Position numbers and translations under genes: made by a program
The notes under the pieces: generated by a model
The model's database searches: none
Told to the model about the DNA's origin: nothing
Seen by the model: only the letters and a program-made list of their open reading frames with translations
In this document: one piece after another, positions 1 to 64,000 of the stretch
How the letters are laid out: each line of letters begins with the position of its first letter
How positions within the stretch are numbered: the first letter of the stretch is position 1
DNA from: Streptomyces sp. NBC_00569
Lineage (GTDB): Bacteria > Actinomycetota > Actinomycetes > Streptomycetales > Streptomycetaceae
NCBI RefSeq assembly: GCF_036345255.1
Contig: NZ_CP107783.1
Location: 1,426,001 to 1,490,000, forward strand
Direction: 5' to 3'
Length of the DNA stretch: 64,000 nt

Positions 1-165
1 GTAGCCGTACGCGTCGCCGTTGCCGTAACCGCCCTGCGCCGGGGCGGCGTTGCCCACGGACTGGCCGTTGGGCGACTGATCGCCCTGGTCCTGACCGCAC
101 GCCGTCGTCAGCGCCAGCAGGGCCGCAGCTGTCGCTACGAGTGAGGCGCTCCGCCAGGTGTTCAT
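1..165 (-). CDS. Putative lipoprotein, N-terminal part (cut by window edge)
   Basis: The first 55 residues are visible; the gene runs off the left edge. It opens MNTWRSASLVATAAALLALT and continues to TACGQDQ, a short basic start, a hydrophobic stretch and a lipobox-like Cys at about residue 23. The visible mature part is low-complexity, rich in Gln, Gly, Asn and Asp. The ATG at 163-165 has a GGGAG about 7-11 bases upstream, which supports this start. The protein is probably lipid-anchored on the outer face of the membrane. No function can be assigned from the visible part. Confidence 0.7.
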   Translation of the reverse strand, partial: MNTWRSASLVATAAALLALTTACGQDQGDQSPNGQSVGNAAPAQGGYGNGDAYGY

Positions 166-415
166 TGCCAACTCCCGCTGGTTGCTTGGGTGTTGTGCGA
201 TCCCGGAAGGGGCCGCACATGGCCCTAGGTACGCGCGGTGACGGCGGAAGTGTTCAACGCGCCGGAAATTTTCTTTTCTGGCGAGGGAGCGCGGGACGTG
301 TCCGGTGCGAGCCACGCGTGCGCTCCGGTGACCGCGGGCAAACCTGGCGCCCCCCATCTCCCCACCTTCGGACCAATCCTCGGCGGCCGGGGCGTGGCGG
401 CGCCTCCCGCCGCCC

Positions 416-958
416 ATGATCTCCGTCGTGTACGGATCCAGAGGGGCCAGGTCGACCCTGGTCACACGGGTGGTGGCGGTGCTCGCGCTGGCCTGGCTGA
501 TGGGCTCGCCCGCGGCCGGCGCCACGGCGGCCGCGCTGACCCCGGCCGACAACTGCGCGTACGCCTCCATCGGCAAGGGCGGCGACGCGATTGCCCGCGC
601 CGGTGACGGCGTCGTCTGCCGGGCGGGCCCCGTCAAGCCACCGCCGCGCAAGCCCGCGCCGCCCCCGGCCCCCAAGCCACCGCCGCCGCCTCCTCCTCCA
701 CCACCGCCTCCTCCACCACCGCCACCGCCACCGCCTCCGCCTCCGCCTCCGCCTCCGCCACCACCCGTGAAGGCACCGCCGCCGCCCGCGCCGAAGCCGA
801 CGGTGCGCCCCAAGCCCTCGCCGACCCCCGTGAGTTACCCCGAATACCGCCCCGCGCCCCGCAAGGCTCCGCCGCGCGGCGGGCCGTCACTGGTCTCGCT
901 CACCCTGCTCATCACCGCGCCCGCGGTGCTCGCCGTAGCCGCCCTGCGCCCGCGCTGA
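416..958 (+). CDS. Secreted or membrane-anchored proline-rich protein
   Basis: A 180-residue protein. A hydrophobic N-terminal segment (about residues 15-40) looks like a signal peptide. A short region with two cysteines (about 41-70) follows, then a proline-dominated region (72-140) that includes an unbroken run of 30 prolines at 88-117. A C-terminal hydrophobic segment (about 158-176) ends in basic residues, like a membrane anchor. There is no LPXTG-type sortase motif. The proline stretch may form a stiff polyproline helix that spans the wall. The start is uncertain: the ATG at 416 has no clear ribosome-binding site, and GTG codons at 428 and 470 are alternatives. The DUF4239 gene begins 16 bases downstream, so the two are probably co-transcribed. 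I do not recognise a family. Confidence 0.6.
   Translation: MISVVYGSRGARSTLVTRVVAVLALAWLMGSPAAGATAAALTPADNCAYASIGKGGDAIARAGDGVVCRAGPVKPPPRKPAPPPAPKPPPPPPPPPPPPPPPPPPPPPPPPPPPPPPVKAPPPPAPKPTVRPKPSPTPVSYPEYRPAPRKAPPRGGPSLVSLTLLITAPAVLAVAALRPR
677..766 (+). repeat. Proline-codon microsatellite (30 consecutive CCN codons)
   Basis: Thirty consecutive proline codons, mainly CCG, CCT and CCA in short alternating blocks. Slippage here would change the length in steps of three bases, keeping the frame. It would also be a likely place for ribosome stalling, relieved by EF-P. Confidence 0.85.
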
Positions 959-974
959 CCGCCCGGAGGTCCCG

Positions 975-1739
975 TTGTCGGAATGGCTTGTTCTCACCCT
1001 CGCGATGGTGGCCGCGTGCGCGGTCGTGCTCGCCGTGACCGTCCTTCAGCAGCGCAGGATCGGTGACGACGACGACCCGAGCGAGACCCCGGACGTCATC
1101 GAGTACATGACGATGATGATCGGCGTGGTGTACGCCATCGTCCTGGGCCTCGCCATCGCAGGTGTCTGGGAGGGCCGCAGCGCCGCCCAGGACCACGTAC
1201 GCAACGAGGCGCAGGCCCTGCACGAGGTCCATGAACGCGTCCGCGTCTACCCGACGGAGGTCAGGACCCGCATCCGCGCGGATGTCGACACGTATGTCAG
1301 CCATGTCGTCACCACCGAGTGGCGCACGATGAAGAACCAGGGCCATCTCACCGCCGAGGGCACCCGGCTCCTCGACAAGGTGCGCCACGACGTCACCGAC
1401 TACCAGCCGAAGACGGACTTCGAGGCGCAGGCCTACCAGCCGCTGCTCGACCAGATCACCGCCGCGGACGACGCCCGCAACGCGCGCGCGGACTCCACCG
1501 GCGCCACGATGCCGGGCGTCGTGTGGTTCGGCCTCATCACGGGAGGGCTCGTCACGATCGGCATGGTCTTCGCGCTCCAGATCCGCCGGACGGCACGCGA
1601 ACTGATCCTCGCCGGGCTCTTCTCGGCGCTGATCGCGTTCCTGCTCTTCCTGGTCTGGGACCTCGACGCGCCCTACAGCCGCGGGGTCGCGGCCACGGTG
1701 GAACCGTTCCTCATGCTGTTCCCGCACGCCGGGGGGTGA
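975..1739 (+). CDS. DUF4239 family membrane protein
   Basis: A 254-residue membrane protein with an N-terminal helix (about residues 3-24), a second helix around the MMIGVVYAIVLGLAIAG segment, a charged helical middle part, and two C-terminal helices (about 178-198 and 205-225). This layout and sequence match the DUF4239 (bestrophin-like) family, whose biochemical role is unknown. The start is a TTG preceded by a strong GGAGGT seven bases upstream. It follows the proline-rich gene by 16 bases, suggesting one transcript. Confidence 0.8.
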   Translation: MSEWLVLTLAMVAACAVVLAVTVLQQRRIGDDDDPSETPDVIEYMTMMIGVVYAIVLGLAIAGVWEGRSAAQDHVRNEAQALHEVHERVRVYPTEVRTRIRADVDTYVSHVVTTEWRTMKNQGHLTAEGTRLLDKVRHDVTDYQPKTDFEAQAYQPLLDQITAADDARNARADSTGATMPGVVWFGLITGGLVTIGMVFALQIRRTARELILAGLFSALIAFLLFLVWDLDAPYSRGVAATVEPFLMLFPHAGG

Positions 1740-1766
1740 GACCGGCGGGCCGCGCTCACCTCCGGG

Positions 1767-1982
1767 TCAGCGCGGCCCGCCCAGCGCCAGCCCCCGCTCG
1801 GCCAGTGCCTCGCCGAGGACCCGCAGCGCCTTGAGACCCATCCCGTGCAGCGCCTTCAGCTCGTTCACGGGCACGTCCGCGAGCTGGGCGAGTTCCGTGT
1901 ATCCGGCCCCGTTCAGCGCACGCAGCGCCGGAGCGCCGATCCCGCGCGGAAAACCGGTGGATGCCGTGCCGTCCGTCATCAC
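1767..1982 (-). CDS. Small helix-hairpin-helix protein
   Basis: A 71-residue protein built around a helix-hairpin-helix pattern: FPRGIGAPALRALNGAGYTE and later LKALHGMGLKALRVLGEAL, in which GIG and GMG hairpins precede short helices. Such modules bind DNA backbones without sequence specificity or mediate protein contacts. Similar small Streptomyces proteins resemble the C-terminal domain of RNA polymerase alpha or DNA-repair HhH modules. The start is the GTG at 1982, or the adjacent ATG at 1979, behind GGGAGAGG. Its cellular role is unknown. Confidence 0.72.
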   Translation of the reverse strand: MMTDGTASTGFPRGIGAPALRALNGAGYTELAQLADVPVNELKALHGMGLKALRVLGEALAERGLALGGPR

Positions 1983-2044
1983 TGCCTGCCTCTCCCGGTG
2001 GGGCGCGGGCTGCGCCCGCGGCCCCGGCGCCGCACTCTGGTGCC

Positions 2045-2290
2045 ATGACTGCCTGGCACTCCCCTATCGTCGTACACCCTCCCGCACCCGAGGGCGGGCG
2101 GCACGTCACCGTGCGGGGGCGGGCCGTCGGGCTCGCGCACAGCGATCGGGACCTGATCCGACTGCTGCGCTCGGCGGGGCTCGGCGAGTCCGACATGACG
2201 CTCGACGACCCCCATCTGGTCGAATGGCGCGGGGCGGGCCCGCACGTGTGGCACACGATGGGACCCGACGAGCCGTCACCTGTCGCCTGA
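2045..2290 (+). CDS. Small conserved hypothetical protein
   Basis: An 81-residue soluble protein beginning MTAWHSPIVVHPPAPEGGR. The predicted pattern is a beta strand (HVTVRGRAVGLAHS), a helix (DRDLIRLLRSAGL) and an acidic stretch (LDDPHLVEWRG). I recall similar small proteins in other streptomycetes, but no function is known to me. An upstream in-frame start at 1961 exists; the ATG at 2045 is preferred because the conserved-looking sequence begins there. No membrane segment or catalytic motif is visible. Confidence 0.6.
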   Translation: MTAWHSPIVVHPPAPEGGRHVTVRGRAVGLAHSDRDLIRLLRSAGLGESDMTLDDPHLVEWRGAGPHVWHTMGPDEPSPVA

Positions 2291-2567
2291 CCGGCGCACA
2301 CCGTCGCCCCGTTCGCCCTACGTGGATCGCGGCCGTCCGGGTCCGTGCCCGGCGATGCCGGCATCGCCGGCGGAATTCCGTACGAGCTGATATTGCCGCA
2401 GGTCACGGACTGTCAGGAATTCCTGACGACATGGACTCGTATGGCGCGCCGCATTCCTGGCCGCCACCCGTTCGCTCCTGCGCTGTCGCCCTCCGCTTGC
2501 GCCGCGCTTAGCGTTTTCGTAAGCGCAACTGTCGCGGTCCCGCCGCCGCGTCGAGAGGGGTGAACGA

Positions 2568-3227
2568 ATGTCTTCGTCCCAGCCGGCCGACGAGGACGGT
2601 CAGCAGCGAAAGCGCGCGCCGTGGGGCGTGATCGCGCTGGTTCTGCTCACCGGACTCGCGCTGATCCGCAATGGATCGGGGGAGTTCGATCTCGGTCCCC
2701 CGCAGCCCGCTTCGGCGGCGGCAGCGGATCGCGCCTCGTCCAGCCCCGGCGCGAAGGCGCCGAAGCCGTTGCCGTTCTCCGCGGTGGACCGGGTGCAGAT
2801 TCCGGCGATCCAGGTGAATGCCCCGGTCATGCCCGTGGGGGTCGATCCGGACGGCTGGGTGGACGCCCCGCCGCCGGAGGACCCCAATCTCGCGGGCTGG
2901 TTCACCGGGGGCGTGGCTCCGGGTGAGAAGGGCACCGCTGTCATCGTCGGCCATGTCGACAACCAGCAAGGGCCCGCGGTCTTCTACGGCCTCGGCTCGC
3001 TCAAAAAGGGAAATCGCGTCCAGGTCGTGCGCAAGGACGGCAAGACCGCCGTGTTCGAGATCTACGGAATCGAGGTCTTCGAAAAGGCGAATTTCCCGAG
3101 CAATCGCGTCTACGGCAGTACGGGAGCACCCGAGCTGAGGGTGATCACATGCGGCGGCGGATTCTCCGAGCAGAACGGCTACGACGGGAATGTCGTCGTC
3201 TTCGCCCGCCTGGTCGAGGTGCGCTGA
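2568..3227 (+). CDS. Class F sortase
   Basis: A 219-residue membrane-anchored cysteine transpeptidase. One N-terminal transmembrane helix (about residues 18-34) is followed by a disordered Ala/Ser/Pro linker and the sortase barrel. The catalytic triad is visible: His in VIVGHVD, Cys in VITCGG and Arg in VVFARL near the C-terminus. Class F sortases of actinobacteria attach surface proteins carrying LPXTG-like signals to peptidoglycan. No substrate with such a signal is seen nearby. The ATG at 2568 has GAGAGGGG upstream. It stands alone, convergent with the deacetylase pseudogene. Confidence 0.9.
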   Translation: MSSSQPADEDGQQRKRAPWGVIALVLLTGLALIRNGSGEFDLGPPQPASAAAADRASSSPGAKAPKPLPFSAVDRVQIPAIQVNAPVMPVGVDPDGWVDAPPPEDPNLAGWFTGGVAPGEKGTAVIVGHVDNQQGPAVFYGLGSLKKGNRVQVVRKDGKTAVFEIYGIEVFEKANFPSNRVYGSTGAPELRVITCGGGFSEQNGYDGNVVVFARLVEVR

Positions 3228-3232
3228 CCCGG

Positions 3233-3246
3233 CGGGCGAAAGCCCG
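3233..3246. terminator. Short hairpin between convergent genes
   Basis: CGGGC-GAAA-GCCCG, a perfect five-base stem with a GNRA-type loop, lies between the sortase stop and the deacetylase stop. There is no T-tract, as is common for Streptomyces terminators, so the call is tentative. Confidence 0.4.
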
Positions 3247-3248
3247 GC

Positions 3249-4080
3249 TCAGGCTCCCCGGCGCCTGGGCACCGTGATGCGGTAGCCCGAGTCGAGGAGT
3301 TCCTGCAGACAGGTGCGCAGGGCGGCGACACTCTGGGAGCGGTTGCCGCCCGCGTCATGGCTGAGGACGACCACGCCGGGGGCCGCCCGCGGCCCGGACC
3401 GCCCGGACGATGGCGCGGGTACCCGGCTCCGCCCAGTCGTTGGTGTCGACGGTCCACGCGAGGAGTTCCATGCCGAGCTCGGCGCCGATGCGGAACGTGT
3501 TGCGGTTCCAGGCGCCGTACGGCGCGCGGAACCAGGCGGGCGGCTCACCGATCGTGTCGTCGATGATCTCTCAGGTCCGAGCGGTCTCGGAACCCATCGC
3601 CGAGCGCGACATGCTCGTCAGGAGGGGGTGCGTCCAGGTGTGGTTGCCGACGACGTGCCCGTCGTCGGTCATCTCGCGCAGCAGGTCCTTGTTCCACTCG
3701 ACCTGTTCCCCGCAGACGAAGAACATGGCGCGGACGTCGTGCTCACGCAGCGTCTGCAGGATGTGCGGGGTGTAGAGCGGGTCGGGTCCGTCGTCGAAGG
3801 TGAGGACCATGCTCGCGTCAGGGGTGTCCATCCGCAGGATCGGGGCGCGCCGTACCGGCAGCCGGGTGGGCGCCGCGAGCGGCGGGCCGTATCGGGCCAG
3901 GGGCTGGAGACGGTACGTGGACGGCCTCATCGCCTTCGCGGCCCGCGGGCCCGCGGCGGGGGCGGCGGGACGGCTGGGGGCCGCGGCGCGGCCGGTGCAG
4001 CCGGCGACGGCGCCGAGGCCGAGGAGCGCTGCGCCGCGCAACAGGGCCCGCCGCCCCGAATTGTTCTGATCCGGTTTCAT
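3249..4080 (-). pseudogene. Polysaccharide deacetylase (NodB type), interrupted
   Basis: Reconstructed, this is a lipoprotein-like enzyme beginning MKPDQNNSGRRALLRGAALL with a twin-arginine-like RR and a lipobox ending VAGC, then a NodB deacetylase domain. All five motifs survive: TFDDGPDP, the HTWTH metal site, FRAPYG, DTNDW and VVLSHD. Two lesions break it. An in-frame TGA at 3571-3573 is followed in the same frame by the expected EIIDDTIGEPPAWFRAPYG. One extra base near 3381-3400 (a C-run on the coding strand) then shifts the frame before GVVVLSHD. Apart from these the coding sequence looks intact, so this is either a young pseudogene or sequence error. An intact copy would de-N-acetylate cell-wall or exopolysaccharide sugars. 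Confidence 0.8.
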
Positions 4081-4238
4081 GACTAATGCGTCGCACGGCG
4101 AAGATCGCGGGCCGCAATCCAACGCCGGGCCGTCTCCCGAAAGCACCCGATGGGTCCAGCAACGCCCGAGGCGGGCCCGTACGGAAAGGCTCGCCCCCCG
4201 CGCCTGCGGGACCTGGGGTTTCCGCTAGCCTCACCGCT

Positions 4239-4700
4239 GTGAACGCACAGCAGCCACACCAGTTCGAACGCGGTACGGACGGCCCCAAGGTGATCGTGGT
4301 CGGAGTGGACGGCTCCGACTCCTCGCTGCGCGCCGCGTCCTATGCCGGGGGCCTCGCGCGCCGTCAGCGCGCTCTCCTCGCCGTCGTCTACATCCAGCCC
4401 GTCATGGCCGCCGGCGCCGCGCTCGGCGTCCCCGTGGCCGACACCACGGACGAGATCGCCGAGGGTCTGATCGCCGAGATCAGGGAGGCGGCGGAGCGGG
4501 TGAAGGACATATACGAGGTGCGCTGGGAGTTCCACACCTTCCGCGGCGATCCGTACAACGGCCTGGTCACCGCCGCCGACGAACTCAAGGCGGACGCCGT
4601 GGTCGTCGGCGCGTCCGAGCAGGCGGGACACCGCATCGTCGGGTCGGTCGCGATCCGGCTGGTGAAGGCCGGGCGCTGGCCCGTCACCGTGGTCCCGTAA
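4239..4700 (+). CDS. Universal stress protein (UspA family)
   Basis: A 153-residue single-domain Usp protein starting at the GTG at 4239 (VNAQQPHQFERG). The N-terminal strand VIVVGVDGSDSSLRA carries the conserved Asp of the nucleotide site. The C-terminal VVVGASEQAGHRIVGSVAIR resembles the G-x2-G-x9-G-S/T ATP-binding signature, with the first spacing relaxed. The open frame extends upstream to 4086, but that part lacks Usp similarity and overlaps the promoter side of the deacetylase pseudogene. Usp proteins bind ATP or AMP and act in stress and dormancy. It is followed by an amino-acid permease 110 bases downstream. Confidence 0.85.
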   Translation: MNAQQPHQFERGTDGPKVIVVGVDGSDSSLRAASYAGGLARRQRALLAVVYIQPVMAAGAALGVPVADTTDEIAEGLIAEIREAAERVKDIYEVRWEFHTFRGDPYNGLVTAADELKADAVVVGASEQAGHRIVGSVAIRLVKAGRWPVTVVP

Positions 4701-4810
4701 CCACCCCCGAACCCTCACACTCCGTGGAGCGTGCGTTCTTCCTCAACCGCCGAGGCTGGGCCATCATGATCGACCGTCAGCCGATCGCCGTCCGCGAAGA
4801 GGTGGAGCCC

Positions 4811-6250
4811 ATGGCCGGTCTCAGAGGACTTCGGATGGGACAGGGCGTACTGCGCCGCAAACCCATCGAACAGATAGAGGAGACCGAGGGCGGCGGCGCG
4901 CAGCAGCTCACCCGCTCCCTCGGCCTGTGGCAGCTCACCGCGATCGGCGTCGGCGGCATCATCGGCGCCGGCATCTTCACTCTCGCCGGCACGGTCGCCA
5001 ACGGCACGGCGGGGCCCGCGGTCCTGCTCTCGTTCCTCATCGCGGGTGTCGCGAGCGCGTGCGCCGCGCTGTCCTACGCGGAGTTCGCCGGCCTCATCCC
5101 GAAGGCCGGGTCCGCCTACACGTACGGGTACGCGGTCCTCGGCGAGCTGGTCGGCTGGTTCATCGGCTGGGACCTGCTCCTGGAGTACACGGCGATCGTC
5201 GCGGTCGTCGCCATCGGCATCTCGGGCTACTTCAGCTTCCTGCTCGGCGAGACGGGGCTCGACCTGCCGCACTGGATGCTGGGCGCGCCGGGCACGGGCG
5301 ACGGCCACAAGGTCGACCTGTTCGCCGCGCTGCTGTGCCTGCTCATCGCGTATCTGCTGACGCTCGGCATCAGGAACGCGGCGCGCTTCGAGACCGTCGT
5401 CGTGGTCCTGAAGGTCCTGGTCGTGCTGCTGGTCATCGGCGTGGGCTTCTTCCACATCGACACGGGCAACTACACGCCGTTCTTCCCGTTCGGCGTCGGT
5501 GGCGCGTTCACCGGCGCGGCCACCGTCTTCTTCGCGGTCTTCGGGTACGACGCCATGTCGACGGCCGCCGAGGAGTCCAAGGACGCGCAGCGCCACATGC
5601 CGAAGGCGATCCTCTACTCCCTCGCCATCTCGATGGTCCTGTACGTGCTGGCCTGCCTGGTCCTGACCGGCATGCAGAACTACAAGGACATCGACCCGGA
5701 GAGCGGCTTCTCGACGGCGTTCAAGTCGGTGGGCCTCAGCGGTCTCGCCGACGTCATCGCGGCCGGCGCGATCATCGGCATCCTCACGGTGATGTTCACC
5801 TTCATGCTGGGTGTCACCCGCGTGTGGTTTGCGATGAGCCGCGACGGACTGCTGCCCAAGTGGTTCGCGAAGACCCACCCGACCCGGCACGTACCGACGC
5901 GCGTGACGTGGATCGTCGGGTGCGCGTCGGCCGTCATCGCCGGGTTCCTGCCGATCGGGGAGGCCGCCGAGCTGACCAACATCGGCATCCTGCTGGCGTT
6001 CGTGGTGGTGTGCATCGCGGTGATCGTGCTGCGTTACAAGCAGCCTGACCTGCCCCGTACGTTCCGTACGCCCGCCATGCCGTTCGTGCCCGCGCTCGGG
6101 GTCGTCTTCTCCATCTGGCTCATCACCTTCCTGCAGTGGCAGACCTGGATCCGGTTCGCCGTGTGGTTCGCCGTCGGGCTCGTCATCTACTTCGGCTACT
6201 CGTACAAGAGGTCGGAGCTGGCGAGGACGGACCCGCCGGCGAAGTCCTGA
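4811..6250 (+). CDS. APC superfamily amino-acid permease
   Basis: A 479-residue permease with about 12 transmembrane helices. The first helix holds the APC substrate motif GVGGIIGAGIFTLAG, and the conserved AGSAYTYGY follows helix 2. The overall layout resembles cationic amino-acid transporters (CAT/YhdG type), likely amino acid:proton symport. The ATG at 4811 follows GAAGAGGTGGAG; an upstream ATG at 4724 would add 29 non-conserved residues. The helix-6 segment FAVFGYDAMSTAAEE is typical of the CAT branch. The substrate is not determinable from sequence. Confidence 0.88.
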   Translation: MAGLRGLRMGQGVLRRKPIEQIEETEGGGAQQLTRSLGLWQLTAIGVGGIIGAGIFTLAGTVANGTAGPAVLLSFLIAGVASACAALSYAEFAGLIPKAGSAYTYGYAVLGELVGWFIGWDLLLEYTAIVAVVAIGISGYFSFLLGETGLDLPHWMLGAPGTGDGHKVDLFAALLCLLIAYLLTLGIRNAARFETVVVVLKVLVVLLVIGVGFFHIDTGNYTPFFPFGVGGAFTGAATVFFAVFGYDAMSTAAEESKDAQRHMPKAILYSLAISMVLYVLACLVLTGMQNYKDIDPESGFSTAFKSVGLSGLADVIAAGAIIGILTVMFTFMLGVTRVWFAMSRDGLLPKWFAKTHPTRHVPTRVTWIVGCASAVIAGFLPIGEAAELTNIGILLAFVVVCIAVIVLRYKQPDLPRTFRTPAMPFVPALGVVFSIWLITFLQWQTWIRFAVWFAVGLVIYFGYSYKRSELARTDPPAKS

Positions 6251-6253
6251 CCG

Positions 6254-6283
6254 CTACCGGCCCATCGCCTACCGGCCCATCGT
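6254..6283. repeat. 15-bp tandem duplication at the capA-like 3' end
   Basis: CTACCGGCCCATCG occurs twice in tandem at a 15-base period. One copy holds the last codons and the TAG stop of the leftward CapA-like gene; the other lies just beyond it, between two convergent genes. Confidence 0.8.
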
Positions 6284-7510
6284 CAGGCCGTCCTTGGCCG
6301 CACCGCGGCTGAGGACGGCCTGACTGATCCGGTCGCGGACGTCCGTCAGGCCGAGGCCGTCGTGGATGGACTGGCTGACGTTGATCACGCGGCCCGAACC
6401 GAGGTTGAACCACTGCGGGATGAACTCGGCCCTGCGCACCTCCCAGCGGTCGCCGGACCGCTCCGGCGGCGCGAAGGTGAAACGGCCGATGGTGCCCTCG
6501 TTGCCACGCGCGTCCTGGGCGCCGTCGCCGTTGACCATCTCGCCGGCGATCTGGTCGCCCAGTCCGTAGACCACCCAGGTGCCGTTGACCTTCTCGTACG
6601 CCTGCGGGACGTGCGCGTGCGTGCCGAGGATCAGGTCGATGTCGGGGCGGCCGTCCGTGCGCGACGCGGTGAGCTCGTCGCCGAGCCGCAGCTGGTCCTC
6701 GTCCGGCTCCTCCTGCCACTCAGCGCCCCAGTTCAGGGAGAGGACGACCACGTCCGCGCCCGCCTTCCGGGCCGCCCGCGCGTCGTCGACGATCTTCTGA
6801 CGGTCGATCATATTCACGGCCCACGGGCGCCCTTTGGGCAGCGGGAGGCCGTTCGTGTCGTATGTGTACGCGAGGTGGGCGACCTTGGCGCCACCGGCGC
6901 GCAGCCACGCGGGGCCGCTGCCCTCGGCGGCGCTGCGGGCCGAGCCCGTGTGGCTGATGCCCACGCGATCCATGGCGTCGAGAGTGCGGTCGATGCCGGC
7001 GACGCCGTCGTCGAGAGCGTGGTTCGAGGCCGTGGAACAGGCGTCGTAGCCCGTGTCGCGCAGCCCCTTGGCGACCTCGGGCGGGGACTTGAAGGTCGGG
7101 GAGCCGGTGTAGTGGCCGCCCGCGCCGTAGACCGTCTCCATGTGGCAGATCGCCAGGTCCGCCTTGGAGATCACCGGCTGCACGGCGGACAGCATCGGCG
7201 CGAAGTCGTAGCCGTCGCCGCTCGCGTCGGTCTTCGCCTGCTTGATGATCGACGCGTGAGGCAGTACGTCACCGGAGGCGACCAGCGTGAAGCCGCGCTG
7301 CCCGTCCGTGGCACCGCCGACGGCCGACGGGGCCGGGGCGCCGGTGTCGTGGGGGGCCGCGCGGCGTGTGCCGCTCTCGGGCGCGGAGCAGCCCGCGCCC
7401 GCCGCGATCAGGGCGGCGGCCAGGATCGCCGTGCCCTGCCGTGCGTGCCGTGTGCGCTGCGTGCGCCGGCTGTGTCCCGTGTGCCTTGTGCCACGTCTGC
7501 GGTGCGACAT
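6269..7510 (-). CDS. CapA family lipoprotein (PGA_cap metallophosphatase-like fold)
   Basis: A 413-residue lipoprotein. The N-terminus is very basic, followed by a hydrophobic stretch and lipobox AGAGC (about residue 40). The body matches the CapA/PGA_cap domain: VASGDVLPH, CHMETVYG, ASNHALDDGVAGIDRTLDA, VVVLSLNWGAEW and ILGTHAHVPQAYE, with the Asp, Asn and His residues that line the calcineurin-like metal site. CapA proteins function in poly-gamma-glutamate export in bacilli; in actinobacteria without capBC, as here, the role is uncertain. The ATG at 7508-7510 is used. It stands alone and is convergent with the permease. Confidence 0.82.
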   Translation of the reverse strand: MSHRRRGTRHTGHSRRTQRTRHARQGTAILAAALIAAGAGCSAPESGTRRAAPHDTGAPAPSAVGGATDGQRGFTLVASGDVLPHASIIKQAKTDASGDGYDFAPMLSAVQPVISKADLAICHMETVYGAGGHYTGSPTFKSPPEVAKGLRDTGYDACSTASNHALDDGVAGIDRTLDAMDRVGISHTGSARSAAEGSGPAWLRAGGAKVAHLAYTYDTNGLPLPKGRPWAVNMIDRQKIVDDARAARKAGADVVVLSLNWGAEWQEEPDEDQLRLGDELTASRTDGRPDIDLILGTHAHVPQAYEKVNGTWVVYGLGDQIAGEMVNGDGAQDARGNEGTIGRFTFAPPERSGDRWEVRRAEFIPQWFNLGSGRVINVSQSIHDGLGLTDVRDRISQAVLSRGAAKDGLTMGR

Positions 7511-7735
7511 CGATCAAGCTCCCGATTCGGTGAATAAGGTGATTTTCGACATAGGCATAGACGTACGGGCATCAGGCCGAGTCAAGGATCCATACCGCCG
7601 CGGTCCCCGGAACGGCGTCACGTTCCGCGGCAGTCGGCCCCGTTCACCGCACCGTTCGCCGACCGCATCGACCGCCCGTCGCACACCGCTGCCCTCGCTC
7701 TGGGCGTGAGCAGCGCGCTGCGCTGCCATACGGCC

Positions 7736-8290
7736 ATGACGACCGCCATGAAGACCGAAGGACCCGACCACACGGCAGAACATGTGCTGGCCGAGCTCCA
7801 GCGCGAGCACGGCAGGCCGCTTCTCTCCTTCCTCCTGCGACTGTGCGACGGCGACCGGCAGCGGGCGGAAGACCTGGTCCAGGAGACGTTCGTACGCGCC
7901 TGGCAGCATCCGGAGGCGCTGCGCGCCGACTACGAGTCCGTGCGGCCGTGGCTGTTCACCGTCGGCCGCAGGCTCGCCATAGACGCCCGGCGCGCACGGC
8001 TCGCCAGGCCCCCGGAGATCGGCGGCACGGTCCTGGAGAGCGCGCGGGTCTGCGCCGACCACGCGGAGCGCTCGGCGGCCGCGCTCGATGTCCGCGAGGC
8101 CGTGGCAACGCTCAGCCCGGAGCACCGGGCGGTGCTCCTCCACGTGTACTTCCGGGGCGCCTCCGTGGCCGAGGCGGCCGCGGCGCTCGGGATACCACCC
8201 GGTACCGTGAAGTCCCGCGCGTACTACGCGCTGCGCGCACTGCGCAGGGTGCTCCCGGGCTATGAGGCGAACACGGCCGGCCCGCATTGA
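7736..8290 (+). CDS. ECF-family RNA polymerase sigma factor
   Basis: A sigma factor of about 184 residues with region 2 (LLSFLLRLCDGDRQRAEDLVQETFVRAWQH, then RPWLFTVGRRLAIDARRAR) and region 4 (LSPEHRAVLLHVYFRGASVAEAAAALGIPPGTVKSRAYYALRALR). It redirects RNA polymerase to an unknown regulon. The start is uncertain: ATG at 7736, ATG at 7748 and GTG at 7706 are in frame and none has a strong ribosome-binding site. No anti-sigma gene is adjacent. A zf-HC2 protein at 13055 is the only candidate in the window, and it is 5 kb away. Confidence 0.88.
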   Translation: MTTAMKTEGPDHTAEHVLAELQREHGRPLLSFLLRLCDGDRQRAEDLVQETFVRAWQHPEALRADYESVRPWLFTVGRRLAIDARRARLARPPEIGGTVLESARVCADHAERSAAALDVREAVATLSPEHRAVLLHVYFRGASVAEAAAALGIPPGTVKSRAYYALRALRRVLPGYEANTAGPH

Positions 8291-8435
8291 AACCGGACGG
8301 CAGGTCAAGCCTCCGTAAAGCGCCTTGCCCGGTGCCCCGGTCCTCGATTGAGTAATCGGCTGTCCTCCCCTGCCCGGTCGGACGCGAGGGCCCGGGGGCC
8401 GGCGGAGCGCACGGACCGGAGGAAGGCAGGAAGGG

Positions 8436-8954
8436 ATGTTGCACGGGAGCAAGGAAGGCACATCGGGCGCCGGCGGCGGCGAACTGACGGTGCCGATGGC
8501 GTGGTTGTACGCCGAGTACATCGCCGATGAGCTGTTGCGCACCGGTGATCTGATGCCGCCCACGTCCTTCGAGTTCCGGGCCGGGCGCGACGCACTCGCA
8601 CTGACGATCTTCCTGTCGGACACGGACGGCGAGCTGTCCGGCATCCGGGTCGTGTCCCAGCTGGAGACCTGGCTGTCGCTGACGGCATACGACCAGCCGT
8701 GGCAGTACTGGGTACGGGAGCACATGGCGCGCCTGGCCGCGCAGGCACTCGATGAGAACAGACCTTCGCCGGACCTCGAACTGGCCGAGGCGGCGTGGCG
8801 GTGGCTGGAGGAGACGGAGCTCCTCGCGCCCGATCTGGACTCCGTGCCGGGCCGCGGACCGCTGCCCGGCGAAGAGTACGACGGGCCGCAGGTGTGGACA
8901 CCGGCGTGGCAACTGGGGCTGCCGCTGGGCCATCTGGCGATCCATCTGTTCTGA
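8436..8954 (+). CDS. Hypothetical protein
   Basis: A soluble, acidic 172-residue protein. The N-terminus is Gly-rich, followed by PMAWLYAEYIADELLRTGDL, a beta-rich middle (ALALTIFLSDTDGELSGIRV) and a Trp-rich helical part (YDQPWQYWVREHMARLAAQAL). The ATG at 8436 has GGAAGG seven bases upstream. I do not recognise the family. No membrane segment or catalytic motif is visible. It lies between the ECF sigma factor and the 3' end of the LytS-type kinase gene, on the opposite strand from the kinase, so there is no operon partner. Confidence 0.6.
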   Translation: MLHGSKEGTSGAGGGELTVPMAWLYAEYIADELLRTGDLMPPTSFEFRAGRDALALTIFLSDTDGELSGIRVVSQLETWLSLTAYDQPWQYWVREHMARLAAQALDENRPSPDLELAEAAWRWLEETELLAPDLDSVPGRGPLPGEEYDGPQVWTPAWQLGLPLGHLAIHLF

Positions 8955-8977
8955 GGCCCCTGGTGCCCCTGCGCCCG

Positions 8978-10177
8978 CTACTCGACCTCTACGCCTGAAG
9001 AGTGCACGCCCGCGCGGTACTTGGGGATCCGCACGGTGATCTTCATGCCCGCGCCGGTGCCGGTCTCGATGACGAGGCCGTAGTCGTCGCCGAACACCTG
9101 TCTGAGCCGCTCGTCGACGTTCGACAGGCCGATCCCGGTCGAGGTGCCGCCCTCGCCGCGCAGGATCGCGCGCAGCTCGCCCGGGTCCATGCCGACTCCG
9201 TCGTCCTCGATGACGACCTCCGCCTCCGCGCCCGCGTCCCGGGCGCCGATCGTGATGCGGCTGCGGGTGACGGCACCCTCCAGGCCGTGTTTCACGGCGT
9301 TCTCGACGAGGGGCTGGAGGCACAGGAAGGGCAGCGCCACCGGCAGGACCTCGGGCGCGATCTGGAGCGTGACCGAGAGCCGGTCGCCGAACCGGGCCCG
9401 GACCAGGGCCAGATACTGGTCGATGGAGTGCAACTCGTCGGCGAGCGTGGTGAAGTCGCCGTGGCGGCGGAACGAGTAGCGGATGAAGTCGGCGAACTCC
9501 AGGAGGAGTTCACGGGCCCGCTCGGGGTCGGTGCGGACGAACGAGGCGATGGCGGCGAGCGAGTTGAAGATGAAGTGCGGCGAGATCTGCGCGCGCAGCG
9601 CCTTGATCTCCGCTTCGATGAGCCGGGTGCGGGAGCGGTCGAGTTCGGCCAGCTCCAGCTGTACGGAGATCCACCGGGCGACCTCGTCGGCGGCCCGGGC
9701 CAGGACGGCCGACTCGCGGGGCGCATAGGCGACGAGGGCACCGAGCACCCGTCCGTCGGTGACGATCGGGGCGGCCACGGCCCAGCGCAGCGGGCAGTCG
9801 ACGGCGCCGCATCCGCAGCCGAACGCGGCGCTGCGCCCGGTGTCGAGCAGCCCTTCGAGATGCCCCATGACCTGCTTGCCGTGCTGGTCCCCCGCGCCGT
9901 CCCAGGCGAGGACGGCGGCGCGGTTGGTGAGGCAGAGGGCGTCGGTGCCGAGGAGCGTGCGCAGTCTGCGGGCCGATCGGCGCGCCGACTCCTCGGTGAG
10001 TCCGGCCCGCAGCGGCGGCGCGGCGAGCGAGGCGGTGTGCAGGGTGTCGAAGGTGGCGCGCTCCACCGGGGTGCCCACGTCGCTGCGGCCCCCGGGGTGC
10101 GCGGTGCGCCGGCCGAGGACGAAGCCTCCCGCGAGGAGGAGGGGGCACAGGGCGAGGAGCACGGCGGTGGCGGTCAC
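8978..10177 (-). CDS. LytS/YehU-type sensor histidine kinase
   Basis: A 399-residue kinase. An N-terminal transmembrane helix (about residues 3-22) leads to a GAF-like input region (about 50-180) that contains a cysteine cluster, FGCGCGAVDCPLR. The His_kinase domain follows with phospho-acceptor His in SPHFIFNSL (about residue 199), then the ATPase with VENAVKHG, DDGVGMD and GIGLSNV. It starts at GTG 10177, overlapping the symporter stop by four bases, so it is translationally coupled in the order DUF485-symporter-kinase. Kinases of this class act with LytTR regulators and in several bacteria sense or control pyruvate-like carboxylates. Confidence 0.9.
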   Translation of the reverse strand: MTATAVLLALCPLLLAGGFVLGRRTAHPGGRSDVGTPVERATFDTLHTASLAAPPLRAGLTEESARRSARRLRTLLGTDALCLTNRAAVLAWDGAGDQHGKQVMGHLEGLLDTGRSAAFGCGCGAVDCPLRWAVAAPIVTDGRVLGALVAYAPRESAVLARAADEVARWISVQLELAELDRSRTRLIEAEIKALRAQISPHFIFNSLAAIASFVRTDPERARELLLEFADFIRYSFRRHGDFTTLADELHSIDQYLALVRARFGDRLSVTLQIAPEVLPVALPFLCLQPLVENAVKHGLEGAVTRSRITIGARDAGAEAEVVIEDDGVGMDPGELRAILRGEGGTSTGIGLSNVDERLRQVFGDDYGLVIETGTGAGMKITVRIPKYRAGVHSSGVEVE

Positions 10178-11709
10178 GTCCGGGCTCCCGGCTCGCCCGT
10201 GGTGATCGTCCCGCGCGCGCTGAGGGACTCCGGCAGGTGCAGTCGCGTCATCGTGGCGCTGGTGTGCGGCGGTACGGAGTCCTGGGTGGCGAGCGACACG
10301 AGGATCATGGCGAGGAAGCCGACCGGCACCGACCACACGGCGGGCCAGGCGAGGAGCGTGTGCAGCCAGCCGCCTCGTGCGACGCCGGCGACGGTCAGGG
10401 TGACCGCGACGAGCGCGGAGCCGCCGCCGAGGAGCAGCCCGGCTCGCGCGCCGGGCGGGGTGAGCCGGCGCCACCAGATGCCGAGGACGAGCAGCGGGCA
10501 GAACGAGGACGCCGACACCGCGAACGCCATCCCTACGGCGTCCGCCACCGGCACCCCGTTGACCAGCAGCGCCCCGCCCAGCGGCACGGTCATCGCGAGG
10601 AGTGTCGCCAGGCGGAAGTGCCGTACTCCGCGGGCAGGCAGAACGTCCTGGCTGAGCACGCCGGCGACGGCCATCGTCAGGCCGGAGGCGGTCGACAGGA
10701 AGGCGGCGAAGGCGCCGCCCGCCACGAGCGCCCCGAGCAGGTCCCCGCCGAGCCCGCCGACGGCCCGCCCCGGCAGGAGGAGGACGGCGGCGTCGGCGTC
10801 CTGGGTGGCGCTCAGTTCGGGTGCGTACAGGCTGCCGAGCCAGCCGTAGACCGGTGGCAGGCAGTAGAAGAGCCCGATGAGGGCGAGCACGGCGACCGTG
10901 GTGCGGCGGGCCGCGCGGCCGTTCGGGCTCGTGTAGAAGCGGACGACGACGTGCGGCAGGCCCATCGTGCCGAGGAACGTGGCGACGATGAGGCCGTACG
11001 TCGCGTACAGCGGGTGGTCCGCGCGGCTGGTGGCGAGCGGCTGCCCGGAGCCCGCGCCGGACCAGGGCAGGCCGTCGGCGGACGGCGGGGCGCCGCCGTC
11101 GCCGTGCCAGGCGAGGACCAGGAAGAACGCGGGTACGAGCAGCGCGGTCAGCTTCAGCCAGTACTGGAAGGCCTGTACGAAGGTGATGGAGCGCATGCCG
11201 CCCGCGGCGACCGCGAGGACGACGACGGCCGCGACGAGCGCCCCGCCGAACCAGCGCGGCGCGCCCGTGAGGATCTGCAAGGTGAGCCCCGCGCCCTGGA
11301 GTTGGGGCACGAGGTAGAGCCAGCCCGCGCCGACGACGAGCATGCTGACGACCCTGCGGACGCTGCGGGACTCCAGGCGCCCCTCGGCGAAGTCGGGCAG
11401 CGTGTAGGCGCCGGAGCGGCGCAGCGGGGCCGCGACGAACACGAGCAGGACGAGGTATCCGGCGGTGTACCCGACGGGGTACCAGAGCATGTCGGGGCCG
11501 TGCACGAGCAGCAGTCCGGCGACGCCGAGGAAGGAGGCCGCGGACAGGTACTCGCCGCTGATCGCGGCGGCGTTGAGGCCGGGGCCCACGGTGCGTGAGG
11601 CGACGTAGAAGTCGGAGGTGGTGCGGGAGATGCGCAGGCCGAAACCGCCGATGAGGACCGTGGCCAGGACGACCACGGTCACGGCGGATATCGCGTATGC
11701 CTCGTTCAC
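10174..11709 (-). CDS. Sodium:solute symporter (monocarboxylate, ActP/MctC-like)
   Basis: A 511-residue SSS-family transporter with about 13 membrane helices. Recognisable blocks are SDFYVASRTVGPGLNAAAIS, GEYLSAASFLGVAGLL, GLPHVVVRFYTSPN and AAFLSTASGLTMAVAGVLSQD, which match the acetate/pyruvate symporter branch. The GTG at 11709 overlaps the DUF485 stop by four bases, and its own stop overlaps the kinase start. The DUF485-symporter pairing is the arrangement seen for mctC and actP, so the likely substrates are acetate, pyruvate or propionate. Confidence 0.88.
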   Translation of the reverse strand: MNEAYAISAVTVVVLATVLIGGFGLRISRTTSDFYVASRTVGPGLNAAAISGEYLSAASFLGVAGLLLVHGPDMLWYPVGYTAGYLVLLVFVAAPLRRSGAYTLPDFAEGRLESRSVRRVVSMLVVGAGWLYLVPQLQGAGLTLQILTGAPRWFGGALVAAVVVLAVAAGGMRSITFVQAFQYWLKLTALLVPAFFLVLAWHGDGGAPPSADGLPWSGAGSGQPLATSRADHPLYATYGLIVATFLGTMGLPHVVVRFYTSPNGRAARRTTVAVLALIGLFYCLPPVYGWLGSLYAPELSATQDADAAVLLLPGRAVGGLGGDLLGALVAGGAFAAFLSTASGLTMAVAGVLSQDVLPARGVRHFRLATLLAMTVPLGGALLVNGVPVADAVGMAFAVSASSFCPLLVLGIWWRRLTPPGARAGLLLGGGSALVAVTLTVAGVARGGWLHTLLAWPAVWSVPVGFLAMILVSLATQDSVPPHTSATMTRLHLPESLSARGTITTGEPGART

Positions 11710-12122
11710 GGCGCCCCGTGGCGGTCGCGGACGGCCCGGCCGTGCACAAGGCGTGCGAAGTCGCGTTCGTTGCGCTCGGCCCGGCGTACGTACCACCAGG
11801 CGATGAGGACGAGGACCGGGTAGCAGCCGAAGCCGAGGACGATCCAGACGACGGTGGTGTTGCGCAGGGCGCCGAAGAAGAGGGGCAGGGTCACCACGGG
11901 CAGGGCGAGGACGGCGAACGCGGTGAGTCCGGTACGGAGTTGGCTGCGCATCAGGGAGCGGACGTAGGCCGCGCCCAGCGTCGTCTGTTCGTCGATCTCC
12001 CACTGGGTGGGGTGGCCGGGAAGCCGGCGCACCGCGCGCGGCTCGCCGGTCACGACCTCGCGGCGGGGTGCGGGCTCAGCGCTGGCGGACACGGCCGGAG
12101 TGTAGGCGGGGGTGCGGGGCAA
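11706..12122 (-). CDS. DUF485 membrane protein
   Basis: A 138-residue protein with an N-terminal cytoplasmic tail, WEIDEQTTLGAAYVRSLMRSQ, and two membrane helices (about residues 65-88 and 95-115), the DUF485 pattern. DUF485 proteins are the small partners of ActP/MctC symporters; their exact role is not settled. The start may be TTG at 12122 or GTG at 12092; neither has a clear ribosome-binding site. It is the first gene of the three-gene operon ending in the LytS kinase. Confidence 0.8.
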   Translation of the reverse strand: MPRTPAYTPAVSASAEPAPRREVVTGEPRAVRRLPGHPTQWEIDEQTTLGAAYVRSLMRSQLRTGLTAFAVLALPVVTLPLFFGALRNTTVVWIVLGFGCYPVLVLIAWWYVRRAERNERDFARLVHGRAVRDRHGAP

Positions 12123-12167
12123 GCGGAAGGGGTCGACGGGTATCGGCCCAGGTCACGCGGTTTCCGG

Positions 12168-12917
12168 TCAGCCGCCCGCGCGCCGCATGAGCAGTTCGCG
12201 CACACGGCTCGCGTGGCGGCGGCTCACGGCGAGTTCGGCGTCGCCTATCCGCACGCTCATGCCTCCGCCGTCGAGGCGGAGTTCGTCGATGCGGTGCAGG
12301 GCGACGAGATGGCTGCGGTGGATCCGGACGAACCCGTACGGCTGCCAGCGCTCCTCCAGGGTGGTCAGCGGTATGCGCACGAGGTGGCTGGCGTCAGCGG
12401 TGTGCAGGCGCGCGTAGTCGCCCTGGGCCTCTGCGTACGCGATGTCGGCGACGGCCACGAGGCGGGTGACGCCGCCGAGTTCGACGGGGATCCGGTCGGC
12501 GGAGAGGTCCACTGCGGGCCTGGCGACGGCGGCCTGTTCGGCGACGCGCCGCACGGCCTCCGCGAGGCGCTCCCTGCGTACGGGCTTGAGGACGTAGTCG
12601 ACGGCCTTCAGGTCGAAGGCCTGCACAGCGAAGTCCTCGTGGGCGGTGACGAAGACGATCATCGGTGGTTTGGCGAACCCGCCGAGGAGCCGTGCCACGT
12701 CGAGGCCCGTGAGCCCGGCCATCTGGATGTCGAGGAAGAGCACGTCGATGGCGTTGGCGTCGTCGCCTCCCGCGTCCAGGGCGCGGCCGATGCGGCGCAG
12801 TGCCTCGTTCGCGTCGGTGGCGCCCTCGGCCGCGCGCACCCGCGGGTCGGCCCGCAACAGGTAGAGCAGCTCGGCGAGTGCGGGTTCCTCGTCGTCCACG
12901 GCCAGTACGCGCAGCAT
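12168..12917 (-). CDS. LytTR-family response regulator
   Basis: A 249-residue regulator. The receiver domain (about residues 1-125) has acidic DDEE at 8-11, phospho-acceptor Asp in VLFLDIQM, the conserved Thr-Ala in FVTAHED and Lys in YVLKPV. The C-terminal LytTR DNA-binding domain (about 145-245) includes IAYAEAQGDYARLHT and FVRIHRSHLVAL. It lies directly upstream of the DUF485-symporter-kinase operon on the same strand, so it is the cognate partner of the kinase and probably controls the symporter. The start is ATG at 12917. Confidence 0.9.
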   Translation of the reverse strand: MLRVLAVDDEEPALAELLYLLRADPRVRAAEGATDANEALRRIGRALDAGGDDANAIDVLFLDIQMAGLTGLDVARLLGGFAKPPMIVFVTAHEDFAVQAFDLKAVDYVLKPVRRERLAEAVRRVAEQAAVARPAVDLSADRIPVELGGVTRLVAVADIAYAEAQGDYARLHTADASHLVRIPLTTLEERWQPYGFVRIHRSHLVALHRIDELRLDGGGMSVRIGDAELAVSRRHASRVRELLMRRAGG

Positions 12918-13054
12918 GCGGCTGGAGTGTAGGTGCTTGTCCCTTGGTGGCCAATCCTGGTGGGACTTGAGTGATTCGGCGGCCGGTTGCGTACGGGAGG
13001 GCGAGCGGCAAACCGTCCGTTCAGAGGTCGGACACGTACGACGCGAGGAACGGC

Positions 13055-13705
13055 ATGAGGTCCCTGGATCGGCATCGCGACGTCGGCGCCTACGCGCTGG
13101 GCGTCCTCGACGAGGCGGACCGGTTCCGCTTCGAGGACCATCTCGGGGAGTGTCCCCGGTGCGTGGCGCGGGTCGGGGAGTTCGGTTCCACGACGGCGGC
13201 GCTGGCGCTGTACGCGCGGGCGACGCCGCCCGCCGTGGAGACCGTGGCCGAGGCCGGTCCCGTGCTCCTGGACGAGCTGGTGTCGCGGATGGAGCGGGTG
13301 CGCCGGGCGGGTCGCAGGCGGTGGCTGTGCGCGGTGGCGGCGGCGGTCGTGCTCGCCGTGGCGGGGCCGGGTGTCGTGGTCCTGGGCGGTTCCGGCGACG
13401 GAGCCGTGCGCCTGGACGCGCGGGACGCACGGACCGGGGTGTCGGCGTCGGTGACGGCGTCCGGCCGCGAGTGGGGTACCGCTGTGGGGATCGAGGTCCG
13501 TGACGCGCGCGGGCCCCGCGTGTGCGAGCTGGTGGCCGTCGGAAAGGACGGTTCACGGCAGACGGTGACGACCTGGGCCGCGCGGGCCCATGACACCGCG
13601 GCGACCACGACGCAGAGCGCGGTGGCGCTCCACCCTCAGGAGATCGCCCGCTTCGAGGTGCGGACCACGGACGGAACGCGCCTGGTGACCATCCCTATGG
13701 GCTGA
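13055..13705 (+). CDS. Membrane anti-sigma-like protein (zf-HC2)
   Basis: A 216-residue protein with an N-terminal zinc-binding anti-sigma motif, H-x3-C-x2-C in EDHLGECPRC, inside RHRDVGAYALGVLDEADRFR. A single membrane helix (about residues 90-112) and an extracytoplasmic domain of about 100 residues follow. The domain order is that of RskA/ZAS anti-sigma factors, which hold an ECF sigma factor at the membrane. No sigma gene is adjacent. The ATG at 13055 follows CGAGGAACGG; the frame is open upstream but not conserved. It is divergent from the LytTR regulator. Confidence 0.78.
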   Translation: MRSLDRHRDVGAYALGVLDEADRFRFEDHLGECPRCVARVGEFGSTTAALALYARATPPAVETVAEAGPVLLDELVSRMERVRRAGRRRWLCAVAAAVVLAVAGPGVVVLGGSGDGAVRLDARDARTGVSASVTASGREWGTAVGIEVRDARGPRVCELVAVGKDGSRQTVTTWAARAHDTAATTTQSAVALHPQEIARFEVRTTDGTRLVTIPMG

Positions 13706-13750
13706 ACACCCTTTCCTGGCAACCGACTTGGGCAGTGTCCCCAAGGGCGG

Positions 13751-14611
13751 TCACTTCAGGAGCTTCGACATCCTTCGGTCCGCGAGCGGCTTGCCGCCCG
13801 TCTGGCAGGTCGCGCAGTACTGGAGCGACGAGTCGTGGAAGGACACCTCACGGATCGTGTCGCCGCACACCGGGCACTTCTCGCCCGCTCTGCCGTGCAC
13901 CCGCAGCCCGCTCTTCTTCTCGGCCTTGAGCCGCCCGGCCGCGACGCCGCGGGAGCGCTCGACGGCCTCGGTCAGCGTGTCGCGCAGGGCCTTGTAGAGG
14001 ACGGACACGTCGTCGGCGGTCAGGCTCGACGCGAGCTTGAAGGGGGACATCCTCGCGGCGTGCAGGATCTCGTCGCTGTACGCGTTCCCGATGCCCGCGA
14101 TGAGGCTCTGGTCGCGCAGCGCCCCCTTGATCTGCCGCCGCTCGCCGTCCAGGAGGGCGGTGAAGCGCGCCTCGTCGAAGCCGTCGTCGAGCGGGTCGGG
14201 GCCGAGTCTCGCGATGCCGGGGACATCGGCCGGGTCGTGGACGACGTACACCGCGAGGCTCTTCTGGGTGCCCGCCTCGGTGAGGTCGAAGCCCTCCCCG
14301 TCCTCCAGGGCGACGCGCAGGGCGAGCGGTCCCCTGCCGGGGCGCGGCGGGCCGTCGGGGAGCCGGTCCTTCCAGTGGAGCCAGCCTGCGCGGGCGAGGT
14401 GCGTGACGAGGTGCAGCCCGTCCGCGTCGAGGTCGAGGAACTTGCCGTGCCGAGTCACGCCCGTGACCGTGCGGCCCTCCAGGGCGGCGGGCGGCGGGTC
14501 GTACGTCTTCAGGACGCTCACGGCGACGGGCAGCACGCGGACGATCTCGTGCCCCACCAGATGCTCGGTGAGGAAGTCCGTCAGCGCTTCGACCTCGGGT
14601 AGTTCCGGCAT
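13751..14611 (-). CDS. Fpg/Nei family DNA glycosylase
   Basis: A 286-residue base-excision repair enzyme. It begins MPELPEVEAL, giving the catalytic N-terminal proline (after Met removal) and Glu. The H2TH region is seen in QSLIAGIGNAYSDEILHAARM, and the C-terminal zinc finger has four cysteines (CPVCGD, then CATCQTGGK). The finger differs from classic Fpg CxxC-R-K endings, fitting the actinobacterial Nei-like branch. It removes oxidised bases and nicks the abasic site. It is monocistronic and convergent with the anti-sigma-like gene. Confidence 0.9.
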   Translation of the reverse strand: MPELPEVEALTDFLTEHLVGHEIVRVLPVAVSVLKTYDPPPAALEGRTVTGVTRHGKFLDLDADGLHLVTHLARAGWLHWKDRLPDGPPRPGRGPLALRVALEDGEGFDLTEAGTQKSLAVYVVHDPADVPGIARLGPDPLDDGFDEARFTALLDGERRQIKGALRDQSLIAGIGNAYSDEILHAARMSPFKLASSLTADDVSVLYKALRDTLTEAVERSRGVAAGRLKAEKKSGLRVHGRAGEKCPVCGDTIREVSFHDSSLQYCATCQTGGKPLADRRMSKLLK

Positions 14612-14669
14612 ACGTCCAGAGTGCCACCGGGCACCGACAGCGCCAGGTGAGCCGTCACCGCGCCTTGGG

Positions 14670-16766
14670 TCAGTCCCTGGCCGGCACCACGAACTCGCAC
14701 CACACGCACTTGCCGCTCCCCCGCGCCTCCACGCCCCACACGTCCGCGAGCCGGTCCACGAGGAGCAGGCCGCGCCCCGAGACGCCGTCCTCGCCCGCCT
14801 CGCGCCGGCGCGGGAGCGCGCTGGAGGTGTCCTCGACGTCCACGCGCAGTCTGCGGTCGGACGCGGTGATCACGCGGAGGGTGACGACGGCGGGGCCGTC
14901 GGTGTGCATCAGCGCGTTGGTGATCATCTCGTCGGCGACGAGCTCGATCTCGTCCGCCCGTCCGCCCGCGCCCCAGGCCCGGACGGCGGCCCTGATCATG
15001 TGCCGGGCCTCTCTGAGGGCCTCGGGGTCGTTCGGCGCGACGTGCTGCTGGAGGCGGCCGCCCGACTGGGGCTGGCCGATGCCGCGGCGGCGCAGCAGGA
15101 GCAGGGCGACGTCGTCGTCACCGCCGCGTTCGTCGACGCTCTCGCACAGCAGGTCGCCGAGGTCGCCGAGGTCGTGGGGGCCGGTGCCGACGAGGGTCGT
15201 CAGGGCCTGGAGTCCGTCGTCGAGGTCGGTGCCCGGCTGCTCGACGAGGCCGTCGGTGCACAGGAGCAGTGTCTGGCCCGGGTCGAGTTCGACGGTCCCG
15301 ACCGGGTATTCGAGCCGGCCGAACTCGGCGGAGAGGCCGAGGGGCAGGCCGCCGTCGACGGGCAGTCTGCGGCAGGTCCCGTCGGTGAGGCGCAGCAGCG
15401 GGTCCAGATGTCCGGCGCGCACGAGCTGGACGACCCCGGTCGACAGGTCGGCCTCCGCGTACAGGCAGGTCGCGAACCGCTCGGTGTCGAGTTCGTGGAG
15501 GAAGACGGAGGCGCGGGCCATGACGGTGGCGGGCGTGTGCCCCTCGGCGGCGTACGCGCGCAGCACGATGCGCAGCTGTCCCATGACGGCGGCGGCGTGG
15601 GTGTCGTGTCCCTGGACGTCGCCGATGACGGCGCCGACGCGTCCGCCGGGCAGCGGGATCACGTCGTACCAGTCGCCTCCGATGTCGCGGCCGAGGGCGG
15701 CCGAGCGGTAGCGGACGGCGATGTCGGCGCCGGAGACCGCGGGGATGGTGCGGGGCAGCATGGCCTGCTGGAGGCCCTGGGCGAGGTCCTTCTCCTGCTC
15801 GTAGAACATCGCGCGCTGGAGGCTCTGGGCGATGCTGCTGCCGAGGGCGACCAGGACGTTGCGCTCCTCTTCGGTGAAGCCCTGCTTGTCGGTGTAGAGC
15901 AGGCCGAGCGCGCCGATGGGGCGGGCCTGGGCGATGAGCGGCAGGTAGGCCGCGGCGGTGATCTCGAGCTGGGTGATGTGCGGCCACAGCAGCGGGTAGG
16001 ACCGGGCGAAGTCGTCGGGGGAATCGATGAAGCGGGGCGCGAGGGTGCGCACGACGTCGCCCATGGGGTACGGCTCGTCGATCCGCGTGACCTTGGTGCC
16101 GGGCACGAAGCTGCCCTCGGGGCCGTCGGCGACCAGGTGGATGCGGCCGGCCCTGACGAGGCCCATGACGAGGCTGGTGGCGCCGAGGTGCTGGAGGCCG
16201 TGGCTGTCCTTGAGGACGTCGATGACGTCCTGGACGGTGCGGGCGTGCGCGAGGGCGGCGGTGGTGCCCTGGACGACGCTGGTCTGGCGGCGGCGCAGGG
16301 CGTCCTGTTCTCGGCGGGCCGTGCTGTCGCTGAGTTCCTGGGTGGCGTCGCGGACGATGCCGATGATGCGGCGCGGGCGGCCGGCGTCGTCGCGCCTGAT
16401 GTAGCCCTGGGTGTGGGTCCAGCGCATCCTGCCGTCGCGGCATTTGATGCGGAAGTAGGCGCCGTAGTTCTCGTCGCTGCTCTTGAGGGCCGTGGAGACG
16501 ATTTCGTCGAGGCGGGTGGACTCGGTCGGGGGGACGCGGATGTCGAGCGACTCGGGACGCCCGTCGTACTCGTCCGGGCGTACGTCGAAGATGTCGTGGG
16601 CCTTGGCGTCCATGTGCATTTGGCCGGTGTCGAGGTCCCAGTCGAAGCTGCCGATGCCCAGGTGGTCCCCGAACTCGGCGAGGAAGCAGCAGGCGTCGCC
16701 CCCTGTCGCCCTGCCGCAGTGCGTGCAGTCGATCGGCTCCCCGCCCCCCGTGCCGGCGGCTTCCAT
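14670..16766 (-). CDS. SpoIIE-type PP2C phosphatase with PAS, GAF and ATPase domains
   Basis: A 698-residue signalling protein. An N-terminal CTHCGRATGGDACC segment is possibly metal-binding. A PAS domain follows (about residues 35-145, with the PAC-like WTHTQGYIRRDDAGRPRRII), then a GAF domain (about 165-325), a PPM/SpoIIE phosphatase (about 340-555, with GGDWYDVIPL, GDVQGHD and CTDGLVEQ), and a C-terminal RsbW-like ATPase (about 565-695, with ADEMITNALMH and GRGLLLVD). Such proteins combine anti-anti-sigma phosphatase and anti-sigma kinase functions and are abundant in Streptomyces. The ATG at 16766 lacks a clear ribosome-binding site. No partner gene is adjacent. Confidence 0.9.
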   Translation of the reverse strand: MEAAGTGGGEPIDCTHCGRATGGDACCFLAEFGDHLGIGSFDWDLDTGQMHMDAKAHDIFDVRPDEYDGRPESLDIRVPPTESTRLDEIVSTALKSSDENYGAYFRIKCRDGRMRWTHTQGYIRRDDAGRPRRIIGIVRDATQELSDSTARREQDALRRRQTSVVQGTTAALAHARTVQDVIDVLKDSHGLQHLGATSLVMGLVRAGRIHLVADGPEGSFVPGTKVTRIDEPYPMGDVVRTLAPRFIDSPDDFARSYPLLWPHITQLEITAAAYLPLIAQARPIGALGLLYTDKQGFTEEERNVLVALGSSIAQSLQRAMFYEQEKDLAQGLQQAMLPRTIPAVSGADIAVRYRSAALGRDIGGDWYDVIPLPGGRVGAVIGDVQGHDTHAAAVMGQLRIVLRAYAAEGHTPATVMARASVFLHELDTERFATCLYAEADLSTGVVQLVRAGHLDPLLRLTDGTCRRLPVDGGLPLGLSAEFGRLEYPVGTVELDPGQTLLLCTDGLVEQPGTDLDDGLQALTTLVGTGPHDLGDLGDLLCESVDERGGDDDVALLLLRRRGIGQPQSGGRLQQHVAPNDPEALREARHMIRAAVRAWGAGGRADEIELVADEMITNALMHTDGPAVVTLRVITASDRRLRVDVEDTSSALPRRREAGEDGVSGRGLLLVDRLADVWGVEARGSGKCVWCEFVVPARD

Positions 16767-16912
16767 GGGGCCACGCTAGGCGCAGCGCGAATCACTCGCA
16801 TGCGGGGCAGGGCGTACTCCGGACGGGCCCGGGCGGGCCCGGACGCACCCCGGAGCGCGCCGGTGGCCGTCGGTGCGGCGGCCGCCGGCGCGCTCCGCCG
16901 GGCCGGGGTCCG

Positions 16913-18022
16913 TCAGCTGTCGACGACGTTCGTGGCGGACGGCACGTCGGGGATGAGGCCGTTGCCGTCGGGCAGGTCCGGGCTGTCGGGGACGGTGTCC
17001 GGGCCGAGGTCGCTGGATCCGTCGCCGGGAGGCGAGTCCGTGGGGGTGCCGGCGTCGCCGGGCGCGCTGGTCGGAGGGCTCGCGGGTTCGGAGGCGGGCG
17101 CCGACTCCTCCGAGGAGGGCGGCTGTGACGACGGCGGGCCGGTGCTGCTGCTCGGGCTCGGCGACGTGGACGACGGCGGGGGCGACGTCGAGGGCGACGC
17201 GGAGCTGTCCGAGCTGTCGGAGGGGTGGGGCTTCGGCATCGGGGGCGGCGGAACGCGCTTGTCGTGCTGCCCGTCGTCCCCGACCTTCCGCTCGATCCAT
17301 GTGTTGTCGGTGACGTTCACGATGACGAGGTTCGTGACGGGCTTCGGGGCCGGCGTGACGACCACGACCTGCGTGGGCCGGTAACCGGACCACTGCTGCC
17401 CCTGGGTGTTCGGCGTCCCCTTGAACGCGACGGGCGGGCTCAGCGGGTTGCCGCACGCGCACCGCACCCGTGGCATCCCCCGGTCGTCGACGAGGACGGC
17501 CGTGCCGGCCTGGAGCACGGACTGGAAGCCCGTCGCCTCTCCGGAGCGGTAGCCGTGGTTGGTGACGCGGGTGTCGGCCCGCAGGACGACGGGCGTGAGA
17601 CCCCGCAGGAAGCCGGGTACGGAGGCCGCGGAGATGCCTTCGGCGTCGGCGAAGGCGCGCTCCTTGGTCGGGTCCGAGGTGAGGAAGGCGACCTGCTTCT
17701 CGACGTCGCAGCTTCCGGCGGACTGCGTGCCGCCGTAGAGGCCGGGTGTCGCGCCGTCGACGGGGCGCATGCCCTGCGCGGTCGCGGAGGCGGTGCCGCT
17801 CGGTGACGGCGGCTGCGGCGTTCGGGTGACGGGCGCGGGGGTCTCGGTGGACTTGGCGGTGGAGTCGGTGAACGGGTCGGGGCCCGTCTCGGCCACGGGC
17901 AGGAGGAAGAGCTCCCCGTTGCCGGCCGACGCGGTGTCGCCGCTGTTCCCCGAGCATCCGGCGACCACGAGCGCCGCGGATATCGCACAGGCAGTCACAA
18001 AGGTCCTGGTGGGTGAGCGCAC
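16913..18022 (-). CDS. DUF6777-type lipoprotein
   Basis: About 369 residues starting at GTG 18022, which follows GGGAG; an earlier in-frame start at 18049 is less likely. The signal peptide ends in lipobox VVAGC. The conserved folded part (about residues 35-240) includes LFLLPVAETGPDPFTDSTA and VRCACGNPLSPP. A long Ser/Pro/Asp-rich tail, probably disordered, follows. The first block is what I associate with DUF6777, a family of unknown function confined to actinobacteria. It is divergent from the lipase maturation factor-like gene. Confidence 0.75.
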   Translation of the reverse strand: MRSPTRTFVTACAISAALVVAGCSGNSGDTASAGNGELFLLPVAETGPDPFTDSTAKSTETPAPVTRTPQPPSPSGTASATAQGMRPVDGATPGLYGGTQSAGSCDVEKQVAFLTSDPTKERAFADAEGISAASVPGFLRGLTPVVLRADTRVTNHGYRSGEATGFQSVLQAGTAVLVDDRGMPRVRCACGNPLSPPVAFKGTPNTQGQQWSGYRPTQVVVVTPAPKPVTNLVIVNVTDNTWIERKVGDDGQHDKRVPPPPMPKPHPSDSSDSSASPSTSPPPSSTSPSPSSSTGPPSSQPPSSEESAPASEPASPPTSAPGDAGTPTDSPPGDGSSDLGPDTVPDSPDLPDGNGLIPDVPSATNVVDS

Positions 18023-18142
18023 CGTGGTCTCCCGCCTACATGTGGGCACTTTGCGCCATTATTTGCGGCGAAAACAGGCATCTCGCAAACGCACCGCGAT
18101 CCCCGCACGCGCATTGCGCTCACCCTCCGTCACACTGGAGGG

Positions 18143-19573
18143 GTGGAGTGGTTCAGCTCGCCCGGGTACTGGCTCGGCCGCCTGATCTTCCAGCGCGGTC
18201 TGGCGGCGCTGTACCTCGTGGCCTTCGTCGGGGCGGCTCTGCAGTTCCGGGCGCTGATCGGCGAGCGCGGGATGCTGCCGGTTCCGCGCTATCTGGCCCA
18301 GATGCCGTGGCGGCTGGCGCCGACGCTGTTCAGGGCGTACTACTCGGACCGGTTCTTCGCGGGCGTCGCCTGGGGCGGGGCCGCGGTGTCGGCCGCGCTC
18401 GTCGCGGGCCTCGCCGACCGGGTGCCCCTGTGGGCAGCCATGGCGCTGTGGGTGGTGCCATGGGTGCTCTATCTGTCGATCGTGAACGTCGGGCAGACCT
18501 GGTACGCGTTCGGCTGGGAGTCACTCCTGCTGGAGGTCGGCTTCCTCGCCGTCTTCCTCGGCAACGAACGGGTGGCGCCACCGCTGCTCGTCCTGCTGCT
18601 CCTGCGCTGGGTCCTCTTCCGCCTCGAGTTCGGCGCGGGCATGATCAAGATGCGCGGCGACGAGTGCTGGCGGAAGCTGACGTGCCTCTACTACCACCAT
18701 GAGACCCAGCCGATGCCGGGCCCGCTGAGCTGGTTCTTCCACCGGCTCCCGCGCCCCCTGCACCGCGTCGAGGCCGGGGCCAACCACGTGACCCAACTCG
18801 TCGTGCCCGTGCTCCTGTTCACCCCGCAGCCGATCGCGACGTGCGCGGCCTGCCTGATGATCCTCACCCAGCTGTGGCTGGTCCTGTCCGGCAACTTCTC
18901 GTGGCTGAACTGGCTGACGATCCTGCTCGCCGTGACGGCGGTGGACTTCTCCCTGCTGCGCGAGCCGCCGCACCTGGCCGCCGCCCCGCTCTGGTACGCG
19001 TGCGTGGTCATCGCCGTCACCGCACTCGTCGTCGCGCTGAGCTACCACCCGGCACGCAACCTGCTGTCCCGCCGCCAGTCCATGAACCGCTCCTACGACT
19101 CCCTGCACCTCGTCAACGCGTACGGCGCCTTCGGTGCCGTCGGGCGCATCCGGCACGAGATCGTCATCGAGGGCACGGCCGACCCGGTGCCCCGCGAGGA
19201 ATCCCCTTGGCTGGTCTACGAGTTCAGGGGCAAACCGGGCGATCCGGGGCGCTGGCCACGCCAGTTCGCCCCCTACCATCTGCGGCTCGACTGGTTGATG
19301 TGGTTCGCCGCGCTCTCCCCCATGTACGCGGAGTCCTGGTTCGGAGGCCTGGTGGAGCGCCTCCTGACCGGCGACCGTGACACACTGCGGCTCCTGCGCC
19401 ACTCCCCGTTCCCCGCCGACACCCCGCCCACGTACGTCCGGGCCCGCCTCTACCGCTATCGCTTCACCACGTGGCGTGAGCTGCGGGCGACGGGGGCCTG
19501 CTGGGAGCGGACGTACGTACGCGAGTTCCTGTTGCCGACGCGGCTTGCCGCCTCCCGGATTCAGAGCCGATAG
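18143..19573 (+). CDS. Lipase maturation factor family membrane protein
   Basis: A 476-residue multi-helix protein of the LMF1/LMF2 type. Characteristic segments are the N-terminal LGRLIFQRGLAALYLVAF, the FGWESLLLEVGF region, LEFGAGMIKMRGDECWRKLTCLYYHHETQPMP, and the C-terminal YEFRGKPGD and RLDWLMWFAALSP. In vertebrates LMF1 helps fold lipases in the ER; the bacterial role is unknown. It starts at GTG 18143. Its last 13 bases overlap the convergent amidohydrolase gene. Confidence 0.87.
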   Translation: MEWFSSPGYWLGRLIFQRGLAALYLVAFVGAALQFRALIGERGMLPVPRYLAQMPWRLAPTLFRAYYSDRFFAGVAWGGAAVSAALVAGLADRVPLWAAMALWVVPWVLYLSIVNVGQTWYAFGWESLLLEVGFLAVFLGNERVAPPLLVLLLLRWVLFRLEFGAGMIKMRGDECWRKLTCLYYHHETQPMPGPLSWFFHRLPRPLHRVEAGANHVTQLVVPVLLFTPQPIATCAACLMILTQLWLVLSGNFSWLNWLTILLAVTAVDFSLLREPPHLAAAPLWYACVVIAVTALVVALSYHPARNLLSRRQSMNRSYDSLHLVNAYGAFGAVGRIRHEIVIEGTADPVPREESPWLVYEFRGKPGDPGRWPRQFAPYHLRLDWLMWFAALSPMYAESWFGGLVERLLTGDRDTLRLLRHSPFPADTPPTYVRARLYRYRFTTWRELRATGACWERTYVREFLLPTRLAASRIQSR

Positions 19574-20406
19574 ACGCGGGTCGCCGTGCCGCCGAAGACC
19601 GCGTCTCGCTCAGGGGTGGTCAGCGATCCGGTCAGCTCCCGCGCCGCTTCCACGACCTGCTCGTAGGTCGCAGCCAGATTGCACACCGGCCAGTCCGAGC
19701 CGAACATCAGGCGGTCGGGCCCGAACGCCTGCAGGACCGTATCGGCGTACGGTCGCAGCAGGCCCGGCGTCCAGGTCTCCCAGTCGGCCTCGGTGACCAG
19801 GCCGGAGAGTTTGCAGACCGTGTTGGGGAGGGCCGCCAGCGCGCGCACGTCGTCGGTCCACGGCTCGGTGACGCCCGACGCGACGGGCGGCTTGCCGCAG
19901 TGGTCGAGGACGAAGGTGAGGCCGGGCAGGGCGGCGGCCGCCGCCGCGCAGGCGGGCAGCTGGTGCGGCAGGACCACCAGGTCGTAGACGAGACCGGCGT
20001 CGGCGACGGCCTCGAGGCCCCGGCGCACGTCGGGCCGCAGCAGCCACTGGGGGTCGGACTCCCCCTGGACCTGGTGGCGGATGCCCTTCAGGTGACGCCC
20101 GCCCGGGAGTTCGGCGAGCCGGGCCAGGGTGTCACCGATGTCCGGGCGCGTGAGGTCGGCCCAGCCGACCACCCCGGCCACGAGTTCGCAGTCGTGCGCG
20201 AGGGCCAGGAACTCCGGAGTCTCCTCCTCGACGGTGACGGTCTGCACGAGGACGGTGGCCGTGACACCGGACCTGCGCGCCAGGGGCGTCAGGTCGTCCA
20301 GCGTGAAGTCCCGCCGGATCGGGGCGAGTTCCTCACCGGCGATCCAGTCCTGATCGCGCACGGAGAGGTCCCAGACGTGATGGTGCGCGTCGACGATCGC
20401 GGGCAT
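19561..20406 (-). CDS. Amidohydrolase, probable L-fuconolactonase
   Basis: A 281-residue TIM-barrel metal-dependent hydrolase of the COG3618 type. It has MPAIVDAHHHVWDL (the HxH metal site), FVLDHCGKPPV, and MFGSDWPVCN near the C-terminus with the catalytic Asp. Members hydrolyse sugar lactones, including L-fucono- and L-rhamnono-lactone. It is the last gene of the fucose operon, its start overlapping the mutarotase stop. In that context it most likely opens L-fuconolactone, made by the aldo/keto reductase, to L-fuconate. Confidence 0.85.
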   Translation of the reverse strand: MPAIVDAHHHVWDLSVRDQDWIAGEELAPIRRDFTLDDLTPLARRSGVTATVLVQTVTVEEETPEFLALAHDCELVAGVVGWADLTRPDIGDTLARLAELPGGRHLKGIRHQVQGESDPQWLLRPDVRRGLEAVADAGLVYDLVVLPHQLPACAAAAAALPGLTFVLDHCGKPPVASGVTEPWTDDVRALAALPNTVCKLSGLVTEADWETWTPGLLRPYADTVLQAFGPDRLMFGSDWPVCNLAATYEQVVEAARELTGSLTTPERDAVFGGTATRVYRL

Positions 20407-20717
20407 CACAGCTCCCAGACGACGGGCAGGCCGGCGTCGGCTCCGTCGGCCGAGTAGTCGTGGACGACGTCGAGGAGTTCGGCCATCCGGGCCTGCCAGG
20501 CGATGTTCACCGGCAGCTTGTCGAGCTCGGCGAGCATGCGGGCGTAGTCCTCGCACTCCAGGACGTGGAACAGGTCGGTTCCGCTGCGCCAGATGGTCCA
20601 CGACGTGGCACCGGCCGCTCGGATGGCCCGCCGGAGTTCGGCCGGGACCTCGCGGTGGGCGGCCTCATAGGCCTCGACGCGGTCGGCGCGGACTGTGGTG
20701 TGCAGGGCGATCCTCAC
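20406..20717 (-). CDS. L-rhamnose/L-fucose mutarotase (RhaM type)
   Basis: A 103-residue alpha/beta-barrel dimer protein of the COG3254 mutarotase family: MRIALHTTVRADRVEAYEAA, IRAAGATSWTIWRSGTDLFH and the C-terminal DVVHDYSADGADAGLPVVWEL. It interconverts the alpha and beta anomers of a 6-deoxysugar, feeding the form that the dehydrogenase oxidises. The GTG start at 20717 overlaps the upstream aldo/keto reductase stop by four bases. The name rhaM is traditional for the family; the fucose context suggests it acts on L-fucose here. Confidence 0.88.
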   Translation of the reverse strand: MRIALHTTVRADRVEAYEAAHREVPAELRRAIRAAGATSWTIWRSGTDLFHVLECEDYARMLAELDKLPVNIAWQARMAELLDVVHDYSADGADAGLPVVWEL

Positions 20718-21709
20718 GCCTGCTCCTCTCCGGGTACGGGGACGCCGTCGGCCAGGAGTCCACCGGCGCGGGCGTCCTTCCAGAACGCGGCCGGTACGGC
20801 GACGGTGAACTGCTCCGCGGTGTCACGGACTTCGCGCGGCGAGCGGGTGCCGACCAGGACGCTCGCCACCGCCGGATGACCGAACGGGAAGGCGAGTGCG
20901 GCCGCCCGCAGGGTGATGCCGTGCCGCTGCGCCATGTCCTTCAACCGGTAGGCACGGTCGAGGACTTCGCGGGGCGCCACCGCGTAGTCGTACGTCGCGC
21001 CGGGCCGCGGGTCGGCGAGGAGGCCGGAGTTGAACACCCCGCCGACGACGACCGAGGTGCCGCGCGCCTGCGCCTCGGGCAGCAGTTCCGTCAGCGCCCC
21101 CTGGTCGAGGAGGGTGTAGCGGCCCGCGCACAGGACGGCGTCCACATCGGTGTCGCGGACGAACCGGGTGAGCATGGCGGCCTGGTTCATGCCGGCACCG
21201 ATCGCCCCGACGACGCCTTCGGCGCGCAGCCGCTCAAGCGCCGGGTAGGCCTCGCGGAACGCCTGCTCGCCGTGGTCGTCCGGGTCGTGCAGGTAGACGA
21301 CGTCGACGCGGTCGAGGCCGAGCCGCGTCAGGCTGTCCTCCAGGGAACGGCGCACTCCGTCCGCGCTGAAGTCCCAGACGCGGCGGTGCGTGGCGGGCAC
21401 GGCGAACCCGTTCTCCAGGTCGTCGCCCCCGCCCTCCCCGGCCGGTACGAGGAGGCGTCCCGCCTTGGTGGAGACGGTGTACGCCGACCGGTCCCGGGCC
21501 GCGAGCGCCTCGCCGAGGCGCCGCTCGGACAGGCCGATGCCGTAGTGCGGGGCCGTGTCGAAGTAGCGGATGCCCGCGTCCCAGGCCGCGTCGACGGCGG
21601 CCCGGGCCTCCTCGTCGGTGACGGGCGCGTACAGGTTGCCGATCCCGGCGGCGCCGAAGGACAGCTCGGTGACGTCGACGCCGCTGCGGCCCAGGGTGCG
21701 GGTGCGCAT
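20714..21709 (-). CDS. Aldo/keto reductase, probable L-fucose dehydrogenase
   Basis: A 331-residue NAD(P)-dependent barrel enzyme. It has GIRYFDTAPHYGIGLSERRL (catalytic Asp and Tyr), VSTKAGRLLVP (Lys), VDVVYLHDPDD (His) and a C-terminal VLVGTRSPREV nucleotide-binding loop. This variant of the family is the D-threo-aldose 1-dehydrogenase / pyridoxal dehydrogenase branch, whose members oxidise L-fucose to its lactone. The start is ATG 21709, or the GTG at 21718 that overlaps the upstream stop. Its place between fuconate enzymes and the mutarotase supports L-fucose as substrate. Confidence 0.85.
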   Translation of the reverse strand: MRTRTLGRSGVDVTELSFGAAGIGNLYAPVTDEEARAAVDAAWDAGIRYFDTAPHYGIGLSERRLGEALAARDRSAYTVSTKAGRLLVPAGEGGGDDLENGFAVPATHRRVWDFSADGVRRSLEDSLTRLGLDRVDVVYLHDPDDHGEQAFREAYPALERLRAEGVVGAIGAGMNQAAMLTRFVRDTDVDAVLCAGRYTLLDQGALTELLPEAQARGTSVVVGGVFNSGLLADPRPGATYDYAVAPREVLDRAYRLKDMAQRHGITLRAAALAFPFGHPAVASVLVGTRSPREVRDTAEQFTVAVPAAFWKDARAGGLLADGVPVPGEEQA

Positions 21710-21714
21710 CGCGG

Positions 21715-22488
21715 TCACTGGCCCGCGGGGCGCAGCCGCAGGCCCTGCATGCCGCCGTCGACGGCCAGGGCGGTGCCCGTGGTGGCGCCGGACAGCGGGC
21801 TCGCCAAGTACGCCACGGCGCCCGCGACTTCGGTGGCGGAGACGAGGCGGCCCGTGGGCTGACGGGATGCGAGGGCCGCGCGCTCGGCGGCCGGGTCGGG
21901 GGCGGCGGACAGCAGCCGGCCGACCCATGGGGTGTCCACGGTCCCCGGGTTGACGCAGTTGACGCGTACCCCTTCGCGGACGTGGTCGGCGGCCATGGCG
22001 AGCGTCAGGGAGTACACGGCGCCCTTCGACGCCGAGTACAGGGCGCGCTGCGGGAGGCCGGCCGTCGCGGCGATGGAGCAGGTGTTGACGATCGCCGCGT
22101 GCGCGGAGTCCCGCAGATGGGGCAGGGCCGCGCGCGTGGTGCGGACGATGCCGAGGACGTTGACGTCGAGGACGCGGTGCCACTGGTCGTCGTCGTTGTC
22201 CTCGACGGTGCCCTGGGCGCCGATGCCCGCGTTGTTGACGAGGATGTCGAGGCCGCCGAGGTCCGCCACGGCGGCGGCCACGGCGGCGCGGACGGAGGCG
22301 TCGTCGCCGACGTCGGCGGCGTAGCCCCGCAGGGGCTTGTCGACGCTGCCCGGGTCGAGGTCCAGCACGGCGACGCTCGCGCCGCGGGCGGCGAGGAGTT
22401 CGGCGGTGGCCCGGCCGATGCCGGACGCTCCGCCGGTGACGAGGGCCTTGAGCCCCGCGAAGTCCTGCACGTCGCTGGCGTCGGTCAT
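21715..22488 (-). CDS. Short-chain dehydrogenase, probable 2-keto-3-deoxy-L-fuconate dehydrogenase
   Basis: A 257-residue classical SDR. The cofactor site is [17 protein letters not shown], with an Asp after strand 2 (VAVLDLDP), which favours NAD. The active site has VNTCSIAAT (Ser) and YSASKGAV (Tyr-x3-Lys), and LVNNAGIG is present. It starts at ATG 22488, overlapping the fuconate dehydratase stop. In the non-phosphorylating pathway the next oxidation after FucD is 2-keto-3-deoxy-L-fuconate to the 2,4-diketo acid. A role in the first oxidation of L-fucose is the alternative. Confidence 0.82.
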
Positions 22489-23840
22489 GCCGCTGCACCC
22501 TTCTGGTCGGTGGCGCCCTGCCGGGCGAGGTCGGCGGCCCAGAACGCGCCGTCGGGGTAGGTGTACTCCGCGATGGACTCGGGCCGCATCGCGGCGGAGA
22601 AACCGGGCGCGGTGGGCGCCGTGTAGTGGCCGTCGCGCATCACGACGGGGTCGATGAAGTGGCCGTGCAGGTGGTCGACGTACTCGATGACGCGGTCCTG
22701 CGTGGTGCCCGCGACGGCGATGTAGTCGAACATCGAGAGGTGCTGGACGAGTTCGCACAGTCCGACGCCGCCCGCGTGCGGGCACACGGGGACGCCGAAC
22801 TTGGCGGCGAGCAGCAGGATGGCGAGGTTCTCGTTGACGCCTCCGACGCGGGCCGCGTCGATCTGCAGGATGTCGATGGCGCCGGCCTGGAGGAGCTGCT
22901 TGAAGATGATGCGGTTCTGGACGTGCTCGCCGGTGGCGACCTTCACGGGGGCGACGGCCCTGCGGATCGCGGCGTGGCCGAGGACGTCGTCGGGGCTGGT
23001 CGGCTCCTCCACCCAGTACGGGTCGAACTCGGCGAGCGCCTTGGTCCACTCGATGGCCTCGCCGACGTTCCACCGCTGGTTGGCGTCGATCGCCATGCGA
23101 ATGTCCGGGCCGATCACCGAGCGGGCGGTGCGGCAGCGCCGGATGTCGTCGGCGAGGTCCGCGCCGACCTTCAGCTTGATCTGCCGGAAGCCGTCCGCGA
23201 CGGCCTGCCGGGCGAGCCGGCCGAGCTTCTCGTCGGAGTAGCCGAGCCAGCCGGGTGAGGTGGTGTAACCGGGGAAGCCGCGCTCGCGCAGGGCGCTCTC
23301 GCGTTCCGCAGCGCCCTCGCGGCCGGATCTGAGGAGCGCGAGCGCGTCGTCGGGGGTGAGCGCGTCGGCGATGTAGCGGAAGTCGATCTGCGAGACGAGC
23401 CACTCGGGCGTCGCGTCGGCCAGGAACTGCCACAGCGGCTTGCGGGCGCGCTTGGCCGCCAGGTCCCACACGGCGTTGACGACGGCACCGATCGCCATGT
23501 GCATCACGCCCTTCTCGGGGCCGAGCCAGCGGAGCTGGCTGTCGCCGATCAGGTCGCGGTTCAACGTCCCCGGGTCGGCGCACAGTTCGTCGACCCCCCG
23601 GCCGACGACGTGGTGCCGCAGGGCGTCGATCGCGGCGACCTGGACATCGTTGCCACGACCGATGGTGAACGTGAATCCGTGCCCCTCGACTCCGTCGGCG
23701 GCGTCGGTGCGGAGCACGACGTAGGCGGCGGAGTAGTCGGGGTCCGGGTTCATGGCGTCGGATCCGTCCAGCTCCCTGGAGGTCGGGAACCGGATGTCGT
23801 AAGTGTCAACCGCGATGATTCGGGCGGCAGTTGGAGACAC
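22485..23840 (-). CDS. L-fuconate dehydratase (enolase superfamily)
   Basis: A 451-residue enzyme that dehydrates L-fuconate to 2-keto-3-deoxy-L-fuconate. It closely matches my recollection of the characterised Xanthomonas enzyme: [20 protein letters not shown] near the N-terminus, [16 protein letters not shown], the Lys pair in IKLKVG (about residue 221), metal ligands DANQRW (about 250), VEEPTSPDD and GEHVQN (about 303), and the catalytic His in [10 protein letters not shown] (about 352). The length is normal. It follows the ABC permease by 28 bases and overlaps the SDR by four. This is the most specific gene in the cluster and anchors the fucose assignment. Confidence 0.93.
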
Positions 23841-23868
23841 GGGTGGCCTTTCTTGCTGAGGCGGGGGG

Positions 23869-24903
23869 TCAGTCCTGGGCGCGGCCGGTCGTCACACGGG
23901 CGATCATCAGGGCGAGGAGGATGATTCCGCCGTAGATGGCCTGGATCCAGAACGACGGAACCTGGGCGAGGGTCAGCAGGTTCTGGACGACACCGAGCAG
24001 CAGCACGCCGGTGAGCGCGCCGAACATGGTGCCCTTGCCGCCGTCGAGGCTGATGCCGCCGATGACCGCCGCCGCGAACACGGTGAAGATCATGTTGTTG
24101 CCCTGGTTGGCGCTGATCGCGCCGACGTAGCCGGTCTGCATGATCCCGCCGACCGAGGCGAGGACGCCCGCGACGACGAAGACGCCGAGCATCACGCGCT
24201 CGACGCGGATGCCCGCCGCGCGCGCGGCGTCGGCGTTGCCGCCGATCGCGTACAGGGCGCGGCCGATCCGGTGGTACTTCAGGATGAGGCCCACCACGCC
24301 GAAGGCGACGGCGGCCAGCCACACCGACATCGGGATGCGCAGGAACGTCGTGGTGGCCAGGGAGAAGAACGCGTCGGGCATCCCGAACAGCGTCTTGCCC
24401 TTGGTCGCGCCGACGAGCAGTCCGCGCAGGACGATCAGCATCGCCAGCGTCACGATGAAGGCGTTGAGCTTGAACTTCACGACGAGGATGCCGTTGAAGG
24501 CCCCGATCACCGCGCCCACGACGAGGATCGCGAGCAGCGCGAGCACGGTCGGGAACTCGGTGCCGAATCCTGACTGCGACACCGGCAGGACGAGCAGGGC
24601 GCCGACGGCGGGCGCGATGCCGACCACCGACTCCAGGGACAGGTCGAACTTGCCCGTGATCAGGACGAGCGACTCGGCGAGCACGACCATCGCGAGGGCG
24701 GCGGACGCGCCGAGGATGGAGATCAGGTTGCGTTCGGTGAGGAACGAGTCGTTGACGACCGCTCCGAGCACCATCAGCAGCAACAGGGCAGGTACAAGGG
24801 CGAGTTCACGGGCCCGGCGCAGCAGGACGCTCTTAGCGGTCCCTTTGCCGGGCAGCCGTACGGGGGTGGCTGGTGAGGCCGACGGGGCCTTGATGTCAGC
24901 CAT
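23869..24903 (-). CDS. Sugar ABC transporter permease (RbsC type)
   Basis: A 344-residue integral membrane protein with about ten helices of the BPD_transp_2 family, with [20 protein letters not shown] in the first third and [20 protein letters not shown] near the end, typical of ribose/monosaccharide permeases. It begins at ATG 24903, overlapping the ATPase gene by eight bases. It forms the channel for the sugar delivered by the lipoprotein encoded by the first gene of the operon. The substrate inferred from context is L-fucose. Confidence 0.92.
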
Positions 24904-26425
24904 GGTCCACTCCTTCGATGGAGGCGATCAGCTCGTGGTCGTTCCAGCCGGCAGCGTGCTCGGCGACGACCTTCCCGTGGAAGAGGACGAGGACCCGGTC
25001 GCAGCGGCGCAGGTCGTCGAGCTCGTCGGAGACGACGAGGACCGCGGTGCCGTCCTCGCGGGCGCTGTCCATGCGGGACAGCAGGGACTCCTTGGACTTC
25101 ACGTCGACGCCCGCCGTGGGGTTGATGAGGACGAGAAGGCGGGGGTCGGAGGCGAGGGCGCGGGCCATGACGACCTTCTGGGCGTTGCCGCCGGAGAGGT
25201 CGGACACGGGCTGGTCGGGGCCCTCCGCGTGGATGTCCAGGCGGTCGATCAGGTCGGCGGCGAAGCGGCGCTTGCGGTCGGTGCCGACGAAGCCGTGGCG
25301 GCCGAGGCGGCCGAGGACGCTCATGGTGGCGTTGTCGCCGATGGTCATGCCGGTGACGAGCCCCTGGTCGTGCCGGTCGCGCGGCACGCAGCCGACGCCC
25401 GCCGCGAGCGCGGCGCCCACATCACCGAACGGCAGCTTCCTGCCGTCCAGTCGGGCCGTCCCCGCGGACGGCGTGTGCAGTCCGGCGAACGCCTCGGCGA
25501 GCTGGATCTTGCCGCTGCCGCTGGATCCGGCGAGTCCGACGACCTCGCCGCTGCGGACGGCCAGGTCGACGTCGTGGTACGCCTCCGAGGTGAGGCCGCG
25601 CGCGTCGAGGAGGACGGTGGCGTCGGGCTCGTGTTCCACGGCGGCGCGGGCGGCCGCGCGCTCCTCGGCGATGACCTCGCCGGCCATCGCCTCCACCAGT
25701 GCGGCGCGCGGCAGTTCCGCGACGGGCGCCGTGGTGATCCAGCGGGCGTCGCGCAGCACGGTGACCGTCTGGCAGACCTCGTACACCTCCTGGAGGTGGT
25801 GCGAGATGAACAGGAACGTGACACCGGATTCCTGGAGCGCGCGCATGCGGGTGAAGAGACGCTCGATCTCGCGGTTGTCGAGCTGTGCGGTGGGCTCGTC
25901 GAGGACGATGAAGCGGGCGCCGCCGCTCAACGCCCTGGCGATCTCCACCATTTGGCGGTCCTCGACCTTGAGGTCGGCGGTGCGGGCGTCGGGGTCGACG
26001 TGGATGTCCCAGGTGTCGAGGACCTGCGCGGCCTCCTCCTGGAGCTTGCGCCAGGAGAAGAAGCCGCGGCGGCTGCCGGGCTGCCGGTTGATGAAGAGGT
26101 TCTCGGCGACCGTGAGTTCGGGTACGACGGTCGGCTTCTGGTAGACGCAGGCGACCTTGGCGCGCCAGGCGTCGCGGTCGCTGAGCGGGGGCGCGGGCTC
26201 ACCGTCGAACAGGAGGGTGCCCGCGTCCGGCGCCTGGAGGCCGGTGAGGACCGTGACCAGGGTGGACTTGCCGGCGCCGTTGCGGCCCACGAGGGCGTGG
26301 GACTCGCCGGGCAGGACGGTCAGGCGACCGTCCTGCAGGGCGACCGTGGGACCGTACCGCTTGGCGATGCCCGACGCCTCGACCAGCGGCCTGACCGCCG
26401 GCGTGGTTGTCGTCGAGGTGCTCAT
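24896..26425 (-). CDS. Sugar ABC transporter ATP-binding protein (two NBDs, RbsA type)
   Basis: A 509-residue fused double ATPase. The first domain has Walker A GRNGAGKST, signature ALSGGARF and Walker B FIVLDEPTAQLD. The second domain has a divergent Walker A, GSSGSGKIQLA, signature LSGGNAQKVVMA and Walker B LLVLINPTAGVD, in which the usual catalytic Glu after Asp is Asn. A degenerate second site is common in this subfamily. It starts at ATG 26425, overlapping the substrate-binding gene by four bases, so expression is coupled. Confidence 0.92.
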   Translation of the reverse strand: MSTSTTTTPAVRPLVEASGIAKRYGPTVALQDGRLTVLPGESHALVGRNGAGKSTLVTVLTGLQAPDAGTLLFDGEPAPPLSDRDAWRAKVACVYQKPTVVPELTVAENLFINRQPGSRRGFFSWRKLQEEAAQVLDTWDIHVDPDARTADLKVEDRQMVEIARALSGGARFIVLDEPTAQLDNREIERLFTRMRALQESGVTFLFISHHLQEVYEVCQTVTVLRDARWITTAPVAELPRAALVEAMAGEVIAEERAAARAAVEHEPDATVLLDARGLTSEAYHDVDLAVRSGEVVGLAGSSGSGKIQLAEAFAGLHTPSAGTARLDGRKLPFGDVGAALAAGVGCVPRDRHDQGLVTGMTIGDNATMSVLGRLGRHGFVGTDRKRRFAADLIDRLDIHAEGPDQPVSDLSGGNAQKVVMARALASDPRLLVLINPTAGVDVKSKESLLSRMDSAREDGTAVLVVSDELDDLRRCDRVLVLFHGKVVAEHAAGWNDHELIASIEGVDHG

Positions 26426-27498
26426 TTGACCGTGTTTCCCCAGAGCTTCGGGTCGTCGACGTTGTCATTGGTGACGAGCGGCGCGGGCAGCTGGTCCTCG
26501 AGGATGCCGCTGGGCAGCTTGACGATCTCCGAGTCGTGGTCGGTGGGACCGGGCTTGAACGTCTTCCCCTGCATCGCCGCCTTGATGTAGTACATGCCGT
26601 ACTTGGCGTAGGCGTCGGCGGGCTGGGAGACGGTCGCGTCGATCTGGCCCTTGCGGATCGCGGCGAACTCCTGCGGGATGCCGTCGTTCGAGACGATCGT
26701 GATGTGGCCCTTCTCGCCAGTCTTCTTGAGCAGGCCCTTGGACTTGAGGGTCTGCAGGGTGGGCGCGAGGTAGACGCCGCCCGCCTGCATGTAGATGCCC
26801 TTGATGTCGGGGTTGGCGTTGAGGAGGGTGTCCAGCTTCGACGCGGCGGTGTCGGACTCCCACTTGGCGGGGATCTCCAGGACCTTGAGGTCCGGGTACT
26901 TCTTCTTGACGCAGTCGCGGAAGGCCTGCGAGCGCTCGCGGCCGTTCACGGAGGCGAGGTCACCCATGATCTGGACGACCTTGCCGGTCTTGACCTGCTG
27001 GCCGAGGTACTCGCAGGCCTTCTCGCCGTACGCGACGTTGTTGGCCCGTACGACCATGGCGACCTTGCCCTTCTCGGGCGCGACGTCCACGGCGACGACG
27101 GGGACGCCCTTGCGTTCGGCCTGGTCGAGGCCGGCGGAGATCGCGGCGCTGTCGAGGGGCGCGACGACGAGGCCCTTGACGCCCTGGTTGAGCTGGTTGT
27201 TGATGTCCGTGATCTGCTGCGAGGGGTCACTGTTGGAGTTGACGGTCTTGAGCGCGTCCACGCTCTCGGACTTCGCCATCTTCGGCACGTAGTCGTTGTA
27301 CGACTGCCAGAACGGCGAGGTGAGCAGGGGCAGGATGACCCCGACCTTGCCCTTCCCGTCGCCACCGCCCTTGCCGCCGGAGGCGACGTCGTCCTTCGTG
27401 CTGCCGCACGCGGAGAGCACCAGGGCGGCGCAAGCGGCGACCGCCGCCGCGCCGACGATCCGCGACCTGTTCCGCTTGCGCACTGTTCTGCCGGCCAT
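26422..27498 (-). CDS. Sugar ABC transporter substrate-binding lipoprotein
   Basis: A 358-residue lipoprotein with basic MAGRTVRKRNRSR, a hydrophobic core and lipobox LSAC (Cys at about 31). The periplasmic-binding type 1 fold follows: VGVILPLLTSPFWQSYNDYV, GVKGLVVAPLDSAAIS, VPVVAVDVAPEKGKV and ITIVSNDGIPQEFAAIRKG, as in ribose and galactose binding proteins. The ATG at 27498 follows GAGGAG; an upstream ATG at 27513 is less likely. It is the first gene of the fucose operon, with a promoter and operator just upstream. Confidence 0.9.
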   Translation of the reverse strand: MAGRTVRKRNRSRIVGAAAVAACAALVLSACGSTKDDVASGGKGGGDGKGKVGVILPLLTSPFWQSYNDYVPKMAKSESVDALKTVNSNSDPSQQITDINNQLNQGVKGLVVAPLDSAAISAGLDQAERKGVPVVAVDVAPEKGKVAMVVRANNVAYGEKACEYLGQQVKTGKVVQIMGDLASVNGRERSQAFRDCVKKKYPDLKVLEIPAKWESDTAASKLDTLLNANPDIKGIYMQAGGVYLAPTLQTLKSKGLLKKTGEKGHITIVSNDGIPQEFAAIRKGQIDATVSQPADAYAKYGMYYIKAAMQGKTFKPGPTDHDSEIVKLPSGILEDQLPAPLVTNDNVDDPKLWGNTVK

Positions 27499-27553
27499 CT
27501 GACGGCTCCTCATCGAGCGAGATCGAGCGACTTCTGGTACCTGATGGCGGAAA

Positions 27554-27581
27554 TATTTATCAGACCACTTGGCGGCCACAA
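27554..27581 (-). promoter_or_regulatory. Fucose operon promoter with GntR operator-like site
   Basis: On the minus strand TTGTGG (27576-27581) and TAAATA (27554-27559), 16 bases apart, look like -35 and -10 boxes for the ABC/fucose operon. Between and over them lies TGGTCTGATAA (27557-27567, minus strand), one mismatch from the FadR-subfamily operator pattern TNGTNNNACNA. A regulator bound there would block the promoter. Confidence 0.5.
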
Positions 27582-27619
27582 CACCCCTCGGCGCCAACTT
27601 TTCCGCGTTTCAAGCCGTA

Positions 27620-27632
27620 GTGGTCGGACCAC
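27620..27632. promoter_or_regulatory. Perfect GntR-type palindrome
   Basis: GTGGTC-G-GACCAC is a perfect inverted repeat, and its core TGGTCGGACCA (27621-27631) matches TNGTNNNACNA exactly. It lies about ten bases upstream of a possible -10 (TAGACT, 27642-27647) for the regulator gene, so autoregulation is likely. Confidence 0.65.
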
Positions 27633-27677
27633 ATCTCTGGCTAGACTGCGGCGCACCCGGCATATTGAGGAGCGTCC

Positions 27678-28388
27678 GTGGAACAGACCGCCCCGCAGAA
27701 GGGCACCGTGACGCAGCGGGCCATCGAGCAGATCAAGGCGATGATCGGCGAGGGACTGCTCGAGCCGGGCCAGCGGCTGCCGACGGAGCGCGACCTGGCC
27801 ACCCAGCTCGGTATCTCGCGCAGCTCCATGCGTGAGGCGATCAGGGCGCTCACGGTCCTCGGCGTCCTGGAGGCGCGGCACGGATCCGGCATCTACGTCA
27901 CGCAGTTGAACGCCGGAGACCTTCTGGAGACGTTCGGCGTCGTCGCGGATCTCTCGCGCGGCGCGCGGCTCGTGGAGCTGATGGAGGTGCGCCGCGTGCT
28001 CGAGTCGACCGCGACGGCGCTGGCGGCCGCGCGCATCACGCCGGAGCAACTCGCCGAGGTGGAGCTGCACCTGGCGGCGATGGCGGCGACGGACGACCCC
28101 GAGGAGATCCTCTCCCACGACCTCGCGTTCCACCGGGTGATCGCCACGGCCGCGGGCAACGACACGATGGCCGCGATCCTGGAGGGGCTGTCGTCACGGA
28201 CGTTCCGGGCCCGCGTGTGGCGCGGCTACCAGGAGGAGGGCGCCTTCGAGCGCACGGGCCGCGAGCACGCCCGTATCCACCGCGCACTGGTCGCCCGCGA
28301 CCCGGAGGCGGCGCGCGCCGCGGCGGCGGCCCATGTGGGCGAGGTCGAGGCCTGGATGCGCAGCCAGCTCGACGCCGAACCGACCTGA
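27678..28388 (+). CDS. GntR/FadR-family transcriptional regulator
   Basis: A 236-residue regulator. The N-terminal winged helix (about residues 10-75) contains LPTERDLATQLGISRSSMRE, the typical GntR recognition region. The C-terminal FCD effector domain (about 90-225) has metal-ligand candidates in SHDLAFHRVI and REHARIHRAL. FCD regulators usually bind sugar acids or carboxylates, so L-fuconate or 2-keto-3-deoxyfuconate is a reasonable effector. It starts at GTG 27678 behind GAGGAG. It is divergent from the fucose operon and very probably its repressor. Confidence 0.9.
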   Translation: MEQTAPQKGTVTQRAIEQIKAMIGEGLLEPGQRLPTERDLATQLGISRSSMREAIRALTVLGVLEARHGSGIYVTQLNAGDLLETFGVVADLSRGARLVELMEVRRVLESTATALAAARITPEQLAEVELHLAAMAATDDPEEILSHDLAFHRVIATAAGNDTMAAILEGLSSRTFRARVWRGYQEEGAFERTGREHARIHRALVARDPEAARAAAAAHVGEVEAWMRSQLDAEPT

Positions 28389-28407
28389 CCCACCGCGGGA
28401 AGGAGGG

Positions 28408-29100
28408 TCAGCGCGGCGCCTGTGCCGCGAGCGCCGAGAGCAGCAGTTCCAGCGCCGTCCCGAAGGCGCTCTGCGCCATGAGGGGCAAGTGCTCGCGCAC
28501 GGCGTCGAGTTGGGGGTACGTGTCAGCCGGGAGTGACTGGTAGGTGTCCGTCCAGGCGCTGTGGTCCTGGGCGCGCCGCTCGGGCGGCAGCGCCAGATGG
28601 GAGGCGTCCAGGGCCGCGTGCCCGAGCGCCGTGTCGACGAACGCCGCGTAGTACCGCACGGCCGTGGCCGCGTCGAAGCCCGCGCTCCGCAGCAGCCCGA
28701 TTCCCGTCTCCACCGCCTTGACCTCGTTGATCCGACGCGTCACCCGGTACGCGGCCATGGCGGCGATCCGCGGGTGCTCGCTGTAGGCGCGATGGATCCG
28801 CCGCGCCATGCTCCGCAGGTCCGCGACCCAGTCGTCGCTCCGTGTGAAGCCGGCCATGCTCTCGCCGATGATCCGGTCGGCGACGGCGAGGAGCAGGTCG
28901 TCCGTGTTGTGGAAGTAGCGGTAGACCGCGCTCGGGTCGCAGCCGAGCGCGGCGCCCAGCCTGCGCACGCTCAGCGCGTCGGGGCCGTGCTGGCCGACCA
29001 GGCGCAGGGCGCAGTCGACGATCAGGTCACCGGAGAGCAGCACCCCCGACTTGGTCGGCTTGCGGCGCCGCCGCTCCACCGGAATCCGCCCCTCGGTCAT
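28408..29100 (-). CDS. TetR-family regulator
   Basis: A 230-residue regulator starting at ATG 29100 behind GGAAGGGG. The N-terminal helix-turn-helix (about residues 25-70) includes LSVRRLGAALGCDPSAVYRYFHNTDDLL. The C-terminal ligand domain has the TetR_C-like segment HPRIAAMAAYRVTRR. It is divergent from a permease and an amidohydrolase and separated from them by a palindromic site, so it probably represses them in response to their substrate. Confidence 0.88.
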   Translation of the reverse strand: MTEGRIPVERRRRKPTKSGVLLSGDLIVDCALRLVGQHGPDALSVRRLGAALGCDPSAVYRYFHNTDDLLLAVADRIIGESMAGFTRSDDWVADLRSMARRIHRAYSEHPRIAAMAAYRVTRRINEVKAVETGIGLLRSAGFDAATAVRYYAAFVDTALGHAALDASHLALPPERRAQDHSAWTDTYQSLPADTYPQLDAVREHLPLMAQSAFGTALELLLSALAAQAPR

Positions 29101-29138
29101 ACCGAATCCCCTTCCGTACGCGCCGCGCGTTCGCCTTA

Positions 29139-29166
29139 TGTCAACACCATTGACGCAACATTGACA
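29139..29166. promoter_or_regulatory. Candidate TetR operator
   Basis: Outer arms TGTCAA (29139-29144) and TTGACA (29161-29166) are exact inverted repeats, and an internal TTGACG (29150-29155) repeats the same element. The block lies between the divergent TetR and permease genes. Confidence 0.5.
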
Positions 29167-29219
29167 AGGCCTGTTTGATCGCACCCTCCCTCCCCTCCTC
29201 CGGTTTCAGGAGTGTCCGA

Positions 29220-30698
29220 ATGAGCAGCGAACCCCCTGGCCTGCGCCGTTCTCTCGGTGTCGTCGACGGCGTCGCCATCGCCGCGTCCAGTACCGCGGCC
29301 ACCACCAGCATCGGGATCGGCATGGGTGCGCTCGCCGCGACGGTGGGCCTCCAGGCCCCGGCGATCCTGCTTGTGGCGTTCCTTCCGATCCTGGGCATCG
29401 CCTCCGCGTACGCCCGCCTCAACCGCTCCGAGCCGAACATGGGCAGCGGCTATGTGTGGGTCGGCAAGTCGCTCGGCCCGTGGCCCGGCTTCATCACGGG
29501 CTGGGTCACCCTGGTCGGCACGGTCATCTTCATGGCGTACACCAGCGCCGTGACCGGGTCGGTCTTCCTCCAGTTCGCCAACAAGGCCGGCTGGCACCAC
29601 GCCCTCGGACTCACGCTGGACCCGAACTCGACGGCCCTGAGCACCGTGGTCGGCCTCCTGGTCCTGGCCGTCGTGACGTACACGGCGATCACCGGCGTCC
29701 GCAAGGCCACCCGGCTCCAGACCTGGCTGCTCGTCTTCGAGTACGCGGTCCTGCTGGTGTTCTGCGGCTGGGCCCTGGTCTCGGGCAGCCACGCCTTCCA
29801 GTGGTCGTGGCTGAACCCCTTCGCGATCCACGACGGCACAGCCTTCGCCCAGGGCCTCGTCCTCGCGGTGTTCTTCTTCTGGGGCTGGGACGCGGCGTTC
29901 AGCGTCACGGAGGAGACGAAGAACGTGCGCGACGCCGGCCGGGGCGGCTTCATCGCGCTGTTCACGATGCTCGCGATGTTCCTCTACGGTGCCGTGGCCT
30001 TCCAGCGCGAGATGAGCCTGCCCGAGCTGGTCGCCCAGGGCCCGCAGGGTCTGACGTATCTGGGCGCGAAGCTCGCCGACGAGCCGTGGGCGACGCTGCC
30101 GCTGCTCGCGCTGATGTTCTCCGCGGTGGCCTCGCTCCAGTCGAGCGTCATCCCGACGGCCCGCGGCCTCCTCGCCATGGGCCGCGACCGCACGATGGGC
30201 CAGGTATGGACCCGCGTCAGCCCGCGTTACGGGTCCCCGGCCCTGGGCACGGTCCTCATCATGTCGATCTCCGCGGCGGTCTCGGTGCTCGCGCTGGCCA
30301 TCCCCAAGCTCAACGAGATGATCCTCGCCGCCGTCAACTCCATCGGCCTGGTCGTCGCCCTGTACTACGGCCTGACGGCGCTCGCCTGCGCGGTCCGCTT
30401 CCGCGCCGCCCTGCGCGGTCCGCTGTCCGGGGCGCTGCGCGCGGTCGCGGCCCCCGCGGTCAGCGGCCTCGCGCTCCTCGGGATCGGCGTCTACCTCGCC
30501 CGCTCGTACCTGACGATGAGCGACAGCTTCGAACTCAGCCCGGACAACGGGTGGTTCATGCTGTCGATACCGGTCGCCATCGTCGTGTCCGGCCTGGTGA
30601 TGGCCGCCTACGCCAAGTACGTGCGCCGCTCCCCGTACTTCGTCAAGGGCGGTGTCACCACTCCCGAGACGGCCCCCCTGACCGCCGAACCTTCCTGA
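29220..30698 (+). CDS. APC-family amino-acid/amine permease
   Basis: A 492-residue transporter with about 12 membrane helices. The N-terminal block is DGVAIAASSTAATTSIGIGM, followed by PNMGSGYVWVGKSLGPWPGF, which corresponds to the APC helix 2-3 region, and WGWDAAFSVTEETKNVRDAG in helix 6. The start is ATG 29220 behind CAGGAG. It is followed 37 bases later by an amidohydrolase, so the pair probably imports and hydrolyses one compound. The substrate is unknown. Confidence 0.87.
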   Translation: MSSEPPGLRRSLGVVDGVAIAASSTAATTSIGIGMGALAATVGLQAPAILLVAFLPILGIASAYARLNRSEPNMGSGYVWVGKSLGPWPGFITGWVTLVGTVIFMAYTSAVTGSVFLQFANKAGWHHALGLTLDPNSTALSTVVGLLVLAVVTYTAITGVRKATRLQTWLLVFEYAVLLVFCGWALVSGSHAFQWSWLNPFAIHDGTAFAQGLVLAVFFFWGWDAAFSVTEETKNVRDAGRGGFIALFTMLAMFLYGAVAFQREMSLPELVAQGPQGLTYLGAKLADEPWATLPLLALMFSAVASLQSSVIPTARGLLAMGRDRTMGQVWTRVSPRYGSPALGTVLIMSISAAVSVLALAIPKLNEMILAAVNSIGLVVALYYGLTALACAVRFRAALRGPLSGALRAVAAPAVSGLALLGIGVYLARSYLTMSDSFELSPDNGWFMLSIPVAIVVSGLVMAAYAKYVRRSPYFVKGGVTTPETAPLTAEPS

Positions 30699-30735
30699 CC
30701 AGCCCCCGTTCCCTCACCGCAAGGAGTCACGTCCC

Positions 30736-32388
30736 ATGCCCGACACCGCCCCCGCCGATCTGGTCTTCACCGGCGGCCCGGTCCACACCCTCTCCCCCGC
30801 CCGGTCGCGCGCGACCTCGGTGGCCGTGCGCGGCGAGCGGATCGTCGCCGTGGGCCACGACGAGGTACGCGAACTCGTCGGCCCGGCCACCGAAGTGGTG
30901 GACCTGAAGGGCAAGCTGCTCATCCCCGGCTTCCAGGACGCGCACGCGCATCCGGTCGGCGGCGGCCTGGAACTCGGCCAGTGCGACCTCAGCGGCGCGA
31001 CGACCCTCGACGAGTACCGGCGCCGCATCTCCGCGTACGCGCAGGCGCACCCCGACACCGAGTGGATCACCGGCGGCGGCTGGTCGATGGAGGCGTTCCC
31101 CGGCGGCCTGCCCACGGCCGCCGAGCTCGACGCCCTCGTGCCCGACCGCCCGGCCTACCTCGTCAACCGCGACCACCACGGCGCCTGGGTCAACTCCCGC
31201 GCCCTGCAGGCAGCCGGGATCGACGCCCGCACCCCCGACCCCGCCGACGGCCGCATCGAGCGCGACGCCGACGGCGCACCGACCGGCATGCTCCAGGAGG
31301 GCGCGGCGAACCTGATCGGACAGCTGCTGCCGCCCGTCACGCTGGAGCAGAGGATCACCGGCCTGCTGCGGGCCCAGGAACTGATGCACTCCCTCGGTGT
31401 CACCGCGTGGCAGGACGCCCTCCTCGGCGAGCACGCCAACCTCACCGACCCCACGGACGCGTATCTCGCGACCGCCGCGGACGGGCGCCTCACCGCGCGG
31501 GTGGTCGGCTCGCTGTGGTGGGACCGCTCACGCGGGACCGAGCAGATCGACGAGCTCGTGGCCCGCCGCGCGGCCGGCACGCGCGGGCGGCTGCGCTGCA
31601 CGACGGTGAAGATCATGCAGGACGGCGTGGCCGAGAACGGCACGGCGGCCCTCCTCGGCCCCTACCTGGACGGCTGCGGCTGCGCCTCCGACAACAGCGG
31701 CATCAGCTTCGTCCCGCCGCTCGACCTCCAGAAGTACGTGACCGAGCTGGACGCGCGCGGCTTCCAGGTGCACTTCCACGCCCTCGGCGACCGGGCGGTG
31801 CGCGAGGCGCTCGACGCCGTCGAGGCGGCCCGCCAAGCCAACGGGCGCACCGACACCCGCCCGCACCTCGCCCACCTCCAGGTGGTCCACCCCGATGACA
31901 TCGGCCGGTTCAGGGAGCTGGGCGCGACGGCGAACCTTCAGGCGCTGTGGGCGGCGCACGAGCCCCAGATGGACGACCTGACGATCCCGTTCCTCGGCCC
32001 CGAGCGCAGCGCCTGGCAGTACCCGTTCGGTGATCTTCAGCGTTCGGGGGCGACGCTCGCGGCGGGCAGCGACTGGCCGGTGAGCAGCCCGGACCCGATC
32101 GAGGCCATCCATGTCGCGGTCAACCGCGTCCTGCCCGACGCGGCGCCCGGCACGCCGGTGTTCCTGCCGGAGCAGCGGATCGGCCTGGACGCGGCGCTCA
32201 CGGCGTACACGGCGGGCAGCGCGTACGTGAACCACCTCGACGACGTGACCGGCTCGATCACGGCGGGACGCCTCGCCGACCTGGTGGTCCTCGACCGGGA
32301 CCCGTTCGCGGCGCCCACGGAGGAGATCGGCGCGACGCGTGTCCTGGAGACGTTCGTGGGCGGCGAGCGGGTGTACGCCGCCGGGTGA
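30736..32388 (+). CDS. YtcJ-type metal-dependent amidohydrolase
   Basis: A 550-residue amidohydrolase of the YtcJ/Amidohydro_3 group. Metal-site motifs are PGFQDAHAHPVGGG near residue 75, VKIMQDGVAENGTAAL (carboxylated Lys candidate), FHALGDRAVREALD, and AAGSDWPVSSPDP near residue 445. Members cleave formamides and other amides. The ATG at 30736 follows AAGGAG. It is co-directional with the permease and probably controlled by the same TetR protein. Confidence 0.88.
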   Translation: MPDTAPADLVFTGGPVHTLSPARSRATSVAVRGERIVAVGHDEVRELVGPATEVVDLKGKLLIPGFQDAHAHPVGGGLELGQCDLSGATTLDEYRRRISAYAQAHPDTEWITGGGWSMEAFPGGLPTAAELDALVPDRPAYLVNRDHHGAWVNSRALQAAGIDARTPDPADGRIERDADGAPTGMLQEGAANLIGQLLPPVTLEQRITGLLRAQELMHSLGVTAWQDALLGEHANLTDPTDAYLATAADGRLTARVVGSLWWDRSRGTEQIDELVARRAAGTRGRLRCTTVKIMQDGVAENGTAALLGPYLDGCGCASDNSGISFVPPLDLQKYVTELDARGFQVHFHALGDRAVREALDAVEAARQANGRTDTRPHLAHLQVVHPDDIGRFRELGATANLQALWAAHEPQMDDLTIPFLGPERSAWQYPFGDLQRSGATLAAGSDWPVSSPDPIEAIHVAVNRVLPDAAPGTPVFLPEQRIGLDAALTAYTAGSAYVNHLDDVTGSITAGRLADLVVLDRDPFAAPTEEIGATRVLETFVGGERVYAAG

Positions 32389-32395
32389 CCGCTGC

Positions 32396-33349
32396 CTACA
32401 CGTCCGCCGCACACCGGAAACCGCAGTTCCCGCTGCTGGAGTCCGGTGTGTTGGCGGTGCGCGCGGCCACACGGTAGCGGTTGCAGTACGAGTCGTGGCA
32501 CATGTACGAACCGCCGCGCATCACCCGCGTGTCGCCCTCGGCGGGGCCGCGCGGATCGGTGAGCGGGGCCGCCGGGTGGTCGGTCGTGAACCGGTCGGCG
32601 ACCCACTCCCACACGTTGCCGACGGTGTTGTGGAGGCCGTAGGCGTTGGGCCGGTAGGCGTCGACGGGCGCCGTGCCGGTGTGGCCGTCCTCGCCCGTGT
32701 TCACGACGGGGAACTCGCCCTGCCAGATGTTGCAGCGCCAGTGGCCGCGCGGGGTCAGCTCGTCGCCCCACGGGTAGCGGGCCTGGTCGAGGCCGCCGCG
32801 GGCCGCGTACTCCCACTCGGCCTCGGTGGGCAGCCGCTTGCCGGCCCAGGCGGCGAAGGCGCTCGCGTCGTCCCAGCTGACGTGGATCACGGGGTGCCGC
32901 GACCGGTCCCCGATCCCGGAGCCGGGTCCCTCGGGCGCGCGCCAGGTCGCGCCCTCGACACCCCGCCACCAGGGGGTCCCCGCCGGGGCGGGCGTCGCGC
33001 GGGCGAGGCGCGGGTCGAGGAAGCCGGCGAAGACGTACGACCAGCCGAACCGCTCGGCGGCGGTCACGAACCCGGTGTCCTTGACGAACGTCGCGAACTG
33101 GGCGTTCGTGACGGCGTGTTCGTCGATCCGGAAGGGGCCGACGGTGACCTCGCGAACCGGTCCCTCGCCGTCGCCGTGGTTCGCCCGGTCGTCCTCGTTG
33201 CCCATGCGGAACGTGCCGCCGGGCAGCGTCACCATGCCCTTGCCGGAGGCGCGCCGGGCCGTCGGGGCGAGGGGCACGGGCTGCGGATCGCCGCCGCCTT
33301 CGCGGCGCGCGGCGCAGCAGGCCTTCGGGGTCACGTCTTCCGCAGTCAT
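32396..33349 (-). CDS. Formylglycine-generating enzyme (sulfatase modifying factor)
   Basis: A 317-residue FGE/SUMF1-family protein. It shows MVTLPGGTFRMGNEDD, the substrate-binding region PVIHVSWDDASAFAAWAGKR, and RLPTEAEWEYAARGG. The active-site cysteines are present in MRGGSYMCHDSYCNRYRVAA, placed as in the copper-dependent Streptomyces enzyme. It converts a Cys in CXPXR of sulfatases to formylglycine. No sulfatase gene lies in this window. The start is ATG 33349 behind GAGGCGG. It is 98 bases downstream of the GH29 stop on the same strand and could be the last gene of that operon. Confidence 0.92.
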   Translation of the reverse strand: MTAEDVTPKACCAARREGGGDPQPVPLAPTARRASGKGMVTLPGGTFRMGNEDDRANHGDGEGPVREVTVGPFRIDEHAVTNAQFATFVKDTGFVTAAERFGWSYVFAGFLDPRLARATPAPAGTPWWRGVEGATWRAPEGPGSGIGDRSRHPVIHVSWDDASAFAAWAGKRLPTEAEWEYAARGGLDQARYPWGDELTPRGHWRCNIWQGEFPVVNTGEDGHTGTAPVDAYRPNAYGLHNTVGNVWEWVADRFTTDHPAAPLTDPRGPAEGDTRVMRGGSYMCHDSYCNRYRVAARTANTPDSSSGNCGFRCAADV

Positions 33350-33447
33350 GGTTCCGCCTCGTACACGCACTGGACCGATGCGGCCGATCCTCGCACGCGT
33401 GGGGCGGCCCGCGTCCGGCGGGCCACCCCACGTCCCTGTCCCCGCGC

Positions 33448-35013
33448 TCAGACCCGGGAGCGGTAGAGCCCGAACCGGGCGATGTGCGGGCCGGTGCGGG
33501 TCTGCGTGATCCGCAGGCGCCACTCGCGGGCCGTCACCGGCGCCGGCAGGACCAGGACGCGGCTCGCGCCGATCGTCCCGGCCCGCGCCACCTCGGTCCA
33601 GGCGCCGCCGGACTTCGCCTCCACGACGAACTGCTCCACCTGCTGCCCGTGCCGGATGTCCTCGGCGAGCCGGATGCGGTCGACCTCCCGGGCGGTGCGC
33701 AGGTCGACGGTGCGGGTGCCCGCGCCGTCGTCGCGCACACGGGCGCCGTCCGCCAGGTCCTCGGGCAGTTCGCGGTCGATGCGCTCGCGGAACTCCTTGA
33801 GCCGCGCCACGTCCGCCGCGGGCAGCAGGCCGTCCGTGTCCGGCGGGATGTTGAGCAGCAGCACGGAGTTGCGGCCCACCGACCGGAACCAGATGTCGGC
33901 CAACTGGTCGACGCTCTTGGGCTGTTGGTCCGCGTGGTAGAACCATCCGGGCCTGATGGACACATCGCACTCGGCGGGCCACCACTGGAGATACTGGGCT
34001 ACGGAGCGCGACTGGGCGAGCGCGTCACGGCTGCCCTGGTCCGGCGCGTCGTACCGCAGGGCGTAGTCGACGCTTCCGTTGCCCGAGTCCTTGACCGGGA
34101 CGACGCTCCACTCGTCCTCGCGCGCCAGTCCGCCCTCGTTGCCCACCCAGCGCACGTCCGGTCCGCGCACGGCCATGGTGGCGCCGGGGGCGAGCGCGCG
34201 GATCACCGCGTACCAGCTGTCCCAGTCGTACGTCTCGACCTTCTCCGGCGGGATGCGGCCCTGCGCGCCGTCGAACCACACCTCGTCGACGGGCCCGTAC
34301 TCGGTGAGCACCTCGTAGAGCTGGTTGAGCATGTGGGCGCCGTAGTCGGTCGCGTCGAGGGTGAACGTGCGCAGGTCGCCGCCCGCCCGGTCGTCGCCGT
34401 CGACGAGCGTGGGGATGGTGCGGGCGGACCGCTTGCTGCCGTTGGCGTAGACGCCGTCGAGGTACTGGTTCTCGTCCGCGGGCGAGATGTAGACGCCGAC
34501 CTTGATGCCGTGCTTGCGCATGGAGTCGGCGAAGGAGCGCAGCACGTCGCCCCGGCCGTCGCGCCAACTGCTCGACGCGACACTGTGCTCGGTGTAGCGG
34601 GACGGGTAGAGGACGAAGCCGTCGTGGTGCTTGACCGTGAGGATGGCGAGCTTGAATCCGCCGTCGCGCAGCGCGCGGGCCCACTGGTCGGTGTCGAGGC
34701 CCGTCGGCTGGAAGACGTTCGGGTCCTCGTCTCCCGTACCCCATTCGAGGCCGGTGAAGGTGTTCACGCCGAAGTGCAGGAAGGCGGTCTTCTCCAGGCT
34801 CTGCCAGGCGATCTGACGCTTTGTCGGCCGGACGAGGGAGGCCTTGGCGACCACTTCCTCCGGGGAGTCCGCGGTGCTGATGGGGATGCGGAAATGGGGT
34901 TCTGCCGCCGTGGTGCCGCCGGCCGCCGGGGCGGCCAGGGCGAGGGAGTTGCTCGATGCGGCCACGGCCGTGGTCGCGGCGGCGGCCAGGAAAAGTCGTC
35001 TGCTGACGGTCAT
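33448..35013 (-). CDS. Secreted alpha-L-fucosidase (GH29)
   Basis: A 521-residue secreted glycosidase. A twin-arginine-type signal (MTVSRRLFLAAAATTAVAAS) is followed by the GH29 barrel: WQSLEKTAFLHFGVNTFTGL, LAILTVKHHDGFVLYP and the nucleophile Asp in EVWFDGAQG (about residue 246). The C-terminal 90 residues look like a beta-sandwich (RVLVLPAPVTAREWRLRITQ), possibly carbohydrate-binding. It follows the GH20 gene by 33 bases on the same strand. The two enzymes would strip fucose and N-acetylhexosamine from extracellular glycans. Confidence 0.9.
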   Translation of the reverse strand: MTVSRRLFLAAAATTAVAASSNSLALAAPAAGGTTAAEPHFRIPISTADSPEEVVAKASLVRPTKRQIAWQSLEKTAFLHFGVNTFTGLEWGTGDEDPNVFQPTGLDTDQWARALRDGGFKLAILTVKHHDGFVLYPSRYTEHSVASSSWRDGRGDVLRSFADSMRKHGIKVGVYISPADENQYLDGVYANGSKRSARTIPTLVDGDDRAGGDLRTFTLDATDYGAHMLNQLYEVLTEYGPVDEVWFDGAQGRIPPEKVETYDWDSWYAVIRALAPGATMAVRGPDVRWVGNEGGLAREDEWSVVPVKDSGNGSVDYALRYDAPDQGSRDALAQSRSVAQYLQWWPAECDVSIRPGWFYHADQQPKSVDQLADIWFRSVGRNSVLLLNIPPDTDGLLPAADVARLKEFRERIDRELPEDLADGARVRDDGAGTRTVDLRTAREVDRIRLAEDIRHGQQVEQFVVEAKSGGAWTEVARAGTIGASRVLVLPAPVTAREWRLRITQTRTGPHIARFGLYRSRV

Positions 35014-35046
35014 CTGCGGGTGGGGTCCCTTCAGGTCGGCGCCGGG

Positions 35047-36933
35047 TCAGCGCTGGGTCAGCGTCCAGGTGGTCGGGGTCTGCTGGTCGGGCGGGTTCTG
35101 CACGAGATGTCCGTCGGACGTCGCGTTCAGGGTCATGCGCGTGATGGCGTTGGTGAGCACGTAGCCACGGCCGGAGCGGGACACCTGCCAGCGCTGAAGG
35201 GTGTTCTTCGTGTCGCAGGTCTCCTGTGTGACCGCCGAGCCGGGCTGCAGCGGCACGTTCAGGGTGAGCTTTCCGCTGCGGGTCTCCAGGCAGCTGCCGG
35301 TCTCGGTCGACTTGAGGGTCAGATAGCCGTCCGGGGTGCGGGTGAGCTCGAAGCCGGCCGCCGCGATGCGGTGGCGCGTGTCGGCGAGGGTGTACGTGCC
35401 GTCCGCGACGGGCGGCCGTGTCAGGTCCCGCTGTCCCGGCGCCCGGCCGACGGCCTCGGCCCGTGCGGTGAAGCCGTCGTACGTCGCGTCGGGGTGCGGG
35501 TCGCTCCACGTCGCCTGCGCGATGTGACTCAGGGGCAGCCGGGCCGCCTGCGCGACCTCGTTCTCCGTCTCACCGCGCCCGTTGTCCGGCCACAGGCTGA
35601 TCTTGGCGCCGGTGATGCCGTCGCGCGAGGCGAGCTTCTCGCCCTCGAAGCTGCGCGGGTCCCACTGCTCGTCGTAGAGCTTGTGCGTGTCGGTGTGGAA
35701 GCCGCCGCGTACGAGGTAGAGGGAGTAGGCGGCGTTCATCACGGGGTAGCCCTGCGCGATCAGCTCGCTGGGCTTCGTCTTGACGCCGAGCCAGTGCTCG
35801 ACGGTCGTACCGGGCGTCACCGGGACGGTGTTGGCGCCGGTCAGGCCGTCGTTCCAGATGCGCAGCCGCTTGCCCTTGCTCGCGGCGTACTCGTCGACGC
35901 GGTTGACGAAGTCGATGAACGCGTCCTGGGGCGTGGCGTTCGCGCCGTACTTCTTCTTCGCGTACGCGGCGATCTGCGGGTACTTGGCGAAGTCCGAGCC
36001 GAGCATGTACTCGTCGGCACCCATGTGCCACCACTTGGCGGGGAACACCTCGCCGTACTCGTCGATGAGGCTCTTGTAGTAGTCGAAGGCCGCGGGTGCG
36101 GTGATGTCGAGGCGGGACGGCTGCGCCTTGCCGTCGGAGTCGGTGAGCTGGAGGTCGGGGCGGTTCTCGATCCAGGGGTCCATGTGGCCCGGGGAGTTGA
36201 TCTCCGGAACGATGGTGACGTGGTACTTCTCACCGAGCGCGACCAGGCGGCGGATCTCACTCCTGGTGTAGTACCCCCAGGTGTTGGCCTCGGGGTGCCG
36301 GTCGCTCTTCACCTTCAGCTCGACGAGCAGCTGGTTGAGCTTGTGGTACGCCATGTCGCGCACCAGGTTCTCCATCCAGTCCGTGGAGATGTGCACGTAG
36401 CAGGCGCAGACGCCGACGCCGCGCTCCTTGTACCGGGGCACGTCGACGGTGCGTCCGGCCGGCACCCGGTCGCTCTGGGCGAGGAGCTGGAGGAGGGTGC
36501 GGGTGCCGTAGAAGGCTCCGGCCTCGGCCGCTCCGGTGATCTCGAGCCGCTGCGCGGCGCGGAGTTCGTAGCCCTCGGCGCCCAGGGATCCGCTCCGTGA
36601 CGGCTCGACATCGACAACGATGTCACCGGTTCGGGACGGACCGCCGGTGACCGGCACGGTGCCCTTGCCCGCGGCCCGCAGGTCGTCGGCGAGGGTGGCG
36701 GCGACGCGGCGCGAGGCGGCGTCGTGCGCGACCAGGCGCGCTCTGGGGCCGAAGGAGTAAGTACCTTGCGCCGAAGTCCAGTCGGTGAGGCTCGGCAGGG
36801 TCCGGGGCACGGGGTCCTGGGGTGCCGCCCGCGCCAGGGGGGCCGGTGCCGCCAGCAGCAGGAACGCCGCTACGGTGCCGATCAGTCGGTGTCTGCGTCG
36901 CCAGGGCGCCGTCTTGGAGCTCGAATCCGTCAT
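35047..36933 (-). CDS. Secreted beta-N-acetylhexosaminidase (GH20) with ricin-like tail
   Basis: A 628-residue enzyme. The signal peptide ends near LARAAPQD. A GH20b-like N-terminal domain (about residues 45-160) precedes the GH20 barrel (about 165-480) with GVGVCACYVHISTDWMENLV, TIVPEINSPGHMD and the catalytic Asp-Glu pair in HMGADEYML (about 303). The last 130 residues are a beta-trefoil-like lectin domain (SCLETRSGKL, ETCDTKNTLQRWQV). It starts at ATG 36933. It is first in a unit with the GH29 fucosidase, and an ATCCGATGA element overlaps its leader. Confidence 0.9.
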   Translation of the reverse strand: MTDSSSKTAPWRRRHRLIGTVAAFLLLAAPAPLARAAPQDPVPRTLPSLTDWTSAQGTYSFGPRARLVAHDAASRRVAATLADDLRAAGKGTVPVTGGPSRTGDIVVDVEPSRSGSLGAEGYELRAAQRLEITGAAEAGAFYGTRTLLQLLAQSDRVPAGRTVDVPRYKERGVGVCACYVHISTDWMENLVRDMAYHKLNQLLVELKVKSDRHPEANTWGYYTRSEIRRLVALGEKYHVTIVPEINSPGHMDPWIENRPDLQLTDSDGKAQPSRLDITAPAAFDYYKSLIDEYGEVFPAKWWHMGADEYMLGSDFAKYPQIAAYAKKKYGANATPQDAFIDFVNRVDEYAASKGKRLRIWNDGLTGANTVPVTPGTTVEHWLGVKTKPSELIAQGYPVMNAAYSLYLVRGGFHTDTHKLYDEQWDPRSFEGEKLASRDGITGAKISLWPDNGRGETENEVAQAARLPLSHIAQATWSDPHPDATYDGFTARAEAVGRAPGQRDLTRPPVADGTYTLADTRHRIAAAGFELTRTPDGYLTLKSTETGSCLETRSGKLTLNVPLQPGSAVTQETCDTKNTLQRWQVSRSGRGYVLTNAITRMTLNATSDGHLVQNPPDQQTPTTWTLTQR

Positions 36934-36934
36934 G

Positions 36935-36945
36935 AGATCCGATGA
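36935..36945. promoter_or_regulatory. ATCCGATGA element, copy 1 (GH20 leader)
   Basis: AGATCCGATGA lies immediately upstream of the GH20 start codon. It shares ATCCGATGA with the other copies near 37011 and 39589, all next to secreted fucosidase/hexosaminidase genes. Confidence 0.5.
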
Positions 36946-37010
36946 TTCAAGCCTTCTGGCGAGGGTGTCAATGGATCCTCCCCAGCAACCACTTGGACAT
37001 CTCGCAAAAC

Positions 37011-37021
37011 TCATCGGATGA
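37011..37021. promoter_or_regulatory. ATCCGATGA element, copy 2 (perfect palindrome)
   Basis: TCATC-G-GATGA is a perfect inverted repeat, about 78 bases upstream of the GH20 start and downstream of the second GH29 gene. It gives the full form of the shared element. Confidence 0.55.
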
Positions 37022-37115
37022 ATCAGAGGCACGAGCGCTGCCGAACGCCAGCGGGCGGCGGACTCCCAGGCCCGCCGCCCGCCGCTGCTCACGCACGGCT
37101 TCACCCCGGCACGTG

Positions 37116-39479
37116 TCAGCCCTTCCACTCCACCTTGAACACCCACACGTGCTCGCCCGCCGCGCGCGCAGCCGTCGGCACGTCCACGACGAACGACCCG
37201 CCGGTGGTACGCCAGTTGAGCGGCCGGTCGTACCCGAGCATCGTGACCTTGTCGCCGGGCCGGACCGGCACCGCGGCCTCGACCGTGAGCGTCGCGCCCG
37301 GCTCGGCGAGCGAGTGGATGTAGAACGCCTTGTTCGGCCTGACCGTGAACCGCAGGTCCTCGCCGAGCTGCGCCATCCGCGACCAGTAGGTGGTGTCGTA
37401 GACGGCCTCGCCGTTGGTCTTGAGCCAGTGGCCCGTCTCGCGCAGCCGGGTCTGCATGATCTCGGGGATGGTGCCGTCGCCGCGCGGCCCGATGTCGAGG
37501 AGGAAGTTGCCGTTCTTCGACACGATGTCGACGAGGCTGTGCACGACCTCCTCGGTGCTCATGTAGCGGTCGTCGGGCGTCTCGGCGTTGTAGCCGTAGC
37601 TGTACGGGTCGAGTCCGCGGCTCGACTCCCACTTGGCGACGACGGTGTTGTCGTACGTCGTGTACTCGGGCGTCGTGAAGTCGTGGAAGCCGATCCCGGA
37701 GCGGTTGTTGACGGCGACCTCGTACGGCTTCGGGCGGTTCTTGCCGTGGTTGAAGAACTCGGCGAGGACGTTGCGCGAGTCGTTGACGCCGCCGATGTCG
37801 CACCACAGCAGCTGCGGGTCGTAGTCGTGGATCAGCTCCAGCATCTGGGGGGCCTGGAAGCCCTTCACGTAGTCCTTGCCGGACGTGTAGCCGGTGTAGG
37901 GGACGGGCTCCAGGGTGTACGGGTTGCGCGGGGCGTGCCCCATCCACGGGTTGTCGGGGTTGAACCACTCGGGCATCGAGAAGTACAGGCCGCGGTGCAG
38001 CTCGGGTGCGTAGCGGCGGGACGCGTCGAAGAGCTCCTTGATGATGTCCCGCTTGGGGCCCATCTTCACGGAGTTGCGGTCCGACAGCTTGGTGTCCCAG
38101 AGCGCGAAGCCCTCGTGGTGCTTGGAGGTGAGGACGTGGTACTGGGCGCCCGCGTCCCGGAACAGCTCGACCCACGCGCGCGGGTCCCACTTCTTCGCGG
38201 TGAACATCGGGATGAAGTCGTCGTACGCGAAGTCCTCGCCGTACGTGGCCTTGTGGTGGGCGTACGTCGGGTTGTTCGGGTCCTGCATCTGGTCCCAGTA
38301 CCACTCGGCGTACTGCTTGCCGACCGGCGCCCACGCGGGCACCGAGTAGACGCCCCAGTGGATGAAGATGCCGAACTTCGCGGAGTGGAACCAGTACGGG
38401 GCCTGGTGGCCGGAGAGCGACGCGTCGGTCGGCTCGTAGTCGGGGACGCCGAGCGTGAGCTTCCTGGAGCTGGCCGCGGCCTGGTGTCCGCGCCCGGTGG
38501 CGACGACCTTGCCGTCCTGGACGGTACCGGGCGCGGTCCCCGCGCGATTGCGGATGCCGACCCGGACGCGGGCCTGCTCGCCGGGGGCGAGGCGCGTGAC
38601 GCGGGCGGGCTCGACGGTGCGCGCGCCGGGGACGTCGACGCTGACGGTGAGGGCGTCGGCGGTGACGATGCCGACGGTGCCGGCGTTCATGACGGTCGCC
38701 TCGACGCTCTGCGCGCCGGTGGACTCCAGGAGCGAGAACGTGGAGTGCGCGTCGCGCAGCGCCAGCGCCCGGCCCTGCGCGGCCGGCTGGAGCGAGAGCG
38801 CGAAGACGTGCAGGGCGGTCTTGTTCGCCTCGGCGGGGTTGAGCTTCGGCAGGCTGATCGCGACGGCCTCGCGCTGCGGGTCGAGGGGGATCTCGCTGGT
38901 GCCGATGCCGACGCGGTTGGCGTCCTTGGTGCCGTCGGGCTTGTAGCGGTAGGCGGCGGAGAGCGGGCCGCCGGAGGAGTACCAGTCGGCGCCGCCGAGT
39001 CCGGCGCTCGCGGTGGAGCCGTCGGCGTAGTGGACGGTCGCGCTGCCGGACGCGTTGCCGTAGCTGCCGGCGGTCAGGAACAGGGCGGACAGATAGCGGC
39101 CCTTGGGGAGGTCGACGCGCTGTCCCATGGCGACGACGTTGTTCTTCGCGCCCGCCGCCGACGAGGGGAAGACGTAGGCGATCCCGTCGAGTTCGACGGG
39201 TCCGGCGGGCAGTTCCTCACCGGGGAAGGTGTAGCCGCTGCCGTCGAAGTCGCCTCCGCGGGCGGCCGCGGTGTCGACTCCGTCGTTGTCGAAGTGGGCG
39301 TCGAGCGGAACGGGCACCGGGTCGGGGACGGGTCCCCAGACGGTGTCCGCGGACGCGGTCCGGGCGGTGGCCGCCGCGTCTGACGCGGCCGCCGGTCCGG
39401 CGGCGGCGAGCGGCACCGCGGCGGCGGCTGCCACCGCCGCGGCCGTCCCGAGGACCTGGCGTCTTGGGTACGAACTCAT
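37116..39479 (-). CDS. Secreted alpha-L-fucosidase (GH29), multidomain
   Basis: A 787-residue enzyme starting at ATG 39479 behind GGGAG. A signal peptide with RRQVLGTAAAVAAAAAV is followed by a beta-rich N-terminal domain (about residues 45-215), an NPCBM/NEW3-like spacer, and the GH29 barrel from about residue 340: FHSAKFGIFIHWGVYSVPAW, YHVLTSKHHEGFALWD and the nucleophile Asp in LLWCDIGGV (about 560). Short C-terminal strands end the protein. It is much longer than the neighbouring GH29 enzyme, so it probably has a different glycan preference. It appears monocistronic. Confidence 0.9.
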   Translation of the reverse strand: MSSYPRRQVLGTAAAVAAAAAVPLAAAGPAAASDAAATARTASADTVWGPVPDPVPVPLDAHFDNDGVDTAAARGGDFDGSGYTFPGEELPAGPVELDGIAYVFPSSAAGAKNNVVAMGQRVDLPKGRYLSALFLTAGSYGNASGSATVHYADGSTASAGLGGADWYSSGGPLSAAYRYKPDGTKDANRVGIGTSEIPLDPQREAVAISLPKLNPAEANKTALHVFALSLQPAAQGRALALRDAHSTFSLLESTGAQSVEATVMNAGTVGIVTADALTVSVDVPGARTVEPARVTRLAPGEQARVRVGIRNRAGTAPGTVQDGKVVATGRGHQAAASSRKLTLGVPDYEPTDASLSGHQAPYWFHSAKFGIFIHWGVYSVPAWAPVGKQYAEWYWDQMQDPNNPTYAHHKATYGEDFAYDDFIPMFTAKKWDPRAWVELFRDAGAQYHVLTSKHHEGFALWDTKLSDRNSVKMGPKRDIIKELFDASRRYAPELHRGLYFSMPEWFNPDNPWMGHAPRNPYTLEPVPYTGYTSGKDYVKGFQAPQMLELIHDYDPQLLWCDIGGVNDSRNVLAEFFNHGKNRPKPYEVAVNNRSGIGFHDFTTPEYTTYDNTVVAKWESSRGLDPYSYGYNAETPDDRYMSTEEVVHSLVDIVSKNGNFLLDIGPRGDGTIPEIMQTRLRETGHWLKTNGEAVYDTTYWSRMAQLGEDLRFTVRPNKAFYIHSLAEPGATLTVEAAVPVRPGDKVTMLGYDRPLNWRTTGGSFVVDVPTAARAAGEHVWVFKVEWKG

Positions 39480-39588
39480 ACTCAGCACTCCCTGATGCGG
39501 CTCAAGGCTGGGCATTCATCGGAGGTCTGATGATGGTGGGGGTCCGTGAGCGCGTCAATGGGCCGCGCAGAGGCGGTAGTTGAGAGAG

Positions 39589-39599
39589 TGATCCGATGA
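39589..39599. promoter_or_regulatory. ATCCGATGA element, copy 3 (second GH29 upstream region)
   Basis: TGATCCGATGA lies 110 bases upstream of the second GH29 start. A half-site CTCATCGGG (39603-39611) and another TTCATCGGA (39515-39523) flank it, so this promoter region may carry several binding sites. Confidence 0.5.
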
Positions 39600-39725
39600 C
39601 CGCTCATCGGGACCGAGCCCCGAGCGGCACCCGCGACGAATGTCCGAAAACGGCCGTCTGTCAGCGCGTGCGAAGAAGGCGCGCAACCGATCTCCGGGGA
39701 TCCGGCACCGTCGGGAGTCGGCGCG

Positions 39726-40205
39726 TCACAGCGCGCGGTACATGATGTGCAGCCCCACCCTGCCGTGCCGGGCGTGCTCGAACGCGTCCGGGACCGTGCC
39801 CAGGATCGTGAAACCGAGGGAGGTCCACAGACCGACGGCGCGGTTGGTCTCGACGACCGCGTTGAACGCCATGGCTCGGTAACCGTCGGCCTTCGCGCGC
39901 TCCAGGACGTGCTCGGCGAGGGCGCGGCCGATGCCGCGGCCGCCCTGGGCGGGGTCGACCATGAAGCCCGCGTTGGCGATGCCGGCGGCGGGACCGCCGT
40001 AGTTCGGCGCGACATAGGCCGAGCCGACGACAGCGCCGTCCACCTCGGCGACGTACGCACGCTGGCCCGGACCCATCCACAGGGTCCGGGCCAGCGCCTC
40101 GGGGGTGTACGGGTCCCAGGCGTACGTCTCGCGGGATCCGACGATCTGCCGCCGGAACGGCCAGATCTGCGCCCGGTCCTCGTCCTCCGCGTCCCTGATC
40201 AGCAT
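39726..40205 (-). CDS. GNAT family N-acetyltransferase
   Basis: A 159-residue acetyltransferase. Acetyl-CoA motif A is seen as FMVDPAQGGRGIGRALAEHV (pattern Q-x-x-G-x-G/A), preceded by AYVAEVDGAVVGSAYV and followed by AFNAVVETNRAVGLWTSLGF. The substrate is unknown. It starts at ATG 40205, 54 bases after the small peptide gene on the same strand, so the two may be co-transcribed. Confidence 0.88.
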   Translation of the reverse strand: MLIRDAEDEDRAQIWPFRRQIVGSRETYAWDPYTPEALARTLWMGPGQRAYVAEVDGAVVGSAYVAPNYGGPAAGIANAGFMVDPAQGGRGIGRALAEHVLERAKADGYRAMAFNAVVETNRAVGLWTSLGFTILGTVPDAFEHARHGRVGLHIMYRAL

Positions 40206-40259
40206 GTGCGTGAGTCCGGCACGCGGCCGGTCAGGGACGGATACGGAGCCGGGGGCCGC

Positions 40260-40433
40260 TCAGTCCACGCTCGGGAGGATGTGGGGCTCCGCGAGGTCGT
40301 CCTCGTAGCCCGCGAGCCTGATGGGGGCCGAGCGGGCCCAGACGTCGAGGCTGCCCAGCTTCTCGGGCCGCCGCCCCGCGCGCTCCGTGCGTTCTCGGGG
40401 GCGCTGCTCGCGATTCGTCTTCTCTGGTGTCAC
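40260..40433 (-). CDS. 57-residue peptide of unknown function
   Basis: GTG 40433 is preceded by AAGGAG with a seven-base spacer, one of the best initiation sites in the window. The product has a very basic N-terminal half (TPEKTNREQRPRERTERAGR) and a distinct C-terminal half, KLGSLDVWARSAPIRLAGYE followed by DDLAEPHILPSVD, which is acidic and ends in a short Pro-containing tail. There is no signal peptide or helix-turn-helix. The basic-leader/distinct-tail layout is compatible with a peptide precursor or a small regulatory protein. The neighbour downstream is an acetyltransferase. The frame stays open upstream to 40739, so a longer form is possible. Confidence 0.6.
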   Translation of the reverse strand: MTPEKTNREQRPRERTERAGRRPEKLGSLDVWARSAPIRLAGYEDDLAEPHILPSVD

Positions 40434-40754
40434 CGCGCACTCCTTGTGTGTCGGGTAACCCTGTCCGGCGCGTCGCACCCGGCGTTCCCGTCGGGCGTCC
40501 GGCGCCCGGTCGGGCCTGGTTTCTCTACCGGTTCGGGCGCGGTGGCGCCGGTTTTCTGCATGGGCGACCCTGGATAGGGACGTCCCGCGACGGACCACGG
40601 GTGCTGGTTGGACCACGTTGTGCTGTCCGTCGGCTACAGACAGAGTAACCATATGAGCAGGGTCGCGCTCGATGGGGCCGAAACCAGAGAGACGGCTGGG
40701 GGTCGCCGGGGATTCATTCGGCCACCGGCCATATGACACCCGACTGGGCGACGA
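40434..40754. other. Intergenic region upstream of the 57-residue peptide gene
   Basis: About 320 bases between the DUF4142 stop and the peptide start. I see no tRNA fold or convincing separate gene. CATATG motifs occur at 40651-40656 and 40730-40735. It presumably holds the peptide promoter and the DUF4142 terminator, but neither is clear. Confidence 0.4.
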
Positions 40755-41531
40755 CTACGTGGGGTCCGGCCGGGCCGTGTTGATCGATCGCCCCGGATCG
40801 TCGGTCGACTCGGCCGACGGCTGGGAGGTCACATCGGGCGAACCGGACGGCTCGGCGGGGTTCGGAGCGGGTGGCAGCACACCTCCCGGGGGCGGCGGTC
40901 CGGTGGGGCTCGCGGTGGCGGCGCCCGCGGCCTCGTTCGCGATGGCGTCGAAGTCCACGTCGCCCGTGTTCTCCAGCATCGTGATGTGGTCGAGGACGGT
41001 CTGGTTGGCGTCGGTGGCGAGCTCGCGGACCAGGCTGTTGCGGGTGGTGTGGCGGACCTGGGCGATCAGCGCGAAGACCTTGCCGTGGGAGTCGCGCAGC
41101 AGGTTCGCGAACTTGTTCTCGTAGTCCTTGCCGCTCGCGGCGGTCAGCTCGTTGAGCCACCCCTGCTGCTGCGGGTTGGGCTGGTTCGGCAGCTCCACGC
41201 CGAGTCGGCCCGCGACCGAGCGGACACGCTTGTCGAGGTCGGTGTGGCCGACGACGAGGTGATCGCCCGCCATCCTGATCGCCTGCGTCGGCGCCCGCTC
41301 CATGGCCTGCTGGCCGGCCGGTATCTCCCAGAGTCCGGCGAGCCGCACCTTGACCAGGAAGTCCCGGTCGGTGGCCGACAGGGGGCCCCACTGGGTGGCC
41401 ACGCTGCCCGCGTTCAGGTTGGCCGACCCGGTGCCCGAGCGGTCGGCGTACGACCAGATCGGAAAGGCGAGTGCGCCCAGGGTGGCGACCAGGGCGGCGA
41501 AGATGAGCGCGGTCCCGTTGATGCGTCGCAA
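40755..41531 (-). CDS. DUF4142 family protein
   Basis: A 258-residue protein starting at TTG 41531, eight bases after GGGAGGA. A single N-terminal hydrophobic helix is followed by a four-helix-like DUF4142 domain (about residues 50-190; LWEIPAGQQAMERAPTQAIR, DHLVVGHTDLDKRVRSVAGR, DHITMLENTGDVDF) and a Pro/Ser-rich disordered tail. DUF4142 has a ferritin-like fold and is usually periplasmic or extracytoplasmic; its role is unknown. It looks monocistronic. Confidence 0.85.
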   Translation of the reverse strand: MRRINGTALIFAALVATLGALAFPIWSYADRSGTGSANLNAGSVATQWGPLSATDRDFLVKVRLAGLWEIPAGQQAMERAPTQAIRMAGDHLVVGHTDLDKRVRSVAGRLGVELPNQPNPQQQGWLNELTAASGKDYENKFANLLRDSHGKVFALIAQVRHTTRNSLVRELATDANQTVLDHITMLENTGDVDFDAIANEAAGAATASPTGPPPPGGVLPPAPNPAEPSGSPDVTSQPSAESTDDPGRSINTARPDPT

Positions 41532-41644
41532 GCAATCCTCCCGATACCGGCGTCAACTCGCCGCGAGGGCGAGCTACTTGTTGGTACGGGAGGGTACGGA
41601 CGTGACGCGGGTGGCGTTCAGACTTTCGCGCCCCTTTTTTCGGC

Positions 41645-42019
41645 CTACCCCCAGAAGGCGTCGGCCAGCGCGACCCCAGCGAAGGCGGCGCCGAGGCCGG
41701 CGGCGACGCTCGCGGCCACGTTGGCCACGGCGAAGAGCCGCGCCCCGTCCTCGCCCAGGCGGAACGTCTCGTACGAGAACGTCGAGTACGTCGTCAGGGC
41801 CCCGCACAGGCCCGTGCCGATGAGCAGCTGCACCTGCGGCGAGGCGGCGCCCGCGGCGACGGCGCCGGTGAGCAGGCCCAGCACGAGGGAGCCGCAGACG
41901 TTCACCGTGAACGTCCCCCACGGGAAGACGCTGTCGTGGCGGGTCTGCACGGCCCGGTCGGTGAGATAGCGCAGGGGTGCGCCGACCATCGCGCCGGCGA
42001 TCACGAGGAGCCAGTTCAC
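41645..42019 (-). CDS. crcB: Fluoride channel FluC/CrcB, subunit 1
   Basis: A 124-residue protein with four helices. The N-terminal [14 protein letters not shown] arginine region, [17 protein letters not shown] with the pore Asn, and [15 protein letters not shown] with the Phe/Thr track are diagnostic of Fluc fluoride channels. It starts at GTG 42019, overlapping the DUF190 stop by four bases. Two crcB genes in one operon usually encode an antiparallel heterodimer that lets fluoride out of the cell. Confidence 0.93.
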
Positions 42020-42372
42020 GCCCGCGTTCCGCCCTTCTCCCGGCCCACGTACCGGATGACCTCGCAGTCGTCGAGCATGACCAGGCCCTGCGACACCAGC
42101 TCGTCCAGCTCCGGCAGGAACGCCCGGACCCGCGCCTCGGTGTCGACGATCACGACGGCCACGGGCAGGTCCTCGCTGAGCGAGAGCAGCCGCGAGGTGT
42201 GGATCAGGGACGACGCCCCGAACCCCTCGATACCGTGGAAGACGCTCGCCCCGGCGAGGCCCGCCTTGTGCGCCCGGTGCACGATCTCGCTGTACAGGGG
42301 CTTGCGGTGCCACGTGTGGTTCTCACCGATGAAGACCGTCAGCCGCAGCGCACGCCCGGTCAGTCGCGTCAT
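42016..42372 (-). CDS. DUF190 (PII-like) protein
   Basis: A 118-residue DUF190 protein: [39 protein letters not shown] and [24 protein letters not shown]190 has a ferredoxin-like PII-type fold and often travels with crcB. It overlaps both flanking crcB genes by four bases, so all three are translationally coupled. A regulatory role on the channel, perhaps nucleotide-dependent, is inferred only. Confidence 0.9.
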
Positions 42373-42854
42373 CGCTTCCTCCACGCCAGGACGCGGCGCG
42401 TCAGCGCCACTCCGAGCCCGACGGCGGCGAACGCCGCCAGGGGCGTCGCCGCGAGATAGACCAGGCCCGTACGGACCCGGCCGCCGTCCACCAGGCGCTG
42501 GATGTCCACCGCGTACGTCGAGAACGTGGTGAAGCCGCCCAGGACGCCGGTGCCGAAGAACGGCCGCACCAGGCGGTGCGCCGCCCACACGTCGGTGATG
42601 ATCACCATGAACGCGCCGATCACGAAACAGCCGAGCGCGTTCACCCACATCGTCGTCCAGGGAAACGCTCCGGGCGACGTGGGCCACAGGAGACCGGCGC
42701 CGTAGCGGGCGCAGGCGCCTACGGCGCCGCCGAGCGAGACGACCGCCACGATCGGGCCCTGCGCCCGCAGCCCCGCGCGCCGCTGGGCAGGCACGCGCAG
42801 ATCGACGTCCGGATCACGGGGTTCGTCCACCGCCGGGGACTGCCCACCTGTCAT
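42369..42854 (-). CDS. crcB: Fluoride channel FluC/CrcB, subunit 2
   Basis: A 161-residue FluC protein with an N-terminal hydrophilic extension of about 35 residues. Channel motifs are [32 protein letters not shown] and [15 protein letters not shown]. It is the first gene of the crcB-DUF190-crcB operon. The longer N-terminus may help orient this subunit in the heterodimer. I looked upstream for a fluoride riboswitch and could not fold one convincingly. Confidence 0.92.
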
Positions 42855-43027
42855 CCGTACCCGTCTCCTCCTCGGCCCCGGCGCGCCGCGCCACCATTGA
42901 AGATCACTGCCTGCGGTCAGCCTATCGCCCGTCCGGACGCACCGTTAATGTCCCGTTGTCCCCGCCGAAAGATGGCCATGGTGTCCTGCCGGGACACCGG
43001 CATACGGGCCCCAGGGAGGAGCCACAC

Positions 43028-43609
43028 ATGACACGGGTCGAGCTGCGCGGCGTCGACGAGCTGATGGATCTCCTGCACGCCTGCCGCGGAGCGTGGGACA
43101 CCCCCGACCGCAGCGGCGACCCCGTCGACCTGCACGACCACGCGCTGCAGACCGCCGCGCTGCTGCGCCGCGGCCACCCCAGTGACAAGGAGCTCCAGCT
43201 CGCGGGGCTCGTCCACGACATAGGCCATCTGCTGCGCCCCGGCGACGACGCGGGCCACGCGGACACGGCCGCGGCCGCGGTGCGGGGGCTGCTCGGGGAG
43301 CGGGTGGCACGCCTGGTGCAGCTGCATGTCCCGGCCAAGCGTTACCTGGCGGCATCGGACCCGACGCGTGGCCTGTCGCCGCAGAGCGCGCTGACGCTGG
43401 AGACGCAGGGCGGGCCGATGACGCCCGAGGAGGTGGCGGCGTTCGCCCATGACCCGCTGGCCGACGATGCGGTGACGCTGCGTCAGGCGGACGACGCGGG
43501 CAAGGTGGTGGGCCTCGACGCCGGGGTCATGGAGGACTGGCGACCGGTGGTGGAGCTGGTGGCGCAGGGGTACCGGTCCACCAACTTCACACCATCCCTA
43601 CGTAGTTGA
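43028..43609 (+). CDS. HD-domain protein (PhnZ-like)
   Basis: A 193-residue HD-domain protein starting at ATG 43028 behind GGGAGGAG. VDLHDHALQTAALLRRG and LAGLVHDIGHLLRP provide the metal-binding His and His-Asp. The two-iron PhnZ and myo-inositol oxygenase families share the EHALQTA/HDIGH layout, so it could be an oxygenase rather than a phosphohydrolase. No phosphonate genes are nearby. A short-chain dehydrogenase follows 39 bases downstream and may share the transcript. Confidence 0.8.
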   Translation: MTRVELRGVDELMDLLHACRGAWDTPDRSGDPVDLHDHALQTAALLRRGHPSDKELQLAGLVHDIGHLLRPGDDAGHADTAAAAVRGLLGERVARLVQLHVPAKRYLAASDPTRGLSPQSALTLETQGGPMTPEEVAAFAHDPLADDAVTLRQADDAGKVVGLDAGVMEDWRPVVELVAQGYRSTNFTPSLRS

Positions 43610-43648
43610 CATGTCGGACTGACGCTCCGTCATGAGACCGTACGCCCC

Positions 43649-44470
43649 ATGACTTCGGAGCTCTCGCTGGAAGGCAGGGTCGCCGTCGTGACCGGGGGGT
43701 CGCGGGGCATCGGCCGGGCCGTCGCCGTGGCGCTCGCGGGTGCCGGGGCGCGGGTGTGTGTGACGGCGCGTGATCCGGACGGGGTCCGCGAGACCGTCGC
43801 CGCGCTGACGAAGAGCGGCGCCGAAGCCACGGGACTGGCCGGGTCCGTCGCGGATCCCGCGCATCTGTGGGAGCTGACGGAGCGGGCGCTCGACGCGTAC
43901 GGACGGCTCGACATCCTGGTGAACAACGCCGCCACCAACGAACCGTACGGTCCGCTGATGGAGGCGGATCCGGAGGCCTGGCGCGAGGCGTTCACGGTCA
44001 ACGTGGAGGCGCCGCTGCGGCTGGTGCAGTGCGCCTGGCGGGCCTGGATGTCGGAGCACGGCGGGGCCGTGGTGAACATCTGCACCGAGGGCGCCGGGCA
44101 CGTCGGCCCCCGTGTGGGCGCCTACGGCACCAGCAAGGCGGCGCTGCTGCACCTGACGCAGCAGCTCGCGGGCGAACTGGCCCCGTCGGTGCGGGTCAAC
44201 TCCGTCTCGCCCGGCCTCGTCCGCACGGAGATGGCGCGCTTCGTGTGGGAGCACGCCGAGGAGTCCGTGGCGACGGGGCTGCCGCTGGGCCGGATCGGGG
44301 AGCCGGAGGACGTGGCCCGGGCGGTGCGCTGGCTCGTGTCGGACGAGGCCGCCTGGGTGACGGGGGCCGACCTCCTGGTGGACGGCGGAACCAGGGTCAG
44401 GGCCGCGTCGCCGGGCCTCACTGATGCCGTCCACCAGCAGCTCCGTCACCGGCTGCCGGGCTCGCCCTAG
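43649..44470 (+). CDS. Short-chain dehydrogenase/reductase
   Basis: A 273-residue classical SDR with AVVTGGSRGIGRAVAVAL (cofactor loop), an Arg after strand 2 (VCVTARDPDG) favouring NADP, LVNNAATNE, the catalytic Tyr-Lys in YGTSKAAL and the substrate-loop Pro in SPGLVRTEM. The expected Ser appears as Thr/Glu in VNICTEGAG, which is unusual. The substrate is unknown. It follows the HD-domain gene and ends four bases before the convergent large SDR gene. Confidence 0.85.
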   Translation: MTSELSLEGRVAVVTGGSRGIGRAVAVALAGAGARVCVTARDPDGVRETVAALTKSGAEATGLAGSVADPAHLWELTERALDAYGRLDILVNNAATNEPYGPLMEADPEAWREAFTVNVEAPLRLVQCAWRAWMSEHGGAVVNICTEGAGHVGPRVGAYGTSKAALLHLTQQLAGELAPSVRVNSVSPGLVRTEMARFVWEHAEESVATGLPLGRIGEPEDVARAVRWLVSDEAAWVTGADLLVDGGTRVRAASPGLTDAVHQQLRHRLPGSP

Positions 44471-44474
44471 GGCA

Positions 44475-45986
44475 TTACCACTTGCCGGGCGCGTAGTCCT
44501 TCAGGAAGACGCCGTACAGGTCCTCGCCGGCCTCGCCGCGGACGACCGGGTCGTAGACGCGGGCCGCGCCGTCGATCAGGTCGAGGGGGGCGTGGAAGCC
44601 CTCGTCGGCGAGGCGCAGCTTGTCGTAGTGCGGGCGCTCGTCGGTGATCCAGCCCGTGTCGACCGAGGTCATGAGGATGCCGTCGGTCTGGAACATCTCC
44701 TGGGCGCTGGTCCGCGTCACCATGTTCATGGCGGCCTTCGCGGCGTTCGTGTTCGGGTGGCCCGCGCCCTTGTAGCCGCGGCCGAAGACGCCCTCCATCG
44801 CCGAGACGTTCACGACGTAGGCGCGTCCGCTCGACGCCTTCTTCGCCGCGTCGGACATCGCCGGGCGCAGCGCGCTGATCAGGATGAACGGCGCCGTGTA
44901 GTTGCACAGCTGGGTCTCGAGGAGCTCCACCGGGGAGATCTGCTCGATCGTCTGCACCCAAGTGTTGCTCTCGACGACGTCCGGGACCAGGCCGCCCGCG
45001 TCGATGGCGCTGCCGTCGCGGTGCCGGGCGACGCTGGCGTTGCCCGCGACCAGGGCGAGATCGGCGACCTTCTGGGCGTCGAGGCCGGAGATACCGGCGG
45101 GCAGCGCGGTCAGGCCGTCGACCGCGCCGGAGTTGAACGCGCCGATGACGTGGTGGGCGGGGAGCTCACCGGCCGGCAGCGGGGCGCTCTCGCCCTCGAC
45201 GAGGGCGGCGTACGCGGAGGGCAGCCGGCGCACGGTCTGCGTCGCGTTGTTGATGAGGATGTCCAGCGGGCCCTGCTCGGCGACCTGCTCGGCCAGCGCC
45301 ACGGCCTGGGCCGGGTCCCGCAGGTCGATGCCGACGACTTCGAGGCGGTCCATCCAGTCGGCCGAGTCGTCCATCGCCTTGAAGCGGCGGATGGCGTCCT
45401 TGGGGAATCGCGTCGTGATCGTCGTGTGCGCGCCGTCACGCAGCAGGCGCAGCGCGATGTACATGCCGATCTTGGCGCGGCCGCCGGTGAGCAGGGCACG
45501 CTTGCCGGAGAGGTCGGCGCGGATGTCGCGCTTGGCGCGGTTCACGGCGGCGCACTCGGGACAGAGCTGGTGGTAGAAGTAGTCGACCTCGACGTACCGG
45601 GCCTTGCAGGTGTAGCAGGAGCGGGGACGCTGGAGTATCCCCGCGAGCCTGCCTTCCTCGACCTGCGAGGACGGCAGGAGGCCCTCGGTCTCGTCGTCGA
45701 TGCGCTCGGCGGAGCCGGTCGCGGTCGCCTCGGTGACGGCCTTGTCGTGGGCGGTCTTCGCGGCGCGGCGCTCCTGGCGGCGGCGCTGCTTCACGGTCCG
45801 GTAGACACCGGCCGTGGCCCGCCGGACCTGGATCGCGTCGGGGTGGTCGACGTCCAGCTTGTCGAGTTCGTCGAGCACGCTCAGGCAGACCGCGAGCCGC
45901 TCGGGGTCGATCCCGGGGCCGAACGACTCCTGTGACACCACCGTGGCGTCGGTGGCGCCCATCGGGCTGTCCTCTGTCATCGTCAT
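44475..45986 (-). CDS. Large SDR protein with zinc ribbon
   Basis: A 503-residue protein. The N-terminal helical, basic region (about residues 30-105) precedes a zinc-ribbon-like element with cysteines in CYTCKARY and LCPECAAVN (about 125-150). An SDR domain follows (about 160-490): ALLTGGRAKIGMYIALRLL, DILINNATQTVRR, VVNVSAMEGVF and a late HPNTNAAKAAM in place of the usual YxxxK. The standard catalytic Tyr is therefore doubtful. It starts at ATG 45986 or ATG 45980. It is similar to actinobacterial proteins of unknown function. A TTGGCG/TATGGT promoter-like pair lies near 46065-46095. Confidence 0.75.
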   Translation of the reverse strand: MTMTEDSPMGATDATVVSQESFGPGIDPERLAVCLSVLDELDKLDVDHPDAIQVRRATAGVYRTVKQRRRQERRAAKTAHDKAVTEATATGSAERIDDETEGLLPSSQVEEGRLAGILQRPRSCYTCKARYVEVDYFYHQLCPECAAVNRAKRDIRADLSGKRALLTGGRAKIGMYIALRLLRDGAHTTITTRFPKDAIRRFKAMDDSADWMDRLEVVGIDLRDPAQAVALAEQVAEQGPLDILINNATQTVRRLPSAYAALVEGESAPLPAGELPAHHVIGAFNSGAVDGLTALPAGISGLDAQKVADLALVAGNASVARHRDGSAIDAGGLVPDVVESNTWVQTIEQISPVELLETQLCNYTAPFILISALRPAMSDAAKKASSGRAYVVNVSAMEGVFGRGYKGAGHPNTNAAKAAMNMVTRTSAQEMFQTDGILMTSVDTGWITDERPHYDKLRLADEGFHAPLDLIDGAARVYDPVVRGEAGEDLYGVFLKDYAPGKW

Positions 45987-46181
45987 CGCCGCTGCGTTCC
46001 TCGCGTCACTCGGACCGCGGCGTGCTGTGAGTGACCGCGGATGCTCCCAAAAGGCGGAACCATACAACCTGCTGTCGACATTCCGCCAAGTGGGCAGTTT
46101 ATCCCGCTCCAGGACCGGGCCGGGAACGCCGGTCCTGGACCGCGGTCCGGTACGGCGCCGGTGCGACGCCACCCCTCCCCC

Positions 46182-47588
46182 TCAGAGCCCCCGCTGCTCC
46201 ATCTCGCACACCCTCACCAGGGCAGCGAGTTCCTCGCGGATGCCGGTCGCGAGCACGTCCAGGTCGGGGACCGCGGCCGCGTCGGCGACCAGGCCGTAGT
46301 GCACACGCCCCCGGTACGTGGACACGGCCACGGCGAGGGACTGGCCCTGGGCCAGCGGAGCGAGCGGGTAGACCTCGGTGAGCGGGCAGCCGCCGAGCCG
46401 CAGGCCGAGGCTCGGCAGCGGCACGCTCGTGACCAGGATGTCGAACAGGAGCCGGGCCGCCTGGGCGACGACGGGCCCGCCGATCAGGTGACCGAGCGGC
46501 GGCACGTGGTCGGCGAGCAGGGCCACGGCGCCGGCGCCGCGCTGCGGGCCCGCGTCCTTGTTGTGGTCCATGGCCGTACGCACCGAGCGCAGCCGGGCCA
46601 GCGGGTCGTCCTCGTCGACCGGCAGCTTCACCAGGTAGCCGGAGAGCCGGTTGCCCTGAGGGTGGGCCGTACGGGGACGGCGCCGCGAGACGGGGATCAG
46701 GGCCCGCGGGCGCACCCCTTCGCTGCCGTTGCCGCGCTCGTCGAGCCAGCGCCGCAGGGCCCCGGCCACGACGGCGATGAGGACGTCGTTGACGGTGCCG
46801 CCGACCGTCTTGCGGACCCGGTGCACATCGTCGAGTTCCAGGACGACGCCCTCCGTGCGGCGGGTGCCCGTGGCGTTCGACGAGAAGGCGGCCGAGGTGT
46901 GCACGTCCATGGTGGCGCGGACGACGGCGGTGCCGATGTCGAGGGCCGTGACGGCGCTGGAGGCGCTGTCCCGCAGGAGGCCGGGCAGCTTGCGCGGGTC
47001 GAGGTCGCCGAGCCGGAGGTCACGCATGCCGGGGAACGGCAGCCGGAACCCGCGGGGCGTCTCGGTGGGGGGCGCCGTCCGGGAGACGGGCAGGTCCATC
47101 GGGTCCATCACCCCGGCGGCGAGCGTCAGCGCCCGCAGCCCGTCGGCCAGCGCGTGGTGGAACTTGAACAGGACGGCGAACGAGGTGCCGTCCGCCCCCG
47201 GCAGGACATGTGCCTCCCACGGGGGCCTCGCCCGGTCGAGCGGCCGCTCCATGAGGGCACCGGCCGACGCGTGGAAGTCCGCGGTGGGCTCGTTCAGCCG
47301 TACGTGGTCGAGCGGGTCGAAGTCGGGTACGGGCACGCGCGCCGCGCCACCCACGGGGATCCGCACCCCTTGGATGCGCATCCGCAGTCCGGGGACGGCG
47401 GGGGCGCGGGCGGCGAGGAGCTCCACCGCGTGCCGGGCGTCGCCCGGCGACGTTGCGGCGAACACTCCCAACGCGCCCAGGTGCATCGGGTGTTCGGCGG
47501 TCTCGATGTTCCAGAACGCCAGGTCGAGTGGCGCGAGGAGGTCCGGGCTCGGCTCGGGCCGAGAGTGCTGGGACTGCTGAGAGTTCAC
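46182..47588 (-). CDS. Wax ester synthase/diacylglycerol acyltransferase (WS/DGAT)
   Basis: A 468-residue acyltransferase with the active-site motif HHxxxDG in LFKFHHALADGLRAL, the N-terminal LAPLDLAFWNIETAEHPMHLG, GGTVNDVLIAVVAGALRRWL, and a C-terminal VTSVPLPSLGLRLGG. These match the WS/DGAT family that makes triacylglycerol or wax esters from acyl-CoA, usually membrane-associated. The GTG at 47588 is used. It is monocistronic, with the GH92 terminator upstream. Confidence 0.88.
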   Translation of the reverse strand: MNSQQSQHSRPEPSPDLLAPLDLAFWNIETAEHPMHLGALGVFAATSPGDARHAVELLAARAPAVPGLRMRIQGVRIPVGGAARVPVPDFDPLDHVRLNEPTADFHASAGALMERPLDRARPPWEAHVLPGADGTSFAVLFKFHHALADGLRALTLAAGVMDPMDLPVSRTAPPTETPRGFRLPFPGMRDLRLGDLDPRKLPGLLRDSASSAVTALDIGTAVVRATMDVHTSAAFSSNATGTRRTEGVVLELDDVHRVRKTVGGTVNDVLIAVVAGALRRWLDERGNGSEGVRPRALIPVSRRRPRTAHPQGNRLSGYLVKLPVDEDDPLARLRSVRTAMDHNKDAGPQRGAGAVALLADHVPPLGHLIGGPVVAQAARLLFDILVTSVPLPSLGLRLGGCPLTEVYPLAPLAQGQSLAVAVSTYRGRVHYGLVADAAAVPDLDVLATGIREELAALVRVCEMEQRGL

Positions 47589-47687
47589 TGAGGCCGCTCT
47601 CGCGTCGACGACGGGGGAAAGCAGTCAACCGCTCTCCGGTGATTACGGTCAAGTACGATCAAGCTACACACAGTAAACAACAGATTA

Positions 47688-47718
47688 AGACCCGCCCCCT
47701 CTGTGAAGGGACGGGTCT
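47688..47718 (-). terminator. Rho-independent terminator of the GH92 gene
   Basis: Arms AGACCCG (47688-47694) and CGGGTCT (47712-47718) pair perfectly, with CCCCCT/AGGGA extending the stem. On the minus strand the stem is followed by TTAATCTG and further T-rich sequence, 30-60 bases after the GH92 stop. Confidence 0.8.
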
Positions 47719-47746
47719 CGTGTTGCTGGTGGGGCGTGTGGTGGCG

Positions 47747-50092
47747 TTACTTCAGTGCGGGCGGCGCCGCGTCGGCGGAGGTGCCCCAGGTGGAGGGCTT
47801 GTCGCCGACCGTGAAGGACAGCTCCCGCAGCCCGCGGATGTCGTCCGTCGTCAGATACGTCTTCCCGAAAGCGGTTCCGTCGGCCTGCGCCGACTGGATG
47901 TACCGCGCCGAGTCCGACGTCCCCGGAGCCTTCACCGTGAGGCGGCCCTTCGGGTAGTAGCGCCGGTCGAGGGTCACGTCCACCCGTTCGAAGACCGGGG
48001 TCGACAGGCCCCAGGTGTCCGTGCCGGGCTGGACCGGGAAGATCCCGATCGACGACAGGACGTTCCAGGCGGACATGGTCCCGAGGTCGTCATTTCCGGT
48101 CATGCCGGTCGGGGCGTCCGTGAAGAGCGTGAGCGCCGCGTGCACGACGTCGGTCGTCTTCCAGGGCTGACCGGTCGAGAGGTACGTGTAGGGCGCGATC
48201 AGGTCGGGCTCGTTCTGCGGGTTGTACTTGTCCGCGTTGTAGTAGGCGTACGGACCGTTGACCCACACCTCACGGGCGGTCTTCGCGGGGTCCTGCACCA
48301 GCTGGTCGTACGCGAAGAACGAGTCGAGGCGGTCGTTGGCCGCCTTGGTGCCGCCGATCAGGCCGACCATGCCGGGCAGATCCTGCGGGACGAGCCACTG
48401 GTACTGCCAGGACGTGCCCTCGTGGAAGCCCTCGCTCTGGGCGGGGTCGGCCGGGCCGGTGAAGGCGCCCGCCGCGTCCCGCGCCCGGAAGAAGCCGGTC
48501 GAACTGTCGAAGATCTTCCGGTAGTTCTGCGCCCGCTGCGTGTACCGCGCCGCGTCGTCCTTGTGACCCAGGTCCTTCGCCATCTGCCCGAGCATCGCGT
48601 CGGACAGCGCGTACTCCAGGGTCGCGGAGGCGCCGTGGTCGTAGTCGGAGTCGCCCGGCTTCACATGCGCGCGGTCCTTGATGTACGGCGCGAAGCCGTC
48701 CGCGATGTACTCCTTGTTGGCCTCACGGCCGACCGGCGCGGAGTCGGCGGGCGGGACCCCGTCGGCGTTCTTCTTCAGCGCGCGGTAAGCCTGCTCCTCG
48801 TAGCCCTTGAGCAGACCCTGCTGGTACGCGTTGGTGAGGAACGGGGTGACCGGGTCGCCGGTCATGATGTTCGTCTCGACCGTGCCGTAGCCCCACTTGG
48901 GCAGCCAGCCGCTCTCCTCGTCGATCTTGATGACGGAGATCGCCATGTCACGGGACTCACGCGGCGCGAGCAGCGACAGGAGCTGCGCCTGCGTGCGGTA
49001 GGTGTCCCACAGGGACCAGTTCTGGTAGTACGTGTAGCCCTTGGCCCGGTGGATCTTCTGATCCCAGCCCGTGTAGCGGCCGTCGACGTCGCTGCCTATG
49101 TTCGGCGCGAGGAACGAGCGGTACAGGGACGAGTAGAAGGTGCGGCGGAGCGTGTCGCTGCCGCCCTGCGCCTTGACGTCGTCGAGCCGGTCCTCCCACG
49201 CGGCCTGTGCGGCGTGCTCGACGCTGTCGTACGAACGGCCGCCCTCGGACCGGAGGTTGAGTGCCGCGCCCTTCGCGTCGACGTACGAGATCGCCGTGGT
49301 CGCCTCCACGCTGCGGTCCTTGGAGGTGTCGAAGCGGACGAACGCGCCGCTGCGCTCACCGCCGGCCGTCGACTCCTTCGAGCCCTCGGTGACCGCGTCG
49401 CCCTTCCACGTGCCCGAGGTGGCGAACGGCCGGTCGAAGTGCGTGATCGTGTACACCGTGTACGGCTTGGTGTCCTGGCAGAAGCCACTGCCGGTGATGG
49501 CCGTGCGGACGGTGCGGTTGTCGAGGATCTCGACCTTGGTGTTCAGGGTCTTGTGCAGCGACTGACCGGCATTGATGAGGACGTTGGCCTTGTCGGTGGC
49601 GGGGAACGTGTAGCGCTGCACGCCGGTGCGCTTCGTCGCGGTCAGCTCGGCCTCGATGCCCGTCTTCAGACCGACCTTGTACGAGCCCGGGCTCGCCTTC
49701 TCGTCGTCGTGGCTGAACTCGGCCGCGTACTTCGCGTAGTCGGTCGACGTGATGTCGCCGGTCGTGGGCAGCACGGGCAGATCGCCGCCCAGGCCGCAGC
49801 CGACGCCGGACAGATGCACGGTGGAGAAGCCGCGGATGTGGTTCTCGGAGTAGTCGTAACCCGTGTTGTGCCCCGTGTCGGGCGAGAACTGCACCATGCC
49901 GAAGGGCACGGCGGCGCCCGGGTAGGTGTTGCCCTCGTTCTCGGTGCCGATGAACGGGTTGACCAGATCGGTGAGCCGGCCCTCGTCGGTGGCCGCGGCC
50001 GCCTGGGCCGACGGCACGGCGAGCGCACCACCCAGGAGCGCGGCCGCCGCCACCGCCGTCCCCGCTCCGCGCAGCCGTTGGGTCCATCTCAT
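47747..50092 (-). CDS. Secreted alpha-mannosidase (GH92)
   Basis: A 781-residue calcium-dependent exo-mannosidase. The start is ATG 50092, nine bases after GAGGAGGC, with a signal peptide ending near SAQAAAAT. GH92 hallmarks are VNPFIGTENEGNTYPGAA, FSTVHLSGVGCGLGGDLPVL, NWSLWDTYRTQAQL, GFAPYIKDRAH and GNDDLGTMSAWNVLSSIGIFP with the catalytic acid/base region. GH92 enzymes remove alpha-1,2-, 1,3- or 1,6-mannose from N-glycans or fungal mannan. A LacI-type palindrome lies 26 bases upstream of the start codon, and a terminator follows the gene. Confidence 0.92.
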   Translation of the reverse strand: MRWTQRLRGAGTAVAAAALLGGALAVPSAQAAAATDEGRLTDLVNPFIGTENEGNTYPGAAVPFGMVQFSPDTGHNTGYDYSENHIRGFSTVHLSGVGCGLGGDLPVLPTTGDITSTDYAKYAAEFSHDDEKASPGSYKVGLKTGIEAELTATKRTGVQRYTFPATDKANVLINAGQSLHKTLNTKVEILDNRTVRTAITGSGFCQDTKPYTVYTITHFDRPFATSGTWKGDAVTEGSKESTAGGERSGAFVRFDTSKDRSVEATTAISYVDAKGAALNLRSEGGRSYDSVEHAAQAAWEDRLDDVKAQGGSDTLRRTFYSSLYRSFLAPNIGSDVDGRYTGWDQKIHRAKGYTYYQNWSLWDTYRTQAQLLSLLAPRESRDMAISVIKIDEESGWLPKWGYGTVETNIMTGDPVTPFLTNAYQQGLLKGYEEQAYRALKKNADGVPPADSAPVGREANKEYIADGFAPYIKDRAHVKPGDSDYDHGASATLEYALSDAMLGQMAKDLGHKDDAARYTQRAQNYRKIFDSSTGFFRARDAAGAFTGPADPAQSEGFHEGTSWQYQWLVPQDLPGMVGLIGGTKAANDRLDSFFAYDQLVQDPAKTAREVWVNGPYAYYNADKYNPQNEPDLIAPYTYLSTGQPWKTTDVVHAALTLFTDAPTGMTGNDDLGTMSAWNVLSSIGIFPVQPGTDTWGLSTPVFERVDVTLDRRYYPKGRLTVKAPGTSDSARYIQSAQADGTAFGKTYLTTDDIRGLRELSFTVGDKPSTWGTSADAAPPALK

Positions 50093-50117
50093 GGCGAGAC
50101 CGCCTCCTCGAGTCCTA

Positions 50118-50129
50118 GACAACGTTGTC
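50118..50129. promoter_or_regulatory. LacI-family operator-like palindrome
   Basis: GACAACGTTGTC is a perfect 12-bp palindrome with the central CG typical of LacI/GalR operators, lying in the GH92 leader. No LacI gene is in the window, so the regulator must be encoded elsewhere. Confidence 0.7.
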
Positions 50130-50245
50130 AAAGCGCAGCGCGATCATTCTTCTGTCGCCTGCGTGTACTCGTCAAGAGACTCGACAGCGGGAGCCTGCCC
50201 GCGAGGCGCGGCTCAGGGCCCCCGCCGACGAGATGTCAGGGTCCG

Positions 50246-51466
50246 TCAGGCCACGACCTGTCGGCCCTTGCCCAGCGCGATCACCCCGCCCTTCGACACG
50301 GTGTACAGCTCGGCGTCCCGCTCCGGGTTGACGCCGATGGTCGCGCCCGGCGGGACGTCCACGTTCTTGTCGAGCACGGCACCGCGCACCACGGCACCCC
50401 GGCCGATCCGCACGTTGTCGTGCAGGACCGAGCCCTGGACGACCGCGCCCTCCTCGACGGTGACGCCCGGGGACAGGACGGAGCGGGTGACCTGGCCGCG
50501 GATGACGCAGCCCGGGCTGACGATCGACTGGCCCGCGATGCCGCCCGCGCAGAACTTGGCGGGCGGCAGCTGCCCGGGGTGCGTGTAGATGGGCCAGCGC
50601 CGGTTGTCGAGGTTGAAGGCGGGCTTGTCCGAGAGCAGGTCGAGGTGCGCCTCGTAGTACGCGTCGAGAGTGCCGACGTCCCGCCAGTAGCCGTGCTCGT
50701 GGTGCGTCTCGCCGGGGACGTGGTTGCCGTCGAAGTCGTAGAGCTGGGCGACGCCGCGCTCGGTGAGCATCGGAAGGATCGAACCACCCATGTCATGAAC
50801 GGAGTCGGGCGTCTCGGAGTCCTGCTGCAACGCGTCGACGAGGGTCTTCGTCGTGAAGACGTAGTTGCCCATGGAGGCGAACACCTGGTCCGGGGAACCG
50901 GGGATGCCGGGCGGGTCGGCCGGCTTCTCCAGGAAGCGGTCCACGCGCGTGCCGTCACCGGCCGGCGTGATGATCCCGAACGACGAGGCGTCCGCGCGGG
51001 GTACACGGATGCCCGCGACCGTGACGCCCGCGCCGCTCTCGATGTGCTGCTGCAACATCTGACGCGGATCCATGCGATACACGTGATCGGCGCCGAACAC
51101 CGCTATGTAGTCGGGCTGTTCGTCATGGACCAGGTTCAGGGACTGGAGAATGGCGTCCGCGCTGCCGAGGTACCAGCGCGGGCCGAGGCGCTGCTGGGCC
51201 GGGACGGGCGTGACGTAGTTGCCGAGCAGGCTCGACATGCGCCAGGTCGTCGTGACGTGCCGGTCGAGCGAGTGCGACTTGTACTGGGTCAGGACGCAGA
51301 TGCGCAGGATGTCGGCGTTGACGAGGTTGGACAGGACGAAATCGACGAGGCGGTACGTGCCGCCGAAGGTGACCGCCGGTTTCGCCCGGTCGGCGGTGAG
51401 TGGCAGCAGACGCTTGCCCTCCCCGCCCGCCAGTACGATCCCGAGCACCGAAGGTCCACCGCGCAT
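50246..51466 (-). CDS. glgC: Glucose-1-phosphate adenylyltransferase
   Basis: A 406-residue ADP-glucose pyrophosphorylase. The nucleotidyltransferase domain has [40 protein letters not shown] and [11 protein letters not shown]. The C-terminal left-handed beta-helix begins near [15 protein letters not shown]. It makes ADP-glucose for glycogen or maltose-1-phosphate synthesis. The ATG at 51466 (MRGGPSVLG) fits known homologues better than GTG 51484. Three 21-bp tandem repeats lie just upstream, separating it from glgA on the same strand. Confidence 0.95.
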
Positions 51467-51499
51467 CCCAGCCCCCAGCTTCACCTTGAGGATCCAATT

Positions 51500-51560
51500 G
51501 GCCTTGTTGACGGACTACTTGGCCTTGTTGACGGACTACATCGCCTGGTTGACGGACTAT
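51500..51560. repeat. Three 21-bp tandem repeats between glgA and glgC
   Basis: The unit GGCCTTGTTGACGGACTAC recurs at 51500, 51521 and, with three changes, at 51542. The period is exactly two helical turns, so a bound protein would sit on one DNA face. The glgA stop codon (51557-51559) lies in the third copy, and the glgC start is about 34 bases beyond the first. Confidence 0.9.
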
Positions 51561-52720
51561 GTCGCCTTGAGGATCTCGTCGTACACATCGGCCGTGCGCC
51601 GGGCCACGGTGTCCCAGCCGAACTCTCGCTCCGAGCGCTCACGCCCGGCGGCGCCCATGCGGGCCGCCTCTGCGGGGTCGGCCACCAGCCGGTTCAGGGC
51701 CTGCGCGAGCCCGCTCTCGAACGCCCGCGGGTCCCGCTCCTCGTAGGGCACGAGGAGGCCGGTCCTCCCGTCGGCGACGACCTCGGGGATGCCGCCTACA
51801 GCGGAGGCCACGACGGCGGTGCCGCACGCCATCGCCTCCAGGTTCACGATGCCGAGAGGTTCGTACACCGACGGACAGACGAACGCCCGTGCGTGAGTGA
51901 GGAGTTGAACCACCTCCGCGCGGGGCAGCATCTGCGGGATCCAGTGGACACCGTTCCGCAGGGCGCGCAACTCGTCCACGAGGGTGCGGAACTCACGCCC
52001 GATGGCAGGGGTGTCGGGGGCCCCGGCACACAGGACCAGCTGCGCCGACGGGTCCAGCTCCTTGGCCGCCCTCAGGAGATGGGGAACACCCTTCTGCCGC
52101 GTGATGCGACCGACGAAGACGATGTACGGGCGCTCCTGGTCGACGCCGATGCGGGCGAGGACGTCCGTGGCGGGGTCGGGGCGGTAGAGCGCGGAGTCGA
52201 TGCCGTTGTGGACGACGCGGACCCTCGCCGGGTCGATCGCCGGATAGCAGGCCAGGATGTCGTCGCGCATGGCTCCGGAGACCGCGATGACCGCGTCGGC
52301 CGCCTCCACGGCGGTGCGCTCGGCCCAGCTCGACAGGGCGTATCCGCCGCCGAGCTGCTCGGCCTTCCAGGGGCGCAGCGGTTCGAGCGAGTGCGCGGTC
52401 ACGATGTGCGGGATGCCGTGGAGCAACTTGCCCAGGTGGCCCGCCAGATTGGCGTACCAGGTGTGGGAGTGGACGAGTTCGCGGCCTTCGAGCGCGGCGG
52501 CGATGGACAGGTCCACGGAGAAGGTGCGCAGGGCGTCGTTCGCCCCGTCGAGCGCCTGCCAGGCGCGGTGCCGGCGCAGCCCCTCGGCGCCGCCCTCGCC
52601 CCAGGTGTGCACGTCGAGGTCGACGAGGGACCGTAACTCCCTCGCGAGGAACTCGACATGGACGCCCGCGCCGCCGTAGACGTCCGGCGGGTACTCCCGG
52701 GTCAGCAGTCCCACTCTCAT
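51557..52720 (-). CDS. glgA: GT4 glycosyltransferase GlgA (actinobacterial; probable maltose-1-phosphate synthase GlgM)
   Basis: A 387-residue GT-B enzyme with MRVGLLTREYPPDVYGGAGVHVE at the N-terminus and the nucleotide-sugar site VFVGRITRQKGVPHLLRA and PSVYEPLGIVNLEAMACGTA. It is annotated as glycogen synthase, but the mycobacterial homologue makes maltose-1-phosphate from ADP-glucose and glucose-1-phosphate for the GlgE pathway; streptomycete relatives probably do the same. The ATG at 52720 follows GGAGGT. The left end of a TnpB element begins within 20 bases of the start codon, so its native upstream region is displaced. glgC follows after the repeats. Confidence 0.9.
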   Translation of the reverse strand: MRVGLLTREYPPDVYGGAGVHVEFLARELRSLVDLDVHTWGEGGAEGLRRHRAWQALDGANDALRTFSVDLSIAAALEGRELVHSHTWYANLAGHLGKLLHGIPHIVTAHSLEPLRPWKAEQLGGGYALSSWAERTAVEAADAVIAVSGAMRDDILACYPAIDPARVRVVHNGIDSALYRPDPATDVLARIGVDQERPYIVFVGRITRQKGVPHLLRAAKELDPSAQLVLCAGAPDTPAIGREFRTLVDELRALRNGVHWIPQMLPRAEVVQLLTHARAFVCPSVYEPLGIVNLEAMACGTAVVASAVGGIPEVVADGRTGLLVPYEERDPRAFESGLAQALNRLVADPAEAARMGAAGRERSEREFGWDTVARRTADVYDEILKAT

Positions 52721-52738
52721 CGGATACCTCCGTGGATA

Positions 52739-54104
52739 CTCTGCCCTTCAGGGCGGAGAGGAATCGGATTTCTGCGGGGCAGGACAGCGGGCAACGGGCT
52801 GGGCTTCGCCGCCAGGGTGGATCGCAGTGCTTTGACCCGCGGGTTTGAACGTCACGTGTGGCGGCGGTAGTTTGCGAGTGTGACCACGAGGCAGGTGAAG
52901 CGGGCGTTCAAGTACCGCTTCTATCCGACGGATGCGCAGGCCGCGGAGCTGTCGCGCACGTTCGGATGCGTGCGGAAGGTCTACAACATGGCGCTTTCCG
53001 CTCGGACCGAGGCGTGGGCGCGGCAGGAGCGGATCAACTACAACCAGAGTTCCGCGATGCTGACGGCGTGGAAGCAGACCGAGGAACTGGCGTATCTGAA
53101 CGAGGTCTCGTCGGTCCCGCTCCAGCAGGCCCTGCGGCACCTGCAAGGAGCGTTTGCCCAGTTCTTCGGCAAGCGGGCCAAATACCCGCGCTTCAAGAGC
53201 CGGAAGAAGTCGCGGAAGTCCGCCGAGTACACCACCTCGGCGTTCCGTTTCAGGGACGGTGAGCTGAGACTCGCGAAGATGAGCGAGTCCCTTCGCATCG
53301 CGTGGTCGAGACCGCTACCGGACGGTGTGAGCCCTTCCACGGTGACGGTGTCGCAGGACGCGGCCGGCCGCTGGTTCGTCTCTCTGTTGTGCGACGACCC
53401 CAGCATCAGGCACCTGCCCACCAGTGATGCCGCGGCCGGTATCGATGCCGGTCTCGACCACCTCCTTACCCTCTCGACGGGCGAGAAGATCGCCAACCCG
53501 AGGCACGAGCGCCGCGACCGCATCGCACTTGCGAAAGCTCAGCGCAGGCTGGCGAAGAAGGCCAAAGGCTCGGCGAACCGGGCCAGGGCCCGGCGCAAAG
53601 TCGCCAAGATCCACGCCCGGATCGCGGACCGCCGCCGCGATGCCCTGCACAAGATCACCACTCGGCTCGTGCGCGAAAACCAAACGCTCGTGATCGAGGA
53701 CCTGACCGTGCGCAACATGGTCAAAAACCGGAAACTGGCCCGCGCCATCAGCGACGCCGCGTGGTCTCAGTTCCGGAGCATGCTGGAGTACAAGGCCGCC
53801 TGGTACGGGCGTGAGGTGATCGCGGTCGACCGGTGGTTCCCCTCCTCGAAACTGTGCTCCTCCTGCGGCACCTTGGCTGACGAGATGCCGCTCAGTGTCC
53901 GCACGTGGACGTGTGAGTGCGGCACGACCCATGACCGGGACGCGAACGCAGCGAAGAACCTTCTGGCCGCCGGGCGGGCGGTTGCAGCCTGCGGAGCTGG
54001 TGTAAGACCTCAACGGAGTTCTCCGGGCGGGCAGTCGGCGATGAAACAGGAAACCTCACGGCGCGAGCCGTAAGAACCCCTCCCTTCAGGGAGGGGAGCG
54101 TCAA
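52739..54104 (+). mobile_element. TnpB-only IS200/IS605-type insertion element
   Basis: A left hairpin, CTCTGCCC-TTCA-GGGCGGAG (52739-52758, one wobble), and a right hairpin, CCCCTCCC-TTCA-GGGAGGGG (54077-54096), followed by GCGTCAA, bracket tnpB. No tnpA lies in the window, so the element probably depends on a TnpA elsewhere. Exact ends are uncertain by some bases. The 3' part of tnpB through the right hairpin is where the guide omega-RNA of such elements is encoded. The element separates glgA from the FhuF-like gene and ends three bases short of the latter's stop codon. Confidence 0.85.
52880..54073 (+). CDS. tnpB: TnpB RNA-guided nuclease (IS200/IS605 OrfB)
   Basis: A 397-residue TnpB. 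The RuvC residues are Asp in AAGIDAGLDHLL, Glu in LVIEDLTVRN and Asp in HDRDANAAKN. The zinc ribbon has CSSCG and CECG, and the N-terminal RNA-binding part has AFKYRFYPTDAQ. All catalytic residues are intact, so it is potentially active as an omega-RNA-guided DNA nuclease. It starts at GTG 52880 with no strong ribosome-binding site. Its last 100 bases overlap the expected omega-RNA scaffold. Confidence 0.93.
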   Translation: MTTRQVKRAFKYRFYPTDAQAAELSRTFGCVRKVYNMALSARTEAWARQERINYNQSSAMLTAWKQTEELAYLNEVSSVPLQQALRHLQGAFAQFFGKRAKYPRFKSRKKSRKSAEYTTSAFRFRDGELRLAKMSESLRIAWSRPLPDGVSPSTVTVSQDAAGRWFVSLLCDDPSIRHLPTSDAAAGIDAGLDHLLTLSTGEKIANPRHERRDRIALAKAQRRLAKKAKGSANRARARRKVAKIHARIADRRRDALHKITTRLVRENQTLVIEDLTVRNMVKNRKLARAISDAAWSQFRSMLEYKAAWYGREVIAVDRWFPSSKLCSSCGTLADEMPLSVRTWTCECGTTHDRDANAAKNLLAAGRAVAACGAGVRPQRSSPGGQSAMKQETSRREP

Positions 54105-54106
54105 GG

Positions 54107-54841
54107 TCACCCAGAAGCGGCCGGTGGGGAAGAGTGCTGCGGCGGCCGCTCGAAGCAGCAGTCGCCGCAGAGACCGCCGCCCGGGGTGCGGTAGATGAGG
54201 CAGCAGCTCGTGCGGCGGAAGGCGGTGCCGGTGCGGGTGCCGGTCGCGGTGAGGCGGGGGTCCTCGAAGAGTTCCGTGGTCAGGAGGCGGGCGCGGGCGG
54301 CGACGTCGGGGCGCCCCGCGCGGCGCGCCCAGCGGCTGATCTCGCGGGCCGCGCCGGCGAGCGCGGACCCGGCGTTGCCGCGCAGCAGCGGGGCGGACAC
54401 GCGGTAGCGGGCGCGCAGTGCGGCCGACAGCGGTTCGAGGTGGCGGTCGAGGACGAGCTCCGCGATGTGCGCGCTGTCGGCGGGGAGCTGCCCCGTACCG
54501 GCGAGGAACAGGTCGTCGGGCGCACCGGCGTCGGGGTTCCAGTGCAGCAGCGCGGGGTCGAGGTCGGGGACGCGCCCGAAGAGGGCGGCGCTGCCGAGTG
54601 ACAGCGACCAGAGGCGTGCCGCGAGTCCGAGTTGGGCGACGGACACGGCGACGCGTGGTTCGGGCACGGAGAGTGCTCGCGCGACCTTCTCGACGCGGTA
54701 CGCGAGGGGGTCGCGGACCGGTGCGTCGCTCTGATAGACGCGCCCCAGCGTCGGCAGATCACTTTCTGCCGCGCCGGTGTCGCGCAGAGCGAAGAATCCG
54801 CCGAGGGAAACGAGTTCGCGCAGGTCGATGTGGGCTGTCAC
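54107..54841 (-). CDS. FhuF-like (2Fe-2S) iron reductase-type protein
   Basis: A 244-residue protein starting at GTG 54841. The C-terminus has the FhuF cysteine pattern, Cys-Cys-x10-Cys-x2-Cys, in RRTSCCLIYRTPGGGLCGDC. FhuF proteins bind a 2Fe-2S cluster and reduce ferric siderophores in the cytoplasm. The N-terminal half (LGLAARLWSLSLGSAALFGR) is typical of actinobacterial members. No siderophore genes lie in the window. The TnpB element lies directly downstream of its stop codon. Confidence 0.85.
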   Translation of the reverse strand: MTAHIDLRELVSLGGFFALRDTGAAESDLPTLGRVYQSDAPVRDPLAYRVEKVARALSVPEPRVAVSVAQLGLAARLWSLSLGSAALFGRVPDLDPALLHWNPDAGAPDDLFLAGTGQLPADSAHIAELVLDRHLEPLSAALRARYRVSAPLLRGNAGSALAGAAREISRWARRAGRPDVAARARLLTTELFEDPRLTATGTRTGTAFRRTSCCLIYRTPGGGLCGDCCFERPPQHSSPPAASG

Positions 54842-55062
54842 GGCCTCAGTACAGCAAGTAGGCGCTCGCAGGTCACGGGTGGGGTGCACCCCGTGTCCCC
54901 CACCGGGTGGAGGAGCCGGGGCCGGTCGTACTCCATCGGCAGTAGGACCCAATGCGTGCTCAGGTACGACGACGTGAGCGCCGGAAAGAGAGATCGTAGA
55001 GGTATGGAAACCGACCGTTCGCCGCGCCACGGGATGCGCTGCCGCACAGTGAGGAGCGGCCG

Positions 55063-57325
<2,263 letters not shown>

Positions 57326-57435
57326 TCAGAAGCGGCAAGTTAGCCGCTCCGGCACACTCGTGACAAGACCCGCACAGGGGTGACACGGGCAGTCAAGAGG
57401 TGCCAAGGGGGCGCTGTTCAGGCGTAGTTCGCGTA

Positions 57436-58407
57436 TCAGCCGCGCAACTTCACCGGCAGCCAGTCGAGTTGGGCGGCCTGGTGGAAGGGCCCGCCGCCCT
57501 CGTGGTCGTTGAAGGTGTACACCTTGATCGTCTTGTCCTGGCCGGCATAGGCGTTGAAGGCCGCGAAGACCGTGGAGGGCGGGCAGGTCTGGTCCTCCAG
57601 CGCCACCGAGAAGAGGGCGGGCGCGGTGCCGCTCGCCGCGAAGTGCACGCCGTCGAAGTACGACAGCGTGCGGAAGACCTGCTCGTCGGCGCCGATGTGC
57701 GCCTTCAGGTACAGGGCTATCTCGCGGTAGGGGTGGCGTTCGGTGAGGGTGGCCGCGCGGGGGAACTGGCACAGGAACGGCACGTCGGGCGCGATGGCGA
57801 CGAGGTCGGGCACGAGGCCGCCGACCGCGATCGTGATGCCGCCGCCCTGGCTGCCGCCGAGGGCCGCGACGCGCGAGGCGTCGACCAGGGGGTGCGAGCG
57901 GGCCGCCTCGACGGCGCGCACGGCGTCGGTGAAGACGCGCCGGTAGAAGTAGTCGTGCGGGTCCTCGATGCCGCGTGTCATGAAGCCGGTGTGCGCGGGT
58001 CCGCTGCCGACCGGGTCGGGGGTGTCGCCCACCCGGCCGCCGGAGCCCTGGCCGCGGGTGTCCATGACGAAGTGGGCGAAGCCGGCCGCGGCCCACATCA
58101 GGTTCGTGTGCGGCAGTCCGCGCCCGCCTCCGTAGCCGATGTACTCGACGACGGCGGGCAGCGGCCCGGTCGTCCCGGCAGGCAGGACGAGCCAGCCCTT
58201 GACCGGATGCCCGCCGAACCCGGCGTACGTAACATCGAAGACGTCGACCGCGGACAGCGGCACGTCGACCGGGACGAAGCGCGCGTCGAGGTCGTGTTCA
58301 CGCGCCTCGGCCAGGGTCTTCTCCCAGAACACGTCGAAGTCCTCGGGCCGCGTCAATGTCGGCCGGTAGGCCCGCAGTTCGTCGAGCGGCAGGTCGAAAT
58401 GAGGCAC
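57436..58407 (-). CDS. Acetyl xylan esterase / cephalosporin-C deacetylase (CE7)
   Basis: A 323-residue alpha/beta hydrolase of family CE7, starting at GTG 58407 behind AAGGAG. It has RGQGSGG (oxyanion-related), the nucleophile Ser in GGSQGGGI, and late Asp and His residues in ALEDQTCPPST and NDHEGGG. CE7 enzymes deacetylate xylooligosaccharides and cephalosporins and act in the cytoplasm, consistent with the lack of a signal peptide. It is monocistronic. Confidence 0.92.
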   Translation of the reverse strand: MPHFDLPLDELRAYRPTLTRPEDFDVFWEKTLAEAREHDLDARFVPVDVPLSAVDVFDVTYAGFGGHPVKGWLVLPAGTTGPLPAVVEYIGYGGGRGLPHTNLMWAAAGFAHFVMDTRGQGSGGRVGDTPDPVGSGPAHTGFMTRGIEDPHDYFYRRVFTDAVRAVEAARSHPLVDASRVAALGGSQGGGITIAVGGLVPDLVAIAPDVPFLCQFPRAATLTERHPYREIALYLKAHIGADEQVFRTLSYFDGVHFAASGTAPALFSVALEDQTCPPSTVFAAFNAYAGQDKTIKVYTFNDHEGGGPFHQAAQLDWLPVKLRG

Positions 58408-58552
58408 GGGCAGCTCCTTCTCCGTAGAGATATCCGTCGAGACTTCCGCAGCGAGTCCTGAGGGCTCGAGAGAGCGTCGCAGCGTCACCGTACGCCTCAC
58501 CGCGCTACAAATGAACAGGAACGATCACCTCCCTACGTCAGGAGCGACAGGC

Positions 58553-59992
58553 ATGAGCAAGTCAGCCCAGATCGGTGTCACGGGACTCGCCGTCATGGGG
58601 CGCAACCTCGCCCGGAACTTCGCCAGGAACGGCTACACGGTCGCCCTGCACAACCGCACCGCGTCCCGCACGCACGACCTCGTCGCGGAGTTCGGCGGCG
58701 AGGGCGAGTTCGTCCCCACCGAGACCGCGGAGGAGTTCGTGGCGGCGCTGGAACGGCCGCGCCGCCTGGTGATCATGGTCAAGGCCGGTGACCCCACGGA
58801 CGCGGTGATTCAGGAGTTCGCGCCGCTCCTGGAGCCCGGCGACATGATCGTCGACGGCGGCAACGCCCACTTCGCGGACACTCGGCGCCGCGAGCGCGAA
58901 CTGCGCGAGCGCGGCATCCACTTCGTCGGCACGGGCGTCTCCGGCGGCGAGGAGGGCGCCCTGAACGGGCCGAGCATCATGCCGGGCGGCAGCGAGGAGT
59001 CGTACGCGGCGCTCGGCCCGATGCTGGAGAAGATCTCCGCCAAGGCCAAGGACGGCGCCCCGTGCGTGACGCACGTCGGCCCGGACGGCGCCGGCCACTT
59101 CGTGAAGATGGTCCACAACGGCATCGAGTACGCCGACATGCAGCTCATCGGCGAGGCCTACCAGCTCCTGCGCGACGTGGCGGGCTACTCCCCCGCGCAG
59201 ATCGCCGACATCTTCCGGAAGTGGAACACGGGCCGGCTCGACTCGTATCTGATCGAGATCACGGCCGAGGTCCTTTCCCACGTGGACACGGCGACGGGCA
59301 AGCCCTTCGTGGACGTCGTCGTCGACGAGGCGGAGCAGAAGGGCACGGGGCGCTGGACGGTGCAGATCGCCCTCGACCTGGGCGTCCCGGTGTCGGGTAT
59401 CGCCGAGGCCGTCTTCGCGCGCTCGCTCTCCGGCCACGCGGACCTGCGCGCCGCCTCGAAGGACCTGGCGGGCCCGACGCCGACCGCGCTGAGCGAGCCG
59501 GAGGCGGCGGCGTTCGCCGACCGGGTCGAGCAGGCCCTGTACGCGTCGAAGATCGTGTCGTACACGCAGGGCTTCCACGAGATCGCGGCGGGCAGCGAGG
59601 CCTACGACTGGAACATCGACCTGGGCGCCGTCGCCTCGATCTGGCGCGGCGGCTGCATCATCCGGGCCGCGTTCCTCGACCGGATCACGGCCGCGTACGA
59701 CGCCCGGCCCGACCTGCCGAGCCTCCTCTCGGACAAGACGTTCGCGCAGGAGATCGGCGCGGCGCAGGACGACTGGCGTGCCGTCCTGGTCGCCGCGACG
59801 GTCGAAGGCGTGCCGGCGCCCGGGTTCGCCGCCGCGCTCGCGTACTACGACGCGCTGCGCGCCGACCGCCTCCCGGCCGCGCTCACCCAGGGCCAGCGGG
59901 ACTTCTTCGGCGCCCACACCTACCGCCGCACGGACCGCGACGGCGCGTTCCACACGCTGTGGGGCGGCGACCGGTCCGAGGTGTCGGCGTAA
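58553..59992 (+). CDS. gndA: 6-phosphogluconate dehydrogenase, decarboxylating
   Basis: A 479-residue enzyme of the oxidative pentose phosphate pathway (6-phosphogluconate to ribulose-5-phosphate, CO2 and NADPH). It shows GVTGLAVMGRNLARN (Rossmann loop), FVGTGVSGGEEGALNGPSIM, the substrate/catalytic block GHFVKMVHNGIEYADMQL with Lys and His, and a C-terminal FFGAHTYRRTDRDGAFHT tail typical of the long form. ATG 58553 follows AGGAG. The length is normal. It lies alone, followed by the element remnant. Confidence 0.95.
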   Translation: MSKSAQIGVTGLAVMGRNLARNFARNGYTVALHNRTASRTHDLVAEFGGEGEFVPTETAEEFVAALERPRRLVIMVKAGDPTDAVIQEFAPLLEPGDMIVDGGNAHFADTRRRERELRERGIHFVGTGVSGGEEGALNGPSIMPGGSEESYAALGPMLEKISAKAKDGAPCVTHVGPDGAGHFVKMVHNGIEYADMQLIGEAYQLLRDVAGYSPAQIADIFRKWNTGRLDSYLIEITAEVLSHVDTATGKPFVDVVVDEAEQKGTGRWTVQIALDLGVPVSGIAEAVFARSLSGHADLRAASKDLAGPTPTALSEPEAAAFADRVEQALYASKIVSYTQGFHEIAAGSEAYDWNIDLGAVASIWRGGCIIRAAFLDRITAAYDARPDLPSLLSDKTFAQEIGAAQDDWRAVLVAATVEGVPAPGFAAALAYYDALRADRLPAALTQGQRDFFGAHTYRRTDRDGAFHTLWGGDRSEVSA

Positions 59993-60022
59993 GGCCTTGC
60001 CGCTACCGAACACTTGCCCTAC

Positions 60023-60280
60023 ACCTCCACCCTGAAGGGTGGAGGTGGAGGGCATCCTGCCCGTAGCGGCCCGGAGGGGCGCAGTGGCATGGCCAGGATC
60101 ACCTTGTCCGACAACGGAGTTGTCGGACCTACCGCCGGACGGGCGGAAAGTCAGGTCTGCGGAGGCCTTGTAAGACCGACCCTCACCGGTCGGCAGAGGC
60201 CCGTGAAACAGGAACCCAAGGTGGTACGGCGGAGCAGTACGGACCGGAATTCCCTGCCCTCGGGCAGGGAAGGGCGTCAA
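60023..60280 (+). mobile_element. Internally deleted TnpB-type element with both end hairpins
   Basis: The left hairpin is ACCTCCACCC-TGAA-GGGTGGAGGT (60023-60046), a perfect ten-base stem. The right hairpin is TTCCCTGCCC-TC-GGGCAGGGAA (60250-60271), followed by GGCGTCAA, the same end as the intact element at 54097-54104. Between them a read-through frame gives CGGLVRPTLTGRQRPVKQEP, a clear relative of the TnpB C-terminus CGAGVRPQ...MKQE of the intact copy. The remaining about 900 bases of tnpB are gone. It is a 260-bp non-autonomous derivative that still carries the region encoding omega-RNA. Confidence 0.8.
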
Positions 60281-60477
60281 ATGGGTGAAGGCTCCGGCTC
60301 GGGCGGCGCCGGGTCCGGGTCGGGGTTCGGCGGGCCCGGGGACGGCGGGGGCGGCGGAGGCTGCGGTGTGGGGCGGGGCGACGGGGGTGTCGGAACCGGG
60401 GCCGGGAACGGACCGGGATCGGGGACGTCGGGCCCCGGCGTGGGCGGGGTGACGGGGTCGGGGAAGGGATGCGTCAT
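60277..60477 (-). CDS. Short proline-rich protein
   Basis: A 66-residue protein starting at ATG 60477 with an excellent AGGAGG eight bases upstream. About half the residues are proline, interspersed with Asp, Glu and Gly (MTHPFPDPVTPPTPGPDVPD), with no signal peptide. The stop codon lies inside the terminal GCGTCAA of the element remnant, so the present C-terminus may be set by the insertion. Function unknown. Confidence 0.6.
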   Translation of the reverse strand: MTHPFPDPVTPPTPGPDVPDPGPFPAPVPTPPSPRPTPQPPPPPPSPGPPNPDPDPAPPEPEPSPI

Positions 60478-60599
60478 CGATTCCTCCTGGGGGGGTCGGA
60501 GGCCGGCCGCGTCCCGGGCGGGGGGCGGCCGGTCCCTGCCACTGTCTCCCGGCACGCGTGCCCACGCCTGCCAGGTCCACACACCGCCCCGGCCGGCTC

Positions 60600-61058
60600 T
60601 CAGCCCTTGATACGGGTGAGGCGTACGACGGGAATGTCCCGCTCGGTCTTCTTCTGGTAGTCCGCGTACGGGGCGAAGATCTCCACGAGGTGGGGCCACA
60701 CCCTGGCCTTCTCCTCCGGGGAGAGAGTCTCGGCGCGGGCGTCGAACCGCTCCGTCTCGACGCGCAGCCGCACGTCCGGGTTGACCTCCAGGTTCAGGTA
60801 CCACTCGGGGTGCTGGTCGGCGCCGCCCTTCGAGGCGACGATCAGGTAGTCCTCGCCGTCACGGTCGTAGATCAGAACCGTGCGGCGCCACTGCCCGGTG
60901 CGACGCCCCTGGTAGTCGAGCAGGAGGCAGGGCGCGCTCATCGGGCCCGGGATCGTCGTGCCCTCGGTGCCGCCGGACTCCTCGTACAGGCGGGCCTGCT
61001 CCGCGACCCAGCCGGTGGGGCTGATCACGACGTCGGTGCCGGTCTCGTCCTCGGCCAT
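60600..61058 (-). CDS. Deazaflavin (F420)-dependent nitroreductase-family protein
   Basis: A 152-residue split-barrel protein of the Ddn/F420H2-dependent family: CLLLDYQGRRTGQWRRTVLI, DYLIVASKGGADQHPEWYLN, and ARVWPHLVEIFAPYADYQKKT at the C-terminus. These enzymes use reduced F420, which streptomycetes make, to reduce quinones or other substrates. ATG 61058 follows GAGGAG. It is the last gene of a leftward group with the racemase-family and acetyltransferase genes. Confidence 0.88.
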   Translation of the reverse strand: MAEDETGTDVVISPTGWVAEQARLYEESGGTEGTTIPGPMSAPCLLLDYQGRRTGQWRRTVLIYDRDGEDYLIVASKGGADQHPEWYLNLEVNPDVRLRVETERFDARAETLSPEEKARVWPHLVEIFAPYADYQKKTERDIPVVRLTRIKG

Positions 61059-61113
61059 CTGGCTCTCCTCGTTCAGCTCAAGCCGGTGTCACTCGGTACG
61101 AACTCGGCTCAGC

Positions 61114-61749
61114 CTAGGCCGTGTTGTCCGCCGCCGCGCGCAGGCCGGGGCGGGGGCTGGACAGGACGGGGACCGTCGCGGTGGTCCGGTCGGCGGCGGG
61201 CGCCATGGAGGCCTGGGCGAGCACGACGACGTCGACATCGGTGAGGGCGTCCACGGCGGCGGCCACGAGGTCCCGGTACCCGTCCCGGTCACCGGCCTCG
61301 AAACGCTCCCAGGCTCCTGCGACCAGCACCGTGCGGACGTCGACGGGGCGGCCGGCCCGGGCGGCCTCCTCCTCGACGAGGGCGACGGTCGGCGCGAGGG
61401 TGCTCTCCAGGGCGGCGACCACGGCGACAACGCGTCCGGCCTCGACCGCGGCGGCGGCCATCGGCCGGTCCACGCGCAGGACGGGGACGCCGACGGCGGC
61501 GGACTGGGCCTCGGCGACGCCGCCGATGGTCGAGCAGGTGCAGAGCACGGCGGCCGCCCCGTCGGCCACTGCGGTTTCGAGCAGCGCGCGCACGTCGTCC
61601 GCGACGGCGTCGGGCCCGGCGGTCCTGGCCCGTTCGAGCAGACTCTCGTCCACGACGTGGCGCAGGGCGAGGCCGGGGTGGTCGGTGTCGCGCAGGGCGT
61701 CGAAGACGGGGACGTGGACCGGGGAGGTGTGCAGGAGGGCGAGGGTCAC
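61114..61749 (-). CDS. Asp/Glu racemase superfamily protein
   Basis: A 211-residue protein of the Asp/Glu/hydantoin racemase superfamily. The first active-site Cys is in AVLCTCSTIGG; the second position reads VVVLAQASMAP, with Ala where racemases have Cys. It therefore may act like a decarboxylase or isomerase using one Cys, or have lost racemase activity. The start is GTG 61749, five bases after the acetyltransferase stop, so the two are probably coupled. Confidence 0.78.
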   Translation of the reverse strand: MTLALLHTSPVHVPVFDALRDTDHPGLALRHVVDESLLERARTAGPDAVADDVRALLETAVADGAAAVLCTCSTIGGVAEAQSAAVGVPVLRVDRPMAAAAVEAGRVVAVVAALESTLAPTVALVEEEAARAGRPVDVRTVLVAGAWERFEAGDRDGYRDLVAAAVDALTDVDVVVLAQASMAPAADRTTATVPVLSSPRPGLRAAADNTA

Positions 61750-61753
61750 GCCG

Positions 61754-62110
61754 TCACCACTTGGCCGGGTCGTCGGCGAGCGCGCGCTGTGCGGCGTCCA
61801 TCAGTTCGGGCGGGGCGACGGGGGCCTCTCCAGGATGGCGTGCGGCCCACTCCACGACGAACGGGCACAGGGGCGCGACGGCGATGCTCTCGCGGGCGGC
61901 GATGGCGTACAGCTCGCGGGCCAGCGATCCTGCGATGCCCTTGCCCTCGTGCTGGGGCTGCACGACGGTGTGCACGGGGACGAGGGCCCTCTCGGGCTTG
62001 TCGAGGACGAAGTACTGGATGTACCCGAAGACGGCGCCTTCGGGCTCTCCCGCCGCGCAGGCCACGAGGAGCCCCTTGTCCCGTTCGTCGCGGATCTCGA
62101 TGTCGCTCAT
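61754..62110 (-). CDS. Small GNAT-type N-acetyltransferase
   Basis: A 118-residue acetyltransferase of the short YidJ/GtnT-like kind: FGYIQYFVLDKPERALVPVH, then motif A VVQPQHEGKGIAGSLARELY and APLCPFVVEWAARHPG. The last 25 residues extend past the core. ATG 62110 follows GAGGAG. It lies between panD and the racemase-family gene on the same strand. GNAT partners (PanM/PanZ) promote PanD maturation in enterobacteria, but this protein does not obviously belong to that family. Confidence 0.82.
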   Translation of the reverse strand: MSDIEIRDERDKGLLVACAAGEPEGAVFGYIQYFVLDKPERALVPVHTVVQPQHEGKGIAGSLARELYAIAARESIAVAPLCPFVVEWAARHPGEAPVAPPELMDAAQRALADDPAKW

Positions 62111-62140
62111 GGGGGTCTCCTCGCGTCTGCTGCGGGACGG

Positions 62141-62569
62141 TCAGCCGCTGGTGGCCGCCACCGCCTGGGGGCTGCGCTCCGTGTCCCCGCCGGGAACCGG
62201 CTCGGACGGGTCGGCGCCCAGGGCCACGATCCGGTTCTCCCGGTCCACGTGCACGACTTGGGGCCGCAGCGCACGCGCCTCGGCGTCGTCGACCTGAGCG
62301 TAACTGATGATGATCACGAGGTCCCCGGGGTGCACGAGATGGGCCGCGGCCCCGTTGATCCCGATGACACCGCTCCCCCGCTCGCCCTCGATGACGTACG
62401 TCTCCAGGCGGGCGCCGTTGTCGATGTCGACGATGTGGACGAGCTCGCCGGGCAGCAGATCGGCGGCGTCGAGGAGGTCACGGTCGATGGTGACGGACCC
62501 GACGTAGTGCAGGTCGGCCTGGGTGACGGTGGCGCGATGGATTTTGGACTTGAACATGGTGCGCAGCAT
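62141..62569 (-). CDS. panD: Aspartate 1-decarboxylase
   Basis: A 142-residue pyruvoyl enzyme making beta-alanine for pantothenate. [20 protein letters not shown] leads to the self-cleavage site Gly-Ser in HYVGSVTID (about residues 24-25), with catalytic Tyr in IISYAQVDD. The C-terminal tail of about 25 residues is longer than in E. coli PanD, as is common in actinobacteria. ATG 62569 follows GGGAG. An acetyltransferase gene follows 30 bases downstream, but no other pantothenate genes are present. Confidence 0.95.
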
Positions 62570-62706
62570 TCAGCACTCCCGAAATTCGCTCCCTGCCCGC
62601 TTTTTGCAGGTCAAAGGCGTTCCGCACTCTACACCGGCACGCGTCGGACTCGAAGGGTGTGAGGAGACATCGGGTCGCTCCGGGCTGATCGGAGGCTGAC
62701 CTCAGA

Positions 62707-63120
62707 TCACGTGCTCCGGCCCCGCGCCCGGGCCAGCTGCTTCAGTTCGATGATGGTCGCGACGGCGTGCAGCCAGGCGGCCGCGGTGTCGTCGGCGGCG
62801 ATCCCGCCCACCAGTTCGGTGCCGGCCTCCAGCCACTCCCGTACGAGGTCGGCCGCCTCCCGGCGGGGCAGGGGCTCGGGCAGCTCCGCGGCGCGGGCGA
62901 GTCCGCCGGCGCGCACGGTGTCGGCGAGGAAGGCGACCGAGCGCGGCTCGGTGCCGAGGCGGTCGAGGATGACGGCCGCGGCCGCGGCTCCGTCGCCGAA
63001 CAGGGCGGTGCGCCGGGTGCCGGGCGCGGCGGTGAGGCCGTAACGCAGCAGGACGGTGATGTCGAGCTGTGCCAGCTCGTCGTCCGTGCGGTCCGGAGGG
63101 TACGGAGCGTCGTCGTTCAT
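62707..63120 (-). CDS. Hypothetical protein
   Basis: A 137-residue, mainly alpha-helical protein, MNDDAPYPPDRTDDELAQLD, with long Ala-rich helices (AAAAAVILDRLGTEPRSVAF) and no membrane segment. ATG 63120 follows GAGG. I do not recognise the family. It lies 46 bases downstream of the lipoprotein gene on the same strand. Confidence 0.6.
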   Translation of the reverse strand: MNDDAPYPPDRTDDELAQLDITVLLRYGLTAAPGTRRTALFGDGAAAAAVILDRLGTEPRSVAFLADTVRAGGLARAAELPEPLPRREAADLVREWLEAGTELVGGIAADDTAAAWLHAVATIIELKQLARARGRST

Positions 63121-63166
63121 GGCGGGGCCTCGGGTGTCTCGTCTCATCTGACTGGTCCGCTGCGGC

Positions 63167-63730
63167 TCAGTTGACGGTGACGGTGTAGGTGATGCGCTCG
63201 GGGGGCTGGGAGGGGGTGGCCGCCCCCGTGGTCGGGGTGGCGGAAGGGCCGGTTGTCTCGGGGGGCAGGGTGGAGGTGTTGCCCTGGCAGGTGGTGAAAG
63301 TGCAGTGCAGCAGCGTGAACCGGGTGGTCCCCCTGCCCTTGGCCTCGAAGGTGAAGGTGTGCCGGTGGCCGGCGCCGGCCGCCGGCTCGTCGCCGGAGTC
63401 CGACCGGTCGCTCTGGCCGAGGCTGACCAGCACCGAGCCGTCGGGCTCGGGGTCGACGAGGTACCAGTACTCGCGCGTGGAGGCGTTCTGGTCGACGGTG
63501 AGTGTGAAGCGTTCGCCCGGCTCGGCGGTGATGCTGGTGTCCTTCACCGGGCGGCTCGTCGTGCGGCCCGTGGCGCCCGAGGGGTGGCTCGCGGTGCTCG
63601 TGGAACCGCCGTCAGGTTCGTCGGTGCCTGAGCCGCAGCCCGTAGCGAGAGCGAGGAGCGCGGTCGCCGCGATCACGGCACCGCCCCCGCTAGCGCGGAA
63701 GATAGACGCTGTACGCATCGGGGAGATCAT
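63167..63730 (-). CDS. Lipoprotein with chagasin-like (I42) domain
   Basis: About 187 residues. ISPMRTASIFRASGGGAVIA opens a signal peptide ending in lipobox ATGC. The mature protein has a Ser/Thr-rich linker, then a beta-rich domain (ERFTLTVDQNASTREYWYLV, HRHTFTFEAKGRGTTRFTLL) that resembles inhibitor family I42, but the NPTTG loop is not evident. A Pro/Thr tail ends it. The start is ATG 63730 or ATG 63718. It overlaps the upstream gene by 29-41 bases, so they are coupled. If it inhibits a protease, the neighbouring protein is a candidate. Confidence 0.6.
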   Translation of the reverse strand: MISPMRTASIFRASGGGAVIAATALLALATGCGSGTDEPDGGSTSTASHPSGATGRTTSRPVKDTSITAEPGERFTLTVDQNASTREYWYLVDPEPDGSVLVSLGQSDRSDSGDEPAAGAGHRHTFTFEAKGRGTTRFTLLHCTFTTCQGNTSTLPPETTGPSATPTTGAATPSQPPERITYTVTVN

Positions 63731-64000
63731 TGCTGGAAGCCTTGCCCATGTGGCCATTGATGAAGTCGTCCTCGCTGACCCAGGTGGTCGTGCCCCAGGG
63801 GTTGTACACCTGGAGCATGTCACCCTCCTGGGCGATGATGGTCATGGCGTGGGCGCCGTCCTTGCCCGAGACGTCGACCGGGACCGGCCGTCCCTGAGCC
63901 ACCGAATTCTCGACCTGGGTGAGGACCGCCCTGCGGTCGTCGGCGCTGTTCAGGTCCTGGCGCTGGTAGTCAGTGCCTGTGGCGCTGCCGACGGCGGTGT
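63690..64000 (-). CDS. C39/papain-like peptidase-type protein, C-terminal part (cut by window edge)
   Basis: The last 103 residues are visible and the gene runs off the right edge. AHAMTIIAQEGDMLQVYNPW resembles the His ... Asn-Pro-Trp-Gly part of papain-like and C39-type cysteine peptidase folds, with LTQVENSVAQGRPVPVDVSG before it. The N-terminal Cys is not visible. The downstream lipoprotein with an inhibitor-like domain overlaps its end, which suggests a protease-inhibitor pair. The assignment rests on one motif. Confidence 0.45.
   Translation of the reverse strand, partial: TAVGSATGTDYQRQDLNSADDRRAVLTQVENSVAQGRPVPVDVSGKDGAHAMTIIAQEGDMLQVYNPWGTTTWVSEDDFINGHMGKASSNDLPDAYSVYLPR

Follow-up and report, generated by a model that had tools for sequence, protein, structure and literature searches.

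The window, the whole 64,000-nucleotide stretch of Streptomyces DNA analysed here, holds near its right end a short sequence with transposon-like termini, and the question raised by this locus is whether it is the debris of an intact TnpB element at 52.7–54.1 kb or a mobile unit in its own right, and which proteins it would then depend on. An earlier note had described it as a 260-bp remnant of the 52.7–54.1 kb type at 60023–60280, which could move in trans and could arm the intact TnpB with a second guide.

Boundaries, ends and insertion site

The ends of the element were fixed by an empty site in a sister genome (G161), where window positions 58600–60006 directly abut 60281–61600 at the junction ...GCCGCTAC|ATGGGTGAAGG..., the two flanks being 97% and 93% identical to those of the window. 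This exact empty site, together with dispersed relatives, defines a whole non-autonomous, gene-less IS200/IS605 element of 274 bp at 60007–60280 on the plus strand; the right end of the 260-bp unit was placed correctly, but the true start is 60007. The pentanucleotide GCTAC (60002–60006, plus strand), a candidate TAM, remains to the left of the inserted element and is also present at the G161 empty site, and comparison of the window with G161 reveals no target duplication. The reverse case was also observed: a copy in G161 (L012) has no counterpart in the window's genome, which shows GCGCTAT|CACGAG at that site. In the 24 aligned copies described below, the five bases preceding the element are GCTAC in 15, GCTAT in four and another sequence in five. 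IS200/IS605 elements characteristically insert 3' of a short fixed target and do not duplicate it. The gnd loci of 18 relatives are too diverged for an exact junction to be read, and comparison of the flanks of L006 with 100 genomes gave no exact empty-site junction among the matches listed.

The element lies 14 bp behind the 6-phosphogluconate dehydrogenase gene (gnd, 58511–59992, plus strand), a possible source of read-through. On the minus strand a proline-rich frame (60277–60480) has its stop codon within the terminal TCAA of the element; by eye, a similar sequence seems to be present after gnd in several relatives that lack the element.

Both hairpins and the terminal GCGTCAA (60274–60280) to which the note had drawn attention are present, as is the VRP...KQEP stretch, which falls within a reading frame at 60014–60610. 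The left end (60015–60054, plus strand) consists of an outer stem, 60015–60019/60050–60054, enclosing a hairpin at 60025–60044, with 95.0% and 94.7% of alignment cells paired; compensatory cells are few here (5 vs 0.7), and the layout is the same as in the TnpA elements L075–L078. At the other end, the right-end hairpin (60250–60271, plus strand), in which 28 cells have changed on both sides, is immediately preceded by GAAT (60247–60250, plus strand; GGAAT in 21 of 24 aligned rows), which we take to resemble the guide tetranucleotide of IS608. The final bases, TCAA (60277–60280, plus strand), resemble a right cleavage site and coincide with the empty-site boundary; GTCA closes all 24 aligned rows, and GTCAA 23 of them.

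These features are those of a PATE (palindrome-associated transposable element). Palindromes lie near both ends, terminal inverted repeats are absent, a transposase would not fit into 274 bp, tblastn finds neither tnpA nor tnpB inside, and insertion was precise, 3' of a short target. Furthermore, the left end resembles those of L075–L078 and of a TnpB element (L044) of the same genome, and the right-end hairpin with TCAA resembles the TnpB elements of that genome. Passages of the PATE literature describe gene-less elements with near-terminal palindromes, no terminal inverted repeats and no target duplication (PMC3119063, PMC7290912), and for Halanaerobium a PATE of ~271 nt composed of a 28-nt left end with its hairpin, 58 nt from the 3' terminus of tnpB, and a right end (PMC7290912). 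As portrayed there, the PATEs of Haloquadratum and Halanaerobium are like the Streptomyces element in their palindromes and lack of genes, the Halanaerobium anatomy being nearly the same, whereas the Streptomyces element has a GCTAC target, an omega-RNA fold kept by compensatory change and an extra 5' hairpin; a guide RNA is not discussed in these passages (PMC3119063, PMC7290912).

The omega-RNA-like scaffold and its predicted guide

Covariation and covariance-model matches delimit an omega-RNA-like scaffold of 177 nt (model R1) at 60104–60280 on the plus strand. The structure counts and R1 are based on an alignment of 24 long copies from 18 genomes; four of the 28 long copies (L021, L032, L069 and L074) were excluded for an insertion, a core deletion or a broken right end. 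In a seven-helix structure drawn by hand for the 24 copies, 95.7% of cells are paired. We observed 76 cells changed on both sides, compared with 20.9 ± 4.6 in shuffled alignments (0 of 500 reached this count) and 4 to 12 in slid controls; 48 of these compensatory cells lie in helices 1–6 and 28 in the right-end hairpin (helix 7). A weaker measure, the number of further pair types, gave 43 against 38.7 after shuffling, and 19 of 500 shuffles reached 43. The covariation is strong, but no probability is attached to it because kinship among the copies inflates such counts. Single-sequence folding was uninformative (z = −0.80 and −0.88). The window copy, itself one of the 24 from which the covariance model was made, scores 211 bits with it.

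The scaffold begins with a 5' hairpin of the solo elements (60106–60128, plus strand), 93.6% paired with 10 cells changed on both sides; in TnpB-linked relatives this hairpin is poorly kept, with 78.1% of cells paired and about half of the cells gaps. Helix 2 (60132–60146, plus strand) pairs in solo copies and TnpB-linked RNAs alike. Helices 3 and 4 (60164–60201, plus strand), a long-range helix 60164–60167/60198–60201 around the hairpin 60176–60193, are 98% paired in TnpB-linked RNAs, and this stretch includes part of the VRP...KQEP frame. The hairpin preceding the right end (helix 6, 60220–60245, plus strand) pairs in the 24 copies. Since the copies have the same gene-less 5' region, a single deletion ancestor is the simplest history, from which we infer that the compensatory changes arose after the loss of tnpB.

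R1, although derived from solo copies alone, matches 19 places in its own genome: 17 TnpB loci, the window copy and one further solo copy. The TnpB matches fall at the 3' ends of 17 of the 54 TnpB places of this genome, including a few broken genes; the remaining TnpB groups of the genome were unmatched by R1 at E up to 1. The helices of the solo copies reappeared in an alignment of 25 TnpB-linked matches, in which 92.2% of cells were paired and the count of compensatory cells was 212, compared with 70.1 ± 6.7; its rows are our selection from among all the matches, and it was fitted to R1 and leans toward it. The motifs between the helices are also common to solo copies and TnpB-linked RNAs. 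The fold is homologous to RNA at TnpB 3' ends and stops at the right end of the element. The comparison extends to the right end of the intact element in the window, whose omega-RNA region (53951–54104, plus strand) matches R1 at 54.3 bits and has the same GTCAA end, so that retention of an omega-RNA region, as originally proposed, is borne out.

In ISDra2, according to passages of PMC8612924, the reRNA is formed from the tnpB 3' end and the right end, takes its guide from the flank and works with a TAM identical to the insertion target; the element that gives rise to that reRNA carries tnpB itself, whereas the Streptomyces element has none. The predicted guide here is the flanking DNA at 60281–60300 (plus strand), which is identical in 20 of 20 bases at the G161 empty site, where it stands beside GCTAC, the putative TAM. 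No perfect match to CTAC followed by guide bases 1–16 is present in the window's own genome, and the nearest guide-matching site outside the element carries two mismatches, one of them within CTAC.

Rfam at gathering thresholds yielded nothing in the window. At E up to 5, in 15 loci, the sole seemingly relevant family was HgcC (RF00062), whose matches were all below the gathering score: a weak one spans the scaffold and right end of the solo locus L096 (E = 0.0041), another lies in L017 (E = 1.8), and the window copy has none. By our reading of its consensus, HgcC may itself be an IS605 right end.

The second solo copy in the genome of the window (L155, 6993705–6993878, at 6.99 Mb) scores 104.5 bits, with a left end that was not seen. 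Its counterpart (L156) occupies the same place in G161, with 40 identical bases downstream; both have a lipoyl ligase-type gene on one side and, on the other, a gene that gave no Pfam match. A second family (L096–L102, L107 and L110) has the same core with no tnpB frame seen adjacent, the tblastn search for tnpB covering the places of L097 and L107 (as L211 and L219). Its members end in GTCAA or a similar sequence, and those that were compared have no flanks in common. L103 has the core, and no right end was found there.

Copies across Streptomyces and candidate protein partners

Some match to the element occurs in 58 of 392 genomes of the genus, and copies that run from the left end (query position 16 or lower) through at least position 199 in 20. 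Near-full-length relatives in other genomes, at 78–88% identity, together with the 211-bit score of the window copy place the element far beyond chance. No pair among the 24 aligned copies shares a left or right flank at E 1e-10, and the copies therefore look like independent insertions. Dispersal and exact empty sites thus uphold the suggestion that the unit moves without genes of its own. With the window TnpB as the single query, tblastn gave no match in 43 loci, each taken with 1.5-kb flanks.

The exact left-end pattern retrieved 16 loci from GTDB species genomes, a set biased toward intact left ends; all are in Streptomyces, four of them in S. colonosanans, and GCTAC precedes the element in all 16. 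An R1 match of 180–220 bits lies right behind the left end in 15 of these loci; the exception, L196, has a weak match of 64.6 bits that overlaps the left end. Three TnpB queries and one TnpA query matched these 16 loci only beside the element (L198 and L188), and none matched between the left end and the R1 match. Plasmids and phages gave no match to the element, and no viral contig carried the one exact left-end pattern searched for. A generic left-end motif search and one pattern overlooked some elements. The genomes seen carry one to four copies, and copies could persist unused.

Two of the excluded copies, L074 and L021, from different genomes, contain a similar palindromic insert of ~40 bp in the loop of the hairpin that precedes the right end, which recalls the small repeats targeting PATE palindromes described for Haloquadratum in passages of PMC3119063. 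In two species a diverged copy sits at the same locus (L152 and L153, in G252 and G122); the right flanks are similar, and the would-be guide is therefore partly conserved.

Candidate partners were surveyed in 121 genomes with stricter filters. R1 matched in at least 54 of them, and 30 loci, the window's and 29 new ones, were classified. Among the matches listed, the six classified loci above 100 bits were all without a TnpB match, and 21 of the other 24 had one, at 65–90 bits; for 16 of the 21 the nearest TnpB was that of L104 (up to 90.2 bits) and for five that of the window (up to 72.3 bits). The TnpBs closest to L104 in the window's own genome are L043, L044 and L045 (62, 61 and 58% identical). 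L044 (9.62 Mb) follows GCTAC and L043 (1.73 Mb) follows GCTAT, with the left end CAGTG-hairpin-GTGAAGC; their targets, like those of the TnpA elements, are deduced from left-end likeness rather than from empty sites. The R1 scores in this genome are 64.8 bits for L044, 62.9 for L045 and 48.1 for L043; the window's intact TnpB and its nine relatives range from 54.3 to 63.5. The GCTAY clade and the neighbour's family are not distinguished by these in-genome scores, and because the scores overlap (48–65 vs 54–64 bits) the case for a partner rests on the target site. A TnpB whose omega-RNA is nearly identical was not found: TnpB-linked scores in this genome reach at most 64.8 bits, compared with 211 for the window copy.

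The TnpA genes of L075–L078 encode DHVHLLVH and QYIENQ, and the left ends of their elements begin with TCTAC and have in common the block CTTG-CAGTGCTCC-hairpin-GTGAAG-CATC, at CTAC. TnpBs adjoining CTAC-type TnpAs score low with R1 (17.8–25.7 bits, L085–L087). In the TnpA of the L043 element HVR replaces HVH, and this protein may be dead.

The intact neighbour is a TnpB-only element of another family (52721–54104, plus strand), inserted after TCAT (52717–52720). Its gene (52880–54073, plus strand) encodes the motifs GIDAG, VIEDL and DRDANAA, of RuvC type. YTCAT precedes nine of ten copies of this family, in which two pairs look identical, whereas GCTAC or GCTAT precedes 19 of 24 solo copies, and the left ends differ; the claim that the solo element is a remnant of the 52.7–54.1 kb type is accordingly not supported. 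By the ISDra2 rule that the TAM is the target, the neighbour would not cut the empty site of the solo element. It is a doubtful partner, since its family sits at YTCAT and the solo element at GCTAC. The idea that the solo RNA arms the intact TnpB is weakened, the GCTAC/GCTAT TnpBs belonging to another clade, though the in-genome scores overlap. The intact element is also missing from G161, where the site has ~41 bp extra between two TCAT motifs.

Competing explanations and the proposed mode of life

If the element were a PATE living on TnpA alone, its guide RNA would be dead and the fold would be kept as the single-stranded DNA right end for transposition. This reading, which we consider unlikely, agrees with the 28 of 76 compensatory cells in the right-end hairpin, with a search of 59900–60500 that found no sigma-70-like promoter, and with the silence of the PATE passages on guide function (PMC3119063). 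However, 48 of the 76 cells lie outside that hairpin, in helices 1–6, and the motifs between the helices recur in TnpB-linked RNAs. A decayed copy of the 52.7–54.1 kb type, giving the neighbouring TnpB a second guide, is an improbable explanation. The scaffold fold is common to both, at 54.3 bits for the neighbour and up to 63.5 for its same-genome relatives, level with the GCTAY clade, and the intact TnpB has RuvC-type motifs; yet the left end and target differ, the top TnpB-linked scores in other genomes belong to another clade among the matches listed, and copies of the 274-bp unit lie at unrelated loci in other genomes.

We give very little credence to a host-adopted regulatory RNA or terminator that is no longer a transposon. 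In four genomes a related sequence does occupy a common position, ahead of an NlpC/P60-type gene, and the adjacent upstream gene is co-directional, aiming into the element, in 14 of 16 copies (gene calls were crude, and 8 of the 24 copies had none). Against this, the window copy is an insertion missing from G161, no terminator-like site was found at the element, and the direction bias fits survival between convergent genes: the downstream gene also aims into the element, in 13 of 18 copies with a crude call, and these directions tell little about orientation because they largely reflect the geometry of convergent genes.

We favour, with a probability of about 65%, a PATE without tnpA and tnpB that retains hairpin ends suited to a Y1 transposase, together with a full omega-RNA scaffold that would serve a GCTAY TnpB. 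Such a solo element probably relies on a transposase and a nuclease that other loci in the cell supply. It would be moved in trans by a TnpA that acts at CTAC, and transcription, perhaps by read-through from gnd, would yield an omega-RNA guided by the right flank. With this RNA a TnpB that has GCTAY as its TAM would cut the element's own empty site, and repair of the cut would restore the element. A bolder and only tentative view is that the solo elements are parasites of both a Y1 TnpA, which moves them, and a GCTAY TnpB, which maintains them, and that together they form a scattered guide array. Each dispersed copy would then be a genomic guide against its own empty site, the array would serve a few TnpB genes, and the 5' hairpin would replace the lost tnpB message.

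If the RNA is active, gene-less elements would keep RNA-guided retention through a borrowed nuclease, and a TnpB would have more guides at its disposal than copies of its own. The Streptomyces family suits direct testing, with a preferred target, natural empty sites and candidate partners on the same chromosome; annotation based on tnpB alone overlooks such loci. Guide loci apart from the nuclease gene include the standalone omega-RNAs of IscB and the gene-less IS605 elements discussed with TnpB. Passages of PMC10432273 report Fanzor 'ghost' loci, omega-RNAs without a protein, which were proposed to arm a nuclease in trans; these are eukaryotic and the passages describe no exact empty site, whereas the Streptomyces element has one. 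Among the open-licence PMC papers listed, no title or abstract dealt with a Streptomyces PATE or solo omega-RNA. Our claim to novelty is modest, because the features of PATEs are found here and the Fanzor loci have been described; what is added to the knowledge of PATEs is a constrained omega-RNA fold, a solo-specific 5' hairpin and target-matched candidate partners.

The four loci before an NlpC/P60-type gene (L095, L105, L150 and L151, in G289, G205, G097 and G007; the Pfam assignment is for L151 only) contain the omega-RNA core and have parts of both flanks in common, and L095 and L105 are without a TCAA terminus. Their core may be an adopted leader RNA, though its conservation does not clearly exceed that of everything around it.
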